DNA of 64,000 bases from contig JAHHHK010000010.1 of NCBI GenBank assembly GCA_019359395.1, positions 1 to 64,000 of the forward strand. The letters run 5' to 3'. The notes under the pieces are model-generated. The model had not been told where the DNA came from, ran no database searches, and saw only the letters and a program-made list of their open reading frames with translations. Below are positions 1-64,000 of the stretch, one piece after another; the stretch's first letter is position 1; each line of letters opens with the position of its first letter. A program made the translations under genes and the position numbers. This DNA comes from Komarekiella atlantica HA4396-MV6. GTDB taxonomy: Bacteria; Cyanobacteriota; Cyanobacteriia; Cyanobacteriales; Nostocaceae.

Positions 1-449
1 CCTTTTCGCGCGGGACGTTTTGGACTCATGATGTATCACTAATCACATCAATCAAGATGTGATTAGATTACATCCTATGGTTCCTTTTTGCTTAAGTTGA
101 CACCAATGGGCAATGCCGTGCCCCTACGGGTATACCTCACGTAAACGAGAACCACTGTAATCAGTCTCTGCTTTTCAGCAAAATCTGCGATCGCACAAAA
201 ACATTACGCAGCATTAGCTTAATCTTTTCTAGTTGCAATCGCTACGCTCGCCGCAAGCATCGCAAGTACAACCTCACAATCAAGGCATCTAGTCGCTCCT
301 GACTGAAACTTTTATAAAAAAACTTTTCAAATCAGTCAGGAGATTCAAATCTTACTTTTTTCTTACTTACGTCCAATGTTATAAATCAATATCCAAGCAT
401 CACTCTTGGAGTATTGATTTTAATCCATCTTTCTTAAGTTTTTTTACGG
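1..449. other. Intergenic region at left edge, no gene seen
   Basis: No convincing coding sequence is visible on either strand. The stretch holds a perfect 9-bp inverted repeat (AATCACATC at 41-49 and GATGTGATT at 56-64, 6-base spacer) and a longer hairpin at 296-342, listed separately. The AT-rich part from 350 to 449 is the 3' flank of the minus-strand GH57-like gene. The inverted repeat at 41-64 could be an operator or small stem-loop of a gene beyond the left edge; nothing here decides between them. Confidence 0.5.
296..342. terminator. Hairpin downstream of the GH57-like gene
   Basis: CTCCTGACTGA at 296-306 is the exact reverse complement of TCAGTCAGGAG at 332-342, with an AT-rich 25-base loop. 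It sits about 110 bases beyond the stop of the minus-strand gene at 450. No clean T-run follows on the minus strand, so it may be a processing or transcript-stabilising hairpin rather than a classical intrinsic terminator. Confidence 0.35.
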
Positions 450-1955
450 CTATTCTCTAAATGTTGATAACAGTAAATTTTCGCCACGTTGGTAGATATC
501 GCGTGCGTAATCAGTCCAAGCACCTTGTCCCCAATAACGAAAACAACTGGTTTGCAGCAAAAGATTATGTAGCAAAAGACTGCGGTAGTGAGATTGTTTA
601 GTAAAAGATTCTGGTGAGTTGGTTTGCAGTAATGGATCAACCTTTTGATGAAACAAACTGCTTAATTTGTACATGGGAGTCAAAACATTTTCATATCCTT
701 CTACCCAACTGATATGATTCGTCCACGAGGCTCCATCCATGTGAAAATTAGGGTTGATTTGCTTTAATTCTTTGATAGCATTCTCTACAGCTTCAGGTTG
801 GCAATTATCTGGTGTAACTCGTTCCCAAATATGATGTTGTCCCACTGGTTGACAAGTTGGATAATCTTCAGGTTTACAGCCAGCGGCTTCGATTAATTCC
901 AAATATTCTGTACCACATACCCCAACAACACCTGATTTTCCTCCACCATGCTGCACCATGTCCCGCCAAGCTTGGTTGAAAGCGCTAGGGAATTCATTCA
1001 TCATGACGCCACCATTTTCGCCATCACCAATTTGGCTAACTATTGGCGGTACAAATACATTTCCTACTTGTTGTTTAGATAAGGTTTTAGCTTCATAATA
1101 AGGTTGCATTTGTGCAACTAATTTAGTATCTGAGCCTTGGGTTTTTATTAAGGCTGTGATGCTAATTGTTTCGCCTTGAGAATTGCGGGCAATCAAACGA
1201 TGTGGTAAATGTTTGTGAGTGAGAGATTGGCCGTTAATTGTTTCTACAGAATGTTCTTGCACAAGTAGCCAACGATATCCACATTCTTTTAGTGCTTTGA
1301 TAAATTCAAATAGGGTATCGGGATGGTTTGGCAAATGCATTTCTGGGGGTGAAAATCCTTTGACTCGCGCTAGTGCTTCCCAGCCAAAAATTGCAGCAAA
1401 GTAGTGTTGCCATGCGATGATATGCAATTTAATATCTGGTATAGGTGTGGAAGGAATAACGGCATGGCTCCACATTGTACCTAGCCACTCTACATAAGGT
1501 TGATAAGTAGAGTCGCAAGTAATCCGCTTGAGGTTATCGAGTACGTCGCTACGTCCCATCTGTCTGAGTCCCCACAGAAGATTACCAGAGTAATCCAACA
1601 TCACGCGCGGATTGCAACCTTGATTGACGAGTTCGGGAATGAAGTCTCCCATGCGGCTGTAACAATAGGCAAAAGGGCCAGCATTGTGGTTATCCCCTTC
1701 ATTGGGATGTTCAAACATATATTGCAGATTGCTGATGAATGCGCCATCATGTCCAGCGGGAATAGTTGGCTGGTGCATGTGTAAGGCGATCGCAAACACA
1801 GCATTTACATCTTCTAACCGGATATTGGTTGTTGGTAAAAATACAGGCTTATCATGGTTTACTACAGAGAGCACCTCTGTTTCCCAACCAGATATATTCG
1901 GCAAGCCATCAATGATTTCGGGCAAAGTAGTAAGAGTTGTAGGGAAGGAAAGCAT
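450..1955 (-). CDS. Glycoside hydrolase family 57-like protein
   Basis: 501 residues. The conserved GH57 motif 1 is present as HMHQP at residues 59-63, followed by an N-rich segment and a barrel-like fold region. GH57 enzymes are retaining alpha-glucan hydrolases or transferases (amylases, branching enzymes, 4-alpha-glucanotransferases) and usually carry the nucleophilic Glu in a W-x-(A/P)-E motif. Here the best candidate is SPPEM at about residues 202-206, not a textbook match, so substrate and even activity are uncertain. No signal peptide, so it is probably cytosolic and linked to glycogen or another glucan. The gene is monocistronic: about 420 bases separate it from the dehydrogenase upstream. 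The ATG at 1955 is the first good start. Assignment to the family is fairly secure; the exact reaction is not. Confidence 0.8.
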   Translation of the reverse strand: MLSFPTTLTTLPEIIDGLPNISGWETEVLSVVNHDKPVFLPTTNIRLEDVNAVFAIALHMHQPTIPAGHDGAFISNLQYMFEHPNEGDNHNAGPFAYCYSRMGDFIPELVNQGCNPRVMLDYSGNLLWGLRQMGRSDVLDNLKRITCDSTYQPYVEWLGTMWSHAVIPSTPIPDIKLHIIAWQHYFAAIFGWEALARVKGFSPPEMHLPNHPDTLFEFIKALKECGYRWLLVQEHSVETINGQSLTHKHLPHRLIARNSQGETISITALIKTQGSDTKLVAQMQPYYEAKTLSKQQVGNVFVPPIVSQIGDGENGGVMMNEFPSAFNQAWRDMVQHGGGKSGVVGVCGTEYLELIEAAGCKPEDYPTCQPVGQHHIWERVTPDNCQPEAVENAIKELKQINPNFHMDGASWTNHISWVEGYENVLTPMYKLSSLFHQKVDPLLQTNSPESFTKQSHYRSLLLHNLLLQTSCFRYWGQGAWTDYARDIYQRGENLLLSTFRE

Positions 1956-2092
1956 TTTTGAATTGCTCCGAAATAAAGGCTATTTAATTATCTAATCAAT
2001 GCAACAGCCTCGCTTGTTTAGTTGAGATATCTTTATTAGGGAGTTAGGAGACAGGAGATAGGAGTTAGGAGCTTGCTGACTCTGATAGTTAC
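1956..2092. repeat. Short degenerate tandem repeat (GGAGTTAGGAGACAGGAG type)
   Basis: At about 2038-2071 the plus strand shows a purine-rich run built from copies of a GGAGTTA / GGAGACA / GGAGATA heptamer-like unit. This resembles the short tandemly repeated repetitive (STRR) heptamers known from heterocystous cyanobacteria. It lies in the promoter-side region of the minus-strand GH57-like gene; no gene is visible in the rest of the stretch. Confidence 0.45.
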
Positions 2093-2229
2093 AGGACTTA
2101 CGCATGGGTTACGGAAAATCGAACCACAGAGGCACAGCGAGAAGTCTGAGCGGAGGAAACCTCCGCTCAGAACTTCTCAAGACAGAGGTCACGGAGAAAT
2201 GAGAGTTTGAGAGGTTTTTTGCGTAAGTT
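2093..2229. repeat. Miniature inverted-repeat element, copy 1, with a nested palindromic insert
   Basis: The ends are AGGACTTACGCA and TGCGTAAGTT, inverted copies of each other. The body (ACGGAAAATCGAACCACAGAG, then CACGGAGAAAT and AGAGTTT) is shared with the element at 47749-47885. Between the shared blocks this copy carries its own palindrome (GAGAAGTCTGAGCGGAGG facing CCTCCGCTCAGAACTTCTC, about 2139-2178), while the other copy has a different insert at the same place. There is no coding capacity. It is interpreted as a non-autonomous mobile element with a second small repeat inserted in it. Confidence 0.65.
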
Positions 2230-2239
2230 ATAAGTTAAA

Positions 2240-2375
2240 AAGAGTACAAGTTTGCGTACTATTTTCAAGAGAGAATCGCCTTACGACTGCTGCAAAGCTA
2301 GCGCCATTGCTTGCAGCAGTTCCAAGACAACCTCAATCGTCTTGATTTACAACTTGCGTGCAGACACGAAAGTAA
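2240..2375 (-). pseudogene. Possible decayed small coding sequence downstream of the SDR gene
   Basis: On the minus strand, starting just before the SDR stop, a reading frame MITFVSARKL then an in-frame TAA then IKTIEVVLELLQAMALALQQS can be followed. The second half looks protein-like (amphipathic helix), but no family is recognised. On the plus strand the same bases form a hairpin (CTGCTGCAA near 2287 with TTGCAGCAG near 2309). It is either a broken small gene or chance; confidence is low. Confidence 0.2.
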
Positions 2376-3242
2376 TCATGTTCTTGACCAGAACAAATCA
2401 CTGAAACGATGCATTCTCGTCGAAAAATTCAGTTTTGGTATTAGTTTCCTGAGTTTTTCGCCAGACTGTTGTTTTCTTGACGGAGTTGCTATTTGTAAAA
2501 TCAGATCTAGCAACCAAGGGGCAAGGCGTTGACACCACACAGCTAAATGACATTGCCATCCTACTAAAATTTCTGGTGCATCTCTTTGTAGTCCAGTGAC
2601 GAGTACTTGAGCTACTTGCTGGGGAGTCATGGGGATCACCCAGCGAAATAATTTTAAGTCGCGCACCATATCTGTGTCTGTGAGAGAAGGCAGTAATGCA
2701 ATCACTCGAATATTGTGTTCAGCTAGTTCTCGGCGTAAGGCTTGGGTAAACCCTAAGATTGCAAACTTAGTAGCTGAGTAAGTTGCCATTGTCGGTGCAG
2801 CAACTTTCCCCATCAGACTCGACACATTCACAATTGTCCCTTGCTTTTGGCTGACCATGCGTCGAGCTATTAGGCTTGTCAGGGTGTACATTCCCAATAA
2901 ATTCACAGAGAGTTCTTCTTGAACTTGGGGTAGTTTAGATTGCAAAAACGAGTTTTGGTATGCAACTCCCGCACAATTAACCAGTAGATGGATTGGCCCA
3001 TAAGTACGCCAAAGTTGGGCAATGGCAATATTCACAACTACTGATTGAGTTAAATCTAATGCCACGATCGCAGTTTCTACACCCATTGCCTCGATTTCGT
3101 GGGCTACTTCCACTAACTTTTGGCGATCGCGTGCTACTAATATCAGCCGTTGTATACCTTGTTGGGCTAGTTGCAGGGCGATCGCTCTCCCAATACCACG
3201 AGAAGCCCCAGTAATTAGAGCAACCTTACCTTGAATATTCAT
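2376..3242 (-). CDS. Short-chain dehydrogenase/reductase (SDR)
   Basis: 288 residues, classical SDR. The nucleotide-binding TGASRGIG motif is at residues 11-18, NCAG at 89-92, the catalytic Ser in NVSS at 139-142, and Tyr155 and Lys159 in YSATK. The family oxidises or reduces alcohol/ketone groups with NAD(P)(H); the R in TGASRGIG and AR at 38-39 fit NADP(H). Substrate cannot be told; ketoacyl-type and sphinganine-type reductases are similar. The C-terminal tail beyond residue 225 contains a hydrophobic stretch (LAPWLLDLILQIA) that may touch the membrane. The gene stands alone. The ATG at 3242 follows an AT-rich leader with weak GGTT-type ribosome-binding potential. Confidence 0.85.
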   Translation of the reverse strand: MNIQGKVALITGASRGIGRAIALQLAQQGIQRLILVARDRQKLVEVAHEIEAMGVETAIVALDLTQSVVVNIAIAQLWRTYGPIHLLVNCAGVAYQNSFLQSKLPQVQEELSVNLLGMYTLTSLIARRMVSQKQGTIVNVSSLMGKVAAPTMATYSATKFAILGFTQALRRELAEHNIRVIALLPSLTDTDMVRDLKLFRWVIPMTPQQVAQVLVTGLQRDAPEILVGWQCHLAVWCQRLAPWLLDLILQIATPSRKQQSGEKLRKLIPKLNFSTRMHRFSDLFWSRT

Positions 3243-4123
3243 GGGTTCTAACCTCCAGAATCTAAGTCTTACCGCATTTCTTCTTCATTGCCGACGAGAC
3301 ACGCTTAGAGTTACTCGCACCCCGGCACAGGGTAAGACAAATAATTAGTTGTAATTGCAAACAGAACGGCCCTTAGCCTTCAGCAACGAGATATTTCTGG
3401 GTTAATCTGCAATACCTCACCATTTATCTATACGAGGCAGAAACTTCTCGCTTTTAACCCGACAATCAATTCCTAACACAGTTGGCTGAATGGATATAGC
3501 TCATAGGTTTTACCTCTTTTAGCTTAGAGCGCTCATCAGCATCGTTGCCATACACACGTTAGCAATTAAATCAAGGTATTGCAATATTTTTTAAATAAGC
3601 ATTTCTTAATACTTGTTAACATCCAGTATATATATAGAAAATATTTTGTGATATAAGTTTTTATGAATACTGCTCAAAAAATATCTTGATTCCTTGACAA
3701 ACACTCCAAACGTCCTCCACGACTGCAAAAAGCTTGATTGCTTTACAAAATTTCTCTCAAAAAACTGTAACTTTAAATACAAAAACAGCATATTTTTTAT
3801 ACATTTATTTCAAATTACTAATCAGCTTTTTAAGTAACAGTAGACGGGGATCATTGCTTAGTCTGTACTACAAAGATCTCAGTATTCCAATTGCATATAT
3901 ATAGTCAAAACTGATCAACCTGAAACATATTAGACTTTTTGCAAACGTCTTACAGCGGTTTTCAATTGAATTTAAAATCTCGTTTCTAGGTTTTACCTGG
4001 AAATACCCTTTATTGCCGTGCCGCTTGAACAGCAATGACCGCTCCCAGTCGGAAACTAGGAACAAGACTAAACCGTCTCTCTCGCCTGTAGGCTACAGTC
4101 AGAAATTTTCACGCTGAACCCTC
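3243..4123. other. Long AT-rich intergenic region with a possible transposase-tail remnant
   Basis: No intact gene is seen. The minus-strand frames at 3606-3791 and 3868-4065 have no recognisable motif or ribosome-binding site. On the plus strand a frame ending with TGA at 4115-4117 reads NSNDRSQSETRNKTKPSL and then a short tail. From memory this is reminiscent of the C-termini of IS605-type TnpB accessory proteins of cyanobacteria, and it leads directly into the palindromic element at 4124-4251. The upstream part of such a gene cannot be followed. The TnpB idea is an inference needing a protein search. Confidence 0.3.
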
Positions 4124-4251
4124 ATCCCGCCTAAAACTTAAGTTCTAGGCTAATAGCGAAAGTCCACTCAAGTGGACTGGATTGAATTTTTTCTTGAGTC
4201 CTCTTTAGAGGACTTGCGCTATAAGACTCGGAATTTATTCCGAGGCGGGAC
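4124..4251. repeat. 128-bp imperfect palindrome with nested perfect hairpins
   Basis: The two ends (4124-4165 and 4210-4251) are about 42-base inverted copies, both containing a CCCGCCT end and a TAGCG(A/C)AAGTCC inner block in inverted orientation. Nested perfect stems are AGTCCACT/AGTGGACT (4161-4178), AGTCCTCT/AGAGGACT (4197-4214) and CGGAAT/ATTCCG (4229-4242). CTC flanks both sides. Such multi-hairpin ends are typical of IS200/IS605-family element termini or of derived miniature elements. It abuts the stop of the minus-strand hydrolase (4257), so it may also act as that gene's transcription terminator. Confidence 0.6.
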
Positions 4252-4256
4252 TCACA

Positions 4257-5954
4257 TTAAGGCGGGGCAGAGACAGGTTGAGGATTTGATGGCTTAGCTG
4301 ATTGAGGAGTTGACCCATTCCAGATTTGATTTAACTGATCTATTGGCAAAGATTGGAAAATGCTGAGATTTAGAGGCTCTTTACTGATGAATCTGGCGTA
4401 GGATGGCTGTAAATAAGAGCGGTATTCTGGGCGGTTAAGAAGATGGGTTTCTAAGAAGGCCACACTCAAGGCGTTGACATAAGAATAAGCAGCAGTACGG
4501 TCAGGGCCCAGCAAGGCAGGTGGCACGGGTAAAACATTATTCTCAGAAGTAGGTTCGTCAATAGCAGTAAAGTGGGTGGCGTTTTCAATCAAGACTAGGT
4601 ACTTGTTGAAACTGGAAAGCCAAGTAAAGGGGCGAATCTGTTCCGGTACGGGTGGGGCAAAAATATCTTGACTAGCTGTAACTAGCATCACAGGAACTTT
4701 AATTTGGCTCATGCCGCTTTTACCTAAAACAGAACTGTTAACAGGATTGATGGCAATGATGACCTTAATGCGATCGTCTTTGAGTTGATAATTTAATGGG
4801 AGTAACTCAATTGCTTGACACTGCAACACGAGCGACACATTTAACGATGAGTTATTGGAATCACAATCTTGGCGGAGTTGGTCAAAGTTAAGCTTTGCTC
4901 CCGCTAAAGTCAAAACAGTATAACCACCAAACGAATGACCGATCGCCCCGATTTGCTGGAAATTGAGTTTCCCTTGGAGGTTAGGATCAACCTTTTCTAT
5001 ACGCTGGAGTTCATCAAGTAGAAACTTGATATCCAAAGGTCGATCAATAAATTCCTGGGCTTCTGGTGGGCCTGCCAAACCCGAAAAATATTGCTCAAAG
5101 CGTTCGGCGTTACTACCAGGGTGTTCCAACACGGCGACAGCAAAGCCATAAGATGCTAGATGTTTTGCCAGGTAGACAAAGGTAGAACGGTCTGAGGCGA
5201 CGCCGTGAGAAATTACCATCAGGGGAAAGGGCGGCGAGGAGGTAGCTGGTGTACTTTGTGGGGTTGCTACAGGTAAATAGAGATCCACTGGCATCCGGCG
5301 ATTGCGAGTAATGTCATTTAGCTCCAAGTTTTTGATATCCCAGCGGAATTTTCCAGGCGATCGCAAATCAAGTTGTTGCGAAAAGTCAGCAGTTGAAATG
5401 GCTGCTTGAGCCATTGATTCTTTTTGCAGAAAAGCCACAACCTGATCTCTTGTTTCAAGCAATTGCGACAAATCATCGACTATTCTTAACCCCTCTGTAA
5501 AATTTACCCGCATAGTATTGCTGGGAAACCTACGCAGCAAATTCAAGACTGTTAAGCCATCTTTATCAACAGCAGCCAAAATTAAAGCAGCGCGTATGGC
5601 ATAGAAGCCATTTTGGCGAGACTCAGTAAGTAATAATTCTCCTAAACGCTTCATTAACTGCTCGCCTACAGGTGAGTAGGTAACTTGAGACACTAAAGTA
5701 GGAGTGACATTAAAACGCTGCTGGAGTAGATCCCGGAGTTGAGCGAGTTGTTCAGGAGTTGCACGACTGGCATAAAATGACAGGTCTTCATCGATTTTGC
5801 CTTCTTTAGCAAAAGTTTCCAGCGAGTTAACTGGCAAAGAAAACTCCCCAAAGGGAGGGTAATAAAAGCTGATGCGATCGGCTCCCAGTCCAGGAGTTGC
5901 AGTACAAACAGTAGATAATAGCCCTAAACTCAGGTATTTTAGAAATTTTTTCAT
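4257..5954 (-). CDS. Secreted alpha/beta hydrolase with N-terminal DUF1400 domain
   Basis: 565 residues from the chosen ATG at 5954; an upstream in-frame start at 6095 would add 47 residues with no signal-like character, whereas MKKFLKYLSLGLLSTVCTATPGLG is a good signal peptide. After it comes the cyanobacterial DUF1400 domain (RISFYYPPFGEFSLPVNSLE and following, roughly residues 24-150), then an alpha/beta-hydrolase domain with the nucleophile elbow GHSFGGYT and a late ATHFTAID segment holding the probable catalytic His. The family includes lipase and platelet-activating-factor-acetylhydrolase-like esterases. It is probably periplasmic or lipid-directed; the substrate is unknown. The C-terminus is proline-rich (PQSAKPSNPQPVSAPP). 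Confidence 0.85.
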   Translation of the reverse strand: MKKFLKYLSLGLLSTVCTATPGLGADRISFYYPPFGEFSLPVNSLETFAKEGKIDEDLSFYASRATPEQLAQLRDLLQQRFNVTPTLVSQVTYSPVGEQLMKRLGELLLTESRQNGFYAIRAALILAAVDKDGLTVLNLLRRFPSNTMRVNFTEGLRIVDDLSQLLETRDQVVAFLQKESMAQAAISTADFSQQLDLRSPGKFRWDIKNLELNDITRNRRMPVDLYLPVATPQSTPATSSPPFPLMVISHGVASDRSTFVYLAKHLASYGFAVAVLEHPGSNAERFEQYFSGLAGPPEAQEFIDRPLDIKFLLDELQRIEKVDPNLQGKLNFQQIGAIGHSFGGYTVLTLAGAKLNFDQLRQDCDSNNSSLNVSLVLQCQAIELLPLNYQLKDDRIKVIIAINPVNSSVLGKSGMSQIKVPVMLVTASQDIFAPPVPEQIRPFTWLSSFNKYLVLIENATHFTAIDEPTSENNVLPVPPALLGPDRTAAYSYVNALSVAFLETHLLNRPEYRSYLQPSYARFISKEPLNLSIFQSLPIDQLNQIWNGSTPQSAKPSNPQPVSAPP

Positions 5955-6173
5955 TAGAACAACCCGCTGTTTAACCCTACAAAATAAGTTTAAGCAGGGA
6001 GGAAAGCGGGGCGGGAGATATACCGCTTTCTGGTTTACTTGTTTTAGATATATCAAATACGTTCTAAGCATATTGAAACAAGTGCCTGCATTCATAGCCT
6101 TGCACCTACGGAATAATCCCTGATGAAATAAATTTAAGTTAATAGATATCTTGCATAAATGCTTAAATTGTCA

Positions 6174-6280
6174 TGTTGAGCGGAGCGAAACATCTCGGAG
6201 ATTCTTTCCTGCGGAACCAAGGCGTAGCTTGGCTTTTGCGTAGGGGTACCCTCCACTACGTTCTGGTCAGAATGACACTA
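6174..6280. repeat. Dispersed palindromic repeat, copy 1
   Basis: The outer arms TCATGTTGAGCGGAGCGAA and TCTGGTCAGAATGACA are imperfect inverted repeats. The core TTTCCTGCGGAACCAAGG, then GTAGCTTGGCTTTTGCGTAG, then CACTACGTT recurs with substitutions at 50043-50102 and, inverted and shorter, at 20745-20780. It has no coding content and is an interspersed element of the kind common in Nostoc intergenic DNA. Confidence 0.6.
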
Positions 6281-6331
6281 ATAGTTTTCTGACTTTTGCA
6301 AGAGGTCTAATAATTTGGGTCAGCATGAGTT

Positions 6332-6364
6332 AGATCCCCAACTTCTCAAAAAAGTCGGGGATCT
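6332..6364. repeat. Strong hairpin AGATCCCC...GGGGATCT, copy 1
   Basis: AGATCCCCAACTT pairs with AAGTCGGGGATCT around a short A-rich loop (one mismatch). A longer, perfect version of the same palindrome is at 14357-14401. Both lie about 300 bases downstream of a minus-strand gene. It could serve as a terminator or transcript-end stem, but the recurrence suggests a mobile or amplified palindrome. Confidence 0.55.
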
Positions 6365-6659
6365 GAACAGCGCAAATTTTTTAGCCAAACCATATCAGCA
6401 GCGCGATAATTAATATAGAGATCAAAATATCTTTTATGTCCCTCCCATCTTGCGCCTGTTGTGTCGTTGCCCTCAACCAACAACAACAGCAAAATAACTT
6501 CCATCAAAACCAGTGCCAGGATGTCCCAGTTAACCACAGCAAGAGTGCGGTTAAAAATTGTACTGTGGTTGAAAATGGTCGGGTTGTCGTTAAACCATTA
6601 CCAACACTGCTCAATGAAACTTCTGATACTCAAGAGCAGTTTTAATCGTAATTTATTAC

Positions 6660-7574
6660 TTAATCTAAGGGTAAAATATCGTGGAAGTGGTTGTAATCGA
6701 TGTAGCGATGCCCTTCGTTTGTGTAGTGAATAATATCGACAAACCGATAGTTCCACAAAATATCATTAGCACTATAGTGATGACGGGCATGGACAACCTG
6801 TGCAACTGTTTCATCAATGCCACTTAGCGAGATCACAAGAGTAGTTTTCGTCTGAATTAGCGACTTAGGTGTCACTCCATACAGAGGACTATACTCATCA
6901 ATTGGATGCATCGCTGACCAACTTAACATGAAGCTAGGGGTTTGACTTCTCAGCAGTTTGAGATCGTGGAAGCGACGGATTAAGTGTCCTTCTGCCGTCA
7001 CTTCGTCCCGCATCAGGTACACGCGCATCTGTGCCTCTAAAATCTGGTTGCGGCGTTCATTAGCGGCGCGAAACATTAAAGTGGGCATTCCCTCGTGAGG
7101 TGTAATCACCGCTACACGGCTAAAGAGAACCCTCGCAGTTGGTCGAGAAAATCGGGCAAAAGCTAGTCCCGTCATCACAGCAATTCCCACCAAACCTGCC
7201 ATTGCTTCAATCGTCACAATGGTATTGGCATAAGTTGTTTTCGGATACATCGCACCGTAGCCGATAGATGCTAGTGTTTGCACACTGAAGAAAAAAGCAT
7301 CTAAAAAATAGCCTGGTCGAGCGTTTTCAATACAATCGCCTCCTGCTAAATAAGCTAAGGCAAACAGGGCATTAATTCCCACATACAAAACAGCTATTAA
7401 AGCCAGGAAGGCAGTCCAAGGAATTGTTAGTAGCAGATGGTATGGGTCACGCCAGTAGGAATACCATACACCCATACCCATAATTTCAAACTGTCCATCT
7501 TGGATTTTGATATGAATTCGTGGGATCAAACGCTGTCGTTGCTTTTGTGAAAGTCTCTTCAGTCGAAATTTCAT
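6660..7574 (-). CDS. Inward-rectifier potassium channel, KirBac type
   Basis: 304 residues. It begins with the KirBac slide-helix region (YWRDPYHLLLTIPW, residues 40-53), then TM1 (about 53-75), the pore helix and selectivity filter SIGYGAMYP (103-111), TM2 (about 115-137) and a cytoplasmic immunoglobulin-like Kir domain (RVAVITPHEGMPTLMFRAANER, then the region to 280). The filter GYG predicts K+ selectivity. Length matches KirBac1.1/3.1. The protein should sit in the plasma membrane and be gated by its cytoplasmic domain. It is divergently arranged from the MFS gene at 7685 with a 110-bp shared promoter region. The ATG at 7574 is the only sensible start. Confidence 0.93.
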   Translation of the reverse strand: MKFRLKRLSQKQRQRLIPRIHIKIQDGQFEIMGMGVWYSYWRDPYHLLLTIPWTAFLALIAVLYVGINALFALAYLAGGDCIENARPGYFLDAFFFSVQTLASIGYGAMYPKTTYANTIVTIEAMAGLVGIAVMTGLAFARFSRPTARVLFSRVAVITPHEGMPTLMFRAANERRNQILEAQMRVYLMRDEVTAEGHLIRRFHDLKLLRSQTPSFMLSWSAMHPIDEYSPLYGVTPKSLIQTKTTLVISLSGIDETVAQVVHARHHYSANDILWNYRFVDIIHYTNEGHRYIDYNHFHDILPLD

Positions 7575-7684
7575 TGGGAGTAGCCAAAAGAACGGCGAGT
7601 GGTAGTATGACTATTGAAAAGTAGCTGTTTTTAGTTGCAGTGTGAGCGATCGCAAAGTTACAACCTGGTGGTTATATATCGCTG

Positions 7685-8866
7685 ATGAATCGAAATTTCT
7701 GGATTACTGCTTTAATTGCCTTTATTAATTCCTTGAGTTTTACAGTTTTAATTCCCATTATCTATCTTTATGGCAAACAATTCGGGCTTAGCGATTTCCA
7801 GACCAGTTTGCTATTTTCGATTTACTCCATAGCTCAGTTTTTTGCAACTCCCGTCATCGGTAAACTCTCAGATCGCTTTGGACGCAAGCCTTTATTGATT
7901 ATCAGTTTAGCTGGAACTGCGATCGCTAACTTAATAGCTGGAACTGCGACAACAGCAGTTGTTCTTTTTCTGGCTCGACTCTTAGATGGCGTTACCGGAG
8001 GCAACACTTCTGTTGCTCAAGCGGTTATTTCAGATATTACCACTCCAGAAAATCGCGCTCGTGGATTTGGGATTTATGGGGCAGCATTGGGGTTAGGCTT
8101 TGTATTAGGGCCAGTCACGAGTTTATTAGCACAGCAGATTTCTTTAGGTGCTGCATTTTTAGTTTCAGGTGCGATCGCATTTGTAGCGCTTTTAATTACA
8201 GTCTTTTATTTACCTGAAACTCTACAAAATCGAGCCGAAAAAGCTCACAACATTTTTGATTTAGGTTTAGGAAATTTAATCAGAGGTTTGGCTATACCTA
8301 AAGTCGGTATTCTGCTGATAATTAACTTTTTTATTGGCACAACTTTTACTATTTTTACTTATGCTTTTCAACCCTACTTTCTTAATGTATTGGGTCAAAA
8401 TAGCCAGTCTTTGACACTGATGTTTCTCACATTTGGAGTACTAGGCGTAATCATGCAGACTTGGGGTGTCTCACTTCTTAGCCAAAGATTTAACCTTGTT
8501 AGTATATTATTTCTAGGCTTATTTATTCGCAGTTTCTCATTTGTCCTGATGCCAGTTTGGCCAAACATTGTTTACTTTGTAGGAGTTAGTATACTTTTTT
8601 CTCTGTTTAATTCTTTAGTTCAACCCATGATTAACACACTAATTTCTCTCAACGCTAATCCTCAAGACCAAGGGACTGCAATGGGTTTGAACGCATCGTA
8701 TTTAAGCATCGCCAATGGTGTTGGGCCTGTAATTGCCGGAATGTTGATTCATCAATCGAATCCTAATACCTATAGCTATCCGTTATATTTAGCTGGATTA
8801 CTTACTTTTTTAGTATTATTTTTAGCAATAGTTACTCGCAAAAGATATGCAAATCAAGTTAAATAA
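7685..8866 (+). CDS. MFS transporter (multidrug/TetA-like efflux)
   Basis: 393 residues with about 12 hydrophobic segments. The MFS motif A is GKLSDRFGRKPLL in the loop between TM2 and TM3, and the DGVTGGNTSVAQAVISD stretch in TM4-5 is typical of the TetA/DHA1 efflux group. It is predicted to be a proton-driven exporter in the plasma membrane. Substrate is unknown; the family covers tetracyclines, other drugs and sugars. It is divergent from the K+ channel gene and appears monocistronic. The ATG at 7685 gives the canonical short N-terminus before TM1. Confidence 0.88.
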   Translation: MNRNFWITALIAFINSLSFTVLIPIIYLYGKQFGLSDFQTSLLFSIYSIAQFFATPVIGKLSDRFGRKPLLIISLAGTAIANLIAGTATTAVVLFLARLLDGVTGGNTSVAQAVISDITTPENRARGFGIYGAALGLGFVLGPVTSLLAQQISLGAAFLVSGAIAFVALLITVFYLPETLQNRAEKAHNIFDLGLGNLIRGLAIPKVGILLIINFFIGTTFTIFTYAFQPYFLNVLGQNSQSLTLMFLTFGVLGVIMQTWGVSLLSQRFNLVSILFLGLFIRSFSFVLMPVWPNIVYFVGVSILFSLFNSLVQPMINTLISLNANPQDQGTAMGLNASYLSIANGVGPVIAGMLIHQSNPNTYSYPLYLAGLLTFLVLFLAIVTRKRYANQVK

Positions 8867-8947
8867 AAGTAAATCAAATGATAAAATTCGTAGTAAAAAT
8901 ATAGGGCGAGCATTGCCCACCCTACTGTTGATTAAGTTGCTATGAGT

Positions 8948-9838
8948 TTATTTTTCAGACTTTGGTTGTTGACCTTTAGAACAGCGGTCAAACCACTCTT
9001 GATATTTTTTCTGGCGTGACTCATCTTCAACAGCAATAGTCACTCGTACATGCTTGCATCCCTGATTTCGTTCTAGAGCGATCGCATTCAATAGTAAACT
9101 AGCAATTTTAGGCGAACTAAATTCACCACTCACTGTTAAACCACTATCAAAATTTGTAATTCCAAATCTTTCAGCTTCAGTTAACTCAACGTCAAGAATT
9201 TCCCCTTCTCCTAAATCAATTTCTGCAAGTTGTTTGTGTTCTGGACTCACTTGTTCAACAATAAGCTTCTCTCGCCTGATGGGAACTTGGATCATCCGGG
9301 TTTCGATTTGTTTGCGAACAATAACCTCTCCAACTTTCCGTTTACCAGTTTCAACGAATAATCGTTCCTCTAGTAGCCGAATAATTTTTTCTTCCTCAAC
9401 CTCTGCTAAATTTACTGACTCAACCTGATTATTTATAGTTTGACTATGCACTATTTGCTCAGTTGAGTTACCTGATAGTTTTTGGTCGCCTGGTGTTTCT
9501 GTTCCTAAATATTCAGGCATATGCTCTATTTCTAAGTGGTCTAGATCTATGAAAACAGATTTAGTCGGTTTATCAATTTTTTTTATTTTCTGACTCTGCA
9601 ATCTAAATAGAGAATACTGATCTCCCAACTGATGACCGTATTCTAAATTTTTTTGATTCACTTGCTTAGATATAATCAAATTTAGTTGATGATTGGCATC
9701 TACAACTAAATCCTGAACCTCGCCTACTCGCTGACCTTGCTTATCGAACACAGTAAAATTTTTTACCTTTGTTTTCAGGTCGGCTAATAAGTTGTTAACG
9801 CGAGATTTTAATTTTGCCTGTCCAACGTTTTGTACCAT
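8948..9838 (-). CDS. PRC-barrel-like / DUF2382 protein, copy 1 (divergent)
   Basis: 296 residues. The N-terminal part (FTVFDKQGQRVGEVQDLVVD, residues 28-47) resembles a PRC-barrel strand pattern. A linker follows, then a DUF2382-type segment (LLEERLFVETGKRKVGEV, then RREKLIVEQVSP) with alternating charged strands. DUF2382/YsnF-like proteins are general-stress proteins of unknown biochemistry; cyanobacterial relatives include the akinete-marker AvaK group. The C-terminus (ALERNQGCKHVRVTIAVEDESR) differs from the two copies downstream. It is the first of three related minus-strand genes by coordinate but has its own upstream region. No signal peptide. Function is inferred only from family. Confidence 0.7.
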   Translation of the reverse strand: MVQNVGQAKLKSRVNNLLADLKTKVKNFTVFDKQGQRVGEVQDLVVDANHQLNLIISKQVNQKNLEYGHQLGDQYSLFRLQSQKIKKIDKPTKSVFIDLDHLEIEHMPEYLGTETPGDQKLSGNSTEQIVHSQTINNQVESVNLAEVEEEKIIRLLEERLFVETGKRKVGEVIVRKQIETRMIQVPIRREKLIVEQVSPEHKQLAEIDLGEGEILDVELTEAERFGITNFDSGLTVSGEFSSPKIASLLLNAIALERNQGCKHVRVTIAVEDESRQKKYQEWFDRCSKGQQPKSEK

Positions 9839-10001
9839 CGCTAGTTATTTATATACAAATATAAACTGATTTTTACTCAGCTAAATCAAATTTTTTTACC
9901 ATATTTAAGCTATTAGCAGTACAGGCAAAGCTAATCAGACAGCCCCACCTGTACTGTATTACATTAGTCCTTAGCTAATAACTAATGTCTATTTATGTCG
10001 T

Positions 10002-10910
10002 CTAACGTTCTTCAATTGGAAGACCAGAAGCATCCACATCTAACTCTTCACGACGCACAGTTTCTTGAGTTTCAACTGTGTCTTGATCCACGACTTTTTT
10101 GACTCTAACTTCTTCACGCACAAATGCTTCTTTGCGAATTTCAGGAGTTTCTTCGTGAATTTCCATACGAGCAACTTCGCCTTCGCGGAAGTTAGCTTCG
10201 CCAGGAGAAACAACAGTTCCGGCGTCTGTTGGAGTTACACGCTCAATTACAACTCTTTCTTTTTCTACTGGTACTGCAACTCGTGCAGTTTCGGTTTCAA
10301 CATGTTTGCCAATCGCTACTTCTCCAGTTTTTTGGCGTCTCTTGTTGGCAACTAACCTTTCCTCATACAATTTCAGGGTTTGATTATTTCCCTCATTTAC
10401 CCCGTATAAAGCAGGTTCATGCTCGTAAGTGTAGTTATCGCGGTTGTAAGTTGGTGTGGGGGTGGGGGTCGTCGTTGGCTGATATTCTGTACCTAAAGCT
10501 GCTGATGCTTCTAAAGGCCTTGATGCTTCTACAGGTACAGTGTTGTAGTCTCCGGGACGGCGATATACTCCACGTACCCGTTCTTCATAGTCGTAATCAA
10601 GAGTTTGGCGTTCATCAAACTCAGGTAAAGCTTCTGCTTGCTCTCTGGTCATACCAACGGCGTAGGCGCGGTCAACATTATAGTCAATACGGGTACGACC
10701 AATTGGGAGCAATACTTTCTTGCCAAAAATCCAAAAACCTAAGTCAACTACTAGATAGCGGAAATGACCTTCTTCATCTACCAGAACATCACTTACAGAG
10801 CCAATCTTTTCATCAGTTCCTTCTGTGTAAACACCAAGTCCCTTAATTTCCCGACCTTCAAAAGTATCTCGATAATTAGGCTCAAAATCTTCTAATTTGT
10901 AAAGAACCAT
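10002..10910 (-). CDS. PRC-barrel / DUF2382 stress protein, copy 2
   Basis: 302 residues. The PRC-barrel domain (residues 1-100) contains VYTEGTDEKIGSVSDVLVDE and a GKKVLLPIGRTRID core. A Thr/Pro-rich linker (TPTPTPTYNRDNYTYEHEPA) follows, then DUF2382 (residues about 175-300: YEERLVANKRRQKTGEVAIG, ARVAVPVEKERVVIERV, EAFVREEVRVKKVV). It is highly charged and probably cytoplasmic or membrane-peripheral. It is closely similar to the next copy (11198-12040), so the two are a tandem duplication. Relatives are induced by stress or in akinetes; that role here is inference from the family. Confidence 0.8.
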   Translation of the reverse strand: MVLYKLEDFEPNYRDTFEGREIKGLGVYTEGTDEKIGSVSDVLVDEEGHFRYLVVDLGFWIFGKKVLLPIGRTRIDYNVDRAYAVGMTREQAEALPEFDERQTLDYDYEERVRGVYRRPGDYNTVPVEASRPLEASAALGTEYQPTTTPTPTPTYNRDNYTYEHEPALYGVNEGNNQTLKLYEERLVANKRRQKTGEVAIGKHVETETARVAVPVEKERVVIERVTPTDAGTVVSPGEANFREGEVARMEIHEETPEIRKEAFVREEVRVKKVVDQDTVETQETVRREELDVDASGLPIEER

Positions 10911-11197
10911 ATATTAGCCCTCAAGCTTTTTGTATAACATAGTTCTAAATTAGGCATTTCTTTACTTTTCTACCTCCTTCCAGCGAATGAATTGTCTCAA
11001 TCACGCAGCATCAAAAGTTATAGGTATTTTTTGTGCAGACAAATAAATAAAATATTTCAGTATATAATTTTGAAAATGTAATTAATCTGAATGCATTATT
11101 GTTGGCAAAATTAAAAGTGCAGGCAGAGAGAAAAATTTACTCTGCCTGCATAACTTTCTTATTAAAAACGTGCCTAACAAATTTATAGACTAGCTAC

Positions 11198-12040
11198 TTA
11201 AATTGCTTGATGTGTAGTCCCACCATTTTCATCCACATGTAACTCACCCGCTGTATTTACATCTAACTCTTCTCGACGAATTGTGTCTTGTGCTTCTACA
11301 GTATCTCGCTCTACGACTTTCTTGACTCGAATTTCTTCACGCACAAATGCTTCTTTATGAATGTTAGGCATTTCTTCGTATACTTCTATGCGTGCGACTT
11401 CTCCTTCTTGGAACTTAAGTTCATTGGGATCTATTACTGTGCCTCCTGGTGTTGGCGGAACTCGCTCAATCAGAACACGTTCTTTTTGAACGGGTACTGC
11501 AACGCGTGCAGTTTCCGTTTCAATGTGCTTACTAACTGCTACTTCTCCAGTTTTGACACGGTGCTTATTGGCAATTAACCGTTCTTCATAAAGTCTGAAA
11601 GTTTGATTATATTGCTCATTTAAATCGTATAAAGCTGGTTCTTGCTGGTAATTGTATGTCTCCCGATCATAAATTGCATTGCTAGTTGAGGAGCGAAATA
11701 CATTGCGTACTTTTTCCTCATACTCTTGATCAATGCTCGCATCTTCTCTGTACTCAGGTAAATTTTCTATTTGCTGTTTACTTAGTCCATTCACAGAGAC
11801 GCGTCTTTCAGGATAATTGATGCGGGAAAGACCAATAGGTAGTAGTATTTTCTTACTAACGAAATCTAAGCTGGTATCAAGAACTAAATACCGAAAACGA
11901 CCGTCTTGATCAACTAAAACGTCGGCAACTGAGCCTATTCTTTCTCCGCCTTGAGTATAAACATCTAACGCTTTAACATCATCACCGCCAAATGTTTCTC
12001 GATAGTTTGGGTCAAAATGTTCAAGTTTGTGAAGAGGCAT
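11198..12040 (-). CDS. PRC-barrel / DUF2382 stress protein, copy 3
   Basis: 280 residues with the same order as copy 2: PRC-barrel (VYTQGGERIGSVADVLVDQ, KKILLPIGLSRINYPE) at residues 1-100, a shorter linker (NAIYDRETYNYQQEPALYDL), then DUF2382 (YEERLIANKHRVKTGEVAVS, ARVAVPVQKERVLIERV, EAFVREEIRVKKVV). The linker is the main difference from copy 2. The 287-bp gap between the copies holds no terminator-like hairpin but enough sequence for a separate promoter. Confidence 0.8.
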   Translation of the reverse strand: MPLHKLEHFDPNYRETFGGDDVKALDVYTQGGERIGSVADVLVDQDGRFRYLVLDTSLDFVSKKILLPIGLSRINYPERRVSVNGLSKQQIENLPEYREDASIDQEYEEKVRNVFRSSTSNAIYDRETYNYQQEPALYDLNEQYNQTFRLYEERLIANKHRVKTGEVAVSKHIETETARVAVPVQKERVLIERVPPTPGGTVIDPNELKFQEGEVARIEVYEEMPNIHKEAFVREEIRVKKVVERDTVEAQDTIRREELDVNTAGELHVDENGGTTHQAI

Positions 12041-12300
12041 ATGCTGTTCCCAAATTATTTAAAATATCTATCTCCAAGCGTAAAAACTCTGATGCTGGTT
12101 TGCCTCATACTGGCGACTTAATTCAAGTGAGATATTTTATGGTGGGTGACTATTAGTTTGCTTGTGTAAACTTGTCTGGGTAAAGGGTAAGGGGGAAAGG
12201 TTTATTTCTTTTCCTTTTTGCCAACCTACACAGATCATTTTTGGATTGGTAAACTACTAACACTTGATAAGTGAATAAGAAAAAGTCTTAAGTCTATTCA

Positions 12301-14214
12301 TCATCGCTCGGCATATAACTTAGCTGATACCCCTATAGGCTGTCTAACTTGCGATTTCACGGCTTCAACAATAGCATCGGCGTCAATTTTGGCGGCATGA
12401 AGCAGTTCTTCTGGTGTGCCGGAACCTGGCATATCATGCACTGCTAGCTTTATTATTCGCAGTTGGGGGCCGTTGTAGGTGGGAGTATTACTAGTACCAG
12501 CAAAAGCATCAAGCACAGCAGCACCTAATCCGCCTTCACTCCAGTGGTCTTCGACGACTACCAAATTACCATTTGTATCGCGTGCAGCTTGATGAAGTGT
12601 CTGCATATCAATGGGTTTGACAGAATAAGCATCAATGACACGTACCGTGATATCTTCATTTATCAGGCGATCGCAGGCTTTAAGCGCTTCATGTAAAGTA
12701 ATACCAGCAGCAATTACAGTGGCTTGATCTTTTTGAGAACTATGAACTACCTTGCTACCACCAATGGGAAACTCTTCATCAGCACCATAGATTACTGGCG
12801 TACTTTCCCGTGTGGTGCGGAGGTAAACAACTCCATTGCGATCGCTCATTTGAGCTACTAGTTTAGCAGTTTGATTGGCATCACTCGGATATAGTACGGT
12901 ACTATTCCACACCGCTTGAAAGGCTGCTAAATCCTCCAATGCCATTTGGGAAGGGCCATCCTCACCAATTGACACCCCAGCATGAGAACCCACTAATTTA
13001 ATGTTGGCGCGTGAAATCGCAGCCATGCGTACAAAGTCGTAGGCTCTACTCAAGAAGGCGGCAAAGGTAGAAGCAAAGGGTTTGTATTGTCGCACTTGCA
13101 AACCTACCGCAGCTGCTACTAGTTGCTGTTCAGCAATGTACATCTCAAAGTAGCGCTCAGGAAAGGCTTCGGCAAAATCTTCAGCGTAAGTGGAATTGCT
13201 CACCTCGGCATCAAGGGCAACTACATCAGGTCGAGCCGCTCCCAAAGCTTTGAGAGCATCACCATAAGCGCGACGTGTTGCTACCTTTGCACCTTTCTCA
13301 TAAGTGGGAAGTTGTAACGGTTGAGGATTAGCGATTGTAGCGGGTTGGACTTGTTCTTCGGGCTTATCTACCTGGATTATAATGTGACGTTCACCGCCTA
13401 ACTCGGCGATCGCCTTTTTTTCCTGTTCTAGTTTCAGTGCCTTGCCATGCCAACCACCTAAATCTTCTAAAGCAACCACACCTTTGCCTTTTTTTGTCCG
13501 TGCAATAATTACCGTGGGGCGATCGTTAATGCTCAAAGCGGCGCTAAATGCTTGATCAATCTCCAGCAAGTTGTTACCATCAATCTCAATCGCTTGCCAG
13601 CCAAAGGCTCTGGCACGAGTAGCGTAAGCTTGTGTGTTCCAACCAAGTTCAGTTTGACCACGCTGCCCTAGTCGATTGACATCGATAATGGCAATTAGAT
13701 TGTCTAAGGTGTAGTGTCCAGCATGATCAAAAGCTTCCCATACCGAGCCTTCGGCTGTTTCACTATCACCAAGTAGTACCCAGACATGGTATGGCAATTG
13801 ATCTAAATATTTACCTGCTAGAGCCACTCCTACACCAATCGGCAATCCTTGCCCCAAAGAGCCGGTCGCCACATCAACCCAGGGCAAAACTGGTGTAGGA
13901 TGACCTTCCAAACGACTCCCCAATTTTCGCAGCGACAGCAATTCCTCATCGGTGATTACACCCGCAGCTTTATACATGGCATAAAGTAGCGGTGCAGCAT
14001 GTCCTTTTGAGAGGATGAAGCGATCGTTATTGGGGTAATGTGGATTGTCAAAGTCGTAGCGCAGATATTTAGATATTAAAACCGCTATTAAATCGGCAGC
14101 AGACATCGACGAAGTAGGATGACCCGAACCGGCAATAGTTGTGGCGCGAATACTATCTACACGCAACTGTTGTGCCAGCTCATGCCATTGGTGCAGTTGC
14201 TCCTGTGTGGTCAT
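12301..14214 (-). CDS. Transketolase (animal-like short form)
   Basis: 637 residues from the ATG at 14214, which follows an AGGAAAAC ribosome-binding-like stretch; a start at 14259 would add 15 residues and is less likely. The N-terminus (RVDSIRATTIAGSGHPTSSM, then ILSKGHAAPLLYAMY) and the thiamine-diphosphate motif GDSETAEGSVWEAFDHAGHY are clear, followed by the pyrimidine domain (VALDAEVSNSTYAEDF) and the C-terminal domain (VRVIDAYSVKPID). The wording matches the roughly 620-residue animal/archaeal-like transketolase group rather than the roughly 670-residue Calvin-cycle enzyme of cyanobacteria, so it is probably a second, accessory transketolase moving two-carbon units between sugar phosphates. 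It is monocistronic. Confidence 0.88.
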   Translation of the reverse strand: MTTQEQLHQWHELAQQLRVDSIRATTIAGSGHPTSSMSAADLIAVLISKYLRYDFDNPHYPNNDRFILSKGHAAPLLYAMYKAAGVITDEELLSLRKLGSRLEGHPTPVLPWVDVATGSLGQGLPIGVGVALAGKYLDQLPYHVWVLLGDSETAEGSVWEAFDHAGHYTLDNLIAIIDVNRLGQRGQTELGWNTQAYATRARAFGWQAIEIDGNNLLEIDQAFSAALSINDRPTVIIARTKKGKGVVALEDLGGWHGKALKLEQEKKAIAELGGERHIIIQVDKPEEQVQPATIANPQPLQLPTYEKGAKVATRRAYGDALKALGAARPDVVALDAEVSNSTYAEDFAEAFPERYFEMYIAEQQLVAAAVGLQVRQYKPFASTFAAFLSRAYDFVRMAAISRANIKLVGSHAGVSIGEDGPSQMALEDLAAFQAVWNSTVLYPSDANQTAKLVAQMSDRNGVVYLRTTRESTPVIYGADEEFPIGGSKVVHSSQKDQATVIAAGITLHEALKACDRLINEDITVRVIDAYSVKPIDMQTLHQAARDTNGNLVVVEDHWSEGGLGAAVLDAFAGTSNTPTYNGPQLRIIKLAVHDMPGSGTPEELLHAAKIDADAIVEAVKSQVRQPIGVSAKLYAER

Positions 14215-14356
14215 AGTTGTTTTCCTGAATGAAAATACAGGGAATTTATCAATAAGCAATGGTGAAGCGGACAGGGTTAAAAATCGAAAAAGTTACGAAA
14301 TGGTAAAATTTTCATCCAAATCTTTGGAATATGCCGATGGTAATTACTGGGCTATT

Positions 14357-14401
14357 GGTCAGATCCCCGACTTCTTAAAGAAAGAAGTCGGGGATCTGAC
14401 C
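14357..14401. repeat. Perfect 20-bp-arm hairpin AGATCCCCGACTTCTT, copy 2
   Basis: GGTCAGATCCCCGACTTCTT (14357-14376) is exactly complementary to the reversed segment 14382-14401, with a five-base AAAGA loop. It is the same palindrome as 6332-6364. It lies in the leader of the minus-strand transketolase gene and about 280 bases past the acetyltransferase stop. The rest of 14215-14678 is AT-rich with no gene. Confidence 0.65.
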
Positions 14402-14678
14402 ACCGTAATTTTTTAAACTCAAAAGAGATAAGAATGTGAGTAATCTTGGTCAGAGTACTTTTCTTCTTTAATTTACTTTAGAGAGTGGAAAAAACAATAA
14501 CTTCTTTCTAATGGTATAACCGCTGTTTCCTTCTCAAGGCAGACAAAAATTACAACCAATTTTATTAATTTAGATAGATGTATGGATTAATACTAACTAT
14601 AATTGATTCCATACGTGAGTTTAGATATAATAGAAAAAACGCCTATAAGATTGATTAAAAGCAAATTGAGTAATTCAA

Positions 14679-15143
14679 TTAAGAAAGAAGCTTTTCCATG
14701 ACAAAATTGATGAATTTTTGACCCTTACGCTCTACCTCTTGCTTTCTAACAACAATAAAATCTTTGTTTTCAAAGAAAGGTTTAGCTGTAATACTGGCTT
14801 CTGTAAATAACCTTTTAATCTCTAAAGCTCTTGCCTTTGCTTCAATGTGTTCTAAAATTTGTGTGCCAACTCCTTGCCTTTGAAAGTCTTTATGGCAATA
14901 AAAACAATCAATATGACCATTTGCTTCTAATTGCCCAAAACCAATAATTCTATTATCCTCCTCTGCCACATAAGTAAACTTATCTCCTAAACGTTTAATC
15001 CAAACTTCGATATCTGTATTTGCCGATGCCCAAGCGTCTACTTGGGCTTTTGTGTAATCATGAATATTTATCTCATGAACGGTGTCATAAAATAATTTGA
15101 TAATTTCTTCGGTATCGTCTATTTTGTATATTCGTAAATGCAT
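14679..15143 (-). CDS. GNAT-family N-acetyltransferase
   Basis: 154 residues from the ATG at 15143 (a TTG six bases earlier is less likely). It has the GNAT fold: an N-terminal helix (YKIDDTEEIIKLFYDTVHEI), a central strand (FTYVAEEDNRIIGFGQL), the acetyl-CoA loop FQRQGVGTQILEHIE (Q/RxxGxG/A motif) and a C-terminal strand (KQEVERKGQKFINFVMEKLL). It transfers an acetyl group from acetyl-CoA; the acceptor is unknown. It resembles the small PhnO/YafP-like stand-alone acetyltransferases. The gene is AT-rich relative to its neighbours, which hints at horizontal acquisition. No operon partner. Confidence 0.82.
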   Translation of the reverse strand: MHLRIYKIDDTEEIIKLFYDTVHEINIHDYTKAQVDAWASANTDIEVWIKRLGDKFTYVAEEDNRIIGFGQLEANGHIDCFYCHKDFQRQGVGTQILEHIEAKARALEIKRLFTEASITAKPFFENKDFIVVRKQEVERKGQKFINFVMEKLLS

Positions 15144-15266
15144 AAGCAAGGGTATTGATGAAAAATAAATACTACTGGAAATATTATCGGCGATCGCCAG
15201 CTAGTTCAAACTTCTCATAATAAGCCGCAGCTAGATTTTAGTTTCCACACTTAAGGTGAGATTTTT

Positions 15267-15518
15267 ATGGTACCAACTGAAGAATTACCAGTGCCAAAGC
15301 GAACACCAAGCACAGTTCAAGAAATTCCCTCCCCCGGTATAACTCCCAAAGATTCACTAATTGCCAAAGGCTGGCAACGCGAACAGTATATTGGCATTAC
15401 AATTCTGTTGCTAAGCTTGGTTGCCGTTGTCGGGTTTTTTAGTCGCAGATTTGAATATGCGCTGTTGTTTGCTTTTGTCCTCAGCATCATCCTCATTGTG
15501 TTCTTTCTGACTGTTTAA
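15267..15518 (+). CDS. Small two-TM membrane protein
   Basis: 83 residues: a Pro-rich hydrophilic N-terminal half (about 45 residues) followed by two adjacent hydrophobic helices (ITILLLSLVAVVGFF and ALLFAFVLSIILIVFFLTV) split by SRRFEY. GGTGAG lies about 10 bases before the ATG at 15267. No family is recognised. Its stop is only about 15 bases from the stop of the minus-strand fusion gene, so the two are convergent. It is likely a real gene because of clean membrane topology and a usable ribosome-binding site. Confidence 0.6.
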   Translation: MVPTEELPVPKRTPSTVQEIPSPGITPKDSLIAKGWQREQYIGITILLLSLVAVVGFFSRRFEYALLFAFVLSIILIVFFLTV

Positions 15519-15531
15519 GTATTGAGCGTTC

Positions 15532-16680
15532 TCAATCAAACACAGGAGGCCAAAGTTCAGATACTACAAGTTCCCACTCAGGAAATAACTCTGAGACAGT
15601 AAGCTTTTCCCCATTTCCTAATACCGTCACTCCGCTGCTCGGTCGATAAACTGATACAGTCTGAGAATCTGGGTCAATTAATAGTGCTACCCTTACTCCC
15701 AAGTCTAAAAATCTTTGAATTATTTGCTGCACAGATATCAATCGGTCAAAGGCAGATTTAATCTCCACTACTAGATCAGGTACTAATTCGGGGTAAGTTC
15801 GCGGTACTCGCTTCAAGCGTTCCCGTGAAAAGAATGAGATACGCGGCGCGACTATATCTCCATTGGGTAACTGAAACCCACCTCTAGAGCCAATGATGTG
15901 CCCTAATTTGCGCGGTTCTACCCAAGAAAACAAAAATGCACAAAAGCGAGCGCTAATTTCACCAGAGGTAAAATCAGGCGGGGACTCATTCAAGTCATAC
16001 TCACGGGTAAAACCTCGATTAGGACTGATAGCTACAGCTGGTACGCCTAAAGACATAATTTCTGTCAACACTTCTTGCCAAAGGTTCTTCAGATTTACGC
16101 CTAGCTTTTTGAGCACCCCCACTGCTACCCCATCGGAGACACTCAGTACACCTAGCAAAAGATGCTCTGTACCAATGAATGTGTGACCTAATTTCTGAGA
16201 TTCTTCAACAGCTAAGTCCAAAACTTGCTTACCTTTGGGAGTAAAGGGATACTCTACGCCTTGAATTCCAGTCCCACGACCAATAATTTTTTCCACTTCA
16301 GTTTGAGCAGCCTCAAGGGTAATACCAGCAGACTTGAGAACCTTAGCCGCAAGACCATTGCCTTCTGCAATTAATCCAATCAAAATCTGTTCAGTACCAA
16401 CAAATTGATGCCCTAAGCGCTCACCTTCGCCTTGTGCAAGCACGATCGCCCGATATGCTTTGGCGGTGAATCTTTCAAACATAGAATTTTCCTCTGGTAA
16501 GAAGATGAATTGAATAGGATAGCGGAACACCTTGGCAATTTTGAAAGCTAAGGCCAAACTTGGGTCGTATTTGCCAACTTCAATAGCGTTGATGGTTTGA
16601 CGACTCACGCTTAAAAGTTTTGCTAATTCCGCCTGTGACCAATTGCGTTGAGTTCTAAGAAGACGTAAACGATTTTGCAT
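15532..16680 (-). CDS. XRE-type HTH / double Clp-N / Uma2 nuclease-like fusion protein
   Basis: 382 residues with four domains in one frame. (1) XRE helix-turn-helix, residues 1-60 ([20 protein letters not shown]), a DNA-binding domain. (2) Clp-N repeat 1, about 68-138 ([20 protein letters not shown]). (3) Clp-N repeat 2, about 145-212 ([20 protein letters not shown]), both as in ClpC/ClpB N-terminal substrate or adaptor docking domains, but with no AAA+ module. (4) Uma2/DUF820 PD-(D/E)XK-like domain, about 225-382 (PDLVVEIKS at 301-309, [11 protein letters not shown] at 328-337). The usual PD dipeptide preceding the first core strand is PR here (279-280), so catalysis is doubtful. No ATPase and no second toxin-like gene is adjacent; the divergent gene is KDPG aldolase 186 bp away. 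Domain assignment is confident; function is unknown. Confidence 0.82.
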
Positions 16681-16866
16681 TGCTTGGCTAAAAAAACTAG
16701 TGTATTCGCATAGTTTTTGCCTTGCCTGAATTTTATCGTAAACTTTACTTGTCTTTGTGTCAAGTTTGCTTTACAAAATATCAGCTATTATTTGTAGCGT
16801 TTTTAACAAAAAGCAACACATTAAGAGTTACCTAACCCCCATACCCAATCTCCAGTCAGAGTCAAA
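16681..16866. promoter_or_regulatory. Shared divergent promoter region of the HTH fusion gene and KDPG aldolase gene
   Basis: 186 bases between divergent starts. It includes ACTTG (16747-16751) and CAAGT (16762-16766) as inverted half-sites around a 10-base spacer, a plausible autoregulatory operator for an XRE protein. This is only a pattern; no known consensus is matched. Confidence 0.25.
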
Positions 16867-17499
16867 ATGTCTAATCAACTTTGGTTATCACAGTTGCAAC
16901 AACACCGAGCGATCGCAGTTATCCGCGCCCCCAAAATGAAGTTGGGACAGCAAATGGCAATGGCTGTAGCGTCTGGTGGAATGCAGCTAATTGAGATTAC
17001 CTGGAATAGCGATCGCGCCGCAGAATTAATCACTCAACTACGTTCGGAGTTACCAGCCTGTATAATTGGCACTGGTACGCTGTTTAATGTGCAGCAGCTA
17101 CAAGAAGCGATCGCATGTGGGGCGCAATTCCTCTTCACACCCCATGTTGATCCGGCAATGATTCAAGCTGCGGTAGAAAAGAATGTACCTATTATCCCAG
17201 GAGCACTGACTCCTACAGAAATTGTTACCGCGTGGAATAAGGGCGCTAGTTGCGTGAAAGTGTTTCCCGTGCAAGCAATGGGACAAGCAAAATATATCAA
17301 AAGTTTACAAGGCCCCCTGGGTCACATTCCCTTGATTCCTACTGGCGGCGTCACCCTGGAAAATGCCAAAGAATTTTTACAAGCCGGAGCGATCGCCGTA
17401 GGTTTAAGTGGTGAATTATTTCCCAAAAAGCTTGTCACCAATGAAAATTGGGAAGCGATCGCAAGTCAGGCAAAAAACCTGATACAGCAGTTAAATTAG
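16867..17499 (+). CDS. eda: KDPG/KHG aldolase (2-keto-3-deoxy-6-phosphogluconate aldolase)
   Basis: 210 residues, class I aldolase TIM barrel. The Schiff-base Lys131 is in SCVKVFP, the catalytic Glu43 in LIEITWN, the phosphate-site Arg20 in AVIRAP, plus GTGTL and PTGGV loops. It cleaves 2-keto-3-deoxy-6-phosphogluconate into pyruvate and glyceraldehyde-3-phosphate (Entner-Doudoroff pathway) and can act on 4-hydroxy-2-oxoglutarate. Cyanobacteria use this pathway, and the eda-type enzyme is the expected one. No dehydratase gene is next to it. The ATG at 16867 matches the family N-terminus; a longer upstream frame from 16757 is a different frame. Confidence 0.92.
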   Translation: MSNQLWLSQLQQHRAIAVIRAPKMKLGQQMAMAVASGGMQLIEITWNSDRAAELITQLRSELPACIIGTGTLFNVQQLQEAIACGAQFLFTPHVDPAMIQAAVEKNVPIIPGALTPTEIVTAWNKGASCVKVFPVQAMGQAKYIKSLQGPLGHIPLIPTGGVTLENAKEFLQAGAIAVGLSGELFPKKLVTNENWEAIASQAKNLIQQLN

Positions 17500-17606
17500 A
17501 TTAGGATGAAATCATCAAAAACTCACGTCTATTGCAGCAATAGACATGGAAGTAAAGGTGAAACCTGACAACTTTCCCAAGACTCCATTATTTGAGTGTA
17601 TTTACC

Positions 17607-18119
17607 ATGAAAACCCTAATTTCTTCTGACTGGGCGCGTCGCTTAAAAATACTCCTCGCTGGTACAGCACTTTCATTGAGTGTTGTTAATCTTGGTGCAG
17701 GCGAAGTTTGGGCGAATTCCAAAAATCAGATAATTGCTCAACAAATCCAGACACTACAACAATCTGAACGGCGTTGGATTCAAATTAATCTTTCAAAACA
17801 ACGGTTAATAGCTTGGGAAGGTAACAAAGTTGTTTATGGGGCCAAGATTTCTTCTGGCAAAAAATCCACTCCCACACGTATTGGGACTTTTAAAATTCAA
17901 TCCAAGTTGAAGTCTACGCGGATGCGGGGTAGGGGCTACGACGTTCCTAACGTTCCTCATGCGATGTTTTACGAAGGTAATTACGGTATTCACGGAGCCT
18001 ACTGGCATAAAAGATTTGGCACTCCAGTCAGCCACGGTTGCGTAAATCTCGCACCTAAACATGCTCAATGGCTATTCAAGTGGGCATCATTAGGAACACC
18101 AGTGGTTATTCATAAATAA
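17607..18119 (+). CDS. Secreted L,D-transpeptidase (YkuD domain), copy 1
   Basis: 170 residues from the ATG at 17607; an upstream TTG at 17592 is a poorer start. The signal peptide is MKTLISSDWARRLKILLAGT and following hydrophobic residues to about 38. The YkuD domain begins at WIQINLSKQRLIAWEG and contains the catalytic SHGCVNL with Cys145 (residues 142-148) and His in GIHGAYWHKRF. YkuD enzymes make 3-3 cross-links in peptidoglycan or attach proteins to it, in the periplasm. A paralogue follows at 18627; both share a Gly-rich RMRGRGY insertion. A 500-bp spacer suggests separate promoters. Confidence 0.9.
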   Translation: MKTLISSDWARRLKILLAGTALSLSVVNLGAGEVWANSKNQIIAQQIQTLQQSERRWIQINLSKQRLIAWEGNKVVYGAKISSGKKSTPTRIGTFKIQSKLKSTRMRGRGYDVPNVPHAMFYEGNYGIHGAYWHKRFGTPVSHGCVNLAPKHAQWLFKWASLGTPVVIHK

Positions 18120-18626
18120 TTAAGTATAGCTAAAACTATCTTTTAGCAAAATCAGAAATAACTACAAATCAAGACAATTGACCGATGAAAACGAGATTTT
18201 CTAATGGGAATCTCCGGAGTCGGGATATTAAACTTGAAATAGAATATAGAAGGGAGCATTCATCTGATTTGCCCTACAGAAATAAGCGTAAATCCTGACA
18301 ATTCCTGTGTGAAATTCCAAATGCAAATATGAAATTAGGGAAAGTTTGCATTTGCTGATAGTTACAGCTAAATCAAAAATACCAATAACGCCAAAATCGA
18401 GCTTAAGGAAACAGAATTATATGCCTCGATTGGTGGGTATAACCAAATCAATTAAGAAGATGGAAGACAAGAGGAAAATGCCGAAAAGCCATTTCTCTTG
18501 TTTTATCATTTCATCTGCGGATGAGTTGCGTAAATCCTCCACAGGAAGCTAGAAGTCGCTCTGGAAATTTGTAGCGTTCCAGAAAATTACTTCATGATTT
18601 TTGCGTAGTTTAGAAGGTGATGCATA
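18120..18626. other. Intergenic spacer between the two L,D-transpeptidase genes
   Basis: No supported gene. A 68-residue plus-strand frame at 18346-18552 lacks a ribosome-binding site and any motif. The sequence is AT-rich with no strong hairpin; the last 100 bases should carry the promoter of the second transpeptidase gene. Confidence 0.4.
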
Positions 18627-19166
18627 ATGCAAAACTGGATTCGCAGTGGCGGAATTCGTAGCTCAAAAACTTTTTGTACAGGCGTGGCGCTCATAGTGGC
18701 GACGTTGTTTTCCTGGTCGCCACCGTTAACAAGAGGTGATCACAACTCTGCTATAGCTACCGGGTCAGTAAATGAAAATAGCATCATAGTATCTGACATT
18801 AGACAAGTATCCCAACCTCGCTGGATTGAAATCGACCTATCTGAGCAAAGGTTACGTGCATGGGAAGGTAAAAAACTTGTTTATTCATACCGAATTTCGG
18901 GAGGTAAGCGATCAACTCCCACACCCATCGGTAGATTTCGGATCAATTCTAAGTATCGCACTCATCGGATGCGAGGCAGGGGGTACAACATTCCTGATGT
19001 CCCTTACACAATGTATTTTTATAGAGGTTACGCCATTCATGGTGCTTACTGGCATAATCGTTTTGGAACTCCAGTCAGCCACGGTTGCGTGAATTTACGA
19101 GTCCAGCAGGCTCGTAGGCTGTACAACTGGACAAAAAGGGGGACTTTAGTAGTGGTGCGTAGGTAG
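18627..19166 (+). CDS. Secreted L,D-transpeptidase (YkuD domain), copy 2
   Basis: 179 residues. The N-terminal signal-like segment ([19 protein letters not shown]) ends near residue 36. The YkuD domain ([20 protein letters not shown]) has SHGCVNL at residues 151-157 with Cys154 and [11 protein letters not shown]. It is closely similar to copy 1, with a different N-terminal half of the mature protein. It is periplasmic and acts on peptidoglycan. It is followed by a GTAGAGACG-type hairpin (19173-19201) that may end its transcript. GAAGGTGATGCATA just before the ATG supplies a ribosome-binding site. Confidence 0.9.
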
Positions 19167-19172
19167 AAATTA

Positions 19173-19201
19173 GTAGAGACGTTGCGTTGCAACGTCTCTA
19201 C
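19173..19201. repeat. GTAGAGACGTTGC palindrome, copy 1 (probable terminator)
   Basis: GTAGAGACGTTGC and GCAACGTCTCTAC are perfect inverted arms around GTT, directly after the transpeptidase stop. The palindrome family recurs at 44840-44868, in variant form at 25855-25886 and as a half copy near 25049-25072. It can act as a transcript-end hairpin. Confidence 0.65.
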
Positions 19202-19342
19202 ATGTGGTCAATGTGGCGGATTAATAAAAATTTTCTCAGTATATATCTTTCCATAGGTAGAGGCTGTTAACGATACTTCTTTGTTAGCAATCAGTAACAT
19301 TAGCATCAATAATCGAATAAATTAAAAATTACGGAGATTAAA

Positions 19343-19753
19343 ATGGTGAATAAACGTGGTAATGCTCGTAATTTAATCCCATATCTCCCAAAATGGCGGC
19401 ATTTACCGACTAAAGCCATTCGTGTACCAGAGATATTTGCACAACAGGTGTTGCAATATGCTCGTCAGCTAGATGCACAAAAACCAGATAAGCGTATCGA
19501 AATTCGTCAAGACTTTAATGCAGTGGTGGTAATTAGTCCCTGTGACCCAAGAGGAACTTTTCAAATCAAAGCCAGATCGATACAAGGATGGCGTTTTCAT
19601 CGGGAAAGCCAAAGTTGGTGGTATCCTATGGAAAAGATTGAAGAAGTTGTAGCAGCGTTTCCAGAATGCGTACTAGATGAGAATGTCAAAGACGCGGTCG
19701 CAGTGATTCAAGCTAAAAGAGCACTTCAGTGGCAATTAAAAGATTTAAACTAA
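19343..19753 (+). CDS. Unknown 136-residue protein
   Basis: No family is recognised. The N-terminus (RNLIPYLPKWRHLPTKAIRV then PEIFAQQVLQYARQLD) has the basic/hydrophobic pattern seen at the start of several cyanobacterial hypothetical proteins, followed by a beta-rich middle (NAVVVISPCDP) and an aromatic segment (GWRFHRESQSWWYPMEKIEE). It is basic overall and has no signal peptide or membrane segment. ACGGAG lies 8 bases before the ATG. It is 93 bp upstream of the Uma2 gene on the same strand, so the two may be co-transcribed. Confidence 0.6.
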   Translation: MVNKRGNARNLIPYLPKWRHLPTKAIRVPEIFAQQVLQYARQLDAQKPDKRIEIRQDFNAVVVISPCDPRGTFQIKARSIQGWRFHRESQSWWYPMEKIEEVVAAFPECVLDENVKDAVAVIQAKRALQWQLKDLN

Positions 19754-19845
19754 GGGCAATCATAAAATTAATAAATGCTGCTCTTGAAATGCATTTAGGG
19801 GTGGATTAATTGCTATTTAGCAGTTGAGTAATAAATGGTATCTTT

Positions 19846-20439
19846 ATGCAATTAGAAACACAAAAACGTTATTACACAGTTGAAGAGTATTTAGAACTTG
19901 AAGAAAAGGCTGAATATAAAAGCGAATACCGCGATGGAGAAATCGTCCCGATGACGGGTGGTACTACCAATCATAATAAAATTGCAGGCAACTTTTATGC
20001 CTACTTAAAGTTTGCTTTGAGAGGCAAAAATTATGATGTTTATATCAGTGATGTACGTTTGTGGATACCCCGTTATCGGCAGCATACCTATCCAGATGTA
20101 ATGGTAATTCAGGGGCAATCTGTTTATACAGGAACAAATACGACTACTGTCATAAATCCCTTGCTCATCACGGAAGTTTTATCTAAATCGACTAAAAATT
20201 ATGACCAAGGAGATAAATTTTTGTATTATCGCTCAATTCCAGAATTTAAAGAATATGTTTTAATTGACCAATATTACCATCATGTTATGCAGTATGTAAA
20301 AACTGCTGAAGGTCAATGGTTATTTACTGAACTGGAAGGTGAATCTGCAACTTTATTACTGCAAACGGTAGATTTTCAAATTCAACTTAGCAATCTTTAT
20401 GAGCAAGTTAATTTTGCTGAGAGCGATGAAGGAAATTAA
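19846..20439 (+). CDS. Uma2-family putative restriction-like nuclease (DUF820)
   Basis: 197 residues, standard length for the family. The core is [20 protein letters not shown], then the PD motif in [10 protein letters not shown], the acidic strand in [11 protein letters not shown] and a late YVLIDQY strand. The PD-(D/E)XK fold is that of endonucleases; cyanobacteria encode dozens of such genes and their biological role is not established. Unlike the fusion protein at 15532, this copy keeps the PD aspartate. It may be co-transcribed with the preceding unknown gene. Confidence 0.85.
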
Positions 20440-21249
20440 TATGTTTTTTAATTATTTATAAATATTAAACTTATAAGTCATTGGTTCGAGGAAATGTATC
20501 AAAAATGATAAGTAACTAGGCGTAAATAAATTAAAGCTTGTAGTGAGTTAGCGCGGTCTTCTCTACGAGACGCTACGCGTTGGCGGAGCTTCTCGTAGAG
20601 AAGGGGGTTTACCACGCCAGTTGCTTTAAGTCGGCAAAGCCGCCCACAGCGCTGTCTTTGTAACGCAGTGTCTCCACATGAGCGACTAACTGTCTTCGCA
20701 ATGGTAGTGAGTTTTGTCTACGACATCAAGGCGAACGAGTGTCACCCGTATCCCTACGCAAAAGCCAAGCTACAAAGCAGCGGCGACCTTAAAAGAAGAG
20801 TCGGGACTTTAGTCTTGATAATCCTTGTTTTGAGCGATTTATCGCTCACTACGAACTAAGATTTTATTTTATGTTTAATTATACCTACCTACTTTATTCA
20901 AACTTCTGCGATCGCATCAGCTTAGCAGCTTCTTTTTGCTTGCACACCTGAACCTAGGCTCACCTTTAACCGAGAAGTATTGCTTCTTGTAAATAACCAA
21001 AGTTAGTTTTTATACTCTGTGAATGGGCTAAGAAAGCTATAGGCTCAGTAAGACTACCCTAACAAAAGTAGTGAAGTCACCCATTCAGGTGAAGGCATAT
21101 AAAATTTTGAACGGCTATGATGAAGTTAAGTTAAGCAACTATTAATTTACCTATTCGTCTAGTTCCTGTCCAAAAGTTTTTTAACTCTACCTTGTACCTG
21201 CCCTCCCAAAGAAGGCTACTCAAGCAAAGGAGTATTCAGGTTAATATTT
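20440..21249. other. Intergenic region with clustered palindromic repeats
   Basis: An 810-bp gap upstream of the export operon. It contains a hairpin with perfect 13-base arms (20558-20570 and 20591-20603, CTTCTCTACGAGA type), a block at 20616-20646 (GCCAGTTGCTTTAAGTCGG) that recurs inside the element at 47790-47830, and an inverted copy of the dispersed repeat (20745-20780, containing CTACGCAAAAGCCAAGC). The frame at 20668-20859 is made from these repeats and is not a gene. The last 200 bases probably hold the operon promoter. Confidence 0.55.
20558..20646. repeat. Composite palindromic repeat
   Basis: The CTTCTCTACGAGA / TCTCGTAGAGAAG hairpin is followed by GCCAGTTGCTT-AAGTCGG-CCGCCCA. The second block is the reverse complement (with changes) of the insert inside the miniature element at 47749-47885. 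The two blocks lie head to tail here, suggesting nested insertion. Confidence 0.55.
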
Positions 21250-22716
21250 ATGACTACGCATATAGAAATTCCCGTTATTGGCAAAGTTAAGCATCCACTA
21301 CGCTGGCTAATTGGGCTAATAGCGGCGGGTTCTTTGGTTGTTGGCACAACTACCGCCTACAACTATGTACGAAGCACAAGCGAGGAAGATGTTGCCCAAC
21401 TAACCTTGCCTGTAGAAGCAAAAAGCGTCACTCTGCGGATTACTGCTAGTGGTAAGGTAGTGCCAGTTCAGAGCGTGAATATTAGTCCGAAGAATCCCGG
21501 AGTGCTAGCGCAATTGTATGTGGAACAGGGCGATCGCATTCAGCAAGGGCAAATTCTCGCCCGAATGGATAGTGCAAACATCGATGCCCAAATCCGCCAG
21601 TACCGTGCAAACTTAACTCAAAGCCAAGCACAGTTATCTGAAGCCGTGGCTGGTAGTCGTCCTCAAGAAATTGCTCAAGCTAAGGCACGGTTAGCCCAAG
21701 CCCAAGCCCAGCTAGCCGCAGCTCGTGCGGGAAATCGACCCCAAGAAATTTCTCAAGCTCAAGCTCAAGTTGATTCTGCTCAGGCAAAGGTGAATTACAC
21801 CAGTGAACAAGTAAAGCGTTATGAATACTTGTATCAACAGGGAGCCGAGAAAAAGCAATTACTAGATCAAGCCATCAGCGAAGACAAAAGCGCTAGAGCT
21901 GCTTTAGAAGAAGCCCGAAAACGATTATCACTAGTGCAAAGTGGTACTCGTCAAGAAGAAATCGACCAACGCCAAGCAGCTGTTACCGAAGCAAGAGCAG
22001 CCTTAGTATTGTTGGAAGACGGCACTCGTCCTGAAGAAATTGTCCAGCGCCAAGCTGCTGTTGCATCTGCTGAAGCTCAGTTGAAGGGTGTGCAAGTGCA
22101 GTTGGAAGATACGATTATTCGCGCTCCTTTTTCTGGGATTGTGACGCAAAAGTACGCTAATGTTGGCTCATTTGTCACACCCACAACATCTGCTTCTACC
22201 AGTGCATCGGCAACTTCTAGTTCAATTGTCGCTGTAGCACGTGGTTTAGAAGTGTTAGCTCAAGTCCCAGAAGCAGATCTGGGCAGAATTAAACAGGGAC
22301 AGCAAGTAGAAATTGTCGCTGATGCTTATCCTGATCAAGTCTTTAAAGGTAACGTGCGCCTGATTGCTCCCGAAGCCGTGGTTGAACAAGGTGTGACATC
22401 ATTTCAGGTGCGGGTTGCCCTCGATACCGGCATAGATAAACTGCGTTCTGGCTTAAATGTCGATTTGACCTTTTTGGGCGATCGCGTCAACAATGCTTTA
22501 GTATTGCCAACTGTGACAATTGTTACTGAAAACGGCAAAACTGGCGTACTGATGCCAGATCAAAACAATAAACCCCAATTTCGTGAAGTTACAGTTGGGG
22601 CACAAATCCAAGACCAAACTCAGATTTTAGATGGGTTGCAAGCAGGCGATCGCGTTTTTATCAACCCACCCAAAGACTACAAAACCGAAAAGGCGAAAGA
22701 ACAGAATAATAATTAA
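21250..22716 (+). CDS. Periplasmic adaptor (MFP/HlyD family) of a MacAB-like exporter
   Basis: 488 residues. A single N-terminal TM helix (PLRWLIGLIAAGSLVVGTT) is followed by a lipoyl/biotinyl half-motif (ILARMDSANIDAQI), then an Ala/Gln-rich coiled-coil hairpin with repeated QEIAQA / PEEIVQ / RQAAV units (about residues 115-270), then the second lipoyl half (DTIIRAPFSGIVTQKYANVG) and a beta-barrel region. Adaptors of this kind connect an inner-membrane ABC permease to TolC. The stop at 22714 is directly followed by the permease ATG at 22717, so the two are translationally coupled. This layout also fits DevB-like adaptors of heterocyst exporters. Confidence 0.9.
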   Translation: MTTHIEIPVIGKVKHPLRWLIGLIAAGSLVVGTTTAYNYVRSTSEEDVAQLTLPVEAKSVTLRITASGKVVPVQSVNISPKNPGVLAQLYVEQGDRIQQGQILARMDSANIDAQIRQYRANLTQSQAQLSEAVAGSRPQEIAQAKARLAQAQAQLAAARAGNRPQEISQAQAQVDSAQAKVNYTSEQVKRYEYLYQQGAEKKQLLDQAISEDKSARAALEEARKRLSLVQSGTRQEEIDQRQAAVTEARAALVLLEDGTRPEEIVQRQAAVASAEAQLKGVQVQLEDTIIRAPFSGIVTQKYANVGSFVTPTTSASTSASATSSSIVAVARGLEVLAQVPEADLGRIKQGQQVEIVADAYPDQVFKGNVRLIAPEAVVEQGVTSFQVRVALDTGIDKLRSGLNVDLTFLGDRVNNALVLPTVTIVTENGKTGVLMPDQNNKPQFREVTVGAQIQDQTQILDGLQAGDRVFINPPKDYKTEKAKEQNNN

Positions 22717-23934
22717 ATGAACTTCCTAGAAAGCGTCCAAATGGCAGGGAAAACCCTGCTTTCAAATAAGTTGCGTAGCGCCCTCACCATGCTGGGTATT
22801 GTCATCGGTAATGCCTCAGTGATTGCCATGATTGGTATTGGCGAAGGAGGGCAAAAGTACGTTTCAAGTCAGCTAGAGTCATTAGGGCCAAACGTGTTAT
22901 TTGTGATTCCAGGGAATCGTGAAACTCAACGTATTTCTTTGGATTTGCCAAAAACACTAGTTTTAGAAGATGCTGAAGCGATCGCGGCTCAAGTACCAAC
23001 AGTAGCAGCGGTTACTGCGGAATTGAACAGTAGACAGGTGGTTACTTACCGCAACAAAAACACTGATGTCAATATCATTGGTACAACTCCCAGCTTCTTG
23101 ACAGTGCGAGACTTTGAAGTTGCTAGAGGGCGGTTTTTTTCTGACGTAGACATGAAGCGCAGCAATCAAGTTGTTGTACTAGGTGCGAAATTAGCAGAAA
23201 GACTTTTTGGTAATAGTAATCCCATCGGCCAGCAGTTACGAGTTAAAAACGCCAGCTTTCAAATCATTGGGGTGCTAACAGCCAAAGGCTCAAACCTTGG
23301 TGTTGATTATGACGATGCGGGATTAATGCCTGTTGTCACCGTAGCAAACCGGATTGTCGGGCGAACTTCACCCTATGGATTAGAGTTAACTTACATTGCT
23401 GCTTCGGCTAAGAATGCAGAGAGTGTGGATGCAGCAGAGTTTCAGATTACTAATTTACTACGTCTGCGACACAAAATTATCGGAGAAGATGATTTCACCA
23501 TCAACACTCAAAAGGATGCTTTACAAACTGTCGGTCAAATCACAGCTGCATTAACAATTATGCTAGCTGCGATCGCCGGCATATCGCTGTTTGTCGGCGG
23601 CATTGGCATCATGAATATTATGCTTGTCTCCGTCACCGAACGCACCCAAGAAATCGGATTGCGGAAAGCGATCGGGGCAACTGAGCAAGATATTTTGCTA
23701 CAGTTCATGATTGAGGCGGTGATTGTTTCAGCAATCGGTGGCGTAGTTGGGACTGGGGTTGGGATCAGCGGTATCATGTTAGTGGCAGCCTTGACTCCTT
23801 TAGAAGCGAGTCTTTCACCTGTGGCGATCGCAATGGCTGTTGGTGTTTCTGGTGGTATTGGTTTATTCTTTGGTGTCGTTCCCGCACGTCGCGCGGCCAA
23901 ACTCGACCCCATTGTGGCTTTGAGAAGTGCTTAG
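22717..23934 (+). CDS. ABC transporter permease, MacB-like
   Basis: 405 residues. TM1 (RSALTMLGIVIGNASVIAMI) is followed by a large periplasmic MacB core domain (about 45-270) and three C-terminal TM helices (ITAALTIMLAAIAGISLFVG; AVIVSAIGGVVGTGVGISG; VGVSGGIGLFFGVVPARRAA). Motifs of the family include NIMLVSVTERTQEIGLRKAIGA. It works with the adjacent adaptor and an ABC ATPase, most likely the gene at 25091. Exported substrate is unknown (MacB relatives move macrolides, peptides or lipid-like compounds; DevC relatives export glycolipids). Confidence 0.9.
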   Translation: MNFLESVQMAGKTLLSNKLRSALTMLGIVIGNASVIAMIGIGEGGQKYVSSQLESLGPNVLFVIPGNRETQRISLDLPKTLVLEDAEAIAAQVPTVAAVTAELNSRQVVTYRNKNTDVNIIGTTPSFLTVRDFEVARGRFFSDVDMKRSNQVVVLGAKLAERLFGNSNPIGQQLRVKNASFQIIGVLTAKGSNLGVDYDDAGLMPVVTVANRIVGRTSPYGLELTYIAASAKNAESVDAAEFQITNLLRLRHKIIGEDDFTINTQKDALQTVGQITAALTIMLAAIAGISLFVGGIGIMNIMLVSVTERTQEIGLRKAIGATEQDILLQFMIEAVIVSAIGGVVGTGVGISGIMLVAALTPLEASLSPVAIAMAVGVSGGIGLFFGVVPARRAAKLDPIVALRSA

Positions 23935-23952
23935 TAATGGGAATGGCAAAAC

Positions 23953-24808
23953 TTAATCTTCCTGATTAGATTGAGTTAGGGAGATATTCGTTAGGTAATT
24001 CAATAAATCATTTTGACTAGAGAAATCCAACAGCGCCTCAGCTAACTCTTCTAGTTGAGTTATGGATAATGTGCGAATTTGCTGTTGCATCTCCGGCTCA
24101 ATTGCATCAAACCGACGTGTTAACTGACGCAAAATCAGTTGTAGCGCCTCCTGTTTCTTTCCTCGTTCTTCTCCCTTTTGGAGAATGTCTTGGTAAATCA
24201 CAGATTCTTGCATAATTTCCTCTCTAAAAAGCTGTGTAATCAAACTTTTCTCAAACCGCAAACCAGCCAAAATCTGAACACAAGCTGATATATTTTGTCG
24301 CTCGTCTGTTTCTTCAATCATATCGACACTAGCAGCGACTTGAGTTAACAAGTCTGCGGGGGAGTCGGTTCTGTCTAATGTCGCTAGTGGTAAAAGTGCG
24401 GGGTTAGCCAGCAGTGGTGTGGGATCTTCTTCCCATAAACGAATTACTCGATACTCGTGTCTGGTTTTTCTGTCTAAATATTGAGTCTGAAATACAATTT
24501 CTGAGGAGGTGGGTTGCAGAAAAAATCAATATCTGCTCAATATCACACCAGTATTGACGTTTCAACCTGGTGTAGTAATCCAGCATCCGAAAATCAAGCG
24601 GGGGTGTGGATTTGGGTGTCGTTTGAAACTCTAAGTGCAGGATTTGGTTAGCGATTTGCAGGAATGTCACGGAATCAGCGCGAATGGGTTCGAGGGTAAG
24701 TTCAGTTTTAAGTACTTGGATATCTGAGGTTTCAGATGCAAGTAAGCATCTGGCAAAGTCACCAGGGTAGTGTTCAGCAAGGTATTTGCAGGTGTTATCG
24801 TAACTCAA
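23953..24808 (-). pseudogene. Rpn-like nuclease/putative transposase, frameshifted
   Basis: The N-terminal part (MSYDNTCKYLAEHYPGDFAR, then ELTLEPIRADSVTFLQIANQ and LDYYTRLKRQYWCDIEQI) and the C-terminal part (LFREEIMQESVIYQDILQKG, then LTRRFDAIEPEMQQQIRTLS) lie in different frames. The break is a run of six A at 24520-24525: removing one base gives QILIFLQPTSSEIVF and joins the halves into one 284-residue protein without stops. The family (Rpn/YhgA-like, PD-(D/E)XK fold) promotes DNA recombination in E. coli relatives; many cyanobacterial copies exist. It is inserted, on the opposite strand, between the permease and ATPase genes of the exporter. The single indel could be real decay or a sequencing error. 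Confidence 0.82.
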
Positions 24809-25042
24809 AGGCGAATCGTTTTTTAAGTGATTAGAGTGACTATATTAATTAGCAAGAGTGATGTATTTTACTAATTTATCAGCAACACTTTTGGTAGCTA
24901 CACCAACGCAATTACAGAACTCGTGTTTTACTAAAGTGCGCTAAATTTGACATACTACCTGATGAAGGTACGTTATGCGATCGCTAACAAATCCTACGAA
25001 TACTGTGAGATAAGAAGTTAAGTAGAGAAATTATAGAACTCT

Positions 25043-25075
25043 TGCAAAGACGCTATTAATCGCGTCTCTACCAAC
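25043..25075. repeat. Degenerate GAGACGC palindrome
   Basis: AAAGACGC and GCGTCTCTAC form imperfect inverted arms around TATTAATC. It is a worn copy of the GTAGAGACG palindrome family and lies in the leader of the ABC ATPase gene. It could influence transcript stability; no more can be said. Confidence 0.4.
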
Positions 25076-25090
25076 CAATAACAAATTATT

Positions 25091-25858
25091 ATGACAAACA
25101 CTATTTCAATTACTGATTCTCTAGTTCCCAATCCAGCCCCTAAATCAACAATCATTCGCCTAGAGAATATTTTCAAGATTTATGGCAGTGGAGAAACCGA
25201 AGTTCGAGCGCTAAATGATGTCAACTTGGTTATAGAACAGGGGGAATATTGCGCGATTATGGGCCCCTCTGGTTCTGGTAAATCTACAGCTATGAATATT
25301 ATCGGCTGTCTAGATCGTCCCACCACCGGACATTATTACTTAGATAACATCGATGTGGCACAAATGGATGATAAGTCATTGGCACACATCCGTAACAAAA
25401 AGCTGGGGTTTGTGTTCCAACAATTCCATTTATTACCTCAACTGTCAGCCTTAGAAAATGTCATGCTACCGATGGTTTATGCTAGTGTAAACCCTGGCGA
25501 AAGACGCGATCGCTCAACAGAAGCACTAACACGAGTAGGTTTAGCAAACCGCCTCAACAACAAACCAACTCAACTTTCAGGAGGACAACAACAAAGAGTA
25601 GCGATCGCACGTGCCATTGTCAACCGTCCTGTTGTCCTCCTAGCCGATGAACCCACTGGCGCACTTGATTCGCGTACAACTCAGGAAGTCTTAGACATTT
25701 TTGGCGAACTAAATACCAGCGGAATCACAGTTGTCATGGTAACTCACGAACCAGAGGTTGCCCGTCAAACCCAGCGGATTGTTTGGTTTCGTGATGGTCA
25801 AGTAGTACACTCAGATTTGACACCAGCCGATTTAAGTCACCTTGCTGTGCATGAGTAG
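25091..25858 (+). CDS. ABC transporter ATPase, MacB/LolD-like
   Basis: 255 residues. Walker A is GPSGSGKST at 58-66, Q-loop [10 protein letters not shown], signature LSGGQQQ at 162-167, Walker [11 protein letters not shown] at 181-190, H-loop VTHEPEVA. Sequence features ([18 protein letters not shown]) match the MacB/LolD/FtsE group that powers permeases with few TM helices. It is the likely ATPase of the exporter encoded at 21250-23934 although the inverted Rpn-type pseudogene (1.1 kb including flanks) separates it. The stop overlaps a hairpin (25855-25886). Confidence 0.92.
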
Positions 25859-25886
25859 AGGAACAACAATGTTGTTGTGCCTCTAC
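25855..25886. terminator. Hairpin overlapping the ATPase stop codon
   Basis: GTAGAGG-AACAACA pairs with TGTTGTT-CCTCTAC around a tight loop; the stop codon TAG (25856-25858) is inside the left arm. The outer GTAGAG/CTCTAC bases match the GTAGAGACG palindrome family, suggesting a repeat that became the 3' end of the gene. No long T-run follows. Confidence 0.5.
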
Positions 25887-25948
25887 AAAGCGTTTCATGC
25901 GTAGTCAAGTTTTGGCAAATTGGTATTATAAATGCAGATTTGAATTAA

Positions 25949-26479
25949 TTACAAACTTGATGTTTTGCCAGTTTGTGCTTGCGTCTCAATCGGCTTCACA
26001 TCAGTGTAGCCCATTTCACCAGCAATTGTCCGCAACACCGACATTTGTTCTTCAAAATCTAGTCCTTCAATTTGGGAAAGCAAATCATTAGTTGCTTTAG
26101 TTGGCTCGTAGTTGTTTGGCATTCCAACTACTGTATCTCCCATAGCTACTGCCCAAGCATACCAAACTAACAGCTGATTGTTTTCTTTAATCGCACCATA
26201 AGCACGGGAATACTCTGTGTCCTTGCGGTTAACTATATCCCGCATAATATCTAGTTGCTGCTCATCTGACAATTTCAAATAGTCTCCTAGCAGAATTGGT
26301 GCTAATTCTGGTTCAGCAGCAGCGGGAGCCGCAGGAGTAATCGAATTACCCATTTTTTTGTAAACCAAGTACAACCAGCCTAATTTGGCGTCAGTATCTA
26401 AAGCATTAAAATTATCCACCGCTTTTTGAGTTTCATTGCTCTGGGCTTGAGAAATGCTTTTATCGTAACTTGCAGCCAT
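25949..26479 (-). CDS. Helical carotenoid protein (HCP), homologue of the OCP N-terminal domain
   Basis: 176 residues, only the all-helical Carot_N domain. Alignment to OCP by eye: WLYLVYKKMGNSITPAAP (35-52) matches the WFIYKEMGKSITPAAP region, so Tyr40 corresponds to OCP Tyr44; Trp106 in LLVWYAWAVAMG corresponds to OCP Trp110; Arg150 in VLRTIAG corresponds to Arg155. These residues contact the ketocarotenoid or the domain interface. HCPs bind a carotenoid and quench singlet oxygen; some quench phycobilisome energy. GGAGAC precedes the ATG at 26479. The matching C-terminal-domain homologue is 2.6 kb away (29038). Which HCP clade this is cannot be said by eye. Confidence 0.93.
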   Translation of the reverse strand: MAASYDKSISQAQSNETQKAVDNFNALDTDAKLGWLYLVYKKMGNSITPAAPAAAEPELAPILLGDYLKLSDEQQLDIMRDIVNRKDTEYSRAYGAIKENNQLLVWYAWAVAMGDTVVGMPNNYEPTKATNDLLSQIEGLDFEEQMSVLRTIAGEMGYTDVKPIETQAQTGKTSSL

Positions 26480-26709
26480 AATTTGTCTCCAAGGTCATTT
26501 ATTTAATGGGCCAAACTAAGGCTTACCAGAGTTTGATCATTAACTTCTACTTCCGCAAGAAAGAGTTTGGTTAATCAGATATTCCAGCTTTTATCTATCT
26601 TTTAATAGAGGTAAAAATATCTCCCAAGGGAGCAAGTAAATAACAAATAGCTTTGGTACAATTACCGCAGCAATAAAAACGTTACTTAAAATACCAAAGG
26701 TGCGAAGTT

Positions 26710-27084
26710 ATGCCTGATGAAGTGAAACCAAATGTCAATGAAGCCCCCACTCATGATGCACAATTAGCTGCTGATAATATCGCTAGTGGTGAAGAGAAAG
26801 CACCAACTGTTGATTTTGATGCTGATTATGCAGCCGCACAACAATTTAGCGTTAGTGAAATTGACCGTACAGGTGAAGGTTCAGCAGCAGCCCAAGAAGC
26901 AACTGCACCAAAACAAAATGTCCCTAAAACAGAAGAAGTAAAAACTCAAGCACAGCCAACTGGTAATCCTAAAGATTATGCAGATTTAGCTAAGGAAGTT
27001 GGGGATTCACAGACTGAGGGTATAACCAATGTTAGCGATGATTTAGTAAAAAAAGCATTGGAAAAAGGTGAGCGAAAAAATTAA
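26710..27084 (+). CDS. Small acidic, probably disordered protein
   Basis: 124 residues, rich in Ala, Glu, Asp, Lys, Thr and Pro, with no hydrophobic core, signal peptide or Cys. Segments such as DNIASGEEKAPTVDFDADYA and DLAKEVGDSQTEGITNVSDD suggest intrinsic disorder. No family is recognised. It is divergent from the HCP gene (231 bp apart), so shared stress regulation is possible but unproven. AAGGTGCGAAGTT before the ATG offers a ribosome-binding site. The composition recalls desiccation or stress-associated hydrophilins, which is only an impression. Confidence 0.6.
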   Translation: MPDEVKPNVNEAPTHDAQLAADNIASGEEKAPTVDFDADYAAAQQFSVSEIDRTGEGSAAAQEATAPKQNVPKTEEVKTQAQPTGNPKDYADLAKEVGDSQTEGITNVSDDLVKKALEKGERKN

Positions 27085-27214
27085 TGTTTGTATCTGACAC
27101 GAAATAAATTATTTCAAAAAATGTTTAGCCTGCTCCAAACTTCGGTGCAGGCTTTGTCTTCAGAGTTTTATCAGGTACTTTTAAAATGTTTGCGATCGCT
27201 CTTGATTTGAGCAT

Positions 27215-27850
27215 CTAACAACTTTTGATTACTTCTAACAACTCGCTTGGTTGGCGGATCAAAAAATCTGGATTTTGTCTTGCTAGAACTTCAAGTGAAT
27301 TAAATCCCCAAGTCACTGCAATTACCTGGATATTTGCTTTTTTTGAAGCTTCTATATCTCTAGTTTCATCTCCAACATAAATAACTTCTTGAGACTTAAG
27401 TTGCTTTTGCCTTAATACATTATTAATTATTGTTGTTTTACCAAAAATTGTGATCCCAGAGTAGATAAAGTCAAATAAGTGAGCTAAATTATTAATAGTG
27501 AGAAATTGAATAACATTATCTTGAGAATTAGAAGTGATAATTCCCAGTTTATATCCTTCAGTTTGGAGTTCTATTAAAGCTTCTTGAATTCCAGGAATGG
27601 GTTTTAATTCCGGGATTTTGTTTTTTAATTCTGCTTTAACCTTTTTCACCAAAAAAGGTATTTTTAACAAAGAAACTCCTGAGTACTTAATAATTTCCCT
27701 TGATGTTAAATTTTTGAGGAAACCTAATTGCTCTGGAGTGATTTGTTTATAACCAAAGTCTACAGCTAAACGATTAGCAATACTTACAAGAGCATCTACT
27801 GTATCAGCGATCGTGCCATCAAAATCAAAAATAATTACTTTCTGGGTCAT
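27215..27850 (-). CDS. HAD-family phosphatase (phosphoglycolate-phosphatase-like)
   Basis: 211 residues from the ATG at 27850. Motif I DFDGTIADT (nucleophile Asp) is at about residues 7-15, motif II GIITSNSQDNV (Ser/Thr) mid-protein, Lys in IFGKTTII, and motif III/IV VIYVGDETRDIEASKKANI. The cap region and length fit the Gph/PpaX type of HAD phosphatase acting on small phosphate esters. The start overlaps the 3' end of queG by 26 bases, so the two are co-transcribed and probably translationally coupled. A start at 27871 would add seven residues and is less likely. Confidence 0.85.
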   Translation of the reverse strand: MTQKVIIFDFDGTIADTVDALVSIANRLAVDFGYKQITPEQLGFLKNLTSREIIKYSGVSLLKIPFLVKKVKAELKNKIPELKPIPGIQEALIELQTEGYKLGIITSNSQDNVIQFLTINNLAHLFDFIYSGITIFGKTTIINNVLRQKQLKSQEVIYVGDETRDIEASKKANIQVIAVTWGFNSLEVLARQNPDFLIRQPSELLEVIKSC

Positions 27851-28799
27851 TCTTTCGCCTGGATGCGTCAAGATTAGCTTGGGCGTTCCGTCTTAACATT
27901 TCTGGCTTAATCCGCCGCAGGGCAGATGCCGTAAATCGTTTATCCCACTCATCATCTGAGATTTGGGCTAATTCTATCAATTGGGGAGCAAGATTCCCAG
28001 AATAAGGCTGAAACTCTGCGACATCAGTTGTATGGGCAAAACGCTGATTCCAAGGACAAACATCTTGGCAGATATCACAACCAGCAACCCAGCCTTGCAA
28101 ATGGGGTGTGACTGTCTCTGGTAATTTGTCTGCCCGATTTTCAATCGTATGATAAGCAATGCAACGATTGGCATCAACGACAAAAGGCTGAGTAATTGCA
28201 CTTGTGGGACAAGCTTGAAGGCAACGAGTACAGCTACCGCAGTGTTCAGTATGTGGGCGATCGCTCTCTAGTTCCAGATTTGTTAACACTTCACCCAAGA
28301 ATACCCAAGAGCCATACTCTCGCGTAATCACATTACCATTTTTGGCAATCCAGCCAATTCCGGCTTGTTGTGCCCATACTTTATCCTGCACTGGGCCAGT
28401 ATCAGCATAGTAGCTAGCTCGAACACCTTCACCAAGTGATTTTAGCCAGGTGACTAGCTGCTTAAGTTTTTTGTGCATCACCTTATGATAGTCTCTTCCC
28501 CAGCCATAACGAGAAATTTTGGCGTATTCCTCGCCTTCAGGACGTTGATGAGGTGTGTAGTAATTTAAAGCAACACACACAAGCGATCGCGCTTCTGGCA
28601 TCATTAAACAGATATCCTGACGCTTCGGGTTAGTCATCCATTCCATATCGGCGTGATAACCCAGTTCTATCCATGCTTGCAACCTCTGTGCTTCTGTGGC
28701 ATCTGCCCTATCTACAGCAGCAATGCCAACTTTGTGAAATCCCAAGTCTTTGGCTTTTTCTTTCACTACAGTGCTGCTGGTTACGGAACAATCACTCAT
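27825..28799 (-). CDS. queG: Epoxyqueuosine reductase
   Basis: 324 residues from the ATG at 28799; the start at 28832 would add 11 residues with no family match. It carries the cobalamin-binding N-terminal domain (GFHKVGIAAVDRADATEAQR), the RYGWGRDYHKVMHKKL region and two ferredoxin-type clusters: CGSCTRCLQACPTSAI and CDICQDVCPW. QueG reduces epoxyqueuosine to queuosine in the wobble base of tRNA(His, Asp, Asn, Tyr). It is cytosolic, with two [4Fe-4S] clusters and cobalamin. It overlaps the HAD phosphatase gene downstream. Strong identification. Confidence 0.95.
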   Translation of the reverse strand: MSDCSVTSSTVVKEKAKDLGFHKVGIAAVDRADATEAQRLQAWIELGYHADMEWMTNPKRQDICLMMPEARSLVCVALNYYTPHQRPEGEEYAKISRYGWGRDYHKVMHKKLKQLVTWLKSLGEGVRASYYADTGPVQDKVWAQQAGIGWIAKNGNVITREYGSWVFLGEVLTNLELESDRPHTEHCGSCTRCLQACPTSAITQPFVVDANRCIAYHTIENRADKLPETVTPHLQGWVAGCDICQDVCPWNQRFAHTTDVAEFQPYSGNLAPQLIELAQISDDEWDKRFTASALRRIKPEMLRRNAQANLDASRRKNDPESNYF

Positions 28800-29037
28800 T
28801 TTTTTATTTGAATTTTGCCCAATTAGAAGCAAGTAGATTATACATTATACAGTCAATACTTTTATTTAAAATTTGTTACTTACCAGAGATTCAGCCTATC
28901 TTTGTAACGCTTTTGCTTGCACACTTCCATCATGAGGAAGATTTATACATATATGGTAATCTCTCTCAATAGCAGCTTTCTTTTTACCTGATTTTGGACT
29001 GAAATTAATATTTAGCTAGCGTAATCCAGGTAATTCT

Positions 29038-29469
29038 ATGACATCTGCTAAATTTATTCCCTCAACACAGCCAAAAGAAGAATTCCAGATTGAGGGAATT
29101 ACAGAATCAAACATACTGCGTTATTTTGAAACTTTGAATACAGGAGAATTTGAGGCAACTGCGGCTTTATTTGCCGAAGATGGTGTGATGCGTCCACCAT
29201 TTGAATCTGATATTGTGGGGCCAGATGCGATCGCTACCTACCTCAACCAAGAAGCCCAAAACGTTAAAGCACTCCCTTGCCAGGGAATAGCTGATAATTT
29301 GGAAAATGAGCAAATCCAAGTTCAGGTTACAGGCAAAGCACAAACTTCCTGGTGCGGCGTGAATGTATTGTGGCTATTTATTCTCAACCAACAACGGCAA
29401 ATTCTTTATACCAGAATCAAACTCTTAGCTTCTCCCCAAGAGTTACTTTCCATACGCCCTGAAAAGTAG
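29038..29469 (+). CDS. OCP C-terminal domain homologue (CTDH), NTF2-like carotenoid protein
   Basis: 143 residues, single NTF2-like domain equal to the C-terminal half of orange carotenoid protein. Tyr29 in ILRYFETLN aligns with OCP Tyr201, and the TSWCGVNVLWLF segment (103-114) aligns with the OCP stretch holding Trp277 and Trp288, shortened between the two Trp. Cys106, next to the first Trp, is a candidate for the disulfide-forming cysteine described in CTDHs; Cys81 is a second. CTDHs take up carotenoid from membranes and pass it to HCPs. The HCP gene lies at 25949 on the other strand. No promoter element was recognised. Confidence 0.93.
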   Translation: MTSAKFIPSTQPKEEFQIEGITESNILRYFETLNTGEFEATAALFAEDGVMRPPFESDIVGPDAIATYLNQEAQNVKALPCQGIADNLENEQIQVQVTGKAQTSWCGVNVLWLFILNQQRQILYTRIKLLASPQELLSIRPEK

Positions 29470-29477
29470 CAAGAATT

Positions 29478-29549
29478 AGGACTTACGTAAACAAACCTGG
29501 TTTCTTCAAAAATTGCCTTTTCAGCCAGATGGCTACGCACGTAAGTCCT
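29478..29549. repeat. Short inverted-repeat element AGGACTTACGT
   Basis: AGGACTTACGT at 29478 and ACGTAAGTCCT ending at 29549 are perfect inverted ends enclosing about 50 bases. The ends match those of the elements at 2093-2229 and 47749-47885, but the interior differs. It follows the CTDH stop and could form its transcript end. Confidence 0.55.
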
Positions 29550-29617
29550 GAAAGAGAAAATATACTGAATTCTCTGATAAAAAAGATAATTTTAATACAG
29601 TCTCTATTTAGTCAAGC

Positions 29618-30043
29618 TTATTTGACTAGTTCTGGTAGAGTGGCTTCTAACTTGAGACAATTAGCACCATTAACCTTCAACTGGTACTCTACCTTATCCA
29701 TGAGACGATTCATAATCAACCAACCATAACCACCCTCTTGCTTTTCTGTAGGGTTTGGCGGGAAGTAAGTAGACATATCAAAGCCGTCGCCGTAGTCCCA
29801 AATTTCTATGGCAAGATCCCGGTTTTTCAATTCTAAACGCAGTAAAACTGGCAAATTTGGTTTGTCTTTGTGGGCATGGCGTACTGCATTTGAATAAGCT
29901 TCTACCAAAGCCAGTCGCAAACGACTTGATTGCCGTGACCAATCCACAGAGTCCCCTAGTTGGACTTTCAAGCATCCTAGCAACCAGTTTTCGACGATGT
30001 TGAGAAAATTCAAGTCACTTGGTACATGAAGCTCACTTTTCAT
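29618..30043 (-). CDS. RsbW-like anti-sigma-factor-type serine kinase (HATPase_c_2)
   Basis: 141 residues. The GHKL ATP-binding motifs are clear: N-box EAYSNAVRHAH (48-58), G1 DYGDGFD (83-89) and G2 GGYGWLIM (104-111). Such kinases phosphorylate STAS-domain anti-anti-sigma proteins and may bind sigma factors. The start is 3 bases after the stop of the PP2C gene, so the phosphatase and kinase form one operon. No STAS gene is in the window. Confidence 0.88.
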   Translation of the reverse strand: MKSELHVPSDLNFLNIVENWLLGCLKVQLGDSVDWSRQSSRLRLALVEAYSNAVRHAHKDKPNLPVLLRLELKNRDLAIEIWDYGDGFDMSTYFPPNPTEKQEGGYGWLIMNRLMDKVEYQLKVNGANCLKLEATLPELVK

Positions 30044-30046
30044 TAC

Positions 30047-31720
30047 TTACAAAACCTCCAATGAGAGTATAGTTTGATCATCTTCTTGAACGTGGTTGTC
30101 TGCCTGGATGCGAGCTAACAAATGGTTAAGAGAAAGAGGTTTGGCTGCTCCTTGTAAGAGTTGCCAAAGACCATCTTGATTCAGCATAGAACGGTTAAGT
30201 GGCTCAACGCCACCCACGGTTTTCGCTGTTAAACATAAGTTATTTGATACCATAGCTTCAGTAATGCCGTCCGTGGTTAATAGTAATGTGTCTCCAGGAG
30301 TCAGAATCAAACGGCCAGACTGTGCTTGCCATTTAGGCAAAATCCCCAAAGGAACGCTGCGGACTTTGAGGTAATTAGGTTCGTCCGCTACAGTGGCTTG
30401 GCGTGACCACAACATCGGATAGATGTGCCCGGCATTAGTGTAGACGAGTTCTCTAGTGGTAGGGGTATAACAGGCTAATACAAGGGTGATGAAATAATTG
30501 TTGCTAATCAAGTCATCGCCTAGGGTGTAGTTAAGATTTTGCATTATTACATTGGGAGCGGCTGGTGCTTCTTGAGATAATTCCCGACGCAACACTGAAA
30601 TAACACTAGCCATGAATAAAGCCGCTGGGACACCTTTACCGGAAACGTCACCCACAGCTAACCATAAGTCCCCTTTGGGATGGACAAATACTTCAAAAAA
30701 ATCCCCTCCCACTTCGCGAGCAGGGTAACAGCAAGCTTGTACCTTCACACTTTTGATATCAGGTAAACTTTGACGTAGCAAGTTGATTTGGATTTGGCGA
30801 GCAACTTCTAACTCAACGCGGATCTGCTCTTGTTTTTCCTGAAGGCGCTGGTAGAGTTTTGCCTGGGACAGCGCCAAGGCTGCTTGTTCTGCAACCCCTA
30901 CAATTAGTTGGATGTCTTCGTCTTCCCAGGGGCGATCGCATCCCCATTGGTGGAGAGCAAGCACAGCCAGCAGATGTTGCTGGTAGCTAAGTGGAACAAC
31001 TAGGTGGTAACAGAGGTTGCCGTTATATGTATTTTGTGTAAGTTGATAATGACGGGTTTCCAGCACTTTTTCAATTAAAAGACTGGTATCGAAGAAGCTA
31101 TCAGATACATAAGATTTAGGATCATGATAGGAGAACCGATCTTGTGTTAGGCGATCGCTCTCTACTGGTCTGAGCAAGCAACTAGTAGCTTCAAATGTTT
31201 GTCCAATGGTTGCTACAGTCTTTTGCAACATACTGTCGTAGTCCAAAGACTCCCGAATTGCCGTTGTCACTGCATTAAACAAAGATTCTCGCCGTAGGGC
31301 CCGACGCAACTCCTGCGTGCGCTTCTTAACTACGCGATATGTATCAGTAGCTTGCTCAACTAATGCCCTAAGCCGTTCTGGATTCCAGGGTTTGGTAATG
31401 TATTTAAAGACCTGACCAGAGTTAATCGCGTCTACCAAATCTTCGACATCAGTAAAACCAGTCAACAAAATGCGAATTGTATCGGGAAAGCGCTCAACTG
31501 TGCGACTGAAAAATTCGGTACCGTTCATTTCTGGCATTCTTTGGTCAGAGATAATCACAGCCATCTCGCCAACTTTATCCAAGATTTCTAGAGCATCACG
31601 AGCATGATTTGCTTTATGTACTTGAAAATCTCGCCTAAAAGTACGGTAGAGTAAATCTAAGTTATCCGGCTCATCGTCTACCACCATGAGCTTAAGTTTT
31701 TCTACCTCTGTTTCAGTCAT
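30047..31720 (-). CDS. Response regulator with GAF and SpoIIE/RsbU-type PP2C phosphatase domains
   Basis: 557 residues. The receiver domain (1-125) has Asp14-15 in VVDDEPDN, phospho-acceptor Asp59 in IISDQRMP and Lys in YITKPW. A GAF-like middle (about 150-295) is followed by a short coiled coil (LYQRLQEKQEQIRVELEVAR) and the PP2C domain (about 315-557) with EVGGDFFEVF, GDVSGKGVPAALFM and LLTTDGITEA metal-binding motifs. It dephosphorylates Ser/Thr on a STAS partner under control of a two-component signal. It is followed immediately by the RsbW-like kinase. No histidine kinase is next to it. Confidence 0.92.
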   Translation of the reverse strand: MTETEVEKLKLMVVDDEPDNLDLLYRTFRRDFQVHKANHARDALEILDKVGEMAVIISDQRMPEMNGTEFFSRTVERFPDTIRILLTGFTDVEDLVDAINSGQVFKYITKPWNPERLRALVEQATDTYRVVKKRTQELRRALRRESLFNAVTTAIRESLDYDSMLQKTVATIGQTFEATSCLLRPVESDRLTQDRFSYHDPKSYVSDSFFDTSLLIEKVLETRHYQLTQNTYNGNLCYHLVVPLSYQQHLLAVLALHQWGCDRPWEDEDIQLIVGVAEQAALALSQAKLYQRLQEKQEQIRVELEVARQIQINLLRQSLPDIKSVKVQACCYPAREVGGDFFEVFVHPKGDLWLAVGDVSGKGVPAALFMASVISVLRRELSQEAPAAPNVIMQNLNYTLGDDLISNNYFITLVLACYTPTTRELVYTNAGHIYPMLWSRQATVADEPNYLKVRSVPLGILPKWQAQSGRLILTPGDTLLLTTDGITEAMVSNNLCLTAKTVGGVEPLNRSMLNQDGLWQLLQGAAKPLSLNHLLARIQADNHVQEDDQTILSLEVL

Positions 31721-31899
31721 ATCTGACTTTGTTTTTTAAATACCTGAATGGCGAGATAGTGTAATGTTTATCTCACCTAAGCAACAAACAATCAAAAAGT
31801 AATCGTCAAGAGAATCTTTCCACTTTGAACATATAACTTGCTCAAAGCTGTTAGTTTCTCTTCTGTTTGCTCAAGCATTGCTACATACCAAAAATAACC

Positions 31900-32619
31900 C
31901 TATCCCACCAAACCAGAACGCAAAGCACGTACTGCTGCTTGAGTACGGTCATCGGCACATAGTTTATTTAAAATATTGCGGACGTGAGTTTTAACAGTCC
32001 CAACAGTGATGTAAAGTCTTTCCGCAATAGTTGCATTACTACAACCTTCGACGATCAACTGTAGCACTTCCAACTCCCTTTCTGTCAGGGTGTATGGCTC
32101 AATTCCTTCTAAATTATCCATATAATCAGGGTTAGAAGTAATCGTCTTGCTATCCAAGGAAGCTGATTCTGACTTTTGGGGATTTTGTTGGGCTTGTTGT
32201 AACACAATTCGAGCGATCGCTGGATCGATCCAAGCGTTGCCATTGTAAGTTACTCGCACTGCATCCAGCAAATTATCGAACTTGATATCTTTCATGCAAT
32301 AAGAGTCTGCTCCCGCAGCAAAAGCTGCTAACACCGCTTCTTTGTTATCCCGCAATGTTAAGATTAATATCTTCGTTGCTAACTCTTCACCATTAGTAGT
32401 AGATTTCACCTCCCGTGTCAGCTCAATGCCATCTTTATCTGGTAAACCAATATCTACAATCGCAATATCCGGTTGTAGCTTTTTTAGCATTTTTAACCCC
32501 TCAGTAGCATTGGCGGCTTCCCCTACAACTTCAATTTCGTCCTTTTGCAGTAGTGCTGTCCGAATACCCACACGAGTTAGGTCATGATCTTCAATCAGAG
32601 CGATACGAATTTTACTCAT
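31900..32619 (-). CDS. NarL/FixJ-type response regulator
   Basis: 239 residues from the ATG at 32619 (a TTG six bases upstream is less likely). The receiver domain has acidic residues in IEDHD, phospho-acceptor Asp56 in VDIGLP and Lys in CMKDIKF. A linker of about 45 residues (QQNPQKSESASLDSKTITSN) precedes a LuxR-type HTH (YTLTERELEVLQLIVEGCSN, then YITVGTVKTHVRNILNKL). It is a DNA-binding transcription factor of a two-component system; the cognate kinase is not in the window. It lies 180 bp upstream of the receiver-PP2C gene on the same strand, so a functional link is possible. Confidence 0.9.
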   Translation of the reverse strand: MSKIRIALIEDHDLTRVGIRTALLQKDEIEVVGEAANATEGLKMLKKLQPDIAIVDIGLPDKDGIELTREVKSTTNGEELATKILILTLRDNKEAVLAAFAAGADSYCMKDIKFDNLLDAVRVTYNGNAWIDPAIARIVLQQAQQNPQKSESASLDSKTITSNPDYMDNLEGIEPYTLTERELEVLQLIVEGCSNATIAERLYITVGTVKTHVRNILNKLCADDRTQAAVRALRSGLVG

Positions 32620-33380
32620 AGCCAACTTCAGCCCGTTACCCTACCTTAACTGTAAAATCGAGTTTACTAGAAAGTCTTAAAAGACGCAGATTAAAGACAT
32701 TTGTACAAATATATAGAAGTGTTGTTTAAAAAAAGCTAACACGTGGGGGCATTGCGTAGTGCCACAGCCATTCATTCCTCTAAATGAACATTACACTTCA
32801 ATCATAAAATCAGGGTTGGTTCACCCAAGGTACAAGCACCCAAGACCAATTAGTATGATGGCTTATAATGTCGCAGATGTTACTTCCTCAAATAGCAGGA
32901 CACAAGCCATACTTAATATTTGCGGAGCTAATGAAGTATGCTGCAACCTTTACATACACCCTCTGAGGGACTGGTCGCATAGGTGATTCTCTATATGGAG
33001 GCTTACTGTTGATTCACCTCTTTTGCTAAGAAGAGTATACTGGCTTGGATAAGGCAAAGTTATGTTTGTCAGAATGTTGCCTATCCATTCAACAAATGCG
33101 ATCGCACAGAGTCTAGATAAAAAAATCGCCTTCTCAGACATTTCTCAAAAACTACCACCTAAGTATTATTTTTGGAAAATCAAACAATCCTTCTTTACCA
33201 AAAAAACTTTATCTGGTTTTATCCCTGCCAGTTAAATCACTTAGTGGAGATAAATTATATATTATACACTAAAAAAATGCTCAATTATTTGTTACTGAAA
33301 TTACAATCTCCAACATATAAAAAAATTTGATAAACTAACGTTCGAGAGAATCTGGTGTGATGCTAATCAAAAAGTAGGCT
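32620..33380. other. Intergenic region, no supported gene
   Basis: 760 AT-rich bases between the divergent NarL-type regulator and WecG-type genes. Small frames at 32759-32986 (plus) and 32950-33141 (minus) have no motif or ribosome-binding site. The last 150 bases are very AT-rich, with a TATATT run near 33258, and probably carry the promoter of the glycosyltransferase gene. No strong hairpin was noticed. Confidence 0.45.
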
Positions 33381-34136
33381 ATGTCTAAACCGCCTAAAGC
33401 GTTTTCGGTGTTGGGGATACCAGTTCATGTGATGACTAACTATCCAGGCTGGTTGCTAGAATGCCTGCACGCAGGCAGAGGAACTCATGTTGTAACACTC
33501 AATGCAGAAATGACCATGCAAGCAGAGCGGAATAAATCTCTAGCTCAGGTTATTCAAAATGCCGAGCTAGTGATTCCAGATGGAGCAGGGGTTGTTTTGT
33601 ATTTACGGTGGCTATTATGGCAAAAAGTGCAACGTTTTCCAGGGATTGAATTAGCAGAAAAACTGTTGCAAGAACTGGGACAACAGAAAACACAGACAAA
33701 AGTCTTTTTTTATGGAGGATCGCCTGGAGTGGCTGCAAGCGCAGCAGAGTTTTGGCAGCAGCAAATTCCAGATTTGAACATAGCAGGTACTCACTCAGGC
33801 TACCATTCCTCAGAAGAGGAAGCACAATTGGGACAAACTCTCACTCAATTGCAGCCACAAGTAATTTTTGTCGGCTTGGGAGTGCCACGCCAAGAGTTGT
33901 GGATTGCTAAAAATCGGCATTTGTGCCCCCAAGCAATATGGATTGGTGTTGGTGGTAGTTTCGATATTTGGTCGGGAACCAAAACTCGTGCTCCCGCTTG
34001 GTTAGGAAACAACAATTTGGAATGGTTGTATCGGCTTTATCAAGAACCTTGGCGCTGGCGGCGAATGCTGGCTTTGCCGAAGTTTGCTGTCAAAGTTTTT
34101 ATTTATCGCTTGACTGCAAGGGGGGCAATTGGTTAG
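33381..34136 (+). CDS. WecG/TagA/CpsF-family glycosyltransferase, copy 1
   Basis: 251 residues. Family signatures: VVTLNAEMTMQAERN (the N/D-E-M pattern), VIPDGAGVVLYLRW, VFFYGGSPGVAASAAEFW, VGLGVPRQELWI and APAWLGNNNLEWLYRLYQEP. These GT26 enzymes add N-acetylmannosamine or N-acetylmannosaminuronic acid (or similar) to a lipid-linked GlcNAc in wall or surface polysaccharide assembly. It is cytosolic and membrane-associated. A second member is at 51544 in the polysaccharide cluster. It is followed by a small unknown frame and the FtsE-like gene. Confidence 0.9.
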   Translation: MSKPPKAFSVLGIPVHVMTNYPGWLLECLHAGRGTHVVTLNAEMTMQAERNKSLAQVIQNAELVIPDGAGVVLYLRWLLWQKVQRFPGIELAEKLLQELGQQKTQTKVFFYGGSPGVAASAAEFWQQQIPDLNIAGTHSGYHSSEEEAQLGQTLTQLQPQVIFVGLGVPRQELWIAKNRHLCPQAIWIGVGGSFDIWSGTKTRAPAWLGNNNLEWLYRLYQEPWRWRRMLALPKFAVKVFIYRLTARGAIG

Positions 34137-34160
34137 CAATAATGATGAATCAGATGAATT

Positions 34161-34364
34161 ATGCAGCTATGTCTTGATAAAGAGTTGAAACAATACTTTC
34201 TCCGCCATCGTGAGGTTAAAACAGCGCCTCAGACATATTTCGATAGATTAAGCGATCGCCCACGCCAAGTCATTACAACAGCAGATGATCCTAATTTTGA
34301 TGCCAAAATTCAAGCGGCAATTCGTCAGCAGTTGCAAGCAGGAGACATCAAAGGCAACGGATAG
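34161..34364 (+). CDS. Small unknown protein between wecG-type and ftsE-type genes
   Basis: 67 residues (LDKELKQYFLRHREVKTAPQ, then VITTADDPNFDAKIQAAIRQ). Mixed charge and a C-terminal amphipathic helix; no family is recognised. It starts 25 bases after the glycosyltransferase stop in the same direction, consistent with an operon. The upstream ribosome-binding signal is weak (ATGAATCAGATGAAT). Possibly real. Confidence 0.4.
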   Translation: MQLCLDKELKQYFLRHREVKTAPQTYFDRLSDRPRQVITTADDPNFDAKIQAAIRQQLQAGDIKGNG

Positions 34365-34504
34365 GAGTACTGAGGTCTTCATAAAAATTTAAATTTTCGT
34401 TGTTAGATTTGAGCTTCCCAGGTTTCCTCTGGGAATCCTTATTTTGGGGAGTTTAAATCTAAGCCCTCAAGCTGTTTGATTGTGGGTATGAGGAATATTT
34501 AAAA
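34365..34504. promoter_or_regulatory. Structured leader upstream of the FtsE-like gene
   Basis: TTAGATTT (34403-34410) and AAATCTAA (34455-34462) can close a long stem enclosing a second hairpin, TTCCCAG/CTGGGAA (about 34414-34434). The bases just before the ATG are AT-rich with no clear ribosome-binding site. It may be a terminator of the upstream unit, a leader structure or an old palindromic repeat. Confidence 0.35.
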
Positions 34505-35248
34505 ATGCCAGCATTAACAACTCCAGGAAAAACTAAATCTGTTCATCAAGAGGGCAGTGAGACTCAACAATATACTGGTAGCAATACTGCAAAGGTACAA
34601 TTGCTATCTGTAACAAAAACTTATACCAACGGCTGTCATGCCTTGTTAGATGTAAACCTGGAAGTCAAAAAGGGAGAATTTCTATTTATTACAGGGCCAA
34701 GTGGTTCTGGTAAATCAACTCTGTTAAAACTGATGTATGGCCAAGAGTTACCAACGCAAGGACAAGTAATTGTTGATGAATGCAATGTAGTGGGTTTACG
34801 AGGCGATCGCTTGTCATCATTGCGGCGACGTATTGGTATTGTGTTTCAAGACTACAAACTGATTACCCAACGCACAGTAGCGGAAAATGTGACTTTTGTG
34901 CTGCAAGCTCAAGGATATACTCGCAAGGAAATTCAACGACGTTTAGAACCAACTTTGAAACTGGTGGGTTTACTGACTAAAGCTGACTGTTTCCCAGATC
35001 AATTGTCTGGAGGAGAGCAACAGCGAGTCAGTATTGCGCGAGCGATCGTCGGAACACCGCCGTTGCTGTTAGCGGATGAACCAACTGGAAATCTCGATCC
35101 AGATAATTCTTGGCAAGTAATACAAATTCTCCAAAAGCTAAATTCTTTTGGAGCCACAGTAATTGTCACTACCCACGATGAACAATTAGTGCGGCGTTGC
35201 AATCATCCAGTAGTGCAAGTTCGCAATGGACGACTGTCACGAAAATAG
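34505..35248 (+). CDS. ftsE: FtsE-like ABC ATPase
   Basis: 247 residues. Walker A is GPSGSGKST (64-72), the Q-loop VFQDYKLITQRTVAENV is the wording typical of FtsE, signature LSGGEQQRVSIA, Walker [14 protein letters not shown] and H-loop VTTHDEQLV. About 30 extra, low-complexity N-terminal residues precede the domain. FtsE works with the permease FtsX to activate peptidoglycan hydrolases at the division site. No ftsX is adjacent; it must be elsewhere, which is common in cyanobacteria as far as I recall. The symbol is given on motif wording; another MacB/LolD-type ATPase cannot be fully excluded. Confidence 0.82.
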   Translation: MPALTTPGKTKSVHQEGSETQQYTGSNTAKVQLLSVTKTYTNGCHALLDVNLEVKKGEFLFITGPSGSGKSTLLKLMYGQELPTQGQVIVDECNVVGLRGDRLSSLRRRIGIVFQDYKLITQRTVAENVTFVLQAQGYTRKEIQRRLEPTLKLVGLLTKADCFPDQLSGGEQQRVSIARAIVGTPPLLLADEPTGNLDPDNSWQVIQILQKLNSFGATVIVTTHDEQLVRRCNHPVVQVRNGRLSRK

Positions 35249-35255
35249 TTAAGAG

Positions 35256-36149
35256 TCAAGGGTTAAAAACTCTGGACTTTTGAGAGAAGTCTGTAGCTTG
35301 CTTTCCTACGGAACGCTGGGCGAACCCGCAGGGTGCGCCGGCTTCCGGCGTTGGCGCAGCCTCTCTGAAAGAGACACAGAACTTCGGTGCTTTGGACTTT
35401 TGACTATAGACTTTACATAGCGGAACGGCTGTACTAGATGCTAGGAATTGTAAGCTATCTAGGGCTTGCAAACTCTCAAAAGCTGCCTCTCGAATTACTG
35501 TTTCCTTCTCTTGTCTGAGTATGAGTTGCAAACATTCGACAACACTTTGCTGTGACGAAGCATCAACTTGCTTACGGGTGATAAATTTGGTTAGTTGACG
35601 CAGGGCAATCAGACGCTTCAAGGGGTCTGTTTCCGTTAAGTTAATCAACAACTGATCAAGGTAGTCTTCTTCTTGACTTCCATAAAGACTGATGATTTGC
35701 CACGCCAACAAAAATAAAGTTAACAGCGTCCCTACACCTTGCACAATAGCAACAGCGGTAATCCAAGGGCTATGGGAGTCAACCCAGATTGCGGCTGCCA
35801 TGTAAGTACTGACAGTAGCCAGTCCACCACTACCAACAGCTAAGGCTAATCGACGGTTTGAACCATTTAAAAACCTACGAATTTCAAGCCAGCGTAATTG
35901 CCAGTTCCACCCCTGCATTGAGTAAATGAATACCATTACCCCAACGCCGATTAAGAGTGCCAACAGCAGCTTCCAGTTCCACAACAGCATAGCAACGAAG
36001 ATTGACAGGAACCCAAGAACGCCTCCAGGTTGAGAAAAGCGCTTGAAAGTTCGCTGCTTTGTGGCTCCTTTTCCCGTCTTAAACTCTGGAAGCGACCAGT
36101 TGAACATCTGGTTGATCAATTGCCGCCAAGAAGACGAAGCCTGTGTCAC
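35256..36149 (-). CDS. Four-TM membrane protein with armadillo-like C-terminal region, extended by a repeat insertion
   Basis: 297 residues from a GTG at 36149 (AGGTAA 7 bases before; next in-frame ATG is at 36107). Four TM segments: about 45-60, 62-80, 100-117, 130-150. A cytoplasmic helical region follows (DYLDQLLINLTETDPLKRLI, then SVVECLQLILRQEKETVIRE), resembling a HEAT/armadillo pair. The last 45 residues (SKAPKFCVSFREAAPTPEAG and onward) come from a 120-bp palindromic repeat inserted in frame: the 11-base TGGACTTTTGA occurs at both borders (35273-35283 and 35393-35403). Without it the tail would read YSQKSRVFNP. Function unknown; it converges on the FtsE-like gene, 8 bp away. Confidence 0.75.
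   Translation of the reverse strand: MTQASSSWRQLINQMFNWSLPEFKTGKGATKQRTFKRFSQPGGVLGFLSIFVAMLLWNWKLLLALLIGVGVMVFIYSMQGWNWQLRWLEIRRFLNGSNRRLALAVGSGGLATVSTYMAAAIWVDSHSPWITAVAIVQGVGTLLTLFLLAWQIISLYGSQEEDYLDQLLINLTETDPLKRLIALRQLTKFITRKQVDASSQQSVVECLQLILRQEKETVIREAAFESLQALDSLQFLASSTAVPLCKVYSQKSKAPKFCVSFREAAPTPEAGAPCGFAQRSVGKQATDFSQKSRVFNP
35284..35403. repeat. 120-bp palindromic repeat inserted in a coding sequence
   Basis: Bounded by direct repeats TGGACTTTTGA (35273-35283 and 35393-35403). The interior is GC-richer than the surroundings and carries inverted segments (GGGTGCGCCGGC and GCCGGAAGCCGGCGC-like arms; CTCTCTGAAAGAGA). The spacing is exactly 120 bases, i.e. 40 codons, so the reading frame of the host gene is kept. 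Confidence 0.7.
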
Positions 36150-36393
36150 AGTGTTTACCTACTTGATTACAAGATTATTTTATGTATAAGTTTTACCAGA
36201 AATTAGGAAAGGCTAAAAGATGAAGGTTATTCGGCGTAGTTCTTATAGGGTAAGTGTTCCCATCTAGGCTGAAATCTAATACCTCATACTTTAATATTTT
36301 CTTAATACCAGGTATGTAATTGACAATCAATAATACTCTACAAGAATACCTGGACTAGGGCGAGTCAGAGTAATTTTGTCACTGAGTTTTTAG

Positions 36394-36978
36394 TTAAAAA
36401 CAAAAATGAAAGTCATCAAGGGTAAATTGACCATCAAAAGCACAAAAGGTAACACTGTAAATATTGTTCGCTGTTACAGATAATAAAGTATTAGGGGGTA
36501 TCGCCGAGTCAGTATTAGCCAGATTAGCTCCTGGTAGCACAGTTTGGGCAATCTGTTGCCGATCGCGATCGTAGGCAGAAAGCACTAGCCGTTGGGAACT
36601 AGTGACAAAAGTACTAACCCAGTTAACTGGACGTAAGAAAGTAGCTTCTAAAAATCCGCTCTTGGGTGCTCCCATTAAGACTGTCAACCCCGAATAGACC
36701 GGAAACGCCGAATTTGATGGCTGTATTGCTATAGAATTGTGAAAAATGACTCCCCAACGTTCATACTGGCGCTCCACTGCTTCAAAACACTTCAAATCTT
36801 CCAAGTTTAAATAAATACAAGTAGGTTCAGCTGCATTAATGGTCTCAACAGCTTGCTTGACTGGCCCTCGCCAAGCTGAAGTTGTAACTTTGTCTTGCAT
36901 ATTACAGTTGTCAAGCGCAAATTTAGCATCTCCAACTGTTGGTACTTTATTAAATTGAAGAGTAGCCTGTTTTACCAT
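36394..36978 (-). CDS. Unknown 194-residue protein, beta-sandwich-like
   Basis: Start chosen at the ATG at 36978 (MVKQATLQFNK); a GTG at 36996 would add six residues. The mid and C-terminal parts (GLTVLMGAPKSGFLEATFLR, then WVSTFVTSSQRLVLSAYDRD, ending QFTLDDFHFCF) have the alternating pattern of a jelly-roll or lectin-like beta sandwich seen in extracellular anchor proteins of cyanobacteria. However, no signal peptide, TM helix or PEP-CTERM sorting tail is visible. No family is assigned. It stands alone between larger intergenic gaps. Confidence 0.65.
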   Translation of the reverse strand: MVKQATLQFNKVPTVGDAKFALDNCNMQDKVTTSAWRGPVKQAVETINAAEPTCIYLNLEDLKCFEAVERQYERWGVIFHNSIAIQPSNSAFPVYSGLTVLMGAPKSGFLEATFLRPVNWVSTFVTSSQRLVLSAYDRDRQQIAQTVLPGANLANTDSAIPPNTLLSVTANNIYSVTFCAFDGQFTLDDFHFCF

Positions 36979-37435
36979 GACACCCCGCCTTACCACTACC
37001 TAGAGAATCATCAAATTAGTAATTACATCAAAAGCTATTCTTTCTACATGGAGAAATAGAATTAGTAACTTATCAAGATTGCCATTTTGACTATTACTGA
37101 AGTTTAAAACTAACTGTGAGGTTTCTGATAGATAGAGTACCATAAAAAACTCATGGGCTATTTACTCTTCAGTAATAGCGGCTACCAGCATAAAATCTTG
37201 TAATATAGTATTCACAACGTAAATTTATTGTTTGTTATGAAAAAAAATCGCTAAATCTTTACAAGGAATCCAGCGATTTTACATCTACTTAATCTGACGG
37301 TGGTAAGAAGTTATAAAGCGATAGTTTAGCCGATAATAAATAATGAGTGGGGAGTTTAAACTCAACAAACAAGTATTCTGAGGTGATACAAGTATCACCT
37401 ATTGTAAATAATTACCGTGGTAACTAAAACTACTT
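36979..37435. other. Intergenic region, no gene seen
   Basis: 457 AT-rich bases between the divergent unknown gene and the alpha/beta-hydrolase-like gene. There is a weak inverted pair around 37251-37276 (AATCGCTAAAT with CAGCGATTTTA), which may be a small stem. No supported coding frame. Confidence 0.4.
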
Positions 37436-38332
37436 ATGTTTCAGCCACTAGGATTTGAGCAACGCTCCATAAATACCTCACTAGGTAGAATGGTGTATTA
37501 TACTGCTGCTATCTCACCTTGGCAGGACAATGTGACTGTACAAGATGACCGAGAAACTTTAGTGTTCCTCCACGGTTTTGGTGGTGGGTCTTCTGCTTAT
37601 GAGTGGTCAAAAGTTTATCCTGCTTTTGCTGCTGAATATCGAATTATTGCACCAGATTTGATTGGTTGGGGTAGATCCGAGCATCCACCACGAAATTACA
37701 AGATTGAGGATTATTTAACGACGATTCGTGAGTTTTTCGAGCAGACTTGTACAGGGCCAGTAACAACGATCGCTTCTTCTCTGACCGCAGCGTTTACAAT
37801 TCGAGTCGCGATCGCTTGCCCTGATTTATTTAAGTCTTTAATTCTGACTACTCCCGCCGGACTGTCTGACTTTGGCGAAGATTACACCCGGAGCTTTTTT
37901 GCCCAGTTAGTTGGACTTCCTGTTGTTGACCGCTTGTTGTACAGCACTGGAATTGCCACTAGCGGCGGTATTCGCAGTTTCTTAGAGCAACGACAATTCG
38001 CCCAGCCTAATCGAATATACGAGGAAATTGTAGAGGCTTATCTACAATCGTCTCAGCAGCCTAATGCTGAGTATGCAGCGCTGTCTTTTGTACGTGGTGA
38101 TTTGTGTTTTGATTTATCCCTTTACATTCAACAATTAACAACTCCCACCGCTATTATTTGGGGACAGAAGTCGGAATTTACAGGCCCTTCAATTGGTCGC
38201 CGCCTTGCTGAAATGAATCCTCAAGCAATTCGATTTTTTCAACAATTAGAAGATGTGGGGTTAACGCCACAGTTAGAATTACCAGCAGTAACAATTGGAT
38301 TAATTCGCCAATTTTTACCTTTACTTAATTAG
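37436..38332 (+). CDS. Alpha/beta-hydrolase-fold protein with degraded catalytic triad
   Basis: 298 residues with the complete fold: oxyanion-hole region LVFLHGFGGGSSAYEW, IIAPDLIGWGRSEHPP, the nucleophile-elbow position TIASSLTAAF (Ser flanked by Ala/Thr instead of the usual Gly-x-Ser-x-Gly) and a C-terminal segment DVGLTPQLELPAV. In active relatives that last motif is G-H-x-P with the catalytic His; here codon TTA gives Leu. The usual acid position reads WGQKSEFTGP. So the protein may be a non-enzymatic member or use another mechanism. No signal peptide. The ATG at 37436 is the first start of the frame. Confidence 0.8.
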   Translation: MFQPLGFEQRSINTSLGRMVYYTAAISPWQDNVTVQDDRETLVFLHGFGGGSSAYEWSKVYPAFAAEYRIIAPDLIGWGRSEHPPRNYKIEDYLTTIREFFEQTCTGPVTTIASSLTAAFTIRVAIACPDLFKSLILTTPAGLSDFGEDYTRSFFAQLVGLPVVDRLLYSTGIATSGGIRSFLEQRQFAQPNRIYEEIVEAYLQSSQQPNAEYAALSFVRGDLCFDLSLYIQQLTTPTAIIWGQKSEFTGPSIGRRLAEMNPQAIRFFQQLEDVGLTPQLELPAVTIGLIRQFLPLLN

Positions 38333-38435
38333 TGTGTCAGTAGTCAGTTTTTAATTAGCAACTGACTACTGACGAAAATCAGCGATCGCAATAAAAAATT
38401 GCCTCTTGAAGCTATGATCAACAAAAGTGAAAATG

Positions 38436-38966
38436 CTATTTGTCTAATCTAACATCAATGACAGTGGCATTAAAGCTGTAGTTGAAGCCTTCCAACTCGA
38501 ATGGCATACCGATTTTAACTTTACTGTTACCTAGAACTGGGCCGCTTTCAGTAACTTGGGCTTTGCCATCTAAAGTCAAAAGTAAATCGGTACTAAAATT
38601 GTTGCTCTTTGGATCTGGCAATTCTTTAACGGAACCATCAGGTTGAAAAACATTTACTGTTCTAGGTAGCTGTTGAATTGATTTAATCTCAATCTGACCA
38701 TAAGGTTGATTGCGGATAATCACATTAGTTTTTCCACCTTTTTTTAATCCGTTGTTGAATAATTGTTCAGGGTCGCGCACATTCAAACCACGAACTACTA
38801 AGTCTACTTCGATAGGTACTGTCTTTGTACCAACTTGAGCAACAGAACCGGAAGTACCGGGAAAGAAAAAGATGCCAAATATAACTAGCAGAATTACCAG
38901 CGCAGCACCTAGATCAAGGAGGTTGATTTTACCGAATAAGCGTCCTTTGGAATCTAATATAGCCAT
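38436..38966 (-). CDS. DUF4330 membrane-anchored protein
   Basis: 176 residues. MAILDSKGRLFGKINLLDLG then a single TM helix (AALVILLVIFGIFFF, about 20-35), followed by an extracytoplasmic beta-rich domain with two repeats of strand-turn pattern (VEVDL-type strands; NVIIRNQPYGQIEIKSIQQL). This is the typical layout of DUF4330, a family confined largely to cyanobacteria with unknown function. It is likely in the plasma or thylakoid membrane facing the periplasm or lumen. No operon partner. Confidence 0.85.
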   Translation of the reverse strand: MAILDSKGRLFGKINLLDLGAALVILLVIFGIFFFPGTSGSVAQVGTKTVPIEVDLVVRGLNVRDPEQLFNNGLKKGGKTNVIIRNQPYGQIEIKSIQQLPRTVNVFQPDGSVKELPDPKSNNFSTDLLLTLDGKAQVTESGPVLGNSKVKIGMPFELEGFNYSFNATVIDVRLDK

Positions 38967-39413
38967 AACAAGTTTTCCCTATAAGCAAAGTAATTGATTG
39001 TAGCAGCAAGGTTTTTAAGGGTAACGGCAATATTCCCTACTTGGTAATACTCACGACTGGGCGTTGCGGTTATGCGACAGTTTATCACGTCTGTTGAAAA
39101 TTCGGAGTCAAGGAAATCCCTTAAAGGTCATAAAATAGACCATTCCAAAGTGTACCCCAGACCCTAGTCTTTGCAAAACAAAGGCCTCCCCATCTTTAAA
39201 ATATAAAAAATAAAGGGTTCTCACGATAACTACTCCTTGGAATCTAACAACAAGGCGTTCCCACTTTCTTAGTAAGTGCGTCCAAGACTGCAACCTCCTC
39301 ACCACTACGCATCTTTGGTATTGCGTTTAAAATGCAACTTAGAATGCTCTAAATCCGTCTCATAATTTGTCTCATCTTTTTATATTTTCCCAAGATTATC
39401 TTCAGGCCGGATT
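38967..39413. other. Intergenic region, no gene seen
   Basis: 447 bases between the divergent DUF4330 and M48 genes. A minus-strand frame at 39108-39305 has no family, poor composition and no ribosome-binding site, and is not called. No repeat or strong hairpin was recognised. Confidence 0.4.
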
Positions 39414-40271
39414 ATGATCAACTGGAAAGGCTTTTTAGCAAATTACCGTTTGTGGCGGCGTCGCTGGTTATATCCCTTAATTTCAGTGGTGGTGGCCCTC
39501 AGTCTATGCTTGAGTACACCCTTGCCTGGTAGAGCTATAGACTTATTTCCGCTTCTATTCCAGGGAGTTCAGGTACTTCAGCTTTCTAATATATCTGCAC
39601 GCCAGGAAGCTGATCTTGGTAAGCAGATTAATCAGGAAATAGTAAGCAGTCTCAGGCTTTACCGCAATCCTGAGATTAACCGTTATGTAGAACAGATTGG
39701 TCGGCGTTTAGCAGCTAATAGCGATCGCCCCAATCTCCCTTATACTTTCCAGGTGGTTGAAGATGACGCTATCAATGCCTTTGCTACGTTGGGGGGCTAT
39801 GTATATGTCCACACAGGTTTACTCAAAGCCGCAGATAACGAAGCAGAACTAGCAAGTGTCATCGCTCATGAAATTGGTCACATTGGCGGGAAGCACCTGG
39901 TTAACCAGATGCGACAAAAAGCGATCGCTAGTGGTGTCGCAACAGCCGCGGGATTAAATCGCAATGCCGCTGTAGGTATTGGTGTAGACTTAGCACTAAA
40001 CCGTCCACGCAGTCGTCAAGATGAGTTCGATGCCGATAAAAGAGGATTAAGAACTTTGACACGCAGTGGTTATGCCCAATCTGCAATGGTTTCCTTTATG
40101 CAAAAACTGCTGACAAAGGGTTCGGTTCCGACATTTTTAAGTACACACCCCGCAACTAGCGATCGCATCGATTCCCTTAAACGTGCCATTAACTCTCAAC
40201 GCAGTAATGGGAGCTATGGCTTGAATAATGCAGCTTATAAAGCTAATATTCGTGCATTAGCGAGATCTTAG
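39414..40271 (+). CDS. M48-family zinc metalloprotease (secreted or membrane-anchored)
   Basis: 285 residues. An N-terminal signal/anchor (WLYPLISVVVALSLCLSTPL, 19-38) precedes the peptidase domain. The zinc motif HEIGH is at 152-156, with the third ligand expected in the DEFDADKRG helix. NAFATLGGYVYVHTGLL before it is the family hallmark. C-terminal STHPATSDRID is also typical. Relatives (BepA/YfgC, LoiP) degrade misfolded envelope proteins. It is probably periplasmic. Monocistronic. Confidence 0.93.
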   Translation: MINWKGFLANYRLWRRRWLYPLISVVVALSLCLSTPLPGRAIDLFPLLFQGVQVLQLSNISARQEADLGKQINQEIVSSLRLYRNPEINRYVEQIGRRLAANSDRPNLPYTFQVVEDDAINAFATLGGYVYVHTGLLKAADNEAELASVIAHEIGHIGGKHLVNQMRQKAIASGVATAAGLNRNAAVGIGVDLALNRPRSRQDEFDADKRGLRTLTRSGYAQSAMVSFMQKLLTKGSVPTFLSTHPATSDRIDSLKRAINSQRSNGSYGLNNAAYKANIRALARS

Positions 40272-40335
40272 TAGCACTCTGTGCAGATTCAAAACTCAAC
40301 AGTCCAGAATTACTTTCCTTCTATACCATCCCACA

Positions 40336-41097
40336 TCATGCACCTTGCTTATTGCGGCGTTCAGCTTTGATTTTGGCTGGATCAACCGTGATTACTGCTT
40401 CTTTCAAAGGCAGGGTGCGGAGATGGTGTTTATAAACATTAACTTGGTAAACCAGGTGATTTGTAACATCCAATCCAGTTAACCAACCACTGCGCGGATG
40501 ATAAGCGCCAGTATCTATATCTAGCCATCCTTGTCCTTGTGCTAGTTTACCAGGAGTAACACCTGGTAAAGTAAAGGTGATGGTGTGACCAATAATAATC
40601 TGCTTATCCGGGAAGTAAGGCTTTTGAATACTGTGAAAATCGTCTCGTATCCAGCACAGTTGATCGGCGGTTTGTTCCGCTACCGATTTGCAAGGGTCAA
40701 CACCGGCATGAGTTAGCCAAAAATCACCCAAATCAAGATATGTAGGCAAAGCCTTAAACCAATCCAAATGCTCGTCAGGGATAGTTGCTTTGTCGTAACT
40801 GGCTACGGTCGCTTGCCCTCCACTATACAGCCATGCTTGCATTGTTGGGGAAGAGACACTTTTGTTAGTTAGAATGCTTAATAACATCTGCTCATGATTT
40901 CCCAGCAAACACGGGTAGTTATTTTGCTTGACAAAATTCACTACTTGTGAACTTTGAGGGCCACGATCAATTAAGTCTCCCAGAAAATAGATCTGATCAT
41001 CTGACGTGGGGGCGATCGCCTCCAACAATGTCATTAGACCCTCATAATGACCATGTACATCCCCAATGACAATTCGACGGGGGCTAATTTCGCTCAT
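40336..41097 (-). CDS. Calcineurin-like Ser/Thr protein phosphatase / ApaH-like
   Basis: 253 residues. The metallophosphoesterase motifs are GDVHGHYEG (12-20), GDLIDRG (40-46), GNHEQM (67-72), IIGHTITF and DTGAYHPRSGWLTGLD. This is the PPP-family layout shared by bacterial Ser/Thr phosphatases (PrpA/lambda type) and diadenosine tetraphosphatase; the two cannot be told apart by motif reading. It uses two metal ions. The C-terminus is basic (KIKAERRNKQGA). It converges with the M48 protease gene, 64 bp apart. Confidence 0.9.
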   Translation of the reverse strand: MSEISPRRIVIGDVHGHYEGLMTLLEAIAPTSDDQIYFLGDLIDRGPQSSQVVNFVKQNNYPCLLGNHEQMLLSILTNKSVSSPTMQAWLYSGGQATVASYDKATIPDEHLDWFKALPTYLDLGDFWLTHAGVDPCKSVAEQTADQLCWIRDDFHSIQKPYFPDKQIIIGHTITFTLPGVTPGKLAQGQGWLDIDTGAYHPRSGWLTGLDVTNHLVYQVNVYKHHLRTLPLKEAVITVDPAKIKAERRNKQGA

Positions 41098-41344
41098 CGT
41101 CTCTCAGCTTGAATCATTTTGGCTAACACTTTTGCTACAGTTTAAGCTGTCTGCTTTTCGCAAATAAGGCTAAAAAATACTTGACAAATTTTATTTCAAT
41201 TATTATCTCAAGAATAGAGAAAGTTTTGATTTAATACATAGAAAATGGGACAAGCAACGTGCTCATCCCACAGAAAAAAGTTCAAAACATAGAGTTATGG
41301 CTTAAGCCTTACAGTTGGAGCTATGAGCAAATTTCAGGATTAAC

Positions 41345-43003
<1,659 letters not shown>

Positions 43004-43010
43004 AAGGAGG
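43004..43010 (+). promoter_or_regulatory. Strong ribosome-binding site fixing a GTG start
   Basis: AAGGAGG is a near-perfect Shine-Dalgarno sequence 7 bases before the GTG at 43018. It supports translation from GTG although no ATG is near. Confidence 0.8.
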
Positions 43011-43017
43011 TGTTTGA

Positions 43018-44817
43018 GTGCGCTTTCAATTTTTGGCGACCACAAAGCAGGTTCTATTGCCTAACTTTGTCAAAGATAAAGTTGCCCTTACTCCTCTGGA
43101 GGAAGGACAGGTATTTTCAGAACAATGCCTTGGTAATAACCGCACCATCACGCAGTCTGTACGAGGTTCTAAAAAGGGCGTGCAACCCAAAAGTCGTTTG
43201 AGTAGGGGAGTGATAGTAGCGATCGCCAGTTCAACAGTTATAGCAGTTGGGTCTGTGCCCAAAGCTACAGCCCAGATTCCCTTTTTGCCACAATTGCAAG
43301 CTCCCCGCAGTGTGAGTAATGACTCAAATAACAGAACTGTTTCTGGCTGGGTTTATTTAGATGGCCGCCAGTTGTTTCAAATAGCAGCTTCAAGAACTAA
43401 TTTTCCTGAACGTTCAGAAGATATCCAAAAGAAGTTAGAGACAATTAGCCAAAATTACTTTCAGTCATCTGCAAAACAAGTCAAGGTAGAGGTTCGAGAA
43501 GCAAACAAATTGCCAGTAATTTATGTCAACGACCAATATCTGATGACCGTCACTTCCGAAGATGCTGGACTGCGACAGTTAGATATATCAACATCAGCAA
43601 ACCAAATCGCCGAAGCTTTGCGAGAAGACTTGCAACGGGCAAAACAAGAGCGACAAACTCAGTTTCTCATTGACCAAGGTAAAATTGCTGCGGCTACTGG
43701 AGTGGCGATGATTGTCATGAGTTTAGGGGTGTACGGCTGGCAACGTCGTTCTTTAAGAAAAGATTTATTACAGCCTAGCCCTTCAACTTCACCAACCGCT
43801 AAACCAATTACAACACAACTAAATCATCAGCAAAAACAGCATCTCCAAGAAGCCAAAAAACGATTGTTTCAGCTAACTCAAGCCGGAATTTGGGGCGGTG
43901 GAAGTTTTATTATCTTGGGTCTATTTCCCTACACACGAGCCTTTCAGGTAGGAATTCTCAACGCCGCTCAATTTCCTTTAAGATTAGCTGTTGTGGCACT
44001 GGTAACTTATGTAGCTATTCGTTTAAGTTATGCTCTCATTGACCGCTTCGCCTCAACTCTAATCAGCAGTGGGGCTTTTCTAACTCCAGAAAGCTCTGAA
44101 CGTCTACAACTACGAGTTTCTACATTTTCTGGTGTGACTAAAAGTATTGCTACTGCTATCTGTGTAGGAGTTGGTATTTTACTAGCTTTGGTTTCGTTGG
44201 GTATAGATATCGTTCCCTTGCTAGCTGGTGCTAGTTTAGTTGGTGTTGCGGTGTCTTTAGCTTCACAAAACTTGATTAAAGATGCAATTAATGGCTTCCT
44301 GATCATTTTAGAAGACCAGTATGCTTTGGGCGATGTGATTGCTGTAGGAAATGTGGGAGGGTTAGTCGAAAATCTGAATCTGCGGATGACTCAGGTGCGA
44401 GATTCTGAAGGGCGGTTGATCACAATTCCCAATAGTGAAATTAAAATTGTTGCGAATCTTTCTAGTCGTTGGTCAAGAGCCGATTTAACTGTCCCGGTTG
44501 CCTATGAGGCTGATGTTGACGAGGCTTTAAAGTTGATTGAACATATAGCCTTGGAGATGGATCGAGATCCGCAATGGCAACGTCAAATTATTGAAACGCC
44601 GCAAGTTCTGGGAATAGATCTTTTTGGCGATCGCGGTTTGATGATACGTGTATGGATTAAAACACAGCCACTCAAACAATGGGATGTAGCACGGGAGTAC
44701 CGCCGTCGTTTAAAAGTCGCCTTTGACCAAGCAGGTATTTCCATCCCTGTACCTCAACAAGCGATTTGGGTGAATGATCCTCAATTGCTCAACTCTCAGG
44801 CGAATGGCAAAGATTAG
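43018..44817 (+). CDS. MscS-family mechanosensitive ion channel with large N-terminal extension
   Basis: 599 residues from the GTG at 43018. The N-terminal region contains a first hydrophobic segment (GVIVAIASSTVIAVGSVPKA, about 63-83) ending in a signal-like ATA-Q site, a periplasmic domain (about 95-210) with YLDGRQLFQIAASRTNFPER, then TM helices (IAAATGVAMIVMSLGVYGW; IWGGGSFIILGLFPYTRAF; PLRLAVVALVTYVAIRLSYA; TAICVGVGILLALVSLGIDI; LLAGASLVGVAVSLASQNLI) and the MscS beta domain (NGFLIILEDQYALGDVIAVG, then VENLNLRMTQVRDSEGRLIT). MscS channels release solutes on hypo-osmotic shock. The large periplasmic domain sets it apart from E. coli MscS. Divergent from ahcY. Confidence 0.9.
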   Translation: MRFQFLATTKQVLLPNFVKDKVALTPLEEGQVFSEQCLGNNRTITQSVRGSKKGVQPKSRLSRGVIVAIASSTVIAVGSVPKATAQIPFLPQLQAPRSVSNDSNNRTVSGWVYLDGRQLFQIAASRTNFPERSEDIQKKLETISQNYFQSSAKQVKVEVREANKLPVIYVNDQYLMTVTSEDAGLRQLDISTSANQIAEALREDLQRAKQERQTQFLIDQGKIAAATGVAMIVMSLGVYGWQRRSLRKDLLQPSPSTSPTAKPITTQLNHQQKQHLQEAKKRLFQLTQAGIWGGGSFIILGLFPYTRAFQVGILNAAQFPLRLAVVALVTYVAIRLSYALIDRFASTLISSGAFLTPESSERLQLRVSTFSGVTKSIATAICVGVGILLALVSLGIDIVPLLAGASLVGVAVSLASQNLIKDAINGFLIILEDQYALGDVIAVGNVGGLVENLNLRMTQVRDSEGRLITIPNSEIKIVANLSSRWSRADLTVPVAYEADVDEALKLIEHIALEMDRDPQWQRQIIETPQVLGIDLFGDRGLMIRVWIKTQPLKQWDVAREYRRRLKVAFDQAGISIPVPQQAIWVNDPQLLNSQANGKD

Positions 44818-44839
44818 ATGCTAAAACCCTGTATCTCTC

Positions 44840-44868
44840 GTAGAGACGCAGCAATGCTACGTCTCTAC
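44840..44868. repeat. GTAGAGACG palindrome, copy 2
   Basis: GTAGAGACG and CGTCTCTAC are perfect arms, with a further GCAGCA-ATGCT inner pairing. It lies 23 bases after the MscS stop, as copy 1 lies after a transpeptidase stop, so it may end the transcript. Confidence 0.6.
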
Positions 44869-44913
44869 AGTACGCTCAGATATCGCTCTTTCCACATGTT
44901 AATACAAATGTAC

Positions 44914-44919
44914 TATAAT
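44914..44919 (+). promoter_or_regulatory. -10 element of the 105-residue gene
   Basis: TATAAT lies 28 bases before the ATG at 44948. The -35 box is not clear. The equivalent place in the decayed duplicate (48019-48024) reads TACAAT. Confidence 0.45.
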
Positions 44920-44947
44920 AGATATAGCGTTCACAAAGCCTGGTAAA

Positions 44948-45265
44948 ATGCAAAACGGCTCTGTGACAACCTCCTGGAAGATGGATTCACGGGTTAGTCC
45001 TATGATCAAGCATTACATTCTCAACCTCAATCCGACTGCCAAGCACGAATGGGATCGGTGTATTTTACGTGATCCGTTAACTGCCAAACGCCCAGAAATT
45101 GCCAAATTAATAGCCGAAGCCGTTGATGCTGATACAGGCAGTTATTTGGTGAGTGTAAATATAGAAGTAACGGTGTTGGAACAAGCTGCGGTTCCTCAAG
45201 CCGAACAACTCTCGCTTTCATTTCCAGAGGTGAGTATGCCGTCGCAACTGCGGGAAGTGGCTTAA
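44948..45265 (+). CDS. Unknown 105-residue protein (has a decayed duplicate at 48056)
   Basis: No family is recognised. The N-terminal half contains MIKHYILNLNPTAKHEWDR and LTAKRPEIAKLIAEAVDADT, the second a helix, followed by the strand-like SYLVSVNIEVTVLEQA and a polar tail. No membrane segment or signal. The first 35 codons and upstream bases are repeated, with stops, at 48011-48160. This duplicate pair brackets the beta-helix gene on the other strand. Translation from the second ATG at 45002 (MIKHYILN) is also possible. Confidence 0.6.
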   Translation: MQNGSVTTSWKMDSRVSPMIKHYILNLNPTAKHEWDRCILRDPLTAKRPEIAKLIAEAVDADTGSYLVSVNIEVTVLEQAAVPQAEQLSLSFPEVSMPSQLREVA

Positions 45266-45401
45266 AGTACAGTGCAGAATTTAGGTTCAAAAATATTATT
45301 TGTTGTTGAAACAAAAGAGCCAAGAGTCAGGGAAAGTATATTTCTGACTCCTGACTTCCTTTTCTACTATTACGGCTAATGCAACTTTGTTTAAACAGGC
45401 A

Positions 45402-47348
45402 CTAGACTGCAAAATTATTGGCGCTGTTCATAGCACTAGCAGATACCTTGCTGACGGTCATCAAATTGACAGCACGACTGCGACCAGATGAACCATCTGG
45501 GTCAAACAAGACGATAGTATCGTTTCCCTGAGTCTCAAAACGCAAGTAGCCCCCGGAAATTGCACTTGCAGAGTTCAGGTTGCCTAGATTGAAACTTCGG
45601 AAAAGTTGCCTCAGAACAATCTTATCTGTACCAACTTCAAAGTCAGCGATCGTATCTCCTAGATCTCGAATACTTGTATAAATAAACGAGTCTGCACCTT
45701 CCCCACCCGTAAGAATATCTCTTCCTTGGTAGCCAGTAATAATGTCATTGGCAGCAGTACCCTTGAGAATGTTGCGCCAAGGTGTGCCATTAATTACATT
45801 TACCACTGCTTCAAACGCACCGATATCTACTCTGCCACCAGAGATGCGAGCAAAGCCAGAACCGCGCTGGTCAAAGGGTATTTGTTCAGTAGTATTGCCA
45901 TCATCATCTAAATCTATAGTGTCAACAGGCACATTTGCGTTGTTGCCACTATTGATGGCGGGGCTACCTGTGATGAGGGCGTGGGTTTTGACTAAGCCGC
46001 CATTGTCTCGCAACGTGGTATCTAAAACCTCTGTGATAGTAACGTTTAGCTGTTCGCTAGGCTTAAAACCTGTGCTGCCATTGAGGCTGCCGATAAGGTT
46101 AAAGCCGTTGCTGATAAAGTTACCTACCACATCAGAATTGGAGGTAGTTTGCTCATTGCCATAGATAATTTTGACGTTACCAGCAATAATGCTGTTTTTC
46201 ACTGTGGCAGAGCCAGAACTAGAGTTGTGTATACCACCACCAGCGCTTTCTCCATCGGGGTAATCGTAATTGGAAACATTGTTGAGCACGATGGTGCTGT
46301 TGAGCACCGTTACAGTACCAGCATTGTAGATGCCACGGCCAGAGTTGCCGCTAATAGTACTGTTGCTGATAATCGCAGTACCATTCTCATCATTGTATAT
46401 ACCACCACCAGCATTGCTGCTAATGGTACTGTTGCTCACCGTCAAAGTGCCATTGTTCAAGATGCCGCCGCCAAAAATTGCTGAGTTGTTGGTGACGGTG
46501 CTACTTATCAGAGTCAAAGTACCACTATTGGAAATACACCCACCAGTACCATCTGCATAATTGTCACTAATGGTGCTGTTGGTAACGGTTGCAGTAGCAG
46601 TATTGAAGATGCCGCTTGCAAATTCTGCACTATTGCTACTGATGGTGCTGTTGTTTAGCGTCAAAGTACCAGACGAATTGTAAATCCCACCGCCGAACCT
46701 GGCAGAATTATTGCTGATAGTGCTATTAGTTACTGTTGCGTTGCCAGAGTTGTAGATGCCACCACTACCATCGCTATAACGATCATAACCTCCATTGTTG
46801 TCGTTGATAATGCTGTCGTTTACCGTTAAATTACCAGTATTGAAGATGCCGCCACCGCCTGCATATCCTCCTGATACGTTGTTAGTAATAGTGCTATTTC
46901 TTATAGTCAGAGTACCAGAGCTATAAATACCACCACCTTGGTACTCTACTGAGTTGCCGCTGATCGTGCTGTCGCTTACAGTTAGAGTGCCAGCATTAAG
47001 AATGCCACCGCCACCTATATCAAAAGACCCTGAATCCAGAAGAGCATTATAGCCATTAGCAATAGTTAGTCCAACAAGATCGACAGTAATACCGCTGCTA
47101 ATCTCAAGGACACGGCTTTTATTGTTACCGCTAACAGTGAGCAAAGAAGCACCCGTTCCTTCAATACTCAGGTCGTCTGTAATTTTAAGACTGCTACCAC
47201 CAAGAGTAATGGTATCAGCGATGTTGTCGGCGAACACGCCGTTAAAGTTGATGATGTTTTTTCCCGTTAGGGCATTAGCATCTAGGATTGCCTGCCGCAG
47301 AGAACCACTGCCACTGTCATTAGTGTTAGTAACGCTAAATGTTGACAT
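45402..47348 (-). CDS. Parallel beta-helix protein with RTX-like C-terminal region
   Basis: 648 residues. The N-terminus (FSVTNTNDSGSGSLRQAILD) is typical of cyanobacterial choice-of-anchor beta-helix proteins. From about 112 to 390 there are eleven imperfect repeats of about 24-32 residues with a GGGIYN-GTLTVSNSTIS-N-consensus, as in pectate-lyase-like right-handed beta helices. A linker with RGSGFARISGGRVDIGAFEA precedes the C-terminal region, which has a hemolysin-type GTAANDIITGYQGRDILTGG calcium-binding motif and a DFEVGTDKIVL segment. There is no N-terminal signal peptide, so secretion would be by a type I (C-terminal signal) route. No catalytic residues are recognised; it may be adhesive or a wall protein. 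Confidence 0.88.
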   Translation of the reverse strand: MSTFSVTNTNDSGSGSLRQAILDANALTGKNIINFNGVFADNIADTITLGGSSLKITDDLSIEGTGASLLTVSGNNKSRVLEISSGITVDLVGLTIANGYNALLDSGSFDIGGGGILNAGTLTVSDSTISGNSVEYQGGGIYSSGTLTIRNSTITNNVSGGYAGGGGIFNTGNLTVNDSIINDNNGGYDRYSDGSGGIYNSGNATVTNSTISNNSARFGGGIYNSSGTLTLNNSTISSNSAEFASGIFNTATATVTNSTISDNYADGTGGCISNSGTLTLISSTVTNNSAIFGGGILNNGTLTVSNSTISSNAGGGIYNDENGTAIISNSTISGNSGRGIYNAGTVTVLNSTIVLNNVSNYDYPDGESAGGGIHNSSSGSATVKNSIIAGNVKIIYGNEQTTSNSDVVGNFISNGFNLIGSLNGSTGFKPSEQLNVTITEVLDTTLRDNGGLVKTHALITGSPAINSGNNANVPVDTIDLDDDGNTTEQIPFDQRGSGFARISGGRVDIGAFEAVVNVINGTPWRNILKGTAANDIITGYQGRDILTGGEGADSFIYTSIRDLGDTIADFEVGTDKIVLRQLFRSFNLGNLNSASAISGGYLRFETQGNDTIVLFDPDGSSGRSRAVNLMTVSKVSASAMNSANNFAV

Positions 47349-48055
47349 TTGATGATGTGACTCCTATTTTTTCGCAGAGGTATTCCGCCAAAAACTTTCG
47401 CTTGTGGCGGTTCGAGTCTGAAGCATTTTTCTAGCGATCGCTTAGTACTCAGGAGTGTATTTTGTCAAACATCATGAATAATTAAGCTACCGAAAATAGT
47501 GCTTCGTTAAGGTGTATGCAAAATTAGTTAAAGCAATTGTTAAGGTAAGTAACCGATATTGGGATGGAGTTTTGCCATCACCCTATTCACACTTTGAATT
47601 CTCAAAGCCAAAGGTAAAGTATTGACTAATTTTACAGATAATTCAAAAAATTTACTTATGCTTGGTAAAAGTATTCACAAACTATTCTATACACATAGAA
47701 GATTGATGTAAAAAATTTCTTGAGAGTTTATTTTTACTTTATATTTATAGGATTTACGCACAGGTAACGGAAAATCGAACCACAGAGAAGCCAGTGCGTT
47801 GGGCGGGTTCCCCGACTTGAAGCAACTGGCGCGACACAGAGAGCACGGAGAAATAAGAGTTTCAGAGAGTTTTTGCGTAAGTCCTAATTTAGCTAGTTGG
47901 GTAAAGTTAATATAAATTTTTGGTAAATAGCGATCGCTTACCGCACATCTGCTGATTTATGTGCGTCCGTTTTTCTGGCTAAGACAGCACCTTTTCTACT
48001 AATTACAGTATATTTGTACTACAATGGATATATAGCGTCCATAAAAGTTAATTAA
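47349..48055. other. Intergenic region with one repeat element
   Basis: No gene is seen apart from the miniature element at 47749-47885 and the decayed duplicate starting at 48056 (with homologous upstream bases from about 48011). The stretch 47349-47748 is AT-rich, contains a HIP1-like GCGATCGC at 47434 and is probably the promoter region of the minus-strand beta-helix gene. Confidence 0.45.
47749..47885. repeat. Miniature inverted-repeat element, copy 2, TA-flanked, with a different nested insert
   Basis: The ends are GGATTTACGCA and TGCGTAAGTCC, each bordered outside by TA, as expected for IS630/Tc1-type target duplication. The body matches 2093-2229. The nested insert (GCCAG at 47790 to CTGGC at 47830, containing GGGCGGGTTCCCCGACTTGA) is also a palindromic repeat; its reverse complement occurs at 20616-20646. 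Confidence 0.7.
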
Positions 48056-48160
48056 ATGTAAAACCGCTCTGTGACAGCCTTTTGGATAATGGATTCAAGA
48101 GTTAGTTTTATGCTCAAGCCCTACATTCTCAACCCTCATTCAACTGCTAAACACGAATGA
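48056..48160 (+). pseudogene. Decayed duplicate of the 5' part of the 105-residue gene
   Basis: The bases match 44948-45052 over 35 codons and about 45 bases upstream. Codon 2 is changed from CAA to TAA, and the codon for Trp in KHEWDR is TGA, so the frame is broken; the intervening frame still reads MDSRVSFMLKPYILN. Sequence similarity stops after KHE. It is a truncated, dead copy. Confidence 0.85.
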
Positions 48161-48220
48161 ATTAGCAGTACACAAGTGAGAATTATTACTTGTTCTCTTC
48201 TGATCCTGCTTTATTAATCT

Positions 48221-48616
48221 ATGTTCTCAGAGGAAAATTATTTGATGATGCAACTGAGTCATTATCCAGCTGCGATCGCCCAAGCTGCTCAACGGGCTAA
48301 TGAAATAGACTCTCAGTTGATGGCAGTGCAGCACCAGATTAACCGATTTGAGGGGAATGCAGATCGTGCTGCTGCCTTTGATATTGACATGAAAAACGAT
48401 GCTCAACGCAAGGCCCGCCGCTTTGAAGTGTTGCTTGTGAATCAAGAGTATCAAAAGGCAATTGACACCTTAATTCGATTAAGTACCGAAAAAGCAAATG
48501 CGATCGCCCATTTGGAATATCTGCGTAACCAGTTTAGTGTAGCTAAGTTAGAAGCGAGATTAGTGATCGCTCAACAACTTACTGATTTTGAATCTAGGGA
48601 ATTAGTAGGTTTGTAA
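48221..48616 (+). CDS. Unknown 131-residue helical protein
   Basis: Almost entirely helical by sequence, with coiled-coil-like heptads (QAAQRANEIDSQLMAVQHQI, then NAIAHLEYLRNQFSVAKLEA). No family is recognised and there are no membrane segments. Start at 48221 or at the MM pair at 48245/48248; AGAGGAAAATTATTTG before the second supports the shorter form. It lies 60 bp downstream of the dead duplicate. Confidence 0.65.
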   Translation: MFSEENYLMMQLSHYPAAIAQAAQRANEIDSQLMAVQHQINRFEGNADRAAAFDIDMKNDAQRKARRFEVLLVNQEYQKAIDTLIRLSTEKANAIAHLEYLRNQFSVAKLEARLVIAQQLTDFESRELVGL

Positions 48617-48865
48617 TTGCACCTATCCAGAGTCATGGCAGAAGGTTAAGAGTTAGGAGGAAGATTTTTTGGCGTTGCTGATTGAGAATATGAGTTTACC
48701 TCACGCAGAGAGTAAGAGTTTAAAATACTTGATTTTTAAATTTCATATCCCAATTTAGCAACACCCAGATCTTTATCAGATTTTAGTGCGATCGCACCGC
48801 TCCAAAGCAATTTATCATAACTTTGGTTAGATAAAAACCCCATTGCTTAACCCACAATCGCCACC
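48617..48865. other. Short intergenic region
   Basis: 249 bases between the helical protein gene and the flavoprotein gene. No hairpin with a T-run was seen and no known regulator site was recognised. The last 80 bases probably carry the promoter of the flavoprotein gene. Confidence 0.35.
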
Positions 48866-49990
48866 ATGACAGTTGTATCAAACGACTCTCGCTTTCAACC
48901 CATTAACCTTTTCGAGTATGAAAAACTAGCAAAAGAGCATCTATCTCAAATGACACTCGACTACTACAGTAGTGGCGCTTGGGACGAAATCACGTTGCGT
49001 GATAATCGGGCTGCGTTTGAGCGAGTCAAGTTACGACCTCGGATGTTAGTTGATGTGAGCGATCGCAATCTGAGCACCTCTATTTTAGGACAACCTTTGC
49101 AACTACCTCTGTTAATTGCACCGATGGCTTTTCAATGTCTGGCTCATCCAGATGGGGAAGTGGCAACAGCAATAGCTGCGGCATCAACAGGTGTGGGTAT
49201 GGTATTGAGTACAATGGCGACAAAGAGTATGGAAGAAGTGGCCGCTGTAGGTAACAAACAAAATGCCTTGCAGTGGTTTCAGCTTTATATTCACAAAGAT
49301 CCAGGATTGACTCGTGCTTTAGTAGAAAGAGCTTATGCCGCAGGTTACAAAGCACTTTGTCTGACGGTAGATGCTCCTGTGCTTGGACAACGGGAGCGAG
49401 ATCAGCGTAACGAGTTTGCCTTACCACCAGATTTGCATCTAGCTAATCTCGCAACTATTTCAGGGCTAGATATTTCTCATGAAACAGGGGAATCTGGGTT
49501 ATTTACCTACTTTGCCCAACAGCTCAACCCAGCAGTAACTTGGCGCGACTTGGAATGGTTGCAATCCATATCTCCATTACCTTTAATACTCAAAGGAATT
49601 TTACGAGGTGATGATGCTGTGCGTGCTGTGGAGTCTGGAGCTAGAGCTATTATTGTTTCTAATCATGGTGGTAGACAACTTGATGGTGCGATCGCATCTC
49701 TAGATGTCTTAGCTGAAATTGTAGCAGCGGTTGATGGTAAAGCAGAAGTACTATTGGATGGAGGTATCCGTCGGGGCACAGACATTCTCAAAGCTTTAGC
49801 ATTAGGAGCAAAAGCAGTACTAATCGGGCGACCTGTTTTGTGGGGGTTGGCGGTAGCAGGACAAGTCGGTGTATCTCACATCATCTCGCTGTTACAAGAT
49901 GAGTTAAACGTGGCAATGGCACTGAGTGGCTGTGCCAAACTACAGGATATAGACTCTAGTCTCTTAAAATTCAGTCAATTTGTAAGCTAA
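48866..49990 (+). CDS. FMN-dependent L-2-hydroxyacid oxidase, likely L-lactate oxidase type
   Basis: 374 residues, length typical. Hallmarks: YYSSGAWDE (33-41), LIAPMAFQCLAHPDGE, QWFQLYIHKD with Tyr141, Lys243 in ILKGI, and the active-site SNHGGRQLDG (265-274) with His267 and Arg270, then LLDGGIRRGTDILKALALGA. Plant glycolate oxidases have Thr and Trp at two substrate-pocket places; here they are Met87 and Met117, as in the lactate-preferring enzymes of N2-fixing cyanobacteria. It makes H2O2 from lactate (or glycolate) and O2. In Anabaena a close relative supports nitrogenase by lowering oxygen. Monocistronic. Confidence 0.88.
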   Translation: MTVVSNDSRFQPINLFEYEKLAKEHLSQMTLDYYSSGAWDEITLRDNRAAFERVKLRPRMLVDVSDRNLSTSILGQPLQLPLLIAPMAFQCLAHPDGEVATAIAAASTGVGMVLSTMATKSMEEVAAVGNKQNALQWFQLYIHKDPGLTRALVERAYAAGYKALCLTVDAPVLGQRERDQRNEFALPPDLHLANLATISGLDISHETGESGLFTYFAQQLNPAVTWRDLEWLQSISPLPLILKGILRGDDAVRAVESGARAIIVSNHGGRQLDGAIASLDVLAEIVAAVDGKAEVLLDGGIRRGTDILKALALGAKAVLIGRPVLWGLAVAGQVGVSHIISLLQDELNVAMALSGCAKLQDIDSSLLKFSQFVS

Positions 49991-50042
49991 TACCAAGTTG
50001 TGATTGCTTGTGATTCTAAGCAAAGAGAAGATCTTAGAAATA

Positions 50043-50102
50043 GTTTCCTACGAAACCAAAGCTTAGTTTGGCTTTTGAGTAGAGTTACACTACACTGCGT
50101 TT
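50043..50102. repeat. Dispersed palindromic repeat, copy 2
   Basis: GTTTCCTACGAAACCAAAGC, then TTAGTTTGGCTTTTGAGTAG, then CACTACACTGCGTT aligns with 6206-6264 with scattered differences. It lacks the outer arms seen there. No coding role; frames crossing it on the minus strand are spurious. Confidence 0.55.
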
Positions 50103-50178
50103 CATAACCTGCGGGAATCAAGGCAAATACTATACAAAATACTATCTTTGGCAACTTGGTATAAGCATGCATAAGTAA

Positions 50179-50325
50179 ATACCCATAAGGTACCAAGTAG
50201 CGCTCAACCAGGCAATTGTGATAGCACTGCTTGAACGAGCACTCAAGCGTCAGAATGAGCGTCACCTGGAAAGCTAGCTTGCCGCAGGTATCACTCATTA
50301 CTCAGAGTTGGAAAATGCTTGTTAA
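50179..50325 (+). pseudogene. Decayed small coding sequence
   Basis: A frame reading IPIRYQVALNQAIVIALLER, ALKRQNERHLES, then a TAG stop (50275-50277), then LAAGITHYSELENAC and a stop (50323-50325). The helical, basic-acidic pattern looks like a real small protein, possibly of antitoxin or ribbon-helix-helix type, but no start codon is present and there is an internal stop. Interpreted as a remnant. Confidence 0.4.
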
Positions 50326-50411
50326 AAGTGCGATTAAGCAGATTAGTATAGTCTTAAAATTAATTTAGAAACTATTATCCAGCAAGATTTCTAGAATAAA
50401 GAACATTTTTT

Positions 50412-50438
50412 TTGCAAACTCACTAAATAGGCTATAAT
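50412..50438 (+). promoter_or_regulatory. Promoter of the tRNA-Leu gene
   Basis: TTGCAA (50412-50417) and TATAAT (50433-50438) are a fair sigma-70-type pair with a slightly short 15-base spacer. The tRNA begins at 50457. Confidence 0.6.
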
Positions 50439-50456
50439 GATAAAGTTGAGTATTAA

Positions 50457-50540
50457 GGGCGGGTGGCGAAACTGGTAGACGCACCACACTCAAAATGTGG
50501 CGGCCTTGCGGTCATAGGAGTTCGATTCTCCTCCTGCCCA
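50457..50540 (+). tRNA. tRNA-Leu (anticodon CAA)
   Basis: 84 nt. The acceptor GGGCGGG pairs with CCTGCCC; the D-arm contains AACTGGTAGAC; the anticodon stem CCACA/TGTGG encloses CTCAAAA, giving anticodon CAA (codon UUG); a long variable arm (class II) runs CGGCCTTGCGGTCA; the T-loop is TTCGATT. The discriminator is A and the CCA end is not encoded. There is no intron, unlike cyanobacterial tRNA-Leu(UAA). Confidence 0.95.
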
Positions 50541-50799
50541 TTGTTTAAGCCCTGTTAAAAAGGGTTTAGAGTAAAATGCGCTTTCGTATTGGCGCTCATG
50601 TAACTAGTGAATAATAAATATATCTAGGATAGATACTGTTACTCTTAAAAATGAGTGATTGCGATCGTGTTATACTTTGTGAGTACACATATAATATCTT
50701 CCTGCAATATTATTAATGTAATGTTCATGGAAATATATATTTATCAGTTAAAAATACTGTCAACAACAAACACTAACTATATAAGAAAACGCAAAGATT

Positions 50800-51009
50800 A
50801 TGCGACTGAAAAGATGGGAGTCTCCCCGCAAAGAAGGTAGGAATGATAAAGGTAGAGGCGGTTCTGCCAGAAAACGGCAACTCAAAAAGCAAAAGCAAAT
50901 GCTGCGCCAAAAACTCAAAGAAGGTAATAAACCTGAAAACGATATAAACAATACAAAAGGGGGGAAGATAAATTTATCTTCCCCCTCTTTTTTAGCTTTA
51001 TTTTTATAA
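50800..51009 (+). CDS. Possible small basic protein, frame crosses a terminator
   Basis: 69 residues, first 45 very basic (MRLKRWESPRKEGRNDKGRG then SARKRQLKKQKQMLRQKLKE). The last 20 codons are within the perfect terminator hairpin at 50960-50993, so a transcript ended there would lack a stop. Either the real gene is a truncated or read-through form, or the frame is chance. AAAACGCAAAG before the ATG is a weak ribosome-binding site. Confidence 0.35.
   Translation: MRLKRWESPRKEGRNDKGRGGSARKRQLKKQKQMLRQKLKEGNKPENDINNTKGGKINLSSPSFLALFL
50960..50993 (+). terminator. Intrinsic terminator
   Basis: GGGGGAAGATAAA and TTTATCTTCCCCC are perfect 13-base arms (50960-50985) followed by a T-rich run TCTTTTTT. 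It is a textbook rho-independent terminator on the plus strand. Confidence 0.85.
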
Positions 51010-51543
51010 GAAAATAACATTTGTAAATCTTATGTATGAATTGAAATCTTTAATAAATTTAGTAAGAGACAAAAAGTACATTATCTAATTTTTGAAAAAA
51101 TAATTTAAATCGAACTGCTTAAGCACATACTTACGTATCAAAATCGGTAGATTAGCAGATTGTCTTTCTGGGATTTTACTAAGCAAAGTGATTATTTTTA
51201 CGTAGTAGATATATCTCTACGAAAATATACATCTATAATAATTTATGGTAATTGTAATGCTTGCATGAACTAACTTAAAAATAATTATGAAGTAAGTATG
51301 AATTTTGTCAATCCGTGTCTGAAATCCCTTGGTTAAACCAGTAAAGTACGATACAGTGACAAATAATTATACTATTACCGGAGAAGCAAAAAATCTACTG
51401 CCAAAGTAACTGCATCTCCATGTGTTAACTTCCGACTATGATACAAGCTTACAAAAGTCAGAAACCATCTAAGCTGACTTTTTCTATATTCGGAATGGTA
51501 TGGGTAATCTATAGATTCTTTTCTTGGACACAAGGAGTTATTT
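51010..51543. other. Promoter region of the polysaccharide cluster
   Basis: 530 AT-rich bases with no gene. A possible -10 (TATACTAT at about 51368) lies 170 bases before the first cluster gene. No JUMPstart-like or other known leader motif was recognised. A frame at 51375-51692 on the minus strand overlaps the first gene and is spurious. Confidence 0.4.
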
Positions 51544-52341
51544 ATGGTGGGAAGAGTGTTTCTACCTACAAAAAAGGTGCTTGATTTTCCTATTACTGCC
51601 TTACGTTTTGACGACCAGATACAAACAATATTGAAGTGGGCAAGTACCCGTGAGAGTAAAACTGTATGTGTAGCTAATGTACACATGCTCATGGAGGCTC
51701 ACTCTAATCCAGAATTTGCTAGTGTACTAAGAAATGCAGACCTAGTTACTCCTGATGGTATGCCTCTTGTGTGGATGATGCGAAAAATGGGAGCGCGTTA
51801 CCAAGATCGTGTTGCAGGAATGGATATTTTTCTAGCATTGTGTCAGCTAGCTCAAACCCAAAATCTCAGTGTTTTCTTCGTAGGTTCTCAAACCGAAATT
51901 CTTTCTAGAATGCGAAAAAAATTAGAGAGGGAATTTCCTCAACTGAAAATTGCAGCAATGGAACCTCTGCCTTTTCGTCCTCTAACAGAAATTGAAGACG
52001 AAGCTTTGATTAAGAAAATTAATTATAGTGGTGCCAGTGTTGTATTGGTATCCCTGGGATGTCCAAAACAAGAAAATTGGATGGCTCAGCATAAAGGTAA
52101 AATTCAGGCTGTAATGCTTGGATTAGGGGGAGTTTTTCCAGTTTACGCAGGAATCCACAAGCGAGCACCCCGCATGATTCGAGACTTAGGGCTTGAATGG
52201 CTGTACCGATGGGTTCAAGAACCACGTCGTCTTTGGGGGCGCTATGCAACGACAATTCCACCCTTCATGTGGTTAGCGACTAAGCAACTGTTGTCATCTA
52301 GTCGTCTTGCAGGAGTTTTTCAGAACAGCAGTGGGGATTAA
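51544..52341 (+). CDS. WecG/TagA/CpsF-family glycosyltransferase, copy 2
   Basis: 265 residues. Signatures: VCVANVHMLMEAHSNPEF, VTPDGMPLVWMMRKMG, VFFVGSQTEILSRMR, VSLGCPKQENWM and APRMIRDLGLEWLYRWVQEP. It probably adds an N-acetyl-mannosaminyl-type (or related) second sugar to a lipid carrier at the inner face of the plasma membrane. It opens the plus-strand polysaccharide cluster; AAGGAG is 7 bases before the ATG. It differs well from copy 1 (33381), so the two act in different polymers. Confidence 0.9.
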   Translation: MVGRVFLPTKKVLDFPITALRFDDQIQTILKWASTRESKTVCVANVHMLMEAHSNPEFASVLRNADLVTPDGMPLVWMMRKMGARYQDRVAGMDIFLALCQLAQTQNLSVFFVGSQTEILSRMRKKLEREFPQLKIAAMEPLPFRPLTEIEDEALIKKINYSGASVVLVSLGCPKQENWMAQHKGKIQAVMLGLGGVFPVYAGIHKRAPRMIRDLGLEWLYRWVQEPRRLWGRYATTIPPFMWLATKQLLSSSRLAGVFQNSSGD

Positions 52342-53165
52342 GGTATTCCAAGTTTGGATAATTTAATGTGTAGTGCTTTTGCGTTTACCGCAGTTTGTGT
52401 AAAAAAATACAAATTTTCTCATAAAAAGCTTATACACACGGCAGAGGATATTACACAGAACATAACTCTATCAGGACATTCTTTTTTATGGGGGAATAAA
52501 ACCTCCCCCTCTATTGTCACTATCCCTGCACATATTACTTTGACAAATGTAAAATTGAAAACGAGTATTTTCTGTTAAAAGTTATATTGATTTGTTCGAT
52601 AGTGTCAAAATTTTTATCATTAAGTATCAGTAGAAGATGTTATTGATAATCTTTTATGAAAGCTTATATGCTTTCAAGTTGAAGAGTGATATATAATTCA
52701 CTCTGCGTAGAGGTACTGAATGAGCAGTGAGCATGTATTTCTGTCTAGGCAGCCGTAACCTGTTTAGAAAAAACCAAAACTTTATATAATCTTAACAAAT
52801 TTTTTCTAAGCTTTTTCCAACTGCATCTCATTTAAAGCCTGAAAATATAAATATATGGGTAGTTTTGTTCCAAAATTAATTATAAACGTGGGTAGATCTT
52901 CTGATAAAAGTTTTTTGAATTGCTACCAATTTGCTGAAAAGTTATGGCAAGATGATTTGGAAGCCACCATGTAAGATTTCAACAAGAATAGTTACATTCA
53001 GCAATATTAACTAAGTAGATTCATGTGATCTGTTGGCTCTGTTAGTAATTGCACTTGTTTGAATCTTAATTGCCAAGTTATCTGGGACTACTGTCTCATG
53101 TTGGTTTTCCATCTCGTCGTTATTGAGTTGATAGCGACTTAATCAGCTCTAATTTAGCCGTATCT
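52342..53165. other. Long AT-rich gap inside the polysaccharide cluster
   Basis: 824 bases with no supported gene. The frame at 52354-52578 is not convincing. A gap this long suggests a separate promoter for the flippase unit or a deleted gene; no remnant of a known family could be read. There is no obvious mobile element. Confidence 0.4.
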
Positions 53166-54665
53166 ATGAAAAATCTCTTTTCTAATGACAAGAACGACAA
53201 GTATTTCCGCACAGATCATCTGAAAGCTGATCTTAAAGGTCGCTCTGTTCGTGGTGGTGCGATCACAATGGTTGCTCAAGTTTTGAAGTTTAGCTTGAAC
53301 TTAGTATCCAATGTAGTATTAGCTCGATTACTGACGCCACAAGATTATGGCTTGATAGGTATGGTGACTGCGGTTATTGGGTTTGTCGGTTTGTTCAAAG
53401 ACTTGGGGTTGTCAATGGCAACTGTCCAAAAGGAGGAGATTAATCATGAGCAAGTTAGCACCTTGTTTTGGGTGAACGTGGCACTTAGTCTAACAGCTGC
53501 GCTGATTACTGCTGCGATCGCGCCTGGAATTGCTTGGTTTTATAATGAACCCCGTTTGATTTGGATTACCCTGGCGCTGTCCGTGGGTATTATCTTTGGT
53601 GGGTTCAGTGTTCAGCACAGCGCTTTGCTCAATCGCCAGATGCAATACAAGGCGCTAGTGTTTAATGATGTTCGCGCTATGGTGATTGGCATTCTAGCAG
53701 CGCTCGTTGCTGCTTGGTATGGATTGGGCTACTGGGCATTAGTGATTTTGCCGCTTGTTTCAGGGTTTGCTGGCGTTACAGGACTCTGGATTGCCTGTGC
53801 TTGGCGTCCCGGACTACCTGTTTGGCGATCGGGAATAGGTTCAATGTTGGCTTTTGGAGGACATCTTACTGGCTTCACTACTATTAATTACTTTGCCCGA
53901 AATCTTGACAATGTTCTCATTGGAAGATATTGGGGCGCTCAACAGTTAGGTTTATACGCTAAAGCTTATCAATTGCTGGTTCTGCCGATTAACCAGATTA
54001 ATGCACCAATTACTGCGGTTGCTATCCCTAGTTTAAGTCGATTGCAACAGAATCCAGAACAATTTCGTCACTATTACCTCAAAGCTATTTCAGTAATTGC
54101 TTTTCTAACCACGCCAACGATCATCTTTATGATCGTGGCCTCAGAAGATATTATTGGATTTCTTCTCGGTTCCCAATGGCTTGGGGCTAGCACAATCTTT
54201 CGATTATTAGCCATATCCGCATTAGTTCAGCCGCTTTGTAACACTACTGGTTGGCTATATATATCTAGAGGTAGAAGCGATCGCATGTTCAAATGGGGTT
54301 TATTCTCTTCTTCCTGGCTTGTAACGTCATTTTTTATTGGTTTACCATATCAAGCATCTGGAGTCGCTTTATCCTATGCCATAGCCATGCTTTTACAAGC
54401 ATTTCCCTGCATCTACTATGCAACAAGAGGCACATCAATTACAATGCTTGATGTGTTTGAAACAGTAAAGCAAACATTCATCTCATCGATAGTAGCAGGT
54501 GTGGTAGTATTCGGCATTAAGATTTACGTTGGTTCAAGTCTGCCAATATGGGCAACAGTGATTATTTATTCTGCTGTAATGAGCTTAGTATATCTCGGAT
54601 TAATGTTCTATGTATTTAGGATGAAAGATTTTTATTTAGGTTTTTTACGTGATTTAAAAAAATGA
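53166..54665 (+). CDS. Wzx-type polysaccharide flippase (MOP superfamily)
   Basis: 499 residues, about 12-14 TM helices. The N-terminus (SVRGGAITMVAQVLKFSLNL then VSNVVLARLLTPQDYGLIGM) is characteristic of the WzxC/PST (Polysacc_synt) group, as is LGLSMATVQKEEINHEQVST. It should flip a lipid-linked oligosaccharide across the plasma membrane for polymerisation outside. The last 25 codons are mirrored by a worn copy at 56946-57021. No wzy polymerase or wzc/wza gene is in the window. Confidence 0.92.
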   Translation: MKNLFSNDKNDKYFRTDHLKADLKGRSVRGGAITMVAQVLKFSLNLVSNVVLARLLTPQDYGLIGMVTAVIGFVGLFKDLGLSMATVQKEEINHEQVSTLFWVNVALSLTAALITAAIAPGIAWFYNEPRLIWITLALSVGIIFGGFSVQHSALLNRQMQYKALVFNDVRAMVIGILAALVAAWYGLGYWALVILPLVSGFAGVTGLWIACAWRPGLPVWRSGIGSMLAFGGHLTGFTTINYFARNLDNVLIGRYWGAQQLGLYAKAYQLLVLPINQINAPITAVAIPSLSRLQQNPEQFRHYYLKAISVIAFLTTPTIIFMIVASEDIIGFLLGSQWLGASTIFRLLAISALVQPLCNTTGWLYISRGRSDRMFKWGLFSSSWLVTSFFIGLPYQASGVALSYAIAMLLQAFPCIYYATRGTSITMLDVFETVKQTFISSIVAGVVVFGIKIYVGSSLPIWATVIIYSAVMSLVYLGLMFYVFRMKDFYLGFLRDLKK

Positions 54666-54737
54666 TATTTAAGTATGGATTATATATGTTAAATTATCCA
54701 CACCCTTTTTTCTATTAGGCTAAGTCAAGAGAAAATT

Positions 54738-55481
54738 ATGCAAAACAAAAACTTGTGGAAAGAAACAAAATTTATAAAAACTTCTCAAGGTTATAGAGCT
54801 TCCAAAGATCCAAAGAATGTCAGTATTAGTTCTCGAATTATTGCAAATATTCTAGGCAAAACCTACGAAAAAGTTATTAGTCAACACGCCAGTGGTTTAT
54901 TATTGGACTTAGGCTGTGGCAATGTTCCTCTATATGGAGTTTATAGAGACAAGATTATAGATAACATTTGTATAGATTGGAGTAATACTTTTCATAAAAA
55001 TATATATCTTGATTACGAAGTTGACTTAAATACTGTAATACCTCTTGATAGTGAGCAGTTTGATACTATTCTTGCTACTGATGTACTAGAACATATCGCT
55101 AAGCCAGAACTATTAATGAGTGAGATAAAGAGGCTTTTAAAGTCGAATGGAAAAATTATTCTCACCGTACCTTTTTTATATTGGTTGCACGAACAACCTT
55201 ATGATTATTTCAGATATACAGAATTTGCGCTTAGAATGTTTTGTCAACAAAACAATCTGAGCGTAATAGAACTAGAGCCTTATGGAGGAGCTATAGAAGT
55301 AATTTTAGACATTTTTTCTAAGCAATTAATACGGGTTTCAAAACTATCATGCCAAATATTTTCAAACCTAAGTTTAGTATTTATTGAGTCTTCTATAGGG
55401 CAAAAAATTTCGCTGAAAACAGCTAGAAATTTTCCAATGGGCTATTACTTGGTAGCACAAAAACTTGAATCTGCGAATTAA
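54738..55481 (+). CDS. Class I SAM-dependent methyltransferase
   Basis: 247 residues. SAM-binding motif I is LLDLGCGNVPLYG (about 54-66), followed by NICIDWSN, the post-I acidic region and motif IATDVLEHIAKPELLMSEIKRLLK with VPFLYWLHEQPYDYF. It resembles sugar- or polyketide-type methyltransferases; in this cluster it probably methylates a sugar hydroxyl of the repeat unit. AT-rich like the rest of the cluster. It lies 73 bp after the flippase and 67 bp before the first GT4 gene. Confidence 0.85.
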   Translation: MQNKNLWKETKFIKTSQGYRASKDPKNVSISSRIIANILGKTYEKVISQHASGLLLDLGCGNVPLYGVYRDKIIDNICIDWSNTFHKNIYLDYEVDLNTVIPLDSEQFDTILATDVLEHIAKPELLMSEIKRLLKSNGKIILTVPFLYWLHEQPYDYFRYTEFALRMFCQQNNLSVIELEPYGGAIEVILDIFSKQLIRVSKLSCQIFSNLSLVFIESSIGQKISLKTARNFPMGYYLVAQKLESAN

Positions 55482-55547
55482 AAAACTAATTACGAAATAT
55501 TGATATTTTAAACAGAGCAAATTTAATTTTATCATAAAATACTGATC

Positions 55548-56819
55548 ATGAAAATAGCCTTTTTTGTTAATCAATTTCCAACGTTATCTGAAACTTTTAT
55601 CTTGAACCAGATAACGGGATTAATTGATCGTGGACATGAAATTTATATTTACGCTGATCATCCAGGCGATATGTCCAAAATACACCCTGAAGTTGAGAAA
55701 TATAATCTTTTGGCTAATACTCACTACATTGGAAAACCCGATAATCGCATTTTGAGGTTAATCAAAATATTTAAATTGTTGCCAAATTTTGGGCAATATC
55801 CCATCCTCTTATTACATTCCATAAATTTTTTGAAGTACGGACGACAAGCAACATCGTTAACATTGTTCTATACAGTCGCACAGTTATTAAATAAACCAAA
55901 AGTATATGATATAGTCCATTGTCACTTTGGGACTAATGGACTGAAGGCAATCCTTCTTAGAGAACTCAATGTTATTCAAGGGAAATTAGTTACCGCATTT
56001 CATGGTTATGATGTATCGCAATATATTAAAAAACATGGAAATAACGCTTATGCAAAATTATTTGCTACAGGAGAACTTTGCTGTCCAATTAGTAGGCATA
56101 TGAAATTGCGCTTAGCTGACCTAGGTTGTAATGAAAATCAATTAGTTATACATAGAATGGGAATAGATTGTAGCAAGTTTTTATTTACTTTACGTCAACA
56201 GCCACAAGACGGCATAGTCCAGATAATAACAATAGCCCGCTTAGTTGAAAAAAAAGGAGTAGAGTATGGTATTCGTGCGGTTGCTAATCTTATTAAGTCT
56301 GGAATGAAGATTGAATATAACATTGTTGGTGACGGTTTTTTACGAGAAAACTTACAACAATTAATTCAAGAACTAGATTTGATTGATAGTGTAAAGCTAC
56401 TTGGCTGGAAACAACAACAAGAGGTTGTAAAAATACTTGATAACTCTCATATTTTACTTGCCCCAAGCGTAACAAGTCAGGAAGGTGATCAAGAAGGCAT
56501 TCCTATAGTCTTAATAGAAGCAATAGCAATGGGTTTACCCGTAGTGAGCACATACCATAGTGGAATTCCTGAGTTAATTGAAAATGGTAAATCAGGTTTT
56601 CTGGTTCCTGAAAGGGATGTAAATGCTTTAACCGAGAAGCTACACTATTTAGTCGAGCATCCAGAGAGTTGGGCAAGTATAGGTTTAGCAGGTCGAGTAT
56701 TTGTAGAAGAAAACTATGATATTAATAAATTAAATGACAAACTAGTTGAAATTTATAAAAATATATCTTATCAAGATACAGAACAAAAAACTGCTTTAAC
56801 AACCTCAGCTTCCATCTAA
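55548..56819 (+). CDS. GT4-family glycosyltransferase, paralogue A
   Basis: 423 residues, GT-B fold. The N-terminal domain starts MKIAFFVNQFPTLSETFILN; the C-terminal donor domain has IARLVEKKGVEYGIRAV, VGDGFLRENL and the EGDQEGIPIVLIEAIAMGLP E-x7-E region. It transfers an activated sugar with retention; both donor and acceptor are unknown. Paralogue B (57115) shares the N-terminus and a nearly identical C-terminal 70 residues. The last residues are KTALTTSASI. Confidence 0.9.
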   Translation: MKIAFFVNQFPTLSETFILNQITGLIDRGHEIYIYADHPGDMSKIHPEVEKYNLLANTHYIGKPDNRILRLIKIFKLLPNFGQYPILLLHSINFLKYGRQATSLTLFYTVAQLLNKPKVYDIVHCHFGTNGLKAILLRELNVIQGKLVTAFHGYDVSQYIKKHGNNAYAKLFATGELCCPISRHMKLRLADLGCNENQLVIHRMGIDCSKFLFTLRQQPQDGIVQIITIARLVEKKGVEYGIRAVANLIKSGMKIEYNIVGDGFLRENLQQLIQELDLIDSVKLLGWKQQQEVVKILDNSHILLAPSVTSQEGDQEGIPIVLIEAIAMGLPVVSTYHSGIPELIENGKSGFLVPERDVNALTEKLHYLVEHPESWASIGLAGRVFVEENYDINKLNDKLVEIYKNISYQDTEQKTALTTSASI

Positions 56820-56945
56820 ATAATGTATGCAATCTTGAGTTTTAGATCATATAAAAATGATAATAATTTTTTAAAAAATATACATGGGCGCAGATTTTTT
56901 TTAAGAAAAAGTATTATTGTTAAATTTTCTTGGATCTTTTATTAG

Positions 56946-57021
56946 TAATAGTGATTATTTATACTATCGTTTTGAGCTTAATATATCTCGGATTAATATT
57001 TTATATATTTGGAATTTCAAG
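56946..57021 (+). pseudogene. Remnant of a flippase 3' end
   Basis: GTGATTATTTATACTATCGT and the bases after it match 54556-54626 (the last 25 or so codons of the wzx-type gene), reading VIIYTIVLSLIYLGLIFYIF against VIIYSAVMSLVYLGLMFYVF. No start is present and the copy is truncated at its 5' side. It lies between the two paralogous GT4 genes, showing that a unit containing a flippase end and a GT4 gene was duplicated. Confidence 0.75.
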
Positions 57022-57114
57022 ATAACTTTAAAAATAATATTGAAATCTTATGTTGTGTAGATTAATTTTTACTAGATCTAGATTATCTTATCATTATGTT
57101 GTGGGATATGCGTT

Positions 57115-58395
57115 ATGAAAATTGCCTTTATTGTTAATCAATTTCCAACTTTATCTGAAACTTTTATTTTGAATCAGATAACAGGTTTAATTGATCGTGG
57201 TCATGAAGTTGACATTTATGCCAACCAACCAGGCGATACTGTAAAAATACATTCAAATGTATTAAATTATAGTCTTTTAGAACGTACGTACTATGTAGGA
57301 AAACCTAACAATCGCCTTTGGCGAGGTTTAACAGCATTTAACTTGCTGTTTATGAATTTTTGGCGCAATCCCATTGCGATACTGCGTTCGCTTGATATTT
57401 TTAAATACGGAGAAATATCTGCATCATTAACATTGTTTTATGCTGTTGCTAAATTTTTAAAGAAAAAACCAGTATATGACATTATTCATTGTCATTTTGC
57501 TCCTAATGGTGTTAAAGGTTCAATCTTGCGAGAAATTGGTGTTATTCAAGGGAATATAGTCACAACATTTCATGGTTATGATGTAAATGAAAAATCTCTA
57601 ATGTACAATGCAGAAATTTACAAGCTAACTTTTAGTATGGGAGATTTATATACTACCAATACAAATTTCACAGGTAACAAGGCTATAAAATTAGGTTGCC
57701 CTGTGGATAAGCTTGTAAAGCTTCCTGTCGGTCTTGATCTCTCACAGTATACTTTTCAAAAAAGAGAACTTAGCCCTAATGAAACTATAAAAATTATTAC
57801 AGTTGCAAGATTAGTTGAAAAAAAAGGTATTGAATATTCGATTAAAGCAATAGCAAGCGTTTTAAAAGATTACTCTAATCTAGAATATCAAATTGTTGGC
57901 GATGGCCCTCTTCGGGAATCACTGGAAAAACTGGCTATCGAACTTAAAGTCATAAATAAAATTAAATTTTTAGGATGGCAAACACAAGATGAAGTATGTC
58001 AGCTTTATGCTGATTCCCATATTTTTATTTTGTCAAGTGTAACTGCGTCTAATGGGGATCAAGAAGGACAGGGATTAGTTTTACAAGAGGCACAGGCTAT
58101 GGGATTACCAGTATTATCCACATTACATAACGGAATCCCTGATGGTGTGCTTGATGGTAAATCAGGCTTTCTGGTTCCTGAAAGGGATGTGGATGCTTTA
58201 GCTGAGAAACTCCGCTATTTAGTCGAGCATCCAGAGAGTTGGGCAAGTATGGGTTTAGCAGGTCGGATATTTGTAGAAGAACATTACGATATTAATAAGC
58301 TGAATAACAGACTAGTTGAAATTTATAAAAATATATCTTATCCAGATACAAAACAAAAAAACTGCTTTAACAGCCTCAGTCTACATCCAACATAG
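57115..58395 (+). CDS. GT4-family glycosyltransferase, paralogue B
   Basis: 426 residues, same architecture as paralogue A (MKIAFIVNQFPTLSETFILN; VARLVEKKGIEYSIKAI; VGDGPLRESLEKL; GDQEGQGLVLQEAQAMGLP). The middle is more divergent than the two ends, which suggests gene conversion of the ends. A run of seven A at 58355-58361 (six in paralogue A, 56785-56790) shifts the frame near the end, so the tail is NCFNSLSLHPT instead of TALTTSA; activity is probably unaffected. Confidence 0.9.
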   Translation: MKIAFIVNQFPTLSETFILNQITGLIDRGHEVDIYANQPGDTVKIHSNVLNYSLLERTYYVGKPNNRLWRGLTAFNLLFMNFWRNPIAILRSLDIFKYGEISASLTLFYAVAKFLKKKPVYDIIHCHFAPNGVKGSILREIGVIQGNIVTTFHGYDVNEKSLMYNAEIYKLTFSMGDLYTTNTNFTGNKAIKLGCPVDKLVKLPVGLDLSQYTFQKRELSPNETIKIITVARLVEKKGIEYSIKAIASVLKDYSNLEYQIVGDGPLRESLEKLAIELKVINKIKFLGWQTQDEVCQLYADSHIFILSSVTASNGDQEGQGLVLQEAQAMGLPVLSTLHNGIPDGVLDGKSGFLVPERDVDALAEKLRYLVEHPESWASMGLAGRIFVEEHYDINKLNNRLVEIYKNISYPDTKQKNCFNSLSLHPT

Positions 58396-58425
58396 AGCAT
58401 ATATTAATTATTTTTGGAGGTACAA

Positions 58426-59454
58426 ATGATGGAATTTTCAGACAATATACAAACACAACTCCAAATTCAACCCATTGTTAGTGTTGTTATACCAACCTTT
58501 AATCGAGCTAGCTTATTACCTAGAGCAATTTCAAGCGTACTTTCACAAACATTCTCCAATTTTGAACTAATTATTGTCGATGACGGTTCTACAGATAATA
58601 CAGCCGAAGTTGTCAATAAATTTGCAGATACCAGAATTAGATATATCGCTTTGAGCAAAAATTGCGGTGGAAGCCACGCACGCAATCAAGGCATACAATT
58701 AGCACGCGCAGAGTTTGTAGCTTTTTTGGATAGTGATGATGAATGGTTGCCTAAAAAATTAGAATTGCAGTTAGCCCGTCTCCAAGCTAGTGATGATCCT
58801 CATGCCACGGTCGTTTATTGTTTAGGCTACGAATATTATGAATCAGTCCAACGCAAAAAACTGCCAAATTTGATTATTCACGAAGGAGATGTTTTTAATA
58901 ATTTATTAAGAGGATGGTTACCTTCTACTACGTCCTTATTTCTATCTAAGCGATCTTCTTTAGTAGATGTTGGCGGTTTTGATGAAAGCTTACCTAGTTT
59001 TCAAGATTACGATTTGTGGCTAAGTCTAGCTAAGGCTAATAACCATTTTATTGCTGTGACTGAACCATTAATTATCAGATATTTTCATGGCAATCAAATT
59101 ATAAGTAACTTGTCAGCAAATTTAACAGGTTTTCAAATTTTTGAGAATAAGTGGGGGCCAATTATAAAGCAACGTCTTGGATATAAAGCCTATCGTGAAT
59201 CCATAGGCTTAAAAATGTCAATCATACAAGTCAATAGGGTAGGAAAGGCAGTTGATGCAGGGCACAGATTTTTAGCTTTACGTTATACACTTAGTCTGTT
59301 ACAATTTTTGCCAATGTCGGGAACTTATATACTATCGGGATTAATATTAACAATATTTGGGCGAACAATGTTTGGGCGCAGGGCACAAGAAAATCTGGCT
59401 AAATTGAAAAGTACTTTAAATAAACGAATAAACAAGGATGAAATTAAATCATAA
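58426..59454 (+). CDS. GT2-family glycosyltransferase (membrane-associated)
   Basis: 342 residues from the ATG at 58426, preceded by GGAGG at 58416-58420; a second ATG follows at 58429. GT-A fold: VSVVIPTFNRASLLPRAISS, IIVDDGSTDNTAEVV and the DXD-type FLDSDDEWLPKKLE, then FDESLPSFQDYDLWLSLA. A hydrophobic region near the C-terminus (LLQFLPMSGTYILSGLILTI) may anchor it. It inverts configuration on transfer; sugar unknown. It overlaps nothing and is in line with the cluster. Confidence 0.9.
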   Translation: MMEFSDNIQTQLQIQPIVSVVIPTFNRASLLPRAISSVLSQTFSNFELIIVDDGSTDNTAEVVNKFADTRIRYIALSKNCGGSHARNQGIQLARAEFVAFLDSDDEWLPKKLELQLARLQASDDPHATVVYCLGYEYYESVQRKKLPNLIIHEGDVFNNLLRGWLPSTTSLFLSKRSSLVDVGGFDESLPSFQDYDLWLSLAKANNHFIAVTEPLIIRYFHGNQIISNLSANLTGFQIFENKWGPIIKQRLGYKAYRESIGLKMSIIQVNRVGKAVDAGHRFLALRYTLSLLQFLPMSGTYILSGLILTIFGRTMFGRRAQENLAKLKSTLNKRINKDEIKS

Positions 59455-59589
59455 AGATTATTGTTTATTGCGAGATAATTAATATTTATTTAACCTTAAG
59501 TATTACTAGTATCTCAATTCAAAAGAGTTTTGCTAGGCAAGTTTCATTACCTTAAAAATGACCGCAGATGTGTTTAGGTACAAAATATA

Positions 59590-60450
59590 ATGAAGTTTTC
59601 TCTGGTTCTTGCTACTTTAAATCGCACTGTTGAAGTTCAGCATTTTTTGCAAACTCTTAACACCCAAACTTATCGCAACTTCGAGTTGATTGTCATAGAT
59701 CAAAACCCAGATGACCGCCTTTTAGAATTCATCCAAGCCTACCAAAACAGCTTTACGATTTTACACTTGCGTTCTGCAAAAGGATTATCCCTCGCTCGTA
59801 ATGTAGGGTTGCAGCATATTAGTGGTGACATAGTAGCCTTCCCAGATGATGATTGCGCTTATCCACAGGATATCCTTGAGCATATTGCTCACTTCTTTAC
59901 AAACCATCCTGAATGGAATGGTCTTACAGGACGTTCCATTGATCAACAAGGTAAAGACTCTGGTAGACATGGAGAAAGTCCACCAGGACGAATCAACCGT
60001 TTTAATGTGTGGCGAAGAGGTATTTCTTACACTATATTTCTCCGCAAATCAGTTGTGATAGAAGTAGGTGTCTTTGATGAAAGTCTGGGAGTTGGAGCAG
60101 ACACACCTTGGGGTTCGGGGGAGGAAACTGATTATTTGTTACGAGCTATTAATAAAGGTTTGTATTACGACCCCGCCGTAACTGTAACTCACCCGATAAA
60201 ATTAACACAAACACAACTCATTCAACCTAATCTTAGCAAAGAGAAAAGCTACTCCAAAACTTATTCTTATGCAATGGGCAGAGGTCGAGTACTACGTAAG
60301 CATAACATTCCGTTGTGGTTCGTTATTTATAACTGGGGTCGTCCATTGGTAGGGGTTGCGTTATCACTACTACAAGGTCGCTTAGACAGAGTAGAGTCTT
60401 ACTGGGCAACTTTTCAAGGTAGAGTGCAAGGGTGGTTGGGCTGGGCTTAA
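59590..60450 (+). CDS. GT2-family glycosyltransferase
   Basis: 286 residues. FSLVLATLNRTVEVQHFLQT, LIVIDQNPDDRLLEFIQ, GLSLARNVGL and IVAFPDDDCAYPQDILEHI give the GT-A fold with a DDD metal-binding motif. GSGEETDYLLRAINKG resembles the ED(x)D/E acceptor-site region. The C-terminus has a hydrophobic segment (LWFVIYNWGRPLVGVALSLL). Codon use is slightly GC-richer than neighbouring GT4 genes. Function within the cluster: one sugar transfer. Confidence 0.9.
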   Translation: MKFSLVLATLNRTVEVQHFLQTLNTQTYRNFELIVIDQNPDDRLLEFIQAYQNSFTILHLRSAKGLSLARNVGLQHISGDIVAFPDDDCAYPQDILEHIAHFFTNHPEWNGLTGRSIDQQGKDSGRHGESPPGRINRFNVWRRGISYTIFLRKSVVIEVGVFDESLGVGADTPWGSGEETDYLLRAINKGLYYDPAVTVTHPIKLTQTQLIQPNLSKEKSYSKTYSYAMGRGRVLRKHNIPLWFVIYNWGRPLVGVALSLLQGRLDRVESYWATFQGRVQGWLGWA

Positions 60451-60554
60451 CCTTAACTTTTACCTAATACCACCTTTGATTGAATCGTATAAAAGGCTTT
60501 TGAAAATTAAGTTCTTGCTAAAATTAAAAACAATTAACGTTGCTGAGTTAGGCG

Positions 60555-61700
60555 ATGAAACTATATATATATACAAAAGGTTTTCCACCAGACATTACAA
60601 TAATTAAGAGTGAGGGAACTAAAAAAGCTATTCATGGTCTTGCCTCTGGACTCGTTAAATGTGGTGTGGAGGTCATAATCCTTTGTGAAGGCAAGAGTAA
60701 TAACTCATTTGAGATGCTTGAAGGATATAAAATTAAATGTTTTATGAATCCTAATCAGAATCAAACTTTTAAAATTGCCAGTGGTTTAAAACAATTCATT
60801 AGTAATAATTTAGATAGCCATAGTCTTATTATTCTAAGCGGTATATTTCAGCCTAGGATTTACGCCATATCCCGTGTATTGAAAAAATATAGCGTACCAT
60901 ACATAGTATTCCCACACGATCCCTATAATCCTGCAATTTTTAGTAAAAATTCTTATGTCAAATGGGTTTACTGGTATTTTTTAGAACGGCGAGTGTTGAG
61001 GCAAGCGAAAGCGGTACAAATTTTAGATATTCGGCATGCCGAATTTCTCCGTGATTTGAAAGTTAATACTCCCGTCATAGCAGCACCCAATGGTTTCTTA
61101 CCTAATGAAGTGTATCCAGAAGCTTCCTTGATCTGGAACACAGAAAACACTCCCAAGTTCTTTTTTATAGGTCGTATAGATACCCATAACAAAGGTCTAG
61201 ATTTGCTGGTTGATGCGTTTGCTCAAATTGTTGAAACTACTGATGCCAAACTTATAATTCAGGGTGCCGACAAAGGAGATAAGAAAAATTTAGAGGATAG
61301 AGTAGCAAGGCTTTCACTATCAGATAGAACCTTATTTCTCCCTGCCGATTACTCAACACCTACACCTTTAATTATCAAAAACTACGATGTTTTTTGCGTT
61401 CCGTCTCGCTTTGAGGGCTTCAGTCTTGCTGCTCTTGAAGCAATGCTAGCTGGGCGGGTGCTGCTAGTTTCAGAAGTGGCAGGCATAGCGCCTCATGTTC
61501 AAGCAAGTGGCTGCGGTGTTGTAGTTGCACCAGAGGTATCAGAAATTAAATCAGGATTAATAAAGTTACTCGAATGTCGTTCAGATTGGAAAGAAATGGG
61601 ACTGAGAGGTCGGCATTATGCATTAGAGCATCTTGATTGGAACAATATTGCATCCAACGCTTGGGATCAGTATCAACAGCTAGTGAAGTTTTCTGATTGA
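60555..61700 (+). CDS. GT4-family glycosyltransferase
   Basis: 381 residues. The N-terminal domain (MKLYIYTKGFPPDITIIKSE) and donor domain (FFFIGRIDTHNKGLDLLVDA; LIIQGADKGDKK; VFCVPSRFEGFSLAALEAML; then LLVSEVAGIAPHV) define a GT-B fold. It transfers an activated sugar (often from a UDP or GDP donor) with retention. It is separated from its neighbours by 100-230 bp gaps, so read-through transcription is likely but not certain. Confidence 0.9.
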   Translation: MKLYIYTKGFPPDITIIKSEGTKKAIHGLASGLVKCGVEVIILCEGKSNNSFEMLEGYKIKCFMNPNQNQTFKIASGLKQFISNNLDSHSLIILSGIFQPRIYAISRVLKKYSVPYIVFPHDPYNPAIFSKNSYVKWVYWYFLERRVLRQAKAVQILDIRHAEFLRDLKVNTPVIAAPNGFLPNEVYPEASLIWNTENTPKFFFIGRIDTHNKGLDLLVDAFAQIVETTDAKLIIQGADKGDKKNLEDRVARLSLSDRTLFLPADYSTPTPLIIKNYDVFCVPSRFEGFSLAALEAMLAGRVLLVSEVAGIAPHVQASGCGVVVAPEVSEIKSGLIKLLECRSDWKEMGLRGRHYALEHLDWNNIASNAWDQYQQLVKFSD

Positions 61701-61927
61701 TTTTAGGAAATCCTAAAAATATTAATTTTTATCTTTTTCTGCTCTTTAACATCAATCAGATTCTAGTGTTCAAGATTAAAAATTTATAATTAAATATGGA
61801 GATAATTTGCTTAATTACCACTCTCTAGTTTCTGGTAATCCTCTTAATAAGTTGTGTTTAACTCTATTTACTTAAATTAACATTACTCTAATTACATATC
61901 TCTTTGTATTATATGGATTAAGCTAAT
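61701..61927. other. AT-rich spacer in the polysaccharide cluster
   Basis: 227 bases with no gene, repeat or strong hairpin. Confidence 0.4.
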
Positions 61928-63094
61928 ATGAATTACGTAAATAACAATTTAAAAAATATTACAATAGCATGGGTTAGTCCTAGTATGAAACTAGGTTTTT
62001 ACATACAGCCCGTACTCCGCAATCTTGATAAAATAGTTCCCAAAATAGAAATATTTACTTCAGAATGGCCTGGATTCGTGCCTGGTTGTGAAAATGCTTT
62101 CAAAGTCAATGTAGTAGGTAAGTATAAAGAAATTTCTGTTGGTAAAACAAATGCAGGATACAAACGTATAATCCAACTACTACCTTTAGAAATTATTCCT
62201 CATCTTCTGAAGTTTAAACCGCAAGTTATCTTTGTAACTGGTCTTTCTCTATGGACTCTTTTAGTCCTCACGTTGAAGCCATTAACAAAGTGGCGAGTCA
62301 TTATCATATACAGTGGAAGCTCACCTAACATAGACATGAGTGATTCGCCAATTCGTATCTTCAGTAGACGTTTAATGGCTGAGAATGCTGATGCATTTGT
62401 CACCAACTCCCAAGGGGGAAAAGCATATCTTACGAACGTTTTAAAGGTTGATCAGGCTAAAGTTTTCGCTAGACCCTACCAAATTCCAGATAAGCAAGCG
62501 CTTCTACAATCTAGTGAGGTTAAGGATTTAGGCCTGTCTAATAATCAACATCCTGTTTTTTTGTTTATTGGTCAGACAATTCATCGTAAGGGTCTAACGT
62601 TTCTCTTAGAAGCTTGTTTACTACTAGAAAATCAAGGCTGCCGTGATTACACTTTGATTGTGATTGGCGATGGTGCACAACGCCAAGAGCTTGAAACCTG
62701 GATTAAAGAACGTGGTTTAGAAAACAGAATTAAATTTGAAGGATGGGTTAACTATGGTAGCTTAGGAGAATATTTTCAGAATACAGATATTTTCATATTT
62801 CCTACTTTAGAAGACATTTGGGGTATGGTGGTGCTAGAAGCGATGCTGTTTGGTAAACCCATAATGTGTTCTAAATATGCAGGAGTATCAGAAATGATTT
62901 CCCCTGGGGACAATGGTTATATTTTTGATCCATATGATCCGACAGAGATAGCTAAACTTATGCGTTGTTTTATAGATCATCCAAATCTGATCAGTTCTAT
63001 GGGCTATAAGTCACAAGAGTCAATAGCATATCATACTCCTGAAGCAGCAGCAGAGTTTCTAGCCGACGTTCAATCGTTTGCATTGAAGCATTAA
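61928..63094 (+). CDS. GT4-family glycosyltransferase
   Basis: 388 residues. Acceptor domain 1-200 (ITIAWVSPSMKLGFYIQPVL), donor domain with VFLFIGQTIHRKGLTFLLEA, IVIGDGAQRQELETWI, FEGWVNYGSLGEYFQNTDIF and FPTLEDIWGMVVLEAMLFGK (E-x7-E-type). A retaining sugar transferase; substrate unknown. There is no signal peptide, so it is cytosolic. Confidence 0.9.
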   Translation: MNYVNNNLKNITIAWVSPSMKLGFYIQPVLRNLDKIVPKIEIFTSEWPGFVPGCENAFKVNVVGKYKEISVGKTNAGYKRIIQLLPLEIIPHLLKFKPQVIFVTGLSLWTLLVLTLKPLTKWRVIIIYSGSSPNIDMSDSPIRIFSRRLMAENADAFVTNSQGGKAYLTNVLKVDQAKVFARPYQIPDKQALLQSSEVKDLGLSNNQHPVFLFIGQTIHRKGLTFLLEACLLLENQGCRDYTLIVIGDGAQRQELETWIKERGLENRIKFEGWVNYGSLGEYFQNTDIFIFPTLEDIWGMVVLEAMLFGKPIMCSKYAGVSEMISPGDNGYIFDPYDPTEIAKLMRCFIDHPNLISSMGYKSQESIAYHTPEAAAEFLADVQSFALKH

Positions 63095-63160
63095 TTTAAT
63101 CAATTTAATAAATAATGCACTTTGTTATTGGCTACTTTTAGTTTTGTGAACTTATCAACT

Positions 63161-64000
63161 ATGAAACCCATTAAAGTTTTGTTCTCTGCCTATGCTTGTG
63201 AACCGGGACAAGGTTCAGAGCCGGGAGTAGGCTGGAATGTTGTTAGAGAAGTGAGCAAGTATTGCCAAGTCTGGGTGCTGACATCAAACTGTCACCGCCA
63301 AGGTATTGAAAGTGAACTAGCACGCAATCCACTGTCTAACCTGCACTTTATTTACCTAGATCCCCTAGGTTGGGTCTTAGATTGGAGTCCTCAGCGAAAA
63401 GGAAAACAGCGAGGGGTCTATTTTCATTATTACCTTTGGCAAATTTTGGCGTATTTTATTGGTCGTTCATTTCACAAGCATATTGATTTTGATCTTGTAC
63501 ATCACGTGACCTATGTGAGATATTCTAGCCCTAGCTTTGTCTCACTACTTCCAATTCCGTTTCTTTGGGGCCCTGTTGGTGGTGGAGAATCGGCTCCCAA
63601 AAGCTTTTGGAAAAACTTTAGTTTTCGTGGCAAGGCTTATGAAGTTTTGCGAAATTTGGCTCGCGGGATAGGTGAGTTTGATCCATTAGTGCGTCTCACT
63701 GCCCAACAAAGTACTTTAGCCAGGGCTACAACTGAAGACACAGCTAAACGATTGTATCAAATAGGTGCAAAAAATGTTCAAGTTTATTCCCAGTTAGGTT
63801 TATCTAAAGACGAAATAACCAACCTTGGAGATTATGCAATTCTTGACAATTATCCAATCAGGTTTATTAGCGTAGGTAGACTTCTGCACTGGAAGGGATT
63901 TCATTTGGGGCTAGCTGCATTCGCCCAAGCAAACTTAGCTGATGCTGAATATTGGATTATAGGAGAAGGAAGTGAGCGTAAACAGTTAGAAATATTGACT
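63161..64000 (+). CDS. GT4-family glycosyltransferase, 3' end beyond the window
   Basis: 280 codons are present with no stop before the right edge. Start ATG at 63161 (MKPIKVLFSAYACEPGQGSE then PGVGWNVVREVSK). The acceptor domain includes DLVHHVTYVRYSSPSFVSLL and PFLWGPVGGGESAPKSFWKN; the donor domain begins at IRFISVGRLLHWKGFHLGLA and WIIGEGSERKQLEIL. The C-terminal part of the donor domain (with the E-x7-E motif) is missing because of the edge. The polysaccharide cluster clearly continues to the right. Confidence 0.88.
   Translation, partial: MKPIKVLFSAYACEPGQGSEPGVGWNVVREVSKYCQVWVLTSNCHRQGIESELARNPLSNLHFIYLDPLGWVLDWSPQRKGKQRGVYFHYYLWQILAYFIGRSFHKHIDFDLVHHVTYVRYSSPSFVSLLPIPFLWGPVGGGESAPKSFWKNFSFRGKAYEVLRNLARGIGEFDPLVRLTAQQSTLARATTEDTAKRLYQIGAKNVQVYSQLGLSKDEITNLGDYAILDNYPIRFISVGRLLHWKGFHLGLAAFAQANLADAEYWIIGEGSERKQLEILT

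Follow-up and report, generated by a model that had tools for sequence, protein, structure and literature searches.

The window analysed here, a stretch of 64,000 nucleotides at the start of contig JAHHHK010000010.1 of Komarekiella atlantica HA4396-MV6, carries a gene whose predicted product combines a DNA-binding domain of the XRE type with the N-terminal docking domain of the ClpC unfoldase and a Uma2-like domain. Translation of 15532-16680 on the plus strand meets many stops; read from 16680 to 15532 on the minus strand, the same segment is a single open frame from ATG to stop, in agreement with the uninterrupted frame of 382 residues reported in an earlier note on this DNA. The features of the gene are as follows.

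15532..16680, minus strand: XRE - Clp_N x2 - pseudo-Uma2 gene, 382 aa, ATG at 16680 (domain searches, model, orthologs)
16507..16668, minus strand: XRE-type helix-turn-helix (HTH), residues 5-58 (Pfam HTH_3, alignment)
16063..16482, minus strand: ClpC-type N-domain, residues 67-206 (PDB sequence search, alignment)
16279..16437 and 16060..16212, minus strand: Clp_N repeats, within or around the ClpC-type N-domain
15976..16062, minus strand: variable linker, residues 207-235, largely of low pLDDT and with the highest dN of the four segments
15562..15984, minus strand: putative pseudo-Uma2 domain, residues 233-373, without the N-terminal part of Uma2 (Pfam, Foldseek)
15841..15843, minus strand: codon of Arg280, where the Uma2 APD motif has its conserved Asp (alignment)
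15757..15765, minus strand: codons of Glu306-Ile307-Lys308, the E-x-K motif (alignment)

In Pfam searches, HTH_3 was found at residues 5-58 (E 1.4e-16), as in XRE-type HTH proteins, Clp_N was matched twice (2.7e-32, best stretch 82-134), and Uma2 was found at residues 233-373 (E 1.1e-21) over profile positions 26-171 of 172, the late start of this match indicating that the Uma2 N-terminus is missing. No AAA match to the 382-aa protein was found in Pfam, and thus none of the AAA+ modules of a Clp/Hsp100 unfoldase. A sequence search of the PDB matched residues 67-206 to the N-domain of Arabidopsis ClpC1 (5gui, E 3.8e-49) and residues 232-377 to the Uma2 protein 1wdj (E 2.7e-12). An AlphaFold2 model built on 42 sequences shows the HTH, two Clp_N repeats, a low-confidence linker (pLDDT below 50 at residues 213-233) and an alpha/beta Uma2 core; with a mean pLDDT of 81.8 and a pTM of 0.45, the individual domains are better founded than their mutual arrangement. 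The top Foldseek matches of this model are ClpC N-domains at about 1 Å (5gui, rmsd 0.9), followed by 1wdj (rmsd 1.6-1.9), as befits a Uma2 fold. The domain order given in the earlier note, an XRE domain, two Clp-N repeats without AAA+ and a Uma2-like domain, was thus recovered by Pfam, PDB sequence search and Foldseek alike, and the domain search and structure prediction proposed there returned all three profiles and the HTH, the Clp_N pair and the Uma2 core. Within the HTH, residues S15 Q16 A17, V25 S26 R27 Q28 T29, N31, E34, G36 and Y38-L42 are invariant among 20 aligned proteins.

The architecture recurs among relatives. A single scan of 84,980 species genomes, seeded with six short peptides of the protein, returned 11 loci, namely eight full-length ones (66-99% identity in the best segment), two matching in Clp_N only (L020, which encodes an 815-residue ClpC-like protein, and L019, which runs to the contig end) and one matching in the HTH only. 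A Clp_N-Uma2 protein occurs in at least 7 of 388 genomes of the class, at least 4 of these with the XRE head, and the whole architecture is encoded in 17 of the 217 genomes from the window's family (Nostocaceae), with E values no worse than 1e-58 and the XRE head present in every one; the genomes and loci counted are related, and the counts do not represent independent events. Because of this recurrence in other cyanobacteria, where the earlier note had suggested looking, the architecture is neither a matter of chance nor an assembly error. An erroneous joining of two genes by an indel or a chimera, which the note had named among the findings that would overturn it, is refuted by the orthologs and has a negligible probability: the domains stand in one frame and in the same order in the 8 full-length loci, which come from named assemblies, and in the 17 family genomes, with some overlap of species, and the promoter is conserved among orthologs as well. 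Presence in the family is patchy, and any role is therefore accessory.

Three Clp_N-Uma2 proteins from other families of the class (L026, L027, L028) are devoid of an HTH; in the genomes of L026 and L027, the gene immediately follows a 484-residue open frame of the same orientation. In the Uma2 tree, one side of a branch (95/100) holds all 23 fused proteins, those lacking an HTH included, and a single origin of the fusion is possible; in the Clp_N tree, the F group has a support of 71/0 and long branches meet. The alignments behind both trees included linker columns. Carriage on mobile elements was considered and rejected, as no plasmid record reaches 80% coverage of the query (the sole plasmid match at E 1e-30 is a Uma2 protein) and none of the 28 matching phage records covers more than 80% of it, the 12 among the matches listed covering Clp_N only. 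Mycobacterium phage Phabba (L228, 1501-2166) encodes a 221-residue protein with 50% identity to query residues 67-173, in the Clp_N part, that is annotated as a Clp ATPase domain yet is much too short for one, and phage Myrna gives a similar match. The Phabba protein may mimic the docking domain of ClpC.

The region 16681-16866, proposed in the earlier note as a DNA target of the protein, was found to hold a predicted tandem operator (16738-16774) over the gene's own promoter:

16759..16774, minus strand: predicted operator dyad 1, GTAAAGCAAACTTGAC, holding most of the -35 hexamer
16738..16753, minus strand: predicted operator dyad 2, GACAAGTAAAGTTTAC, overlapping the -10 hexamer, its centre 21 bp from that of dyad 1
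16735..16763, minus strand: sigma70-like promoter TTGACA - 17 - TACGAT, within the operators, a consensus match
16708..16718, minus strand: short leader motif AAAAACTATGC, partly conserved and recognisable in many of 20 aligned promoters

About 2.7 matches as good as TTGACA-17-TACGAT at 16763-16735 are expected by chance in the region scanned. Upstream regions were taken from 25 genes and reduced to 20, some of them near-identical, by dropping five that came from second copies of a genome already represented. All 20 of these XRE-fused promoters contain a pair of 16-bp dyads, GTAAA-N6-TTTAC, 21-22 bp apart and with 16-19 of the 20 defining bases, the -35 half usually reading TTGAC; by sequence, a palindromic operator at the own promoter, as expected of XRE-family and ClpC2-type regulators, is present in every one. 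The dyads begin 66-96 bp upstream of the start codon, or 151 bp in the case of L097. Among 2000 dinucleotide shuffles, the best score averaged 12.1 with a maximum of 16, which was reached by 0.15% (2/2000 in a repeat run), and only two of 420 window tiles (210 stretches, both strands) reach 16, both being the tile that holds the operator.

The tandem site was searched for over 19 genomes, with the reversed pattern as control. At 0 mismatches, it occurs in 13 of the 19, once each and at this gene; two more (G457, G559) have it with one base more of spacing, and G123, G193 and G536 carry it at the gene with 2-3 mismatches. G458 gave no match under the tandem patterns, though its promoter is among the 20, and a tandem pattern with a spacing uncommon among genomes matched in 3 of 19 genomes, its local version in 0. 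Judged by sequence, the exact tandem operator is, within the genomes searched, confined to the promoter of the gene itself. A wider regulon was rejected: away from the gene, tandem sites matched only with three mismatches (31, against 28 in the reversed control, in the 19 genomes), and single dyads numbered 16 elsewhere against 18 control sites in six genomes, or 4 against 2 in the own genome alone. There may nevertheless be targets in trans with an altered or single site. Regulation of a linked gene was likewise discarded as the main role, since clustering of the neighbours of 23 loci, including four second copies of the same genome, gave no cluster besides the gene itself in more than six, and the own promoter is hence the only widely conserved DNA target seen. 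No RNA element was detected in 14000-18000 at Rfam gathering scores. Two nearby genes of the window, at 17592-18119 and 18627-19166, are related and cluster together in the neighbour analysis; presumably they resemble L,D-transpeptidases.

A sister family in cyanobacteria was met by HTH search and checked with Pfam: XRE-Clp_N proteins of about 217-230 residues without Uma2 (L152, L153, L158-L177, L186-L196). An XRE-Clp_N query matches 26 of 388 class genomes at E 1e-22, 4 with the long form and 22 with the short form, three of the latter only in part (G141, G161, G290); in the window's family 26 of 211 genomes match, 12 with the short and 16 with the long form, 2 of them with both. From 33 sister loci, 31 promoters were obtained, L190 being a second copy and L168 lacking upstream DNA. 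Two 17-bp sites, GT(C/A/T)AAG-N5-CTTGAC, stand before the start in 30 of these 31, mostly near -69 and -34, with variants GGCAAG and GTAAAA in L172; the remaining promoter, that of L176, matches one site exactly and the other with a mismatch. No site was found in 2600 shuffles (26 promoters x 100). The pair is single and at the own gene in 9 of 10 genomes, the first site of G440 (GTAAAG) escaping the pattern, and no common neighbour gene was apparent at ten loci looked at. The sister proteins (L152 and relatives) thus share with the 382-aa protein the XRE head, the Clp_N pair and tandem operators before the start codon, but have no Uma2 part, a more divergent Clp_N part and 17-bp operators about 35 bp apart. 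That two families have different yet self-placed operators is the best argument for self-repression as a shared logic, and autorepression is well supported by sequence. An internal TAG interrupts the HTH portion of the XRE-Clp_N frame of L194, through decay or sequencing error.

Residues F68, Q83, E97, F146, K151 and E172 align with F2, Q17, E31, F80, K85 and E106 of ClpC. F2 and F80 are published cyclomarin/rufomycin residues, and Q17 and K85 take part in ecumicin/rufomycin binding (PMC7193532); E32 and E106 of Gram-positive ClpC, which are described in PMC12583610 as binding phosphoarginine, correspond by our own alignment to E31 and E106 in cyanobacterial numbering. In the XRE-fused proteins, these sites are retained in 19/20 (F2), 20/20 (Q17), 20/20 (F80), 18/20 (K85), 20/20 (E31) and 20/20 (E106). 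Their mean conservation is 0.97, versus 0.64 at 138 ClpC-invariant positions (13 representatives; positions constant in 24 ClpC rows, the divergent row L002 left out), and 0.09% of random six-site sets are equally conserved. The argument hinges on the choice of residues: adding 14 and 77, two further positions of the ecumicin site given in PMC7193532, lowers the mean of the pocket, now of eight sites, to 0.83, which 5.1% of random eight-site sets match. Position 14 is Met in cyanobacterial ClpC and Val in 10 of 20 fused proteins, as in mycobacterial ClpC1 (PMC7193532). The cyclomarin pocket is said to be absent from Gram-positive ClpC (PMC9240326); F2 and F80 are present in the 382-aa protein and in all 25 cyanobacterial ClpC rows. 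In the sister family, F2 is kept in 24/26, F80 in 22/26, E31 in 23/26, E106 in 26/26 and K85 in 20/26, and position 17 is R in 23/26. The idea of the earlier note that the regulator is tied to Clp ligands is favoured by these retained residues and by the ClpC2 precedent discussed below, a support that is indirect.

Uma2 is predicted to be a PD-(D/E)XK endonuclease and probably a solo toxin (PMC2701414). Alignment confirms Pro-Arg at residues 279-280, noted earlier as a departure from the family; the change is real, though not special to this copy, since none of the 20 aligned XRE-fused proteins has Asp at this position of the APD motif (R 11, H 5, K 1, L 1, Q 1, C 1). Among the 26 free-standing relatives with the best scores, with none left out, the residue is D in 25 and N in one, and the three fused proteins without HTH (L026-L028) have N, H and D. 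The Asp is taken as catalytic because of the PD-(D/E)XK assignment (PMC2701414) and because position 280 sits just before the core strand 281-285 of the model. Against five relatives, the Uma2 part is the most constrained domain (dN/dS 0.03-0.10, compared with 0.10-0.18 for Clp_N and 0.09-0.53, over few sites, for the HTH), four of the five pairs yielding 0.26-0.82 for the linker and the fifth none. This suggests a pseudo-nuclease, non-catalytic through loss of the presumed catalytic Asp and kept under purifying selection, as the earlier note had surmised, and makes a clear case of a nuclease fold under strong selection after such a change. Glu306 and Lys308 are retained in all 20 XRE-fused proteins and lost in L026, L027 and L028, and the E-x-K motif may still bind metal. 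A separate free-standing Uma2 gene lies at 19846-20439 of the window, about 3 kb from the fused gene (197 aa, Pfam E 1.2e-31). Uma2 matches within open frames of 500-562 residues (G072:C23:17618-18067, G033:C1:3354918-3355367, G013:C1:964406-964855) are possibly more Uma2 fusions.

Taken together, the operators in all 20 promoters, their restriction to the own gene, the pocket residues, the Uma2 dN/dS, the sister family and the ClpC2 precedent lead us to propose, with a probability of roughly 0.57, that this is a one-gene, self-repressing and ligand-sensing regulator, with its XRE head on its own operators and the ClpC-like domain as sensor. Dimers of the XRE head would bind the two 16-bp dyads covering the -35 and -10 and keep the gene low. 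A molecule that normally docks on ClpC, such as a peptide directed at ClpC, an adaptor, a protein that is unfolded or marked with phosphoarginine, or a phage protein, would occupy the N-domain and thereby lift repression, and the newly made protein would then compete with ClpC for this ligand, perhaps soaking it up. The pseudo-Uma2 part would be conserved as a module without catalytic activity and would most likely serve dimerisation, contact with DNA or the response to the ligand.

Three other readings were weighed against this regulator. A possible but less probable one is that the Clp_N part reports on ClpC itself, competing with it for endogenous adaptors or marked substrates or being delivered to ClpCP, so that the protein would gauge proteolytic load rather than sense a toxin or act as a sponge. 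It draws on the retention of both phosphoarginine glutamates (E32 and E106 in PMC12583610) in 20/20 and on the competition for substrates or adaptors raised by the ClpC2 authors (PMC10030653), but the cyclic-peptide residues F2, Q17, F80 and K85 are about equally kept. Were the Clp_N part a stable scaffold or dimer module only, the XRE head responding to protein level alone, simple autorepression would fit the operators, and pocket conservation comes near chance with eight positions instead of six; we find this unlikely in view of F80, Q17, E31 and E106, which are invariant in 20/20 in a domain that shares only about 58% identity with ClpC. Still more improbable is a toxin-antitoxin or defence protein whose XRE part holds an active Uma2 nuclease in check. 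The family prediction of an endonuclease and likely solo toxin (PMC2701414) and the intact E-x-K motif speak for it, against which stand the replacement of the Asp in 20/20 XRE-fused proteins while 25/26 free-standing relatives keep it, the missing Uma2 N-terminus, and PADLOC results comprising single-protein matches only to the HTH part and weak ones to the Uma2 part. Nor was the linked pair of a type II toxin-antitoxin system found, no neighbour cluster occurring in more than 6 of the 23 loci.

The ligand-sensing regulator predicts an exact operator, an exact pocket and natural ClpC-directed molecules to be sought in cyanobacteria; the tandem dyad operators over the -35 and -10 of all 20 XRE-fused promoters are new here. 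It is tempting to speculate further, if doubtfully, that cyanobacteria possess autoinducible ClpC docking-domain decoys, a family of two architectures whose members would sense attackers of ClpC (cyclic peptides from neighbours, or phage proteins), free their own promoter and soak the attacker up, the dead nuclease serving as a second recognition surface. If so, ClpC would be a contested target in cyanobacteria as in actinobacteria, and the ClpC2 principle, in which the docking domain of a protease is put to new use as an autorepressor that senses a ligand, would extend from the latter to the former, in both architectures and with another kind of DNA-binding head.

Among the matches listed from the open-access literature, no published description of the XRE-Clp_N-Uma2 architecture was found. 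XRE repressors with a C-terminal sensor, as described in general terms in PMC12584617, likewise combine an N-terminal HTH with a variable sensor or dimerisation region, a Clp N-domain in the sensor role not being mentioned in the part of that description consulted. Compared with Uma2/DUF820 proteins (PF05685, COG4636; 1wdj, 3ot2, 9y1l), the present protein has the same fold and the same E-x-K strand, but is without the N-terminal part and the APD-motif Asp and carries this domain behind XRE and Clp_N. Compared with the AAA+ unfoldase ClpC of the own genome (C56, an 839-aa open frame), its N-domain is 58% identical over the matched region, of the same fold and with most pocket residues retained, but it has a DNA-binding head and no ATPase modules.

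The closest precedent is mycobacterial ClpC2, which binds its own promoter at CGTCAAC-n5-GTTGACG, over the -35 and -10, an operator repeated in many of the actinobacteria analysed; binding of cyclomarin in the Clp_N pocket relieves repression, after which the protein serves as a sponge (PMC10030653). The claim in the earlier note that no such combination has been described therefore holds for the full architecture but not for the kind of protein, which is not wholly new, a DNA-binding Clp_N regulator without AAA+ being known in ClpC2 (PMC10030653). Both have a stand-alone ClpC-type N-domain without AAA+, two conserved pocket phenylalanines and palindromic operators over their own -35 and -10, predicted in the present case, and autorepression, which has been shown for ClpC2, is here deduced from sequence. 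Unlike the present protein, ClpC2 carries a four-helix dimerisation domain and is proposed to contact DNA through its Clp_N domain, and no Uma2 part figures in its description in PMC10030653. With an XRE HTH in place of the four-helix domain, the 382-aa protein is not to be filed as ClpC2, but it probably works like it.
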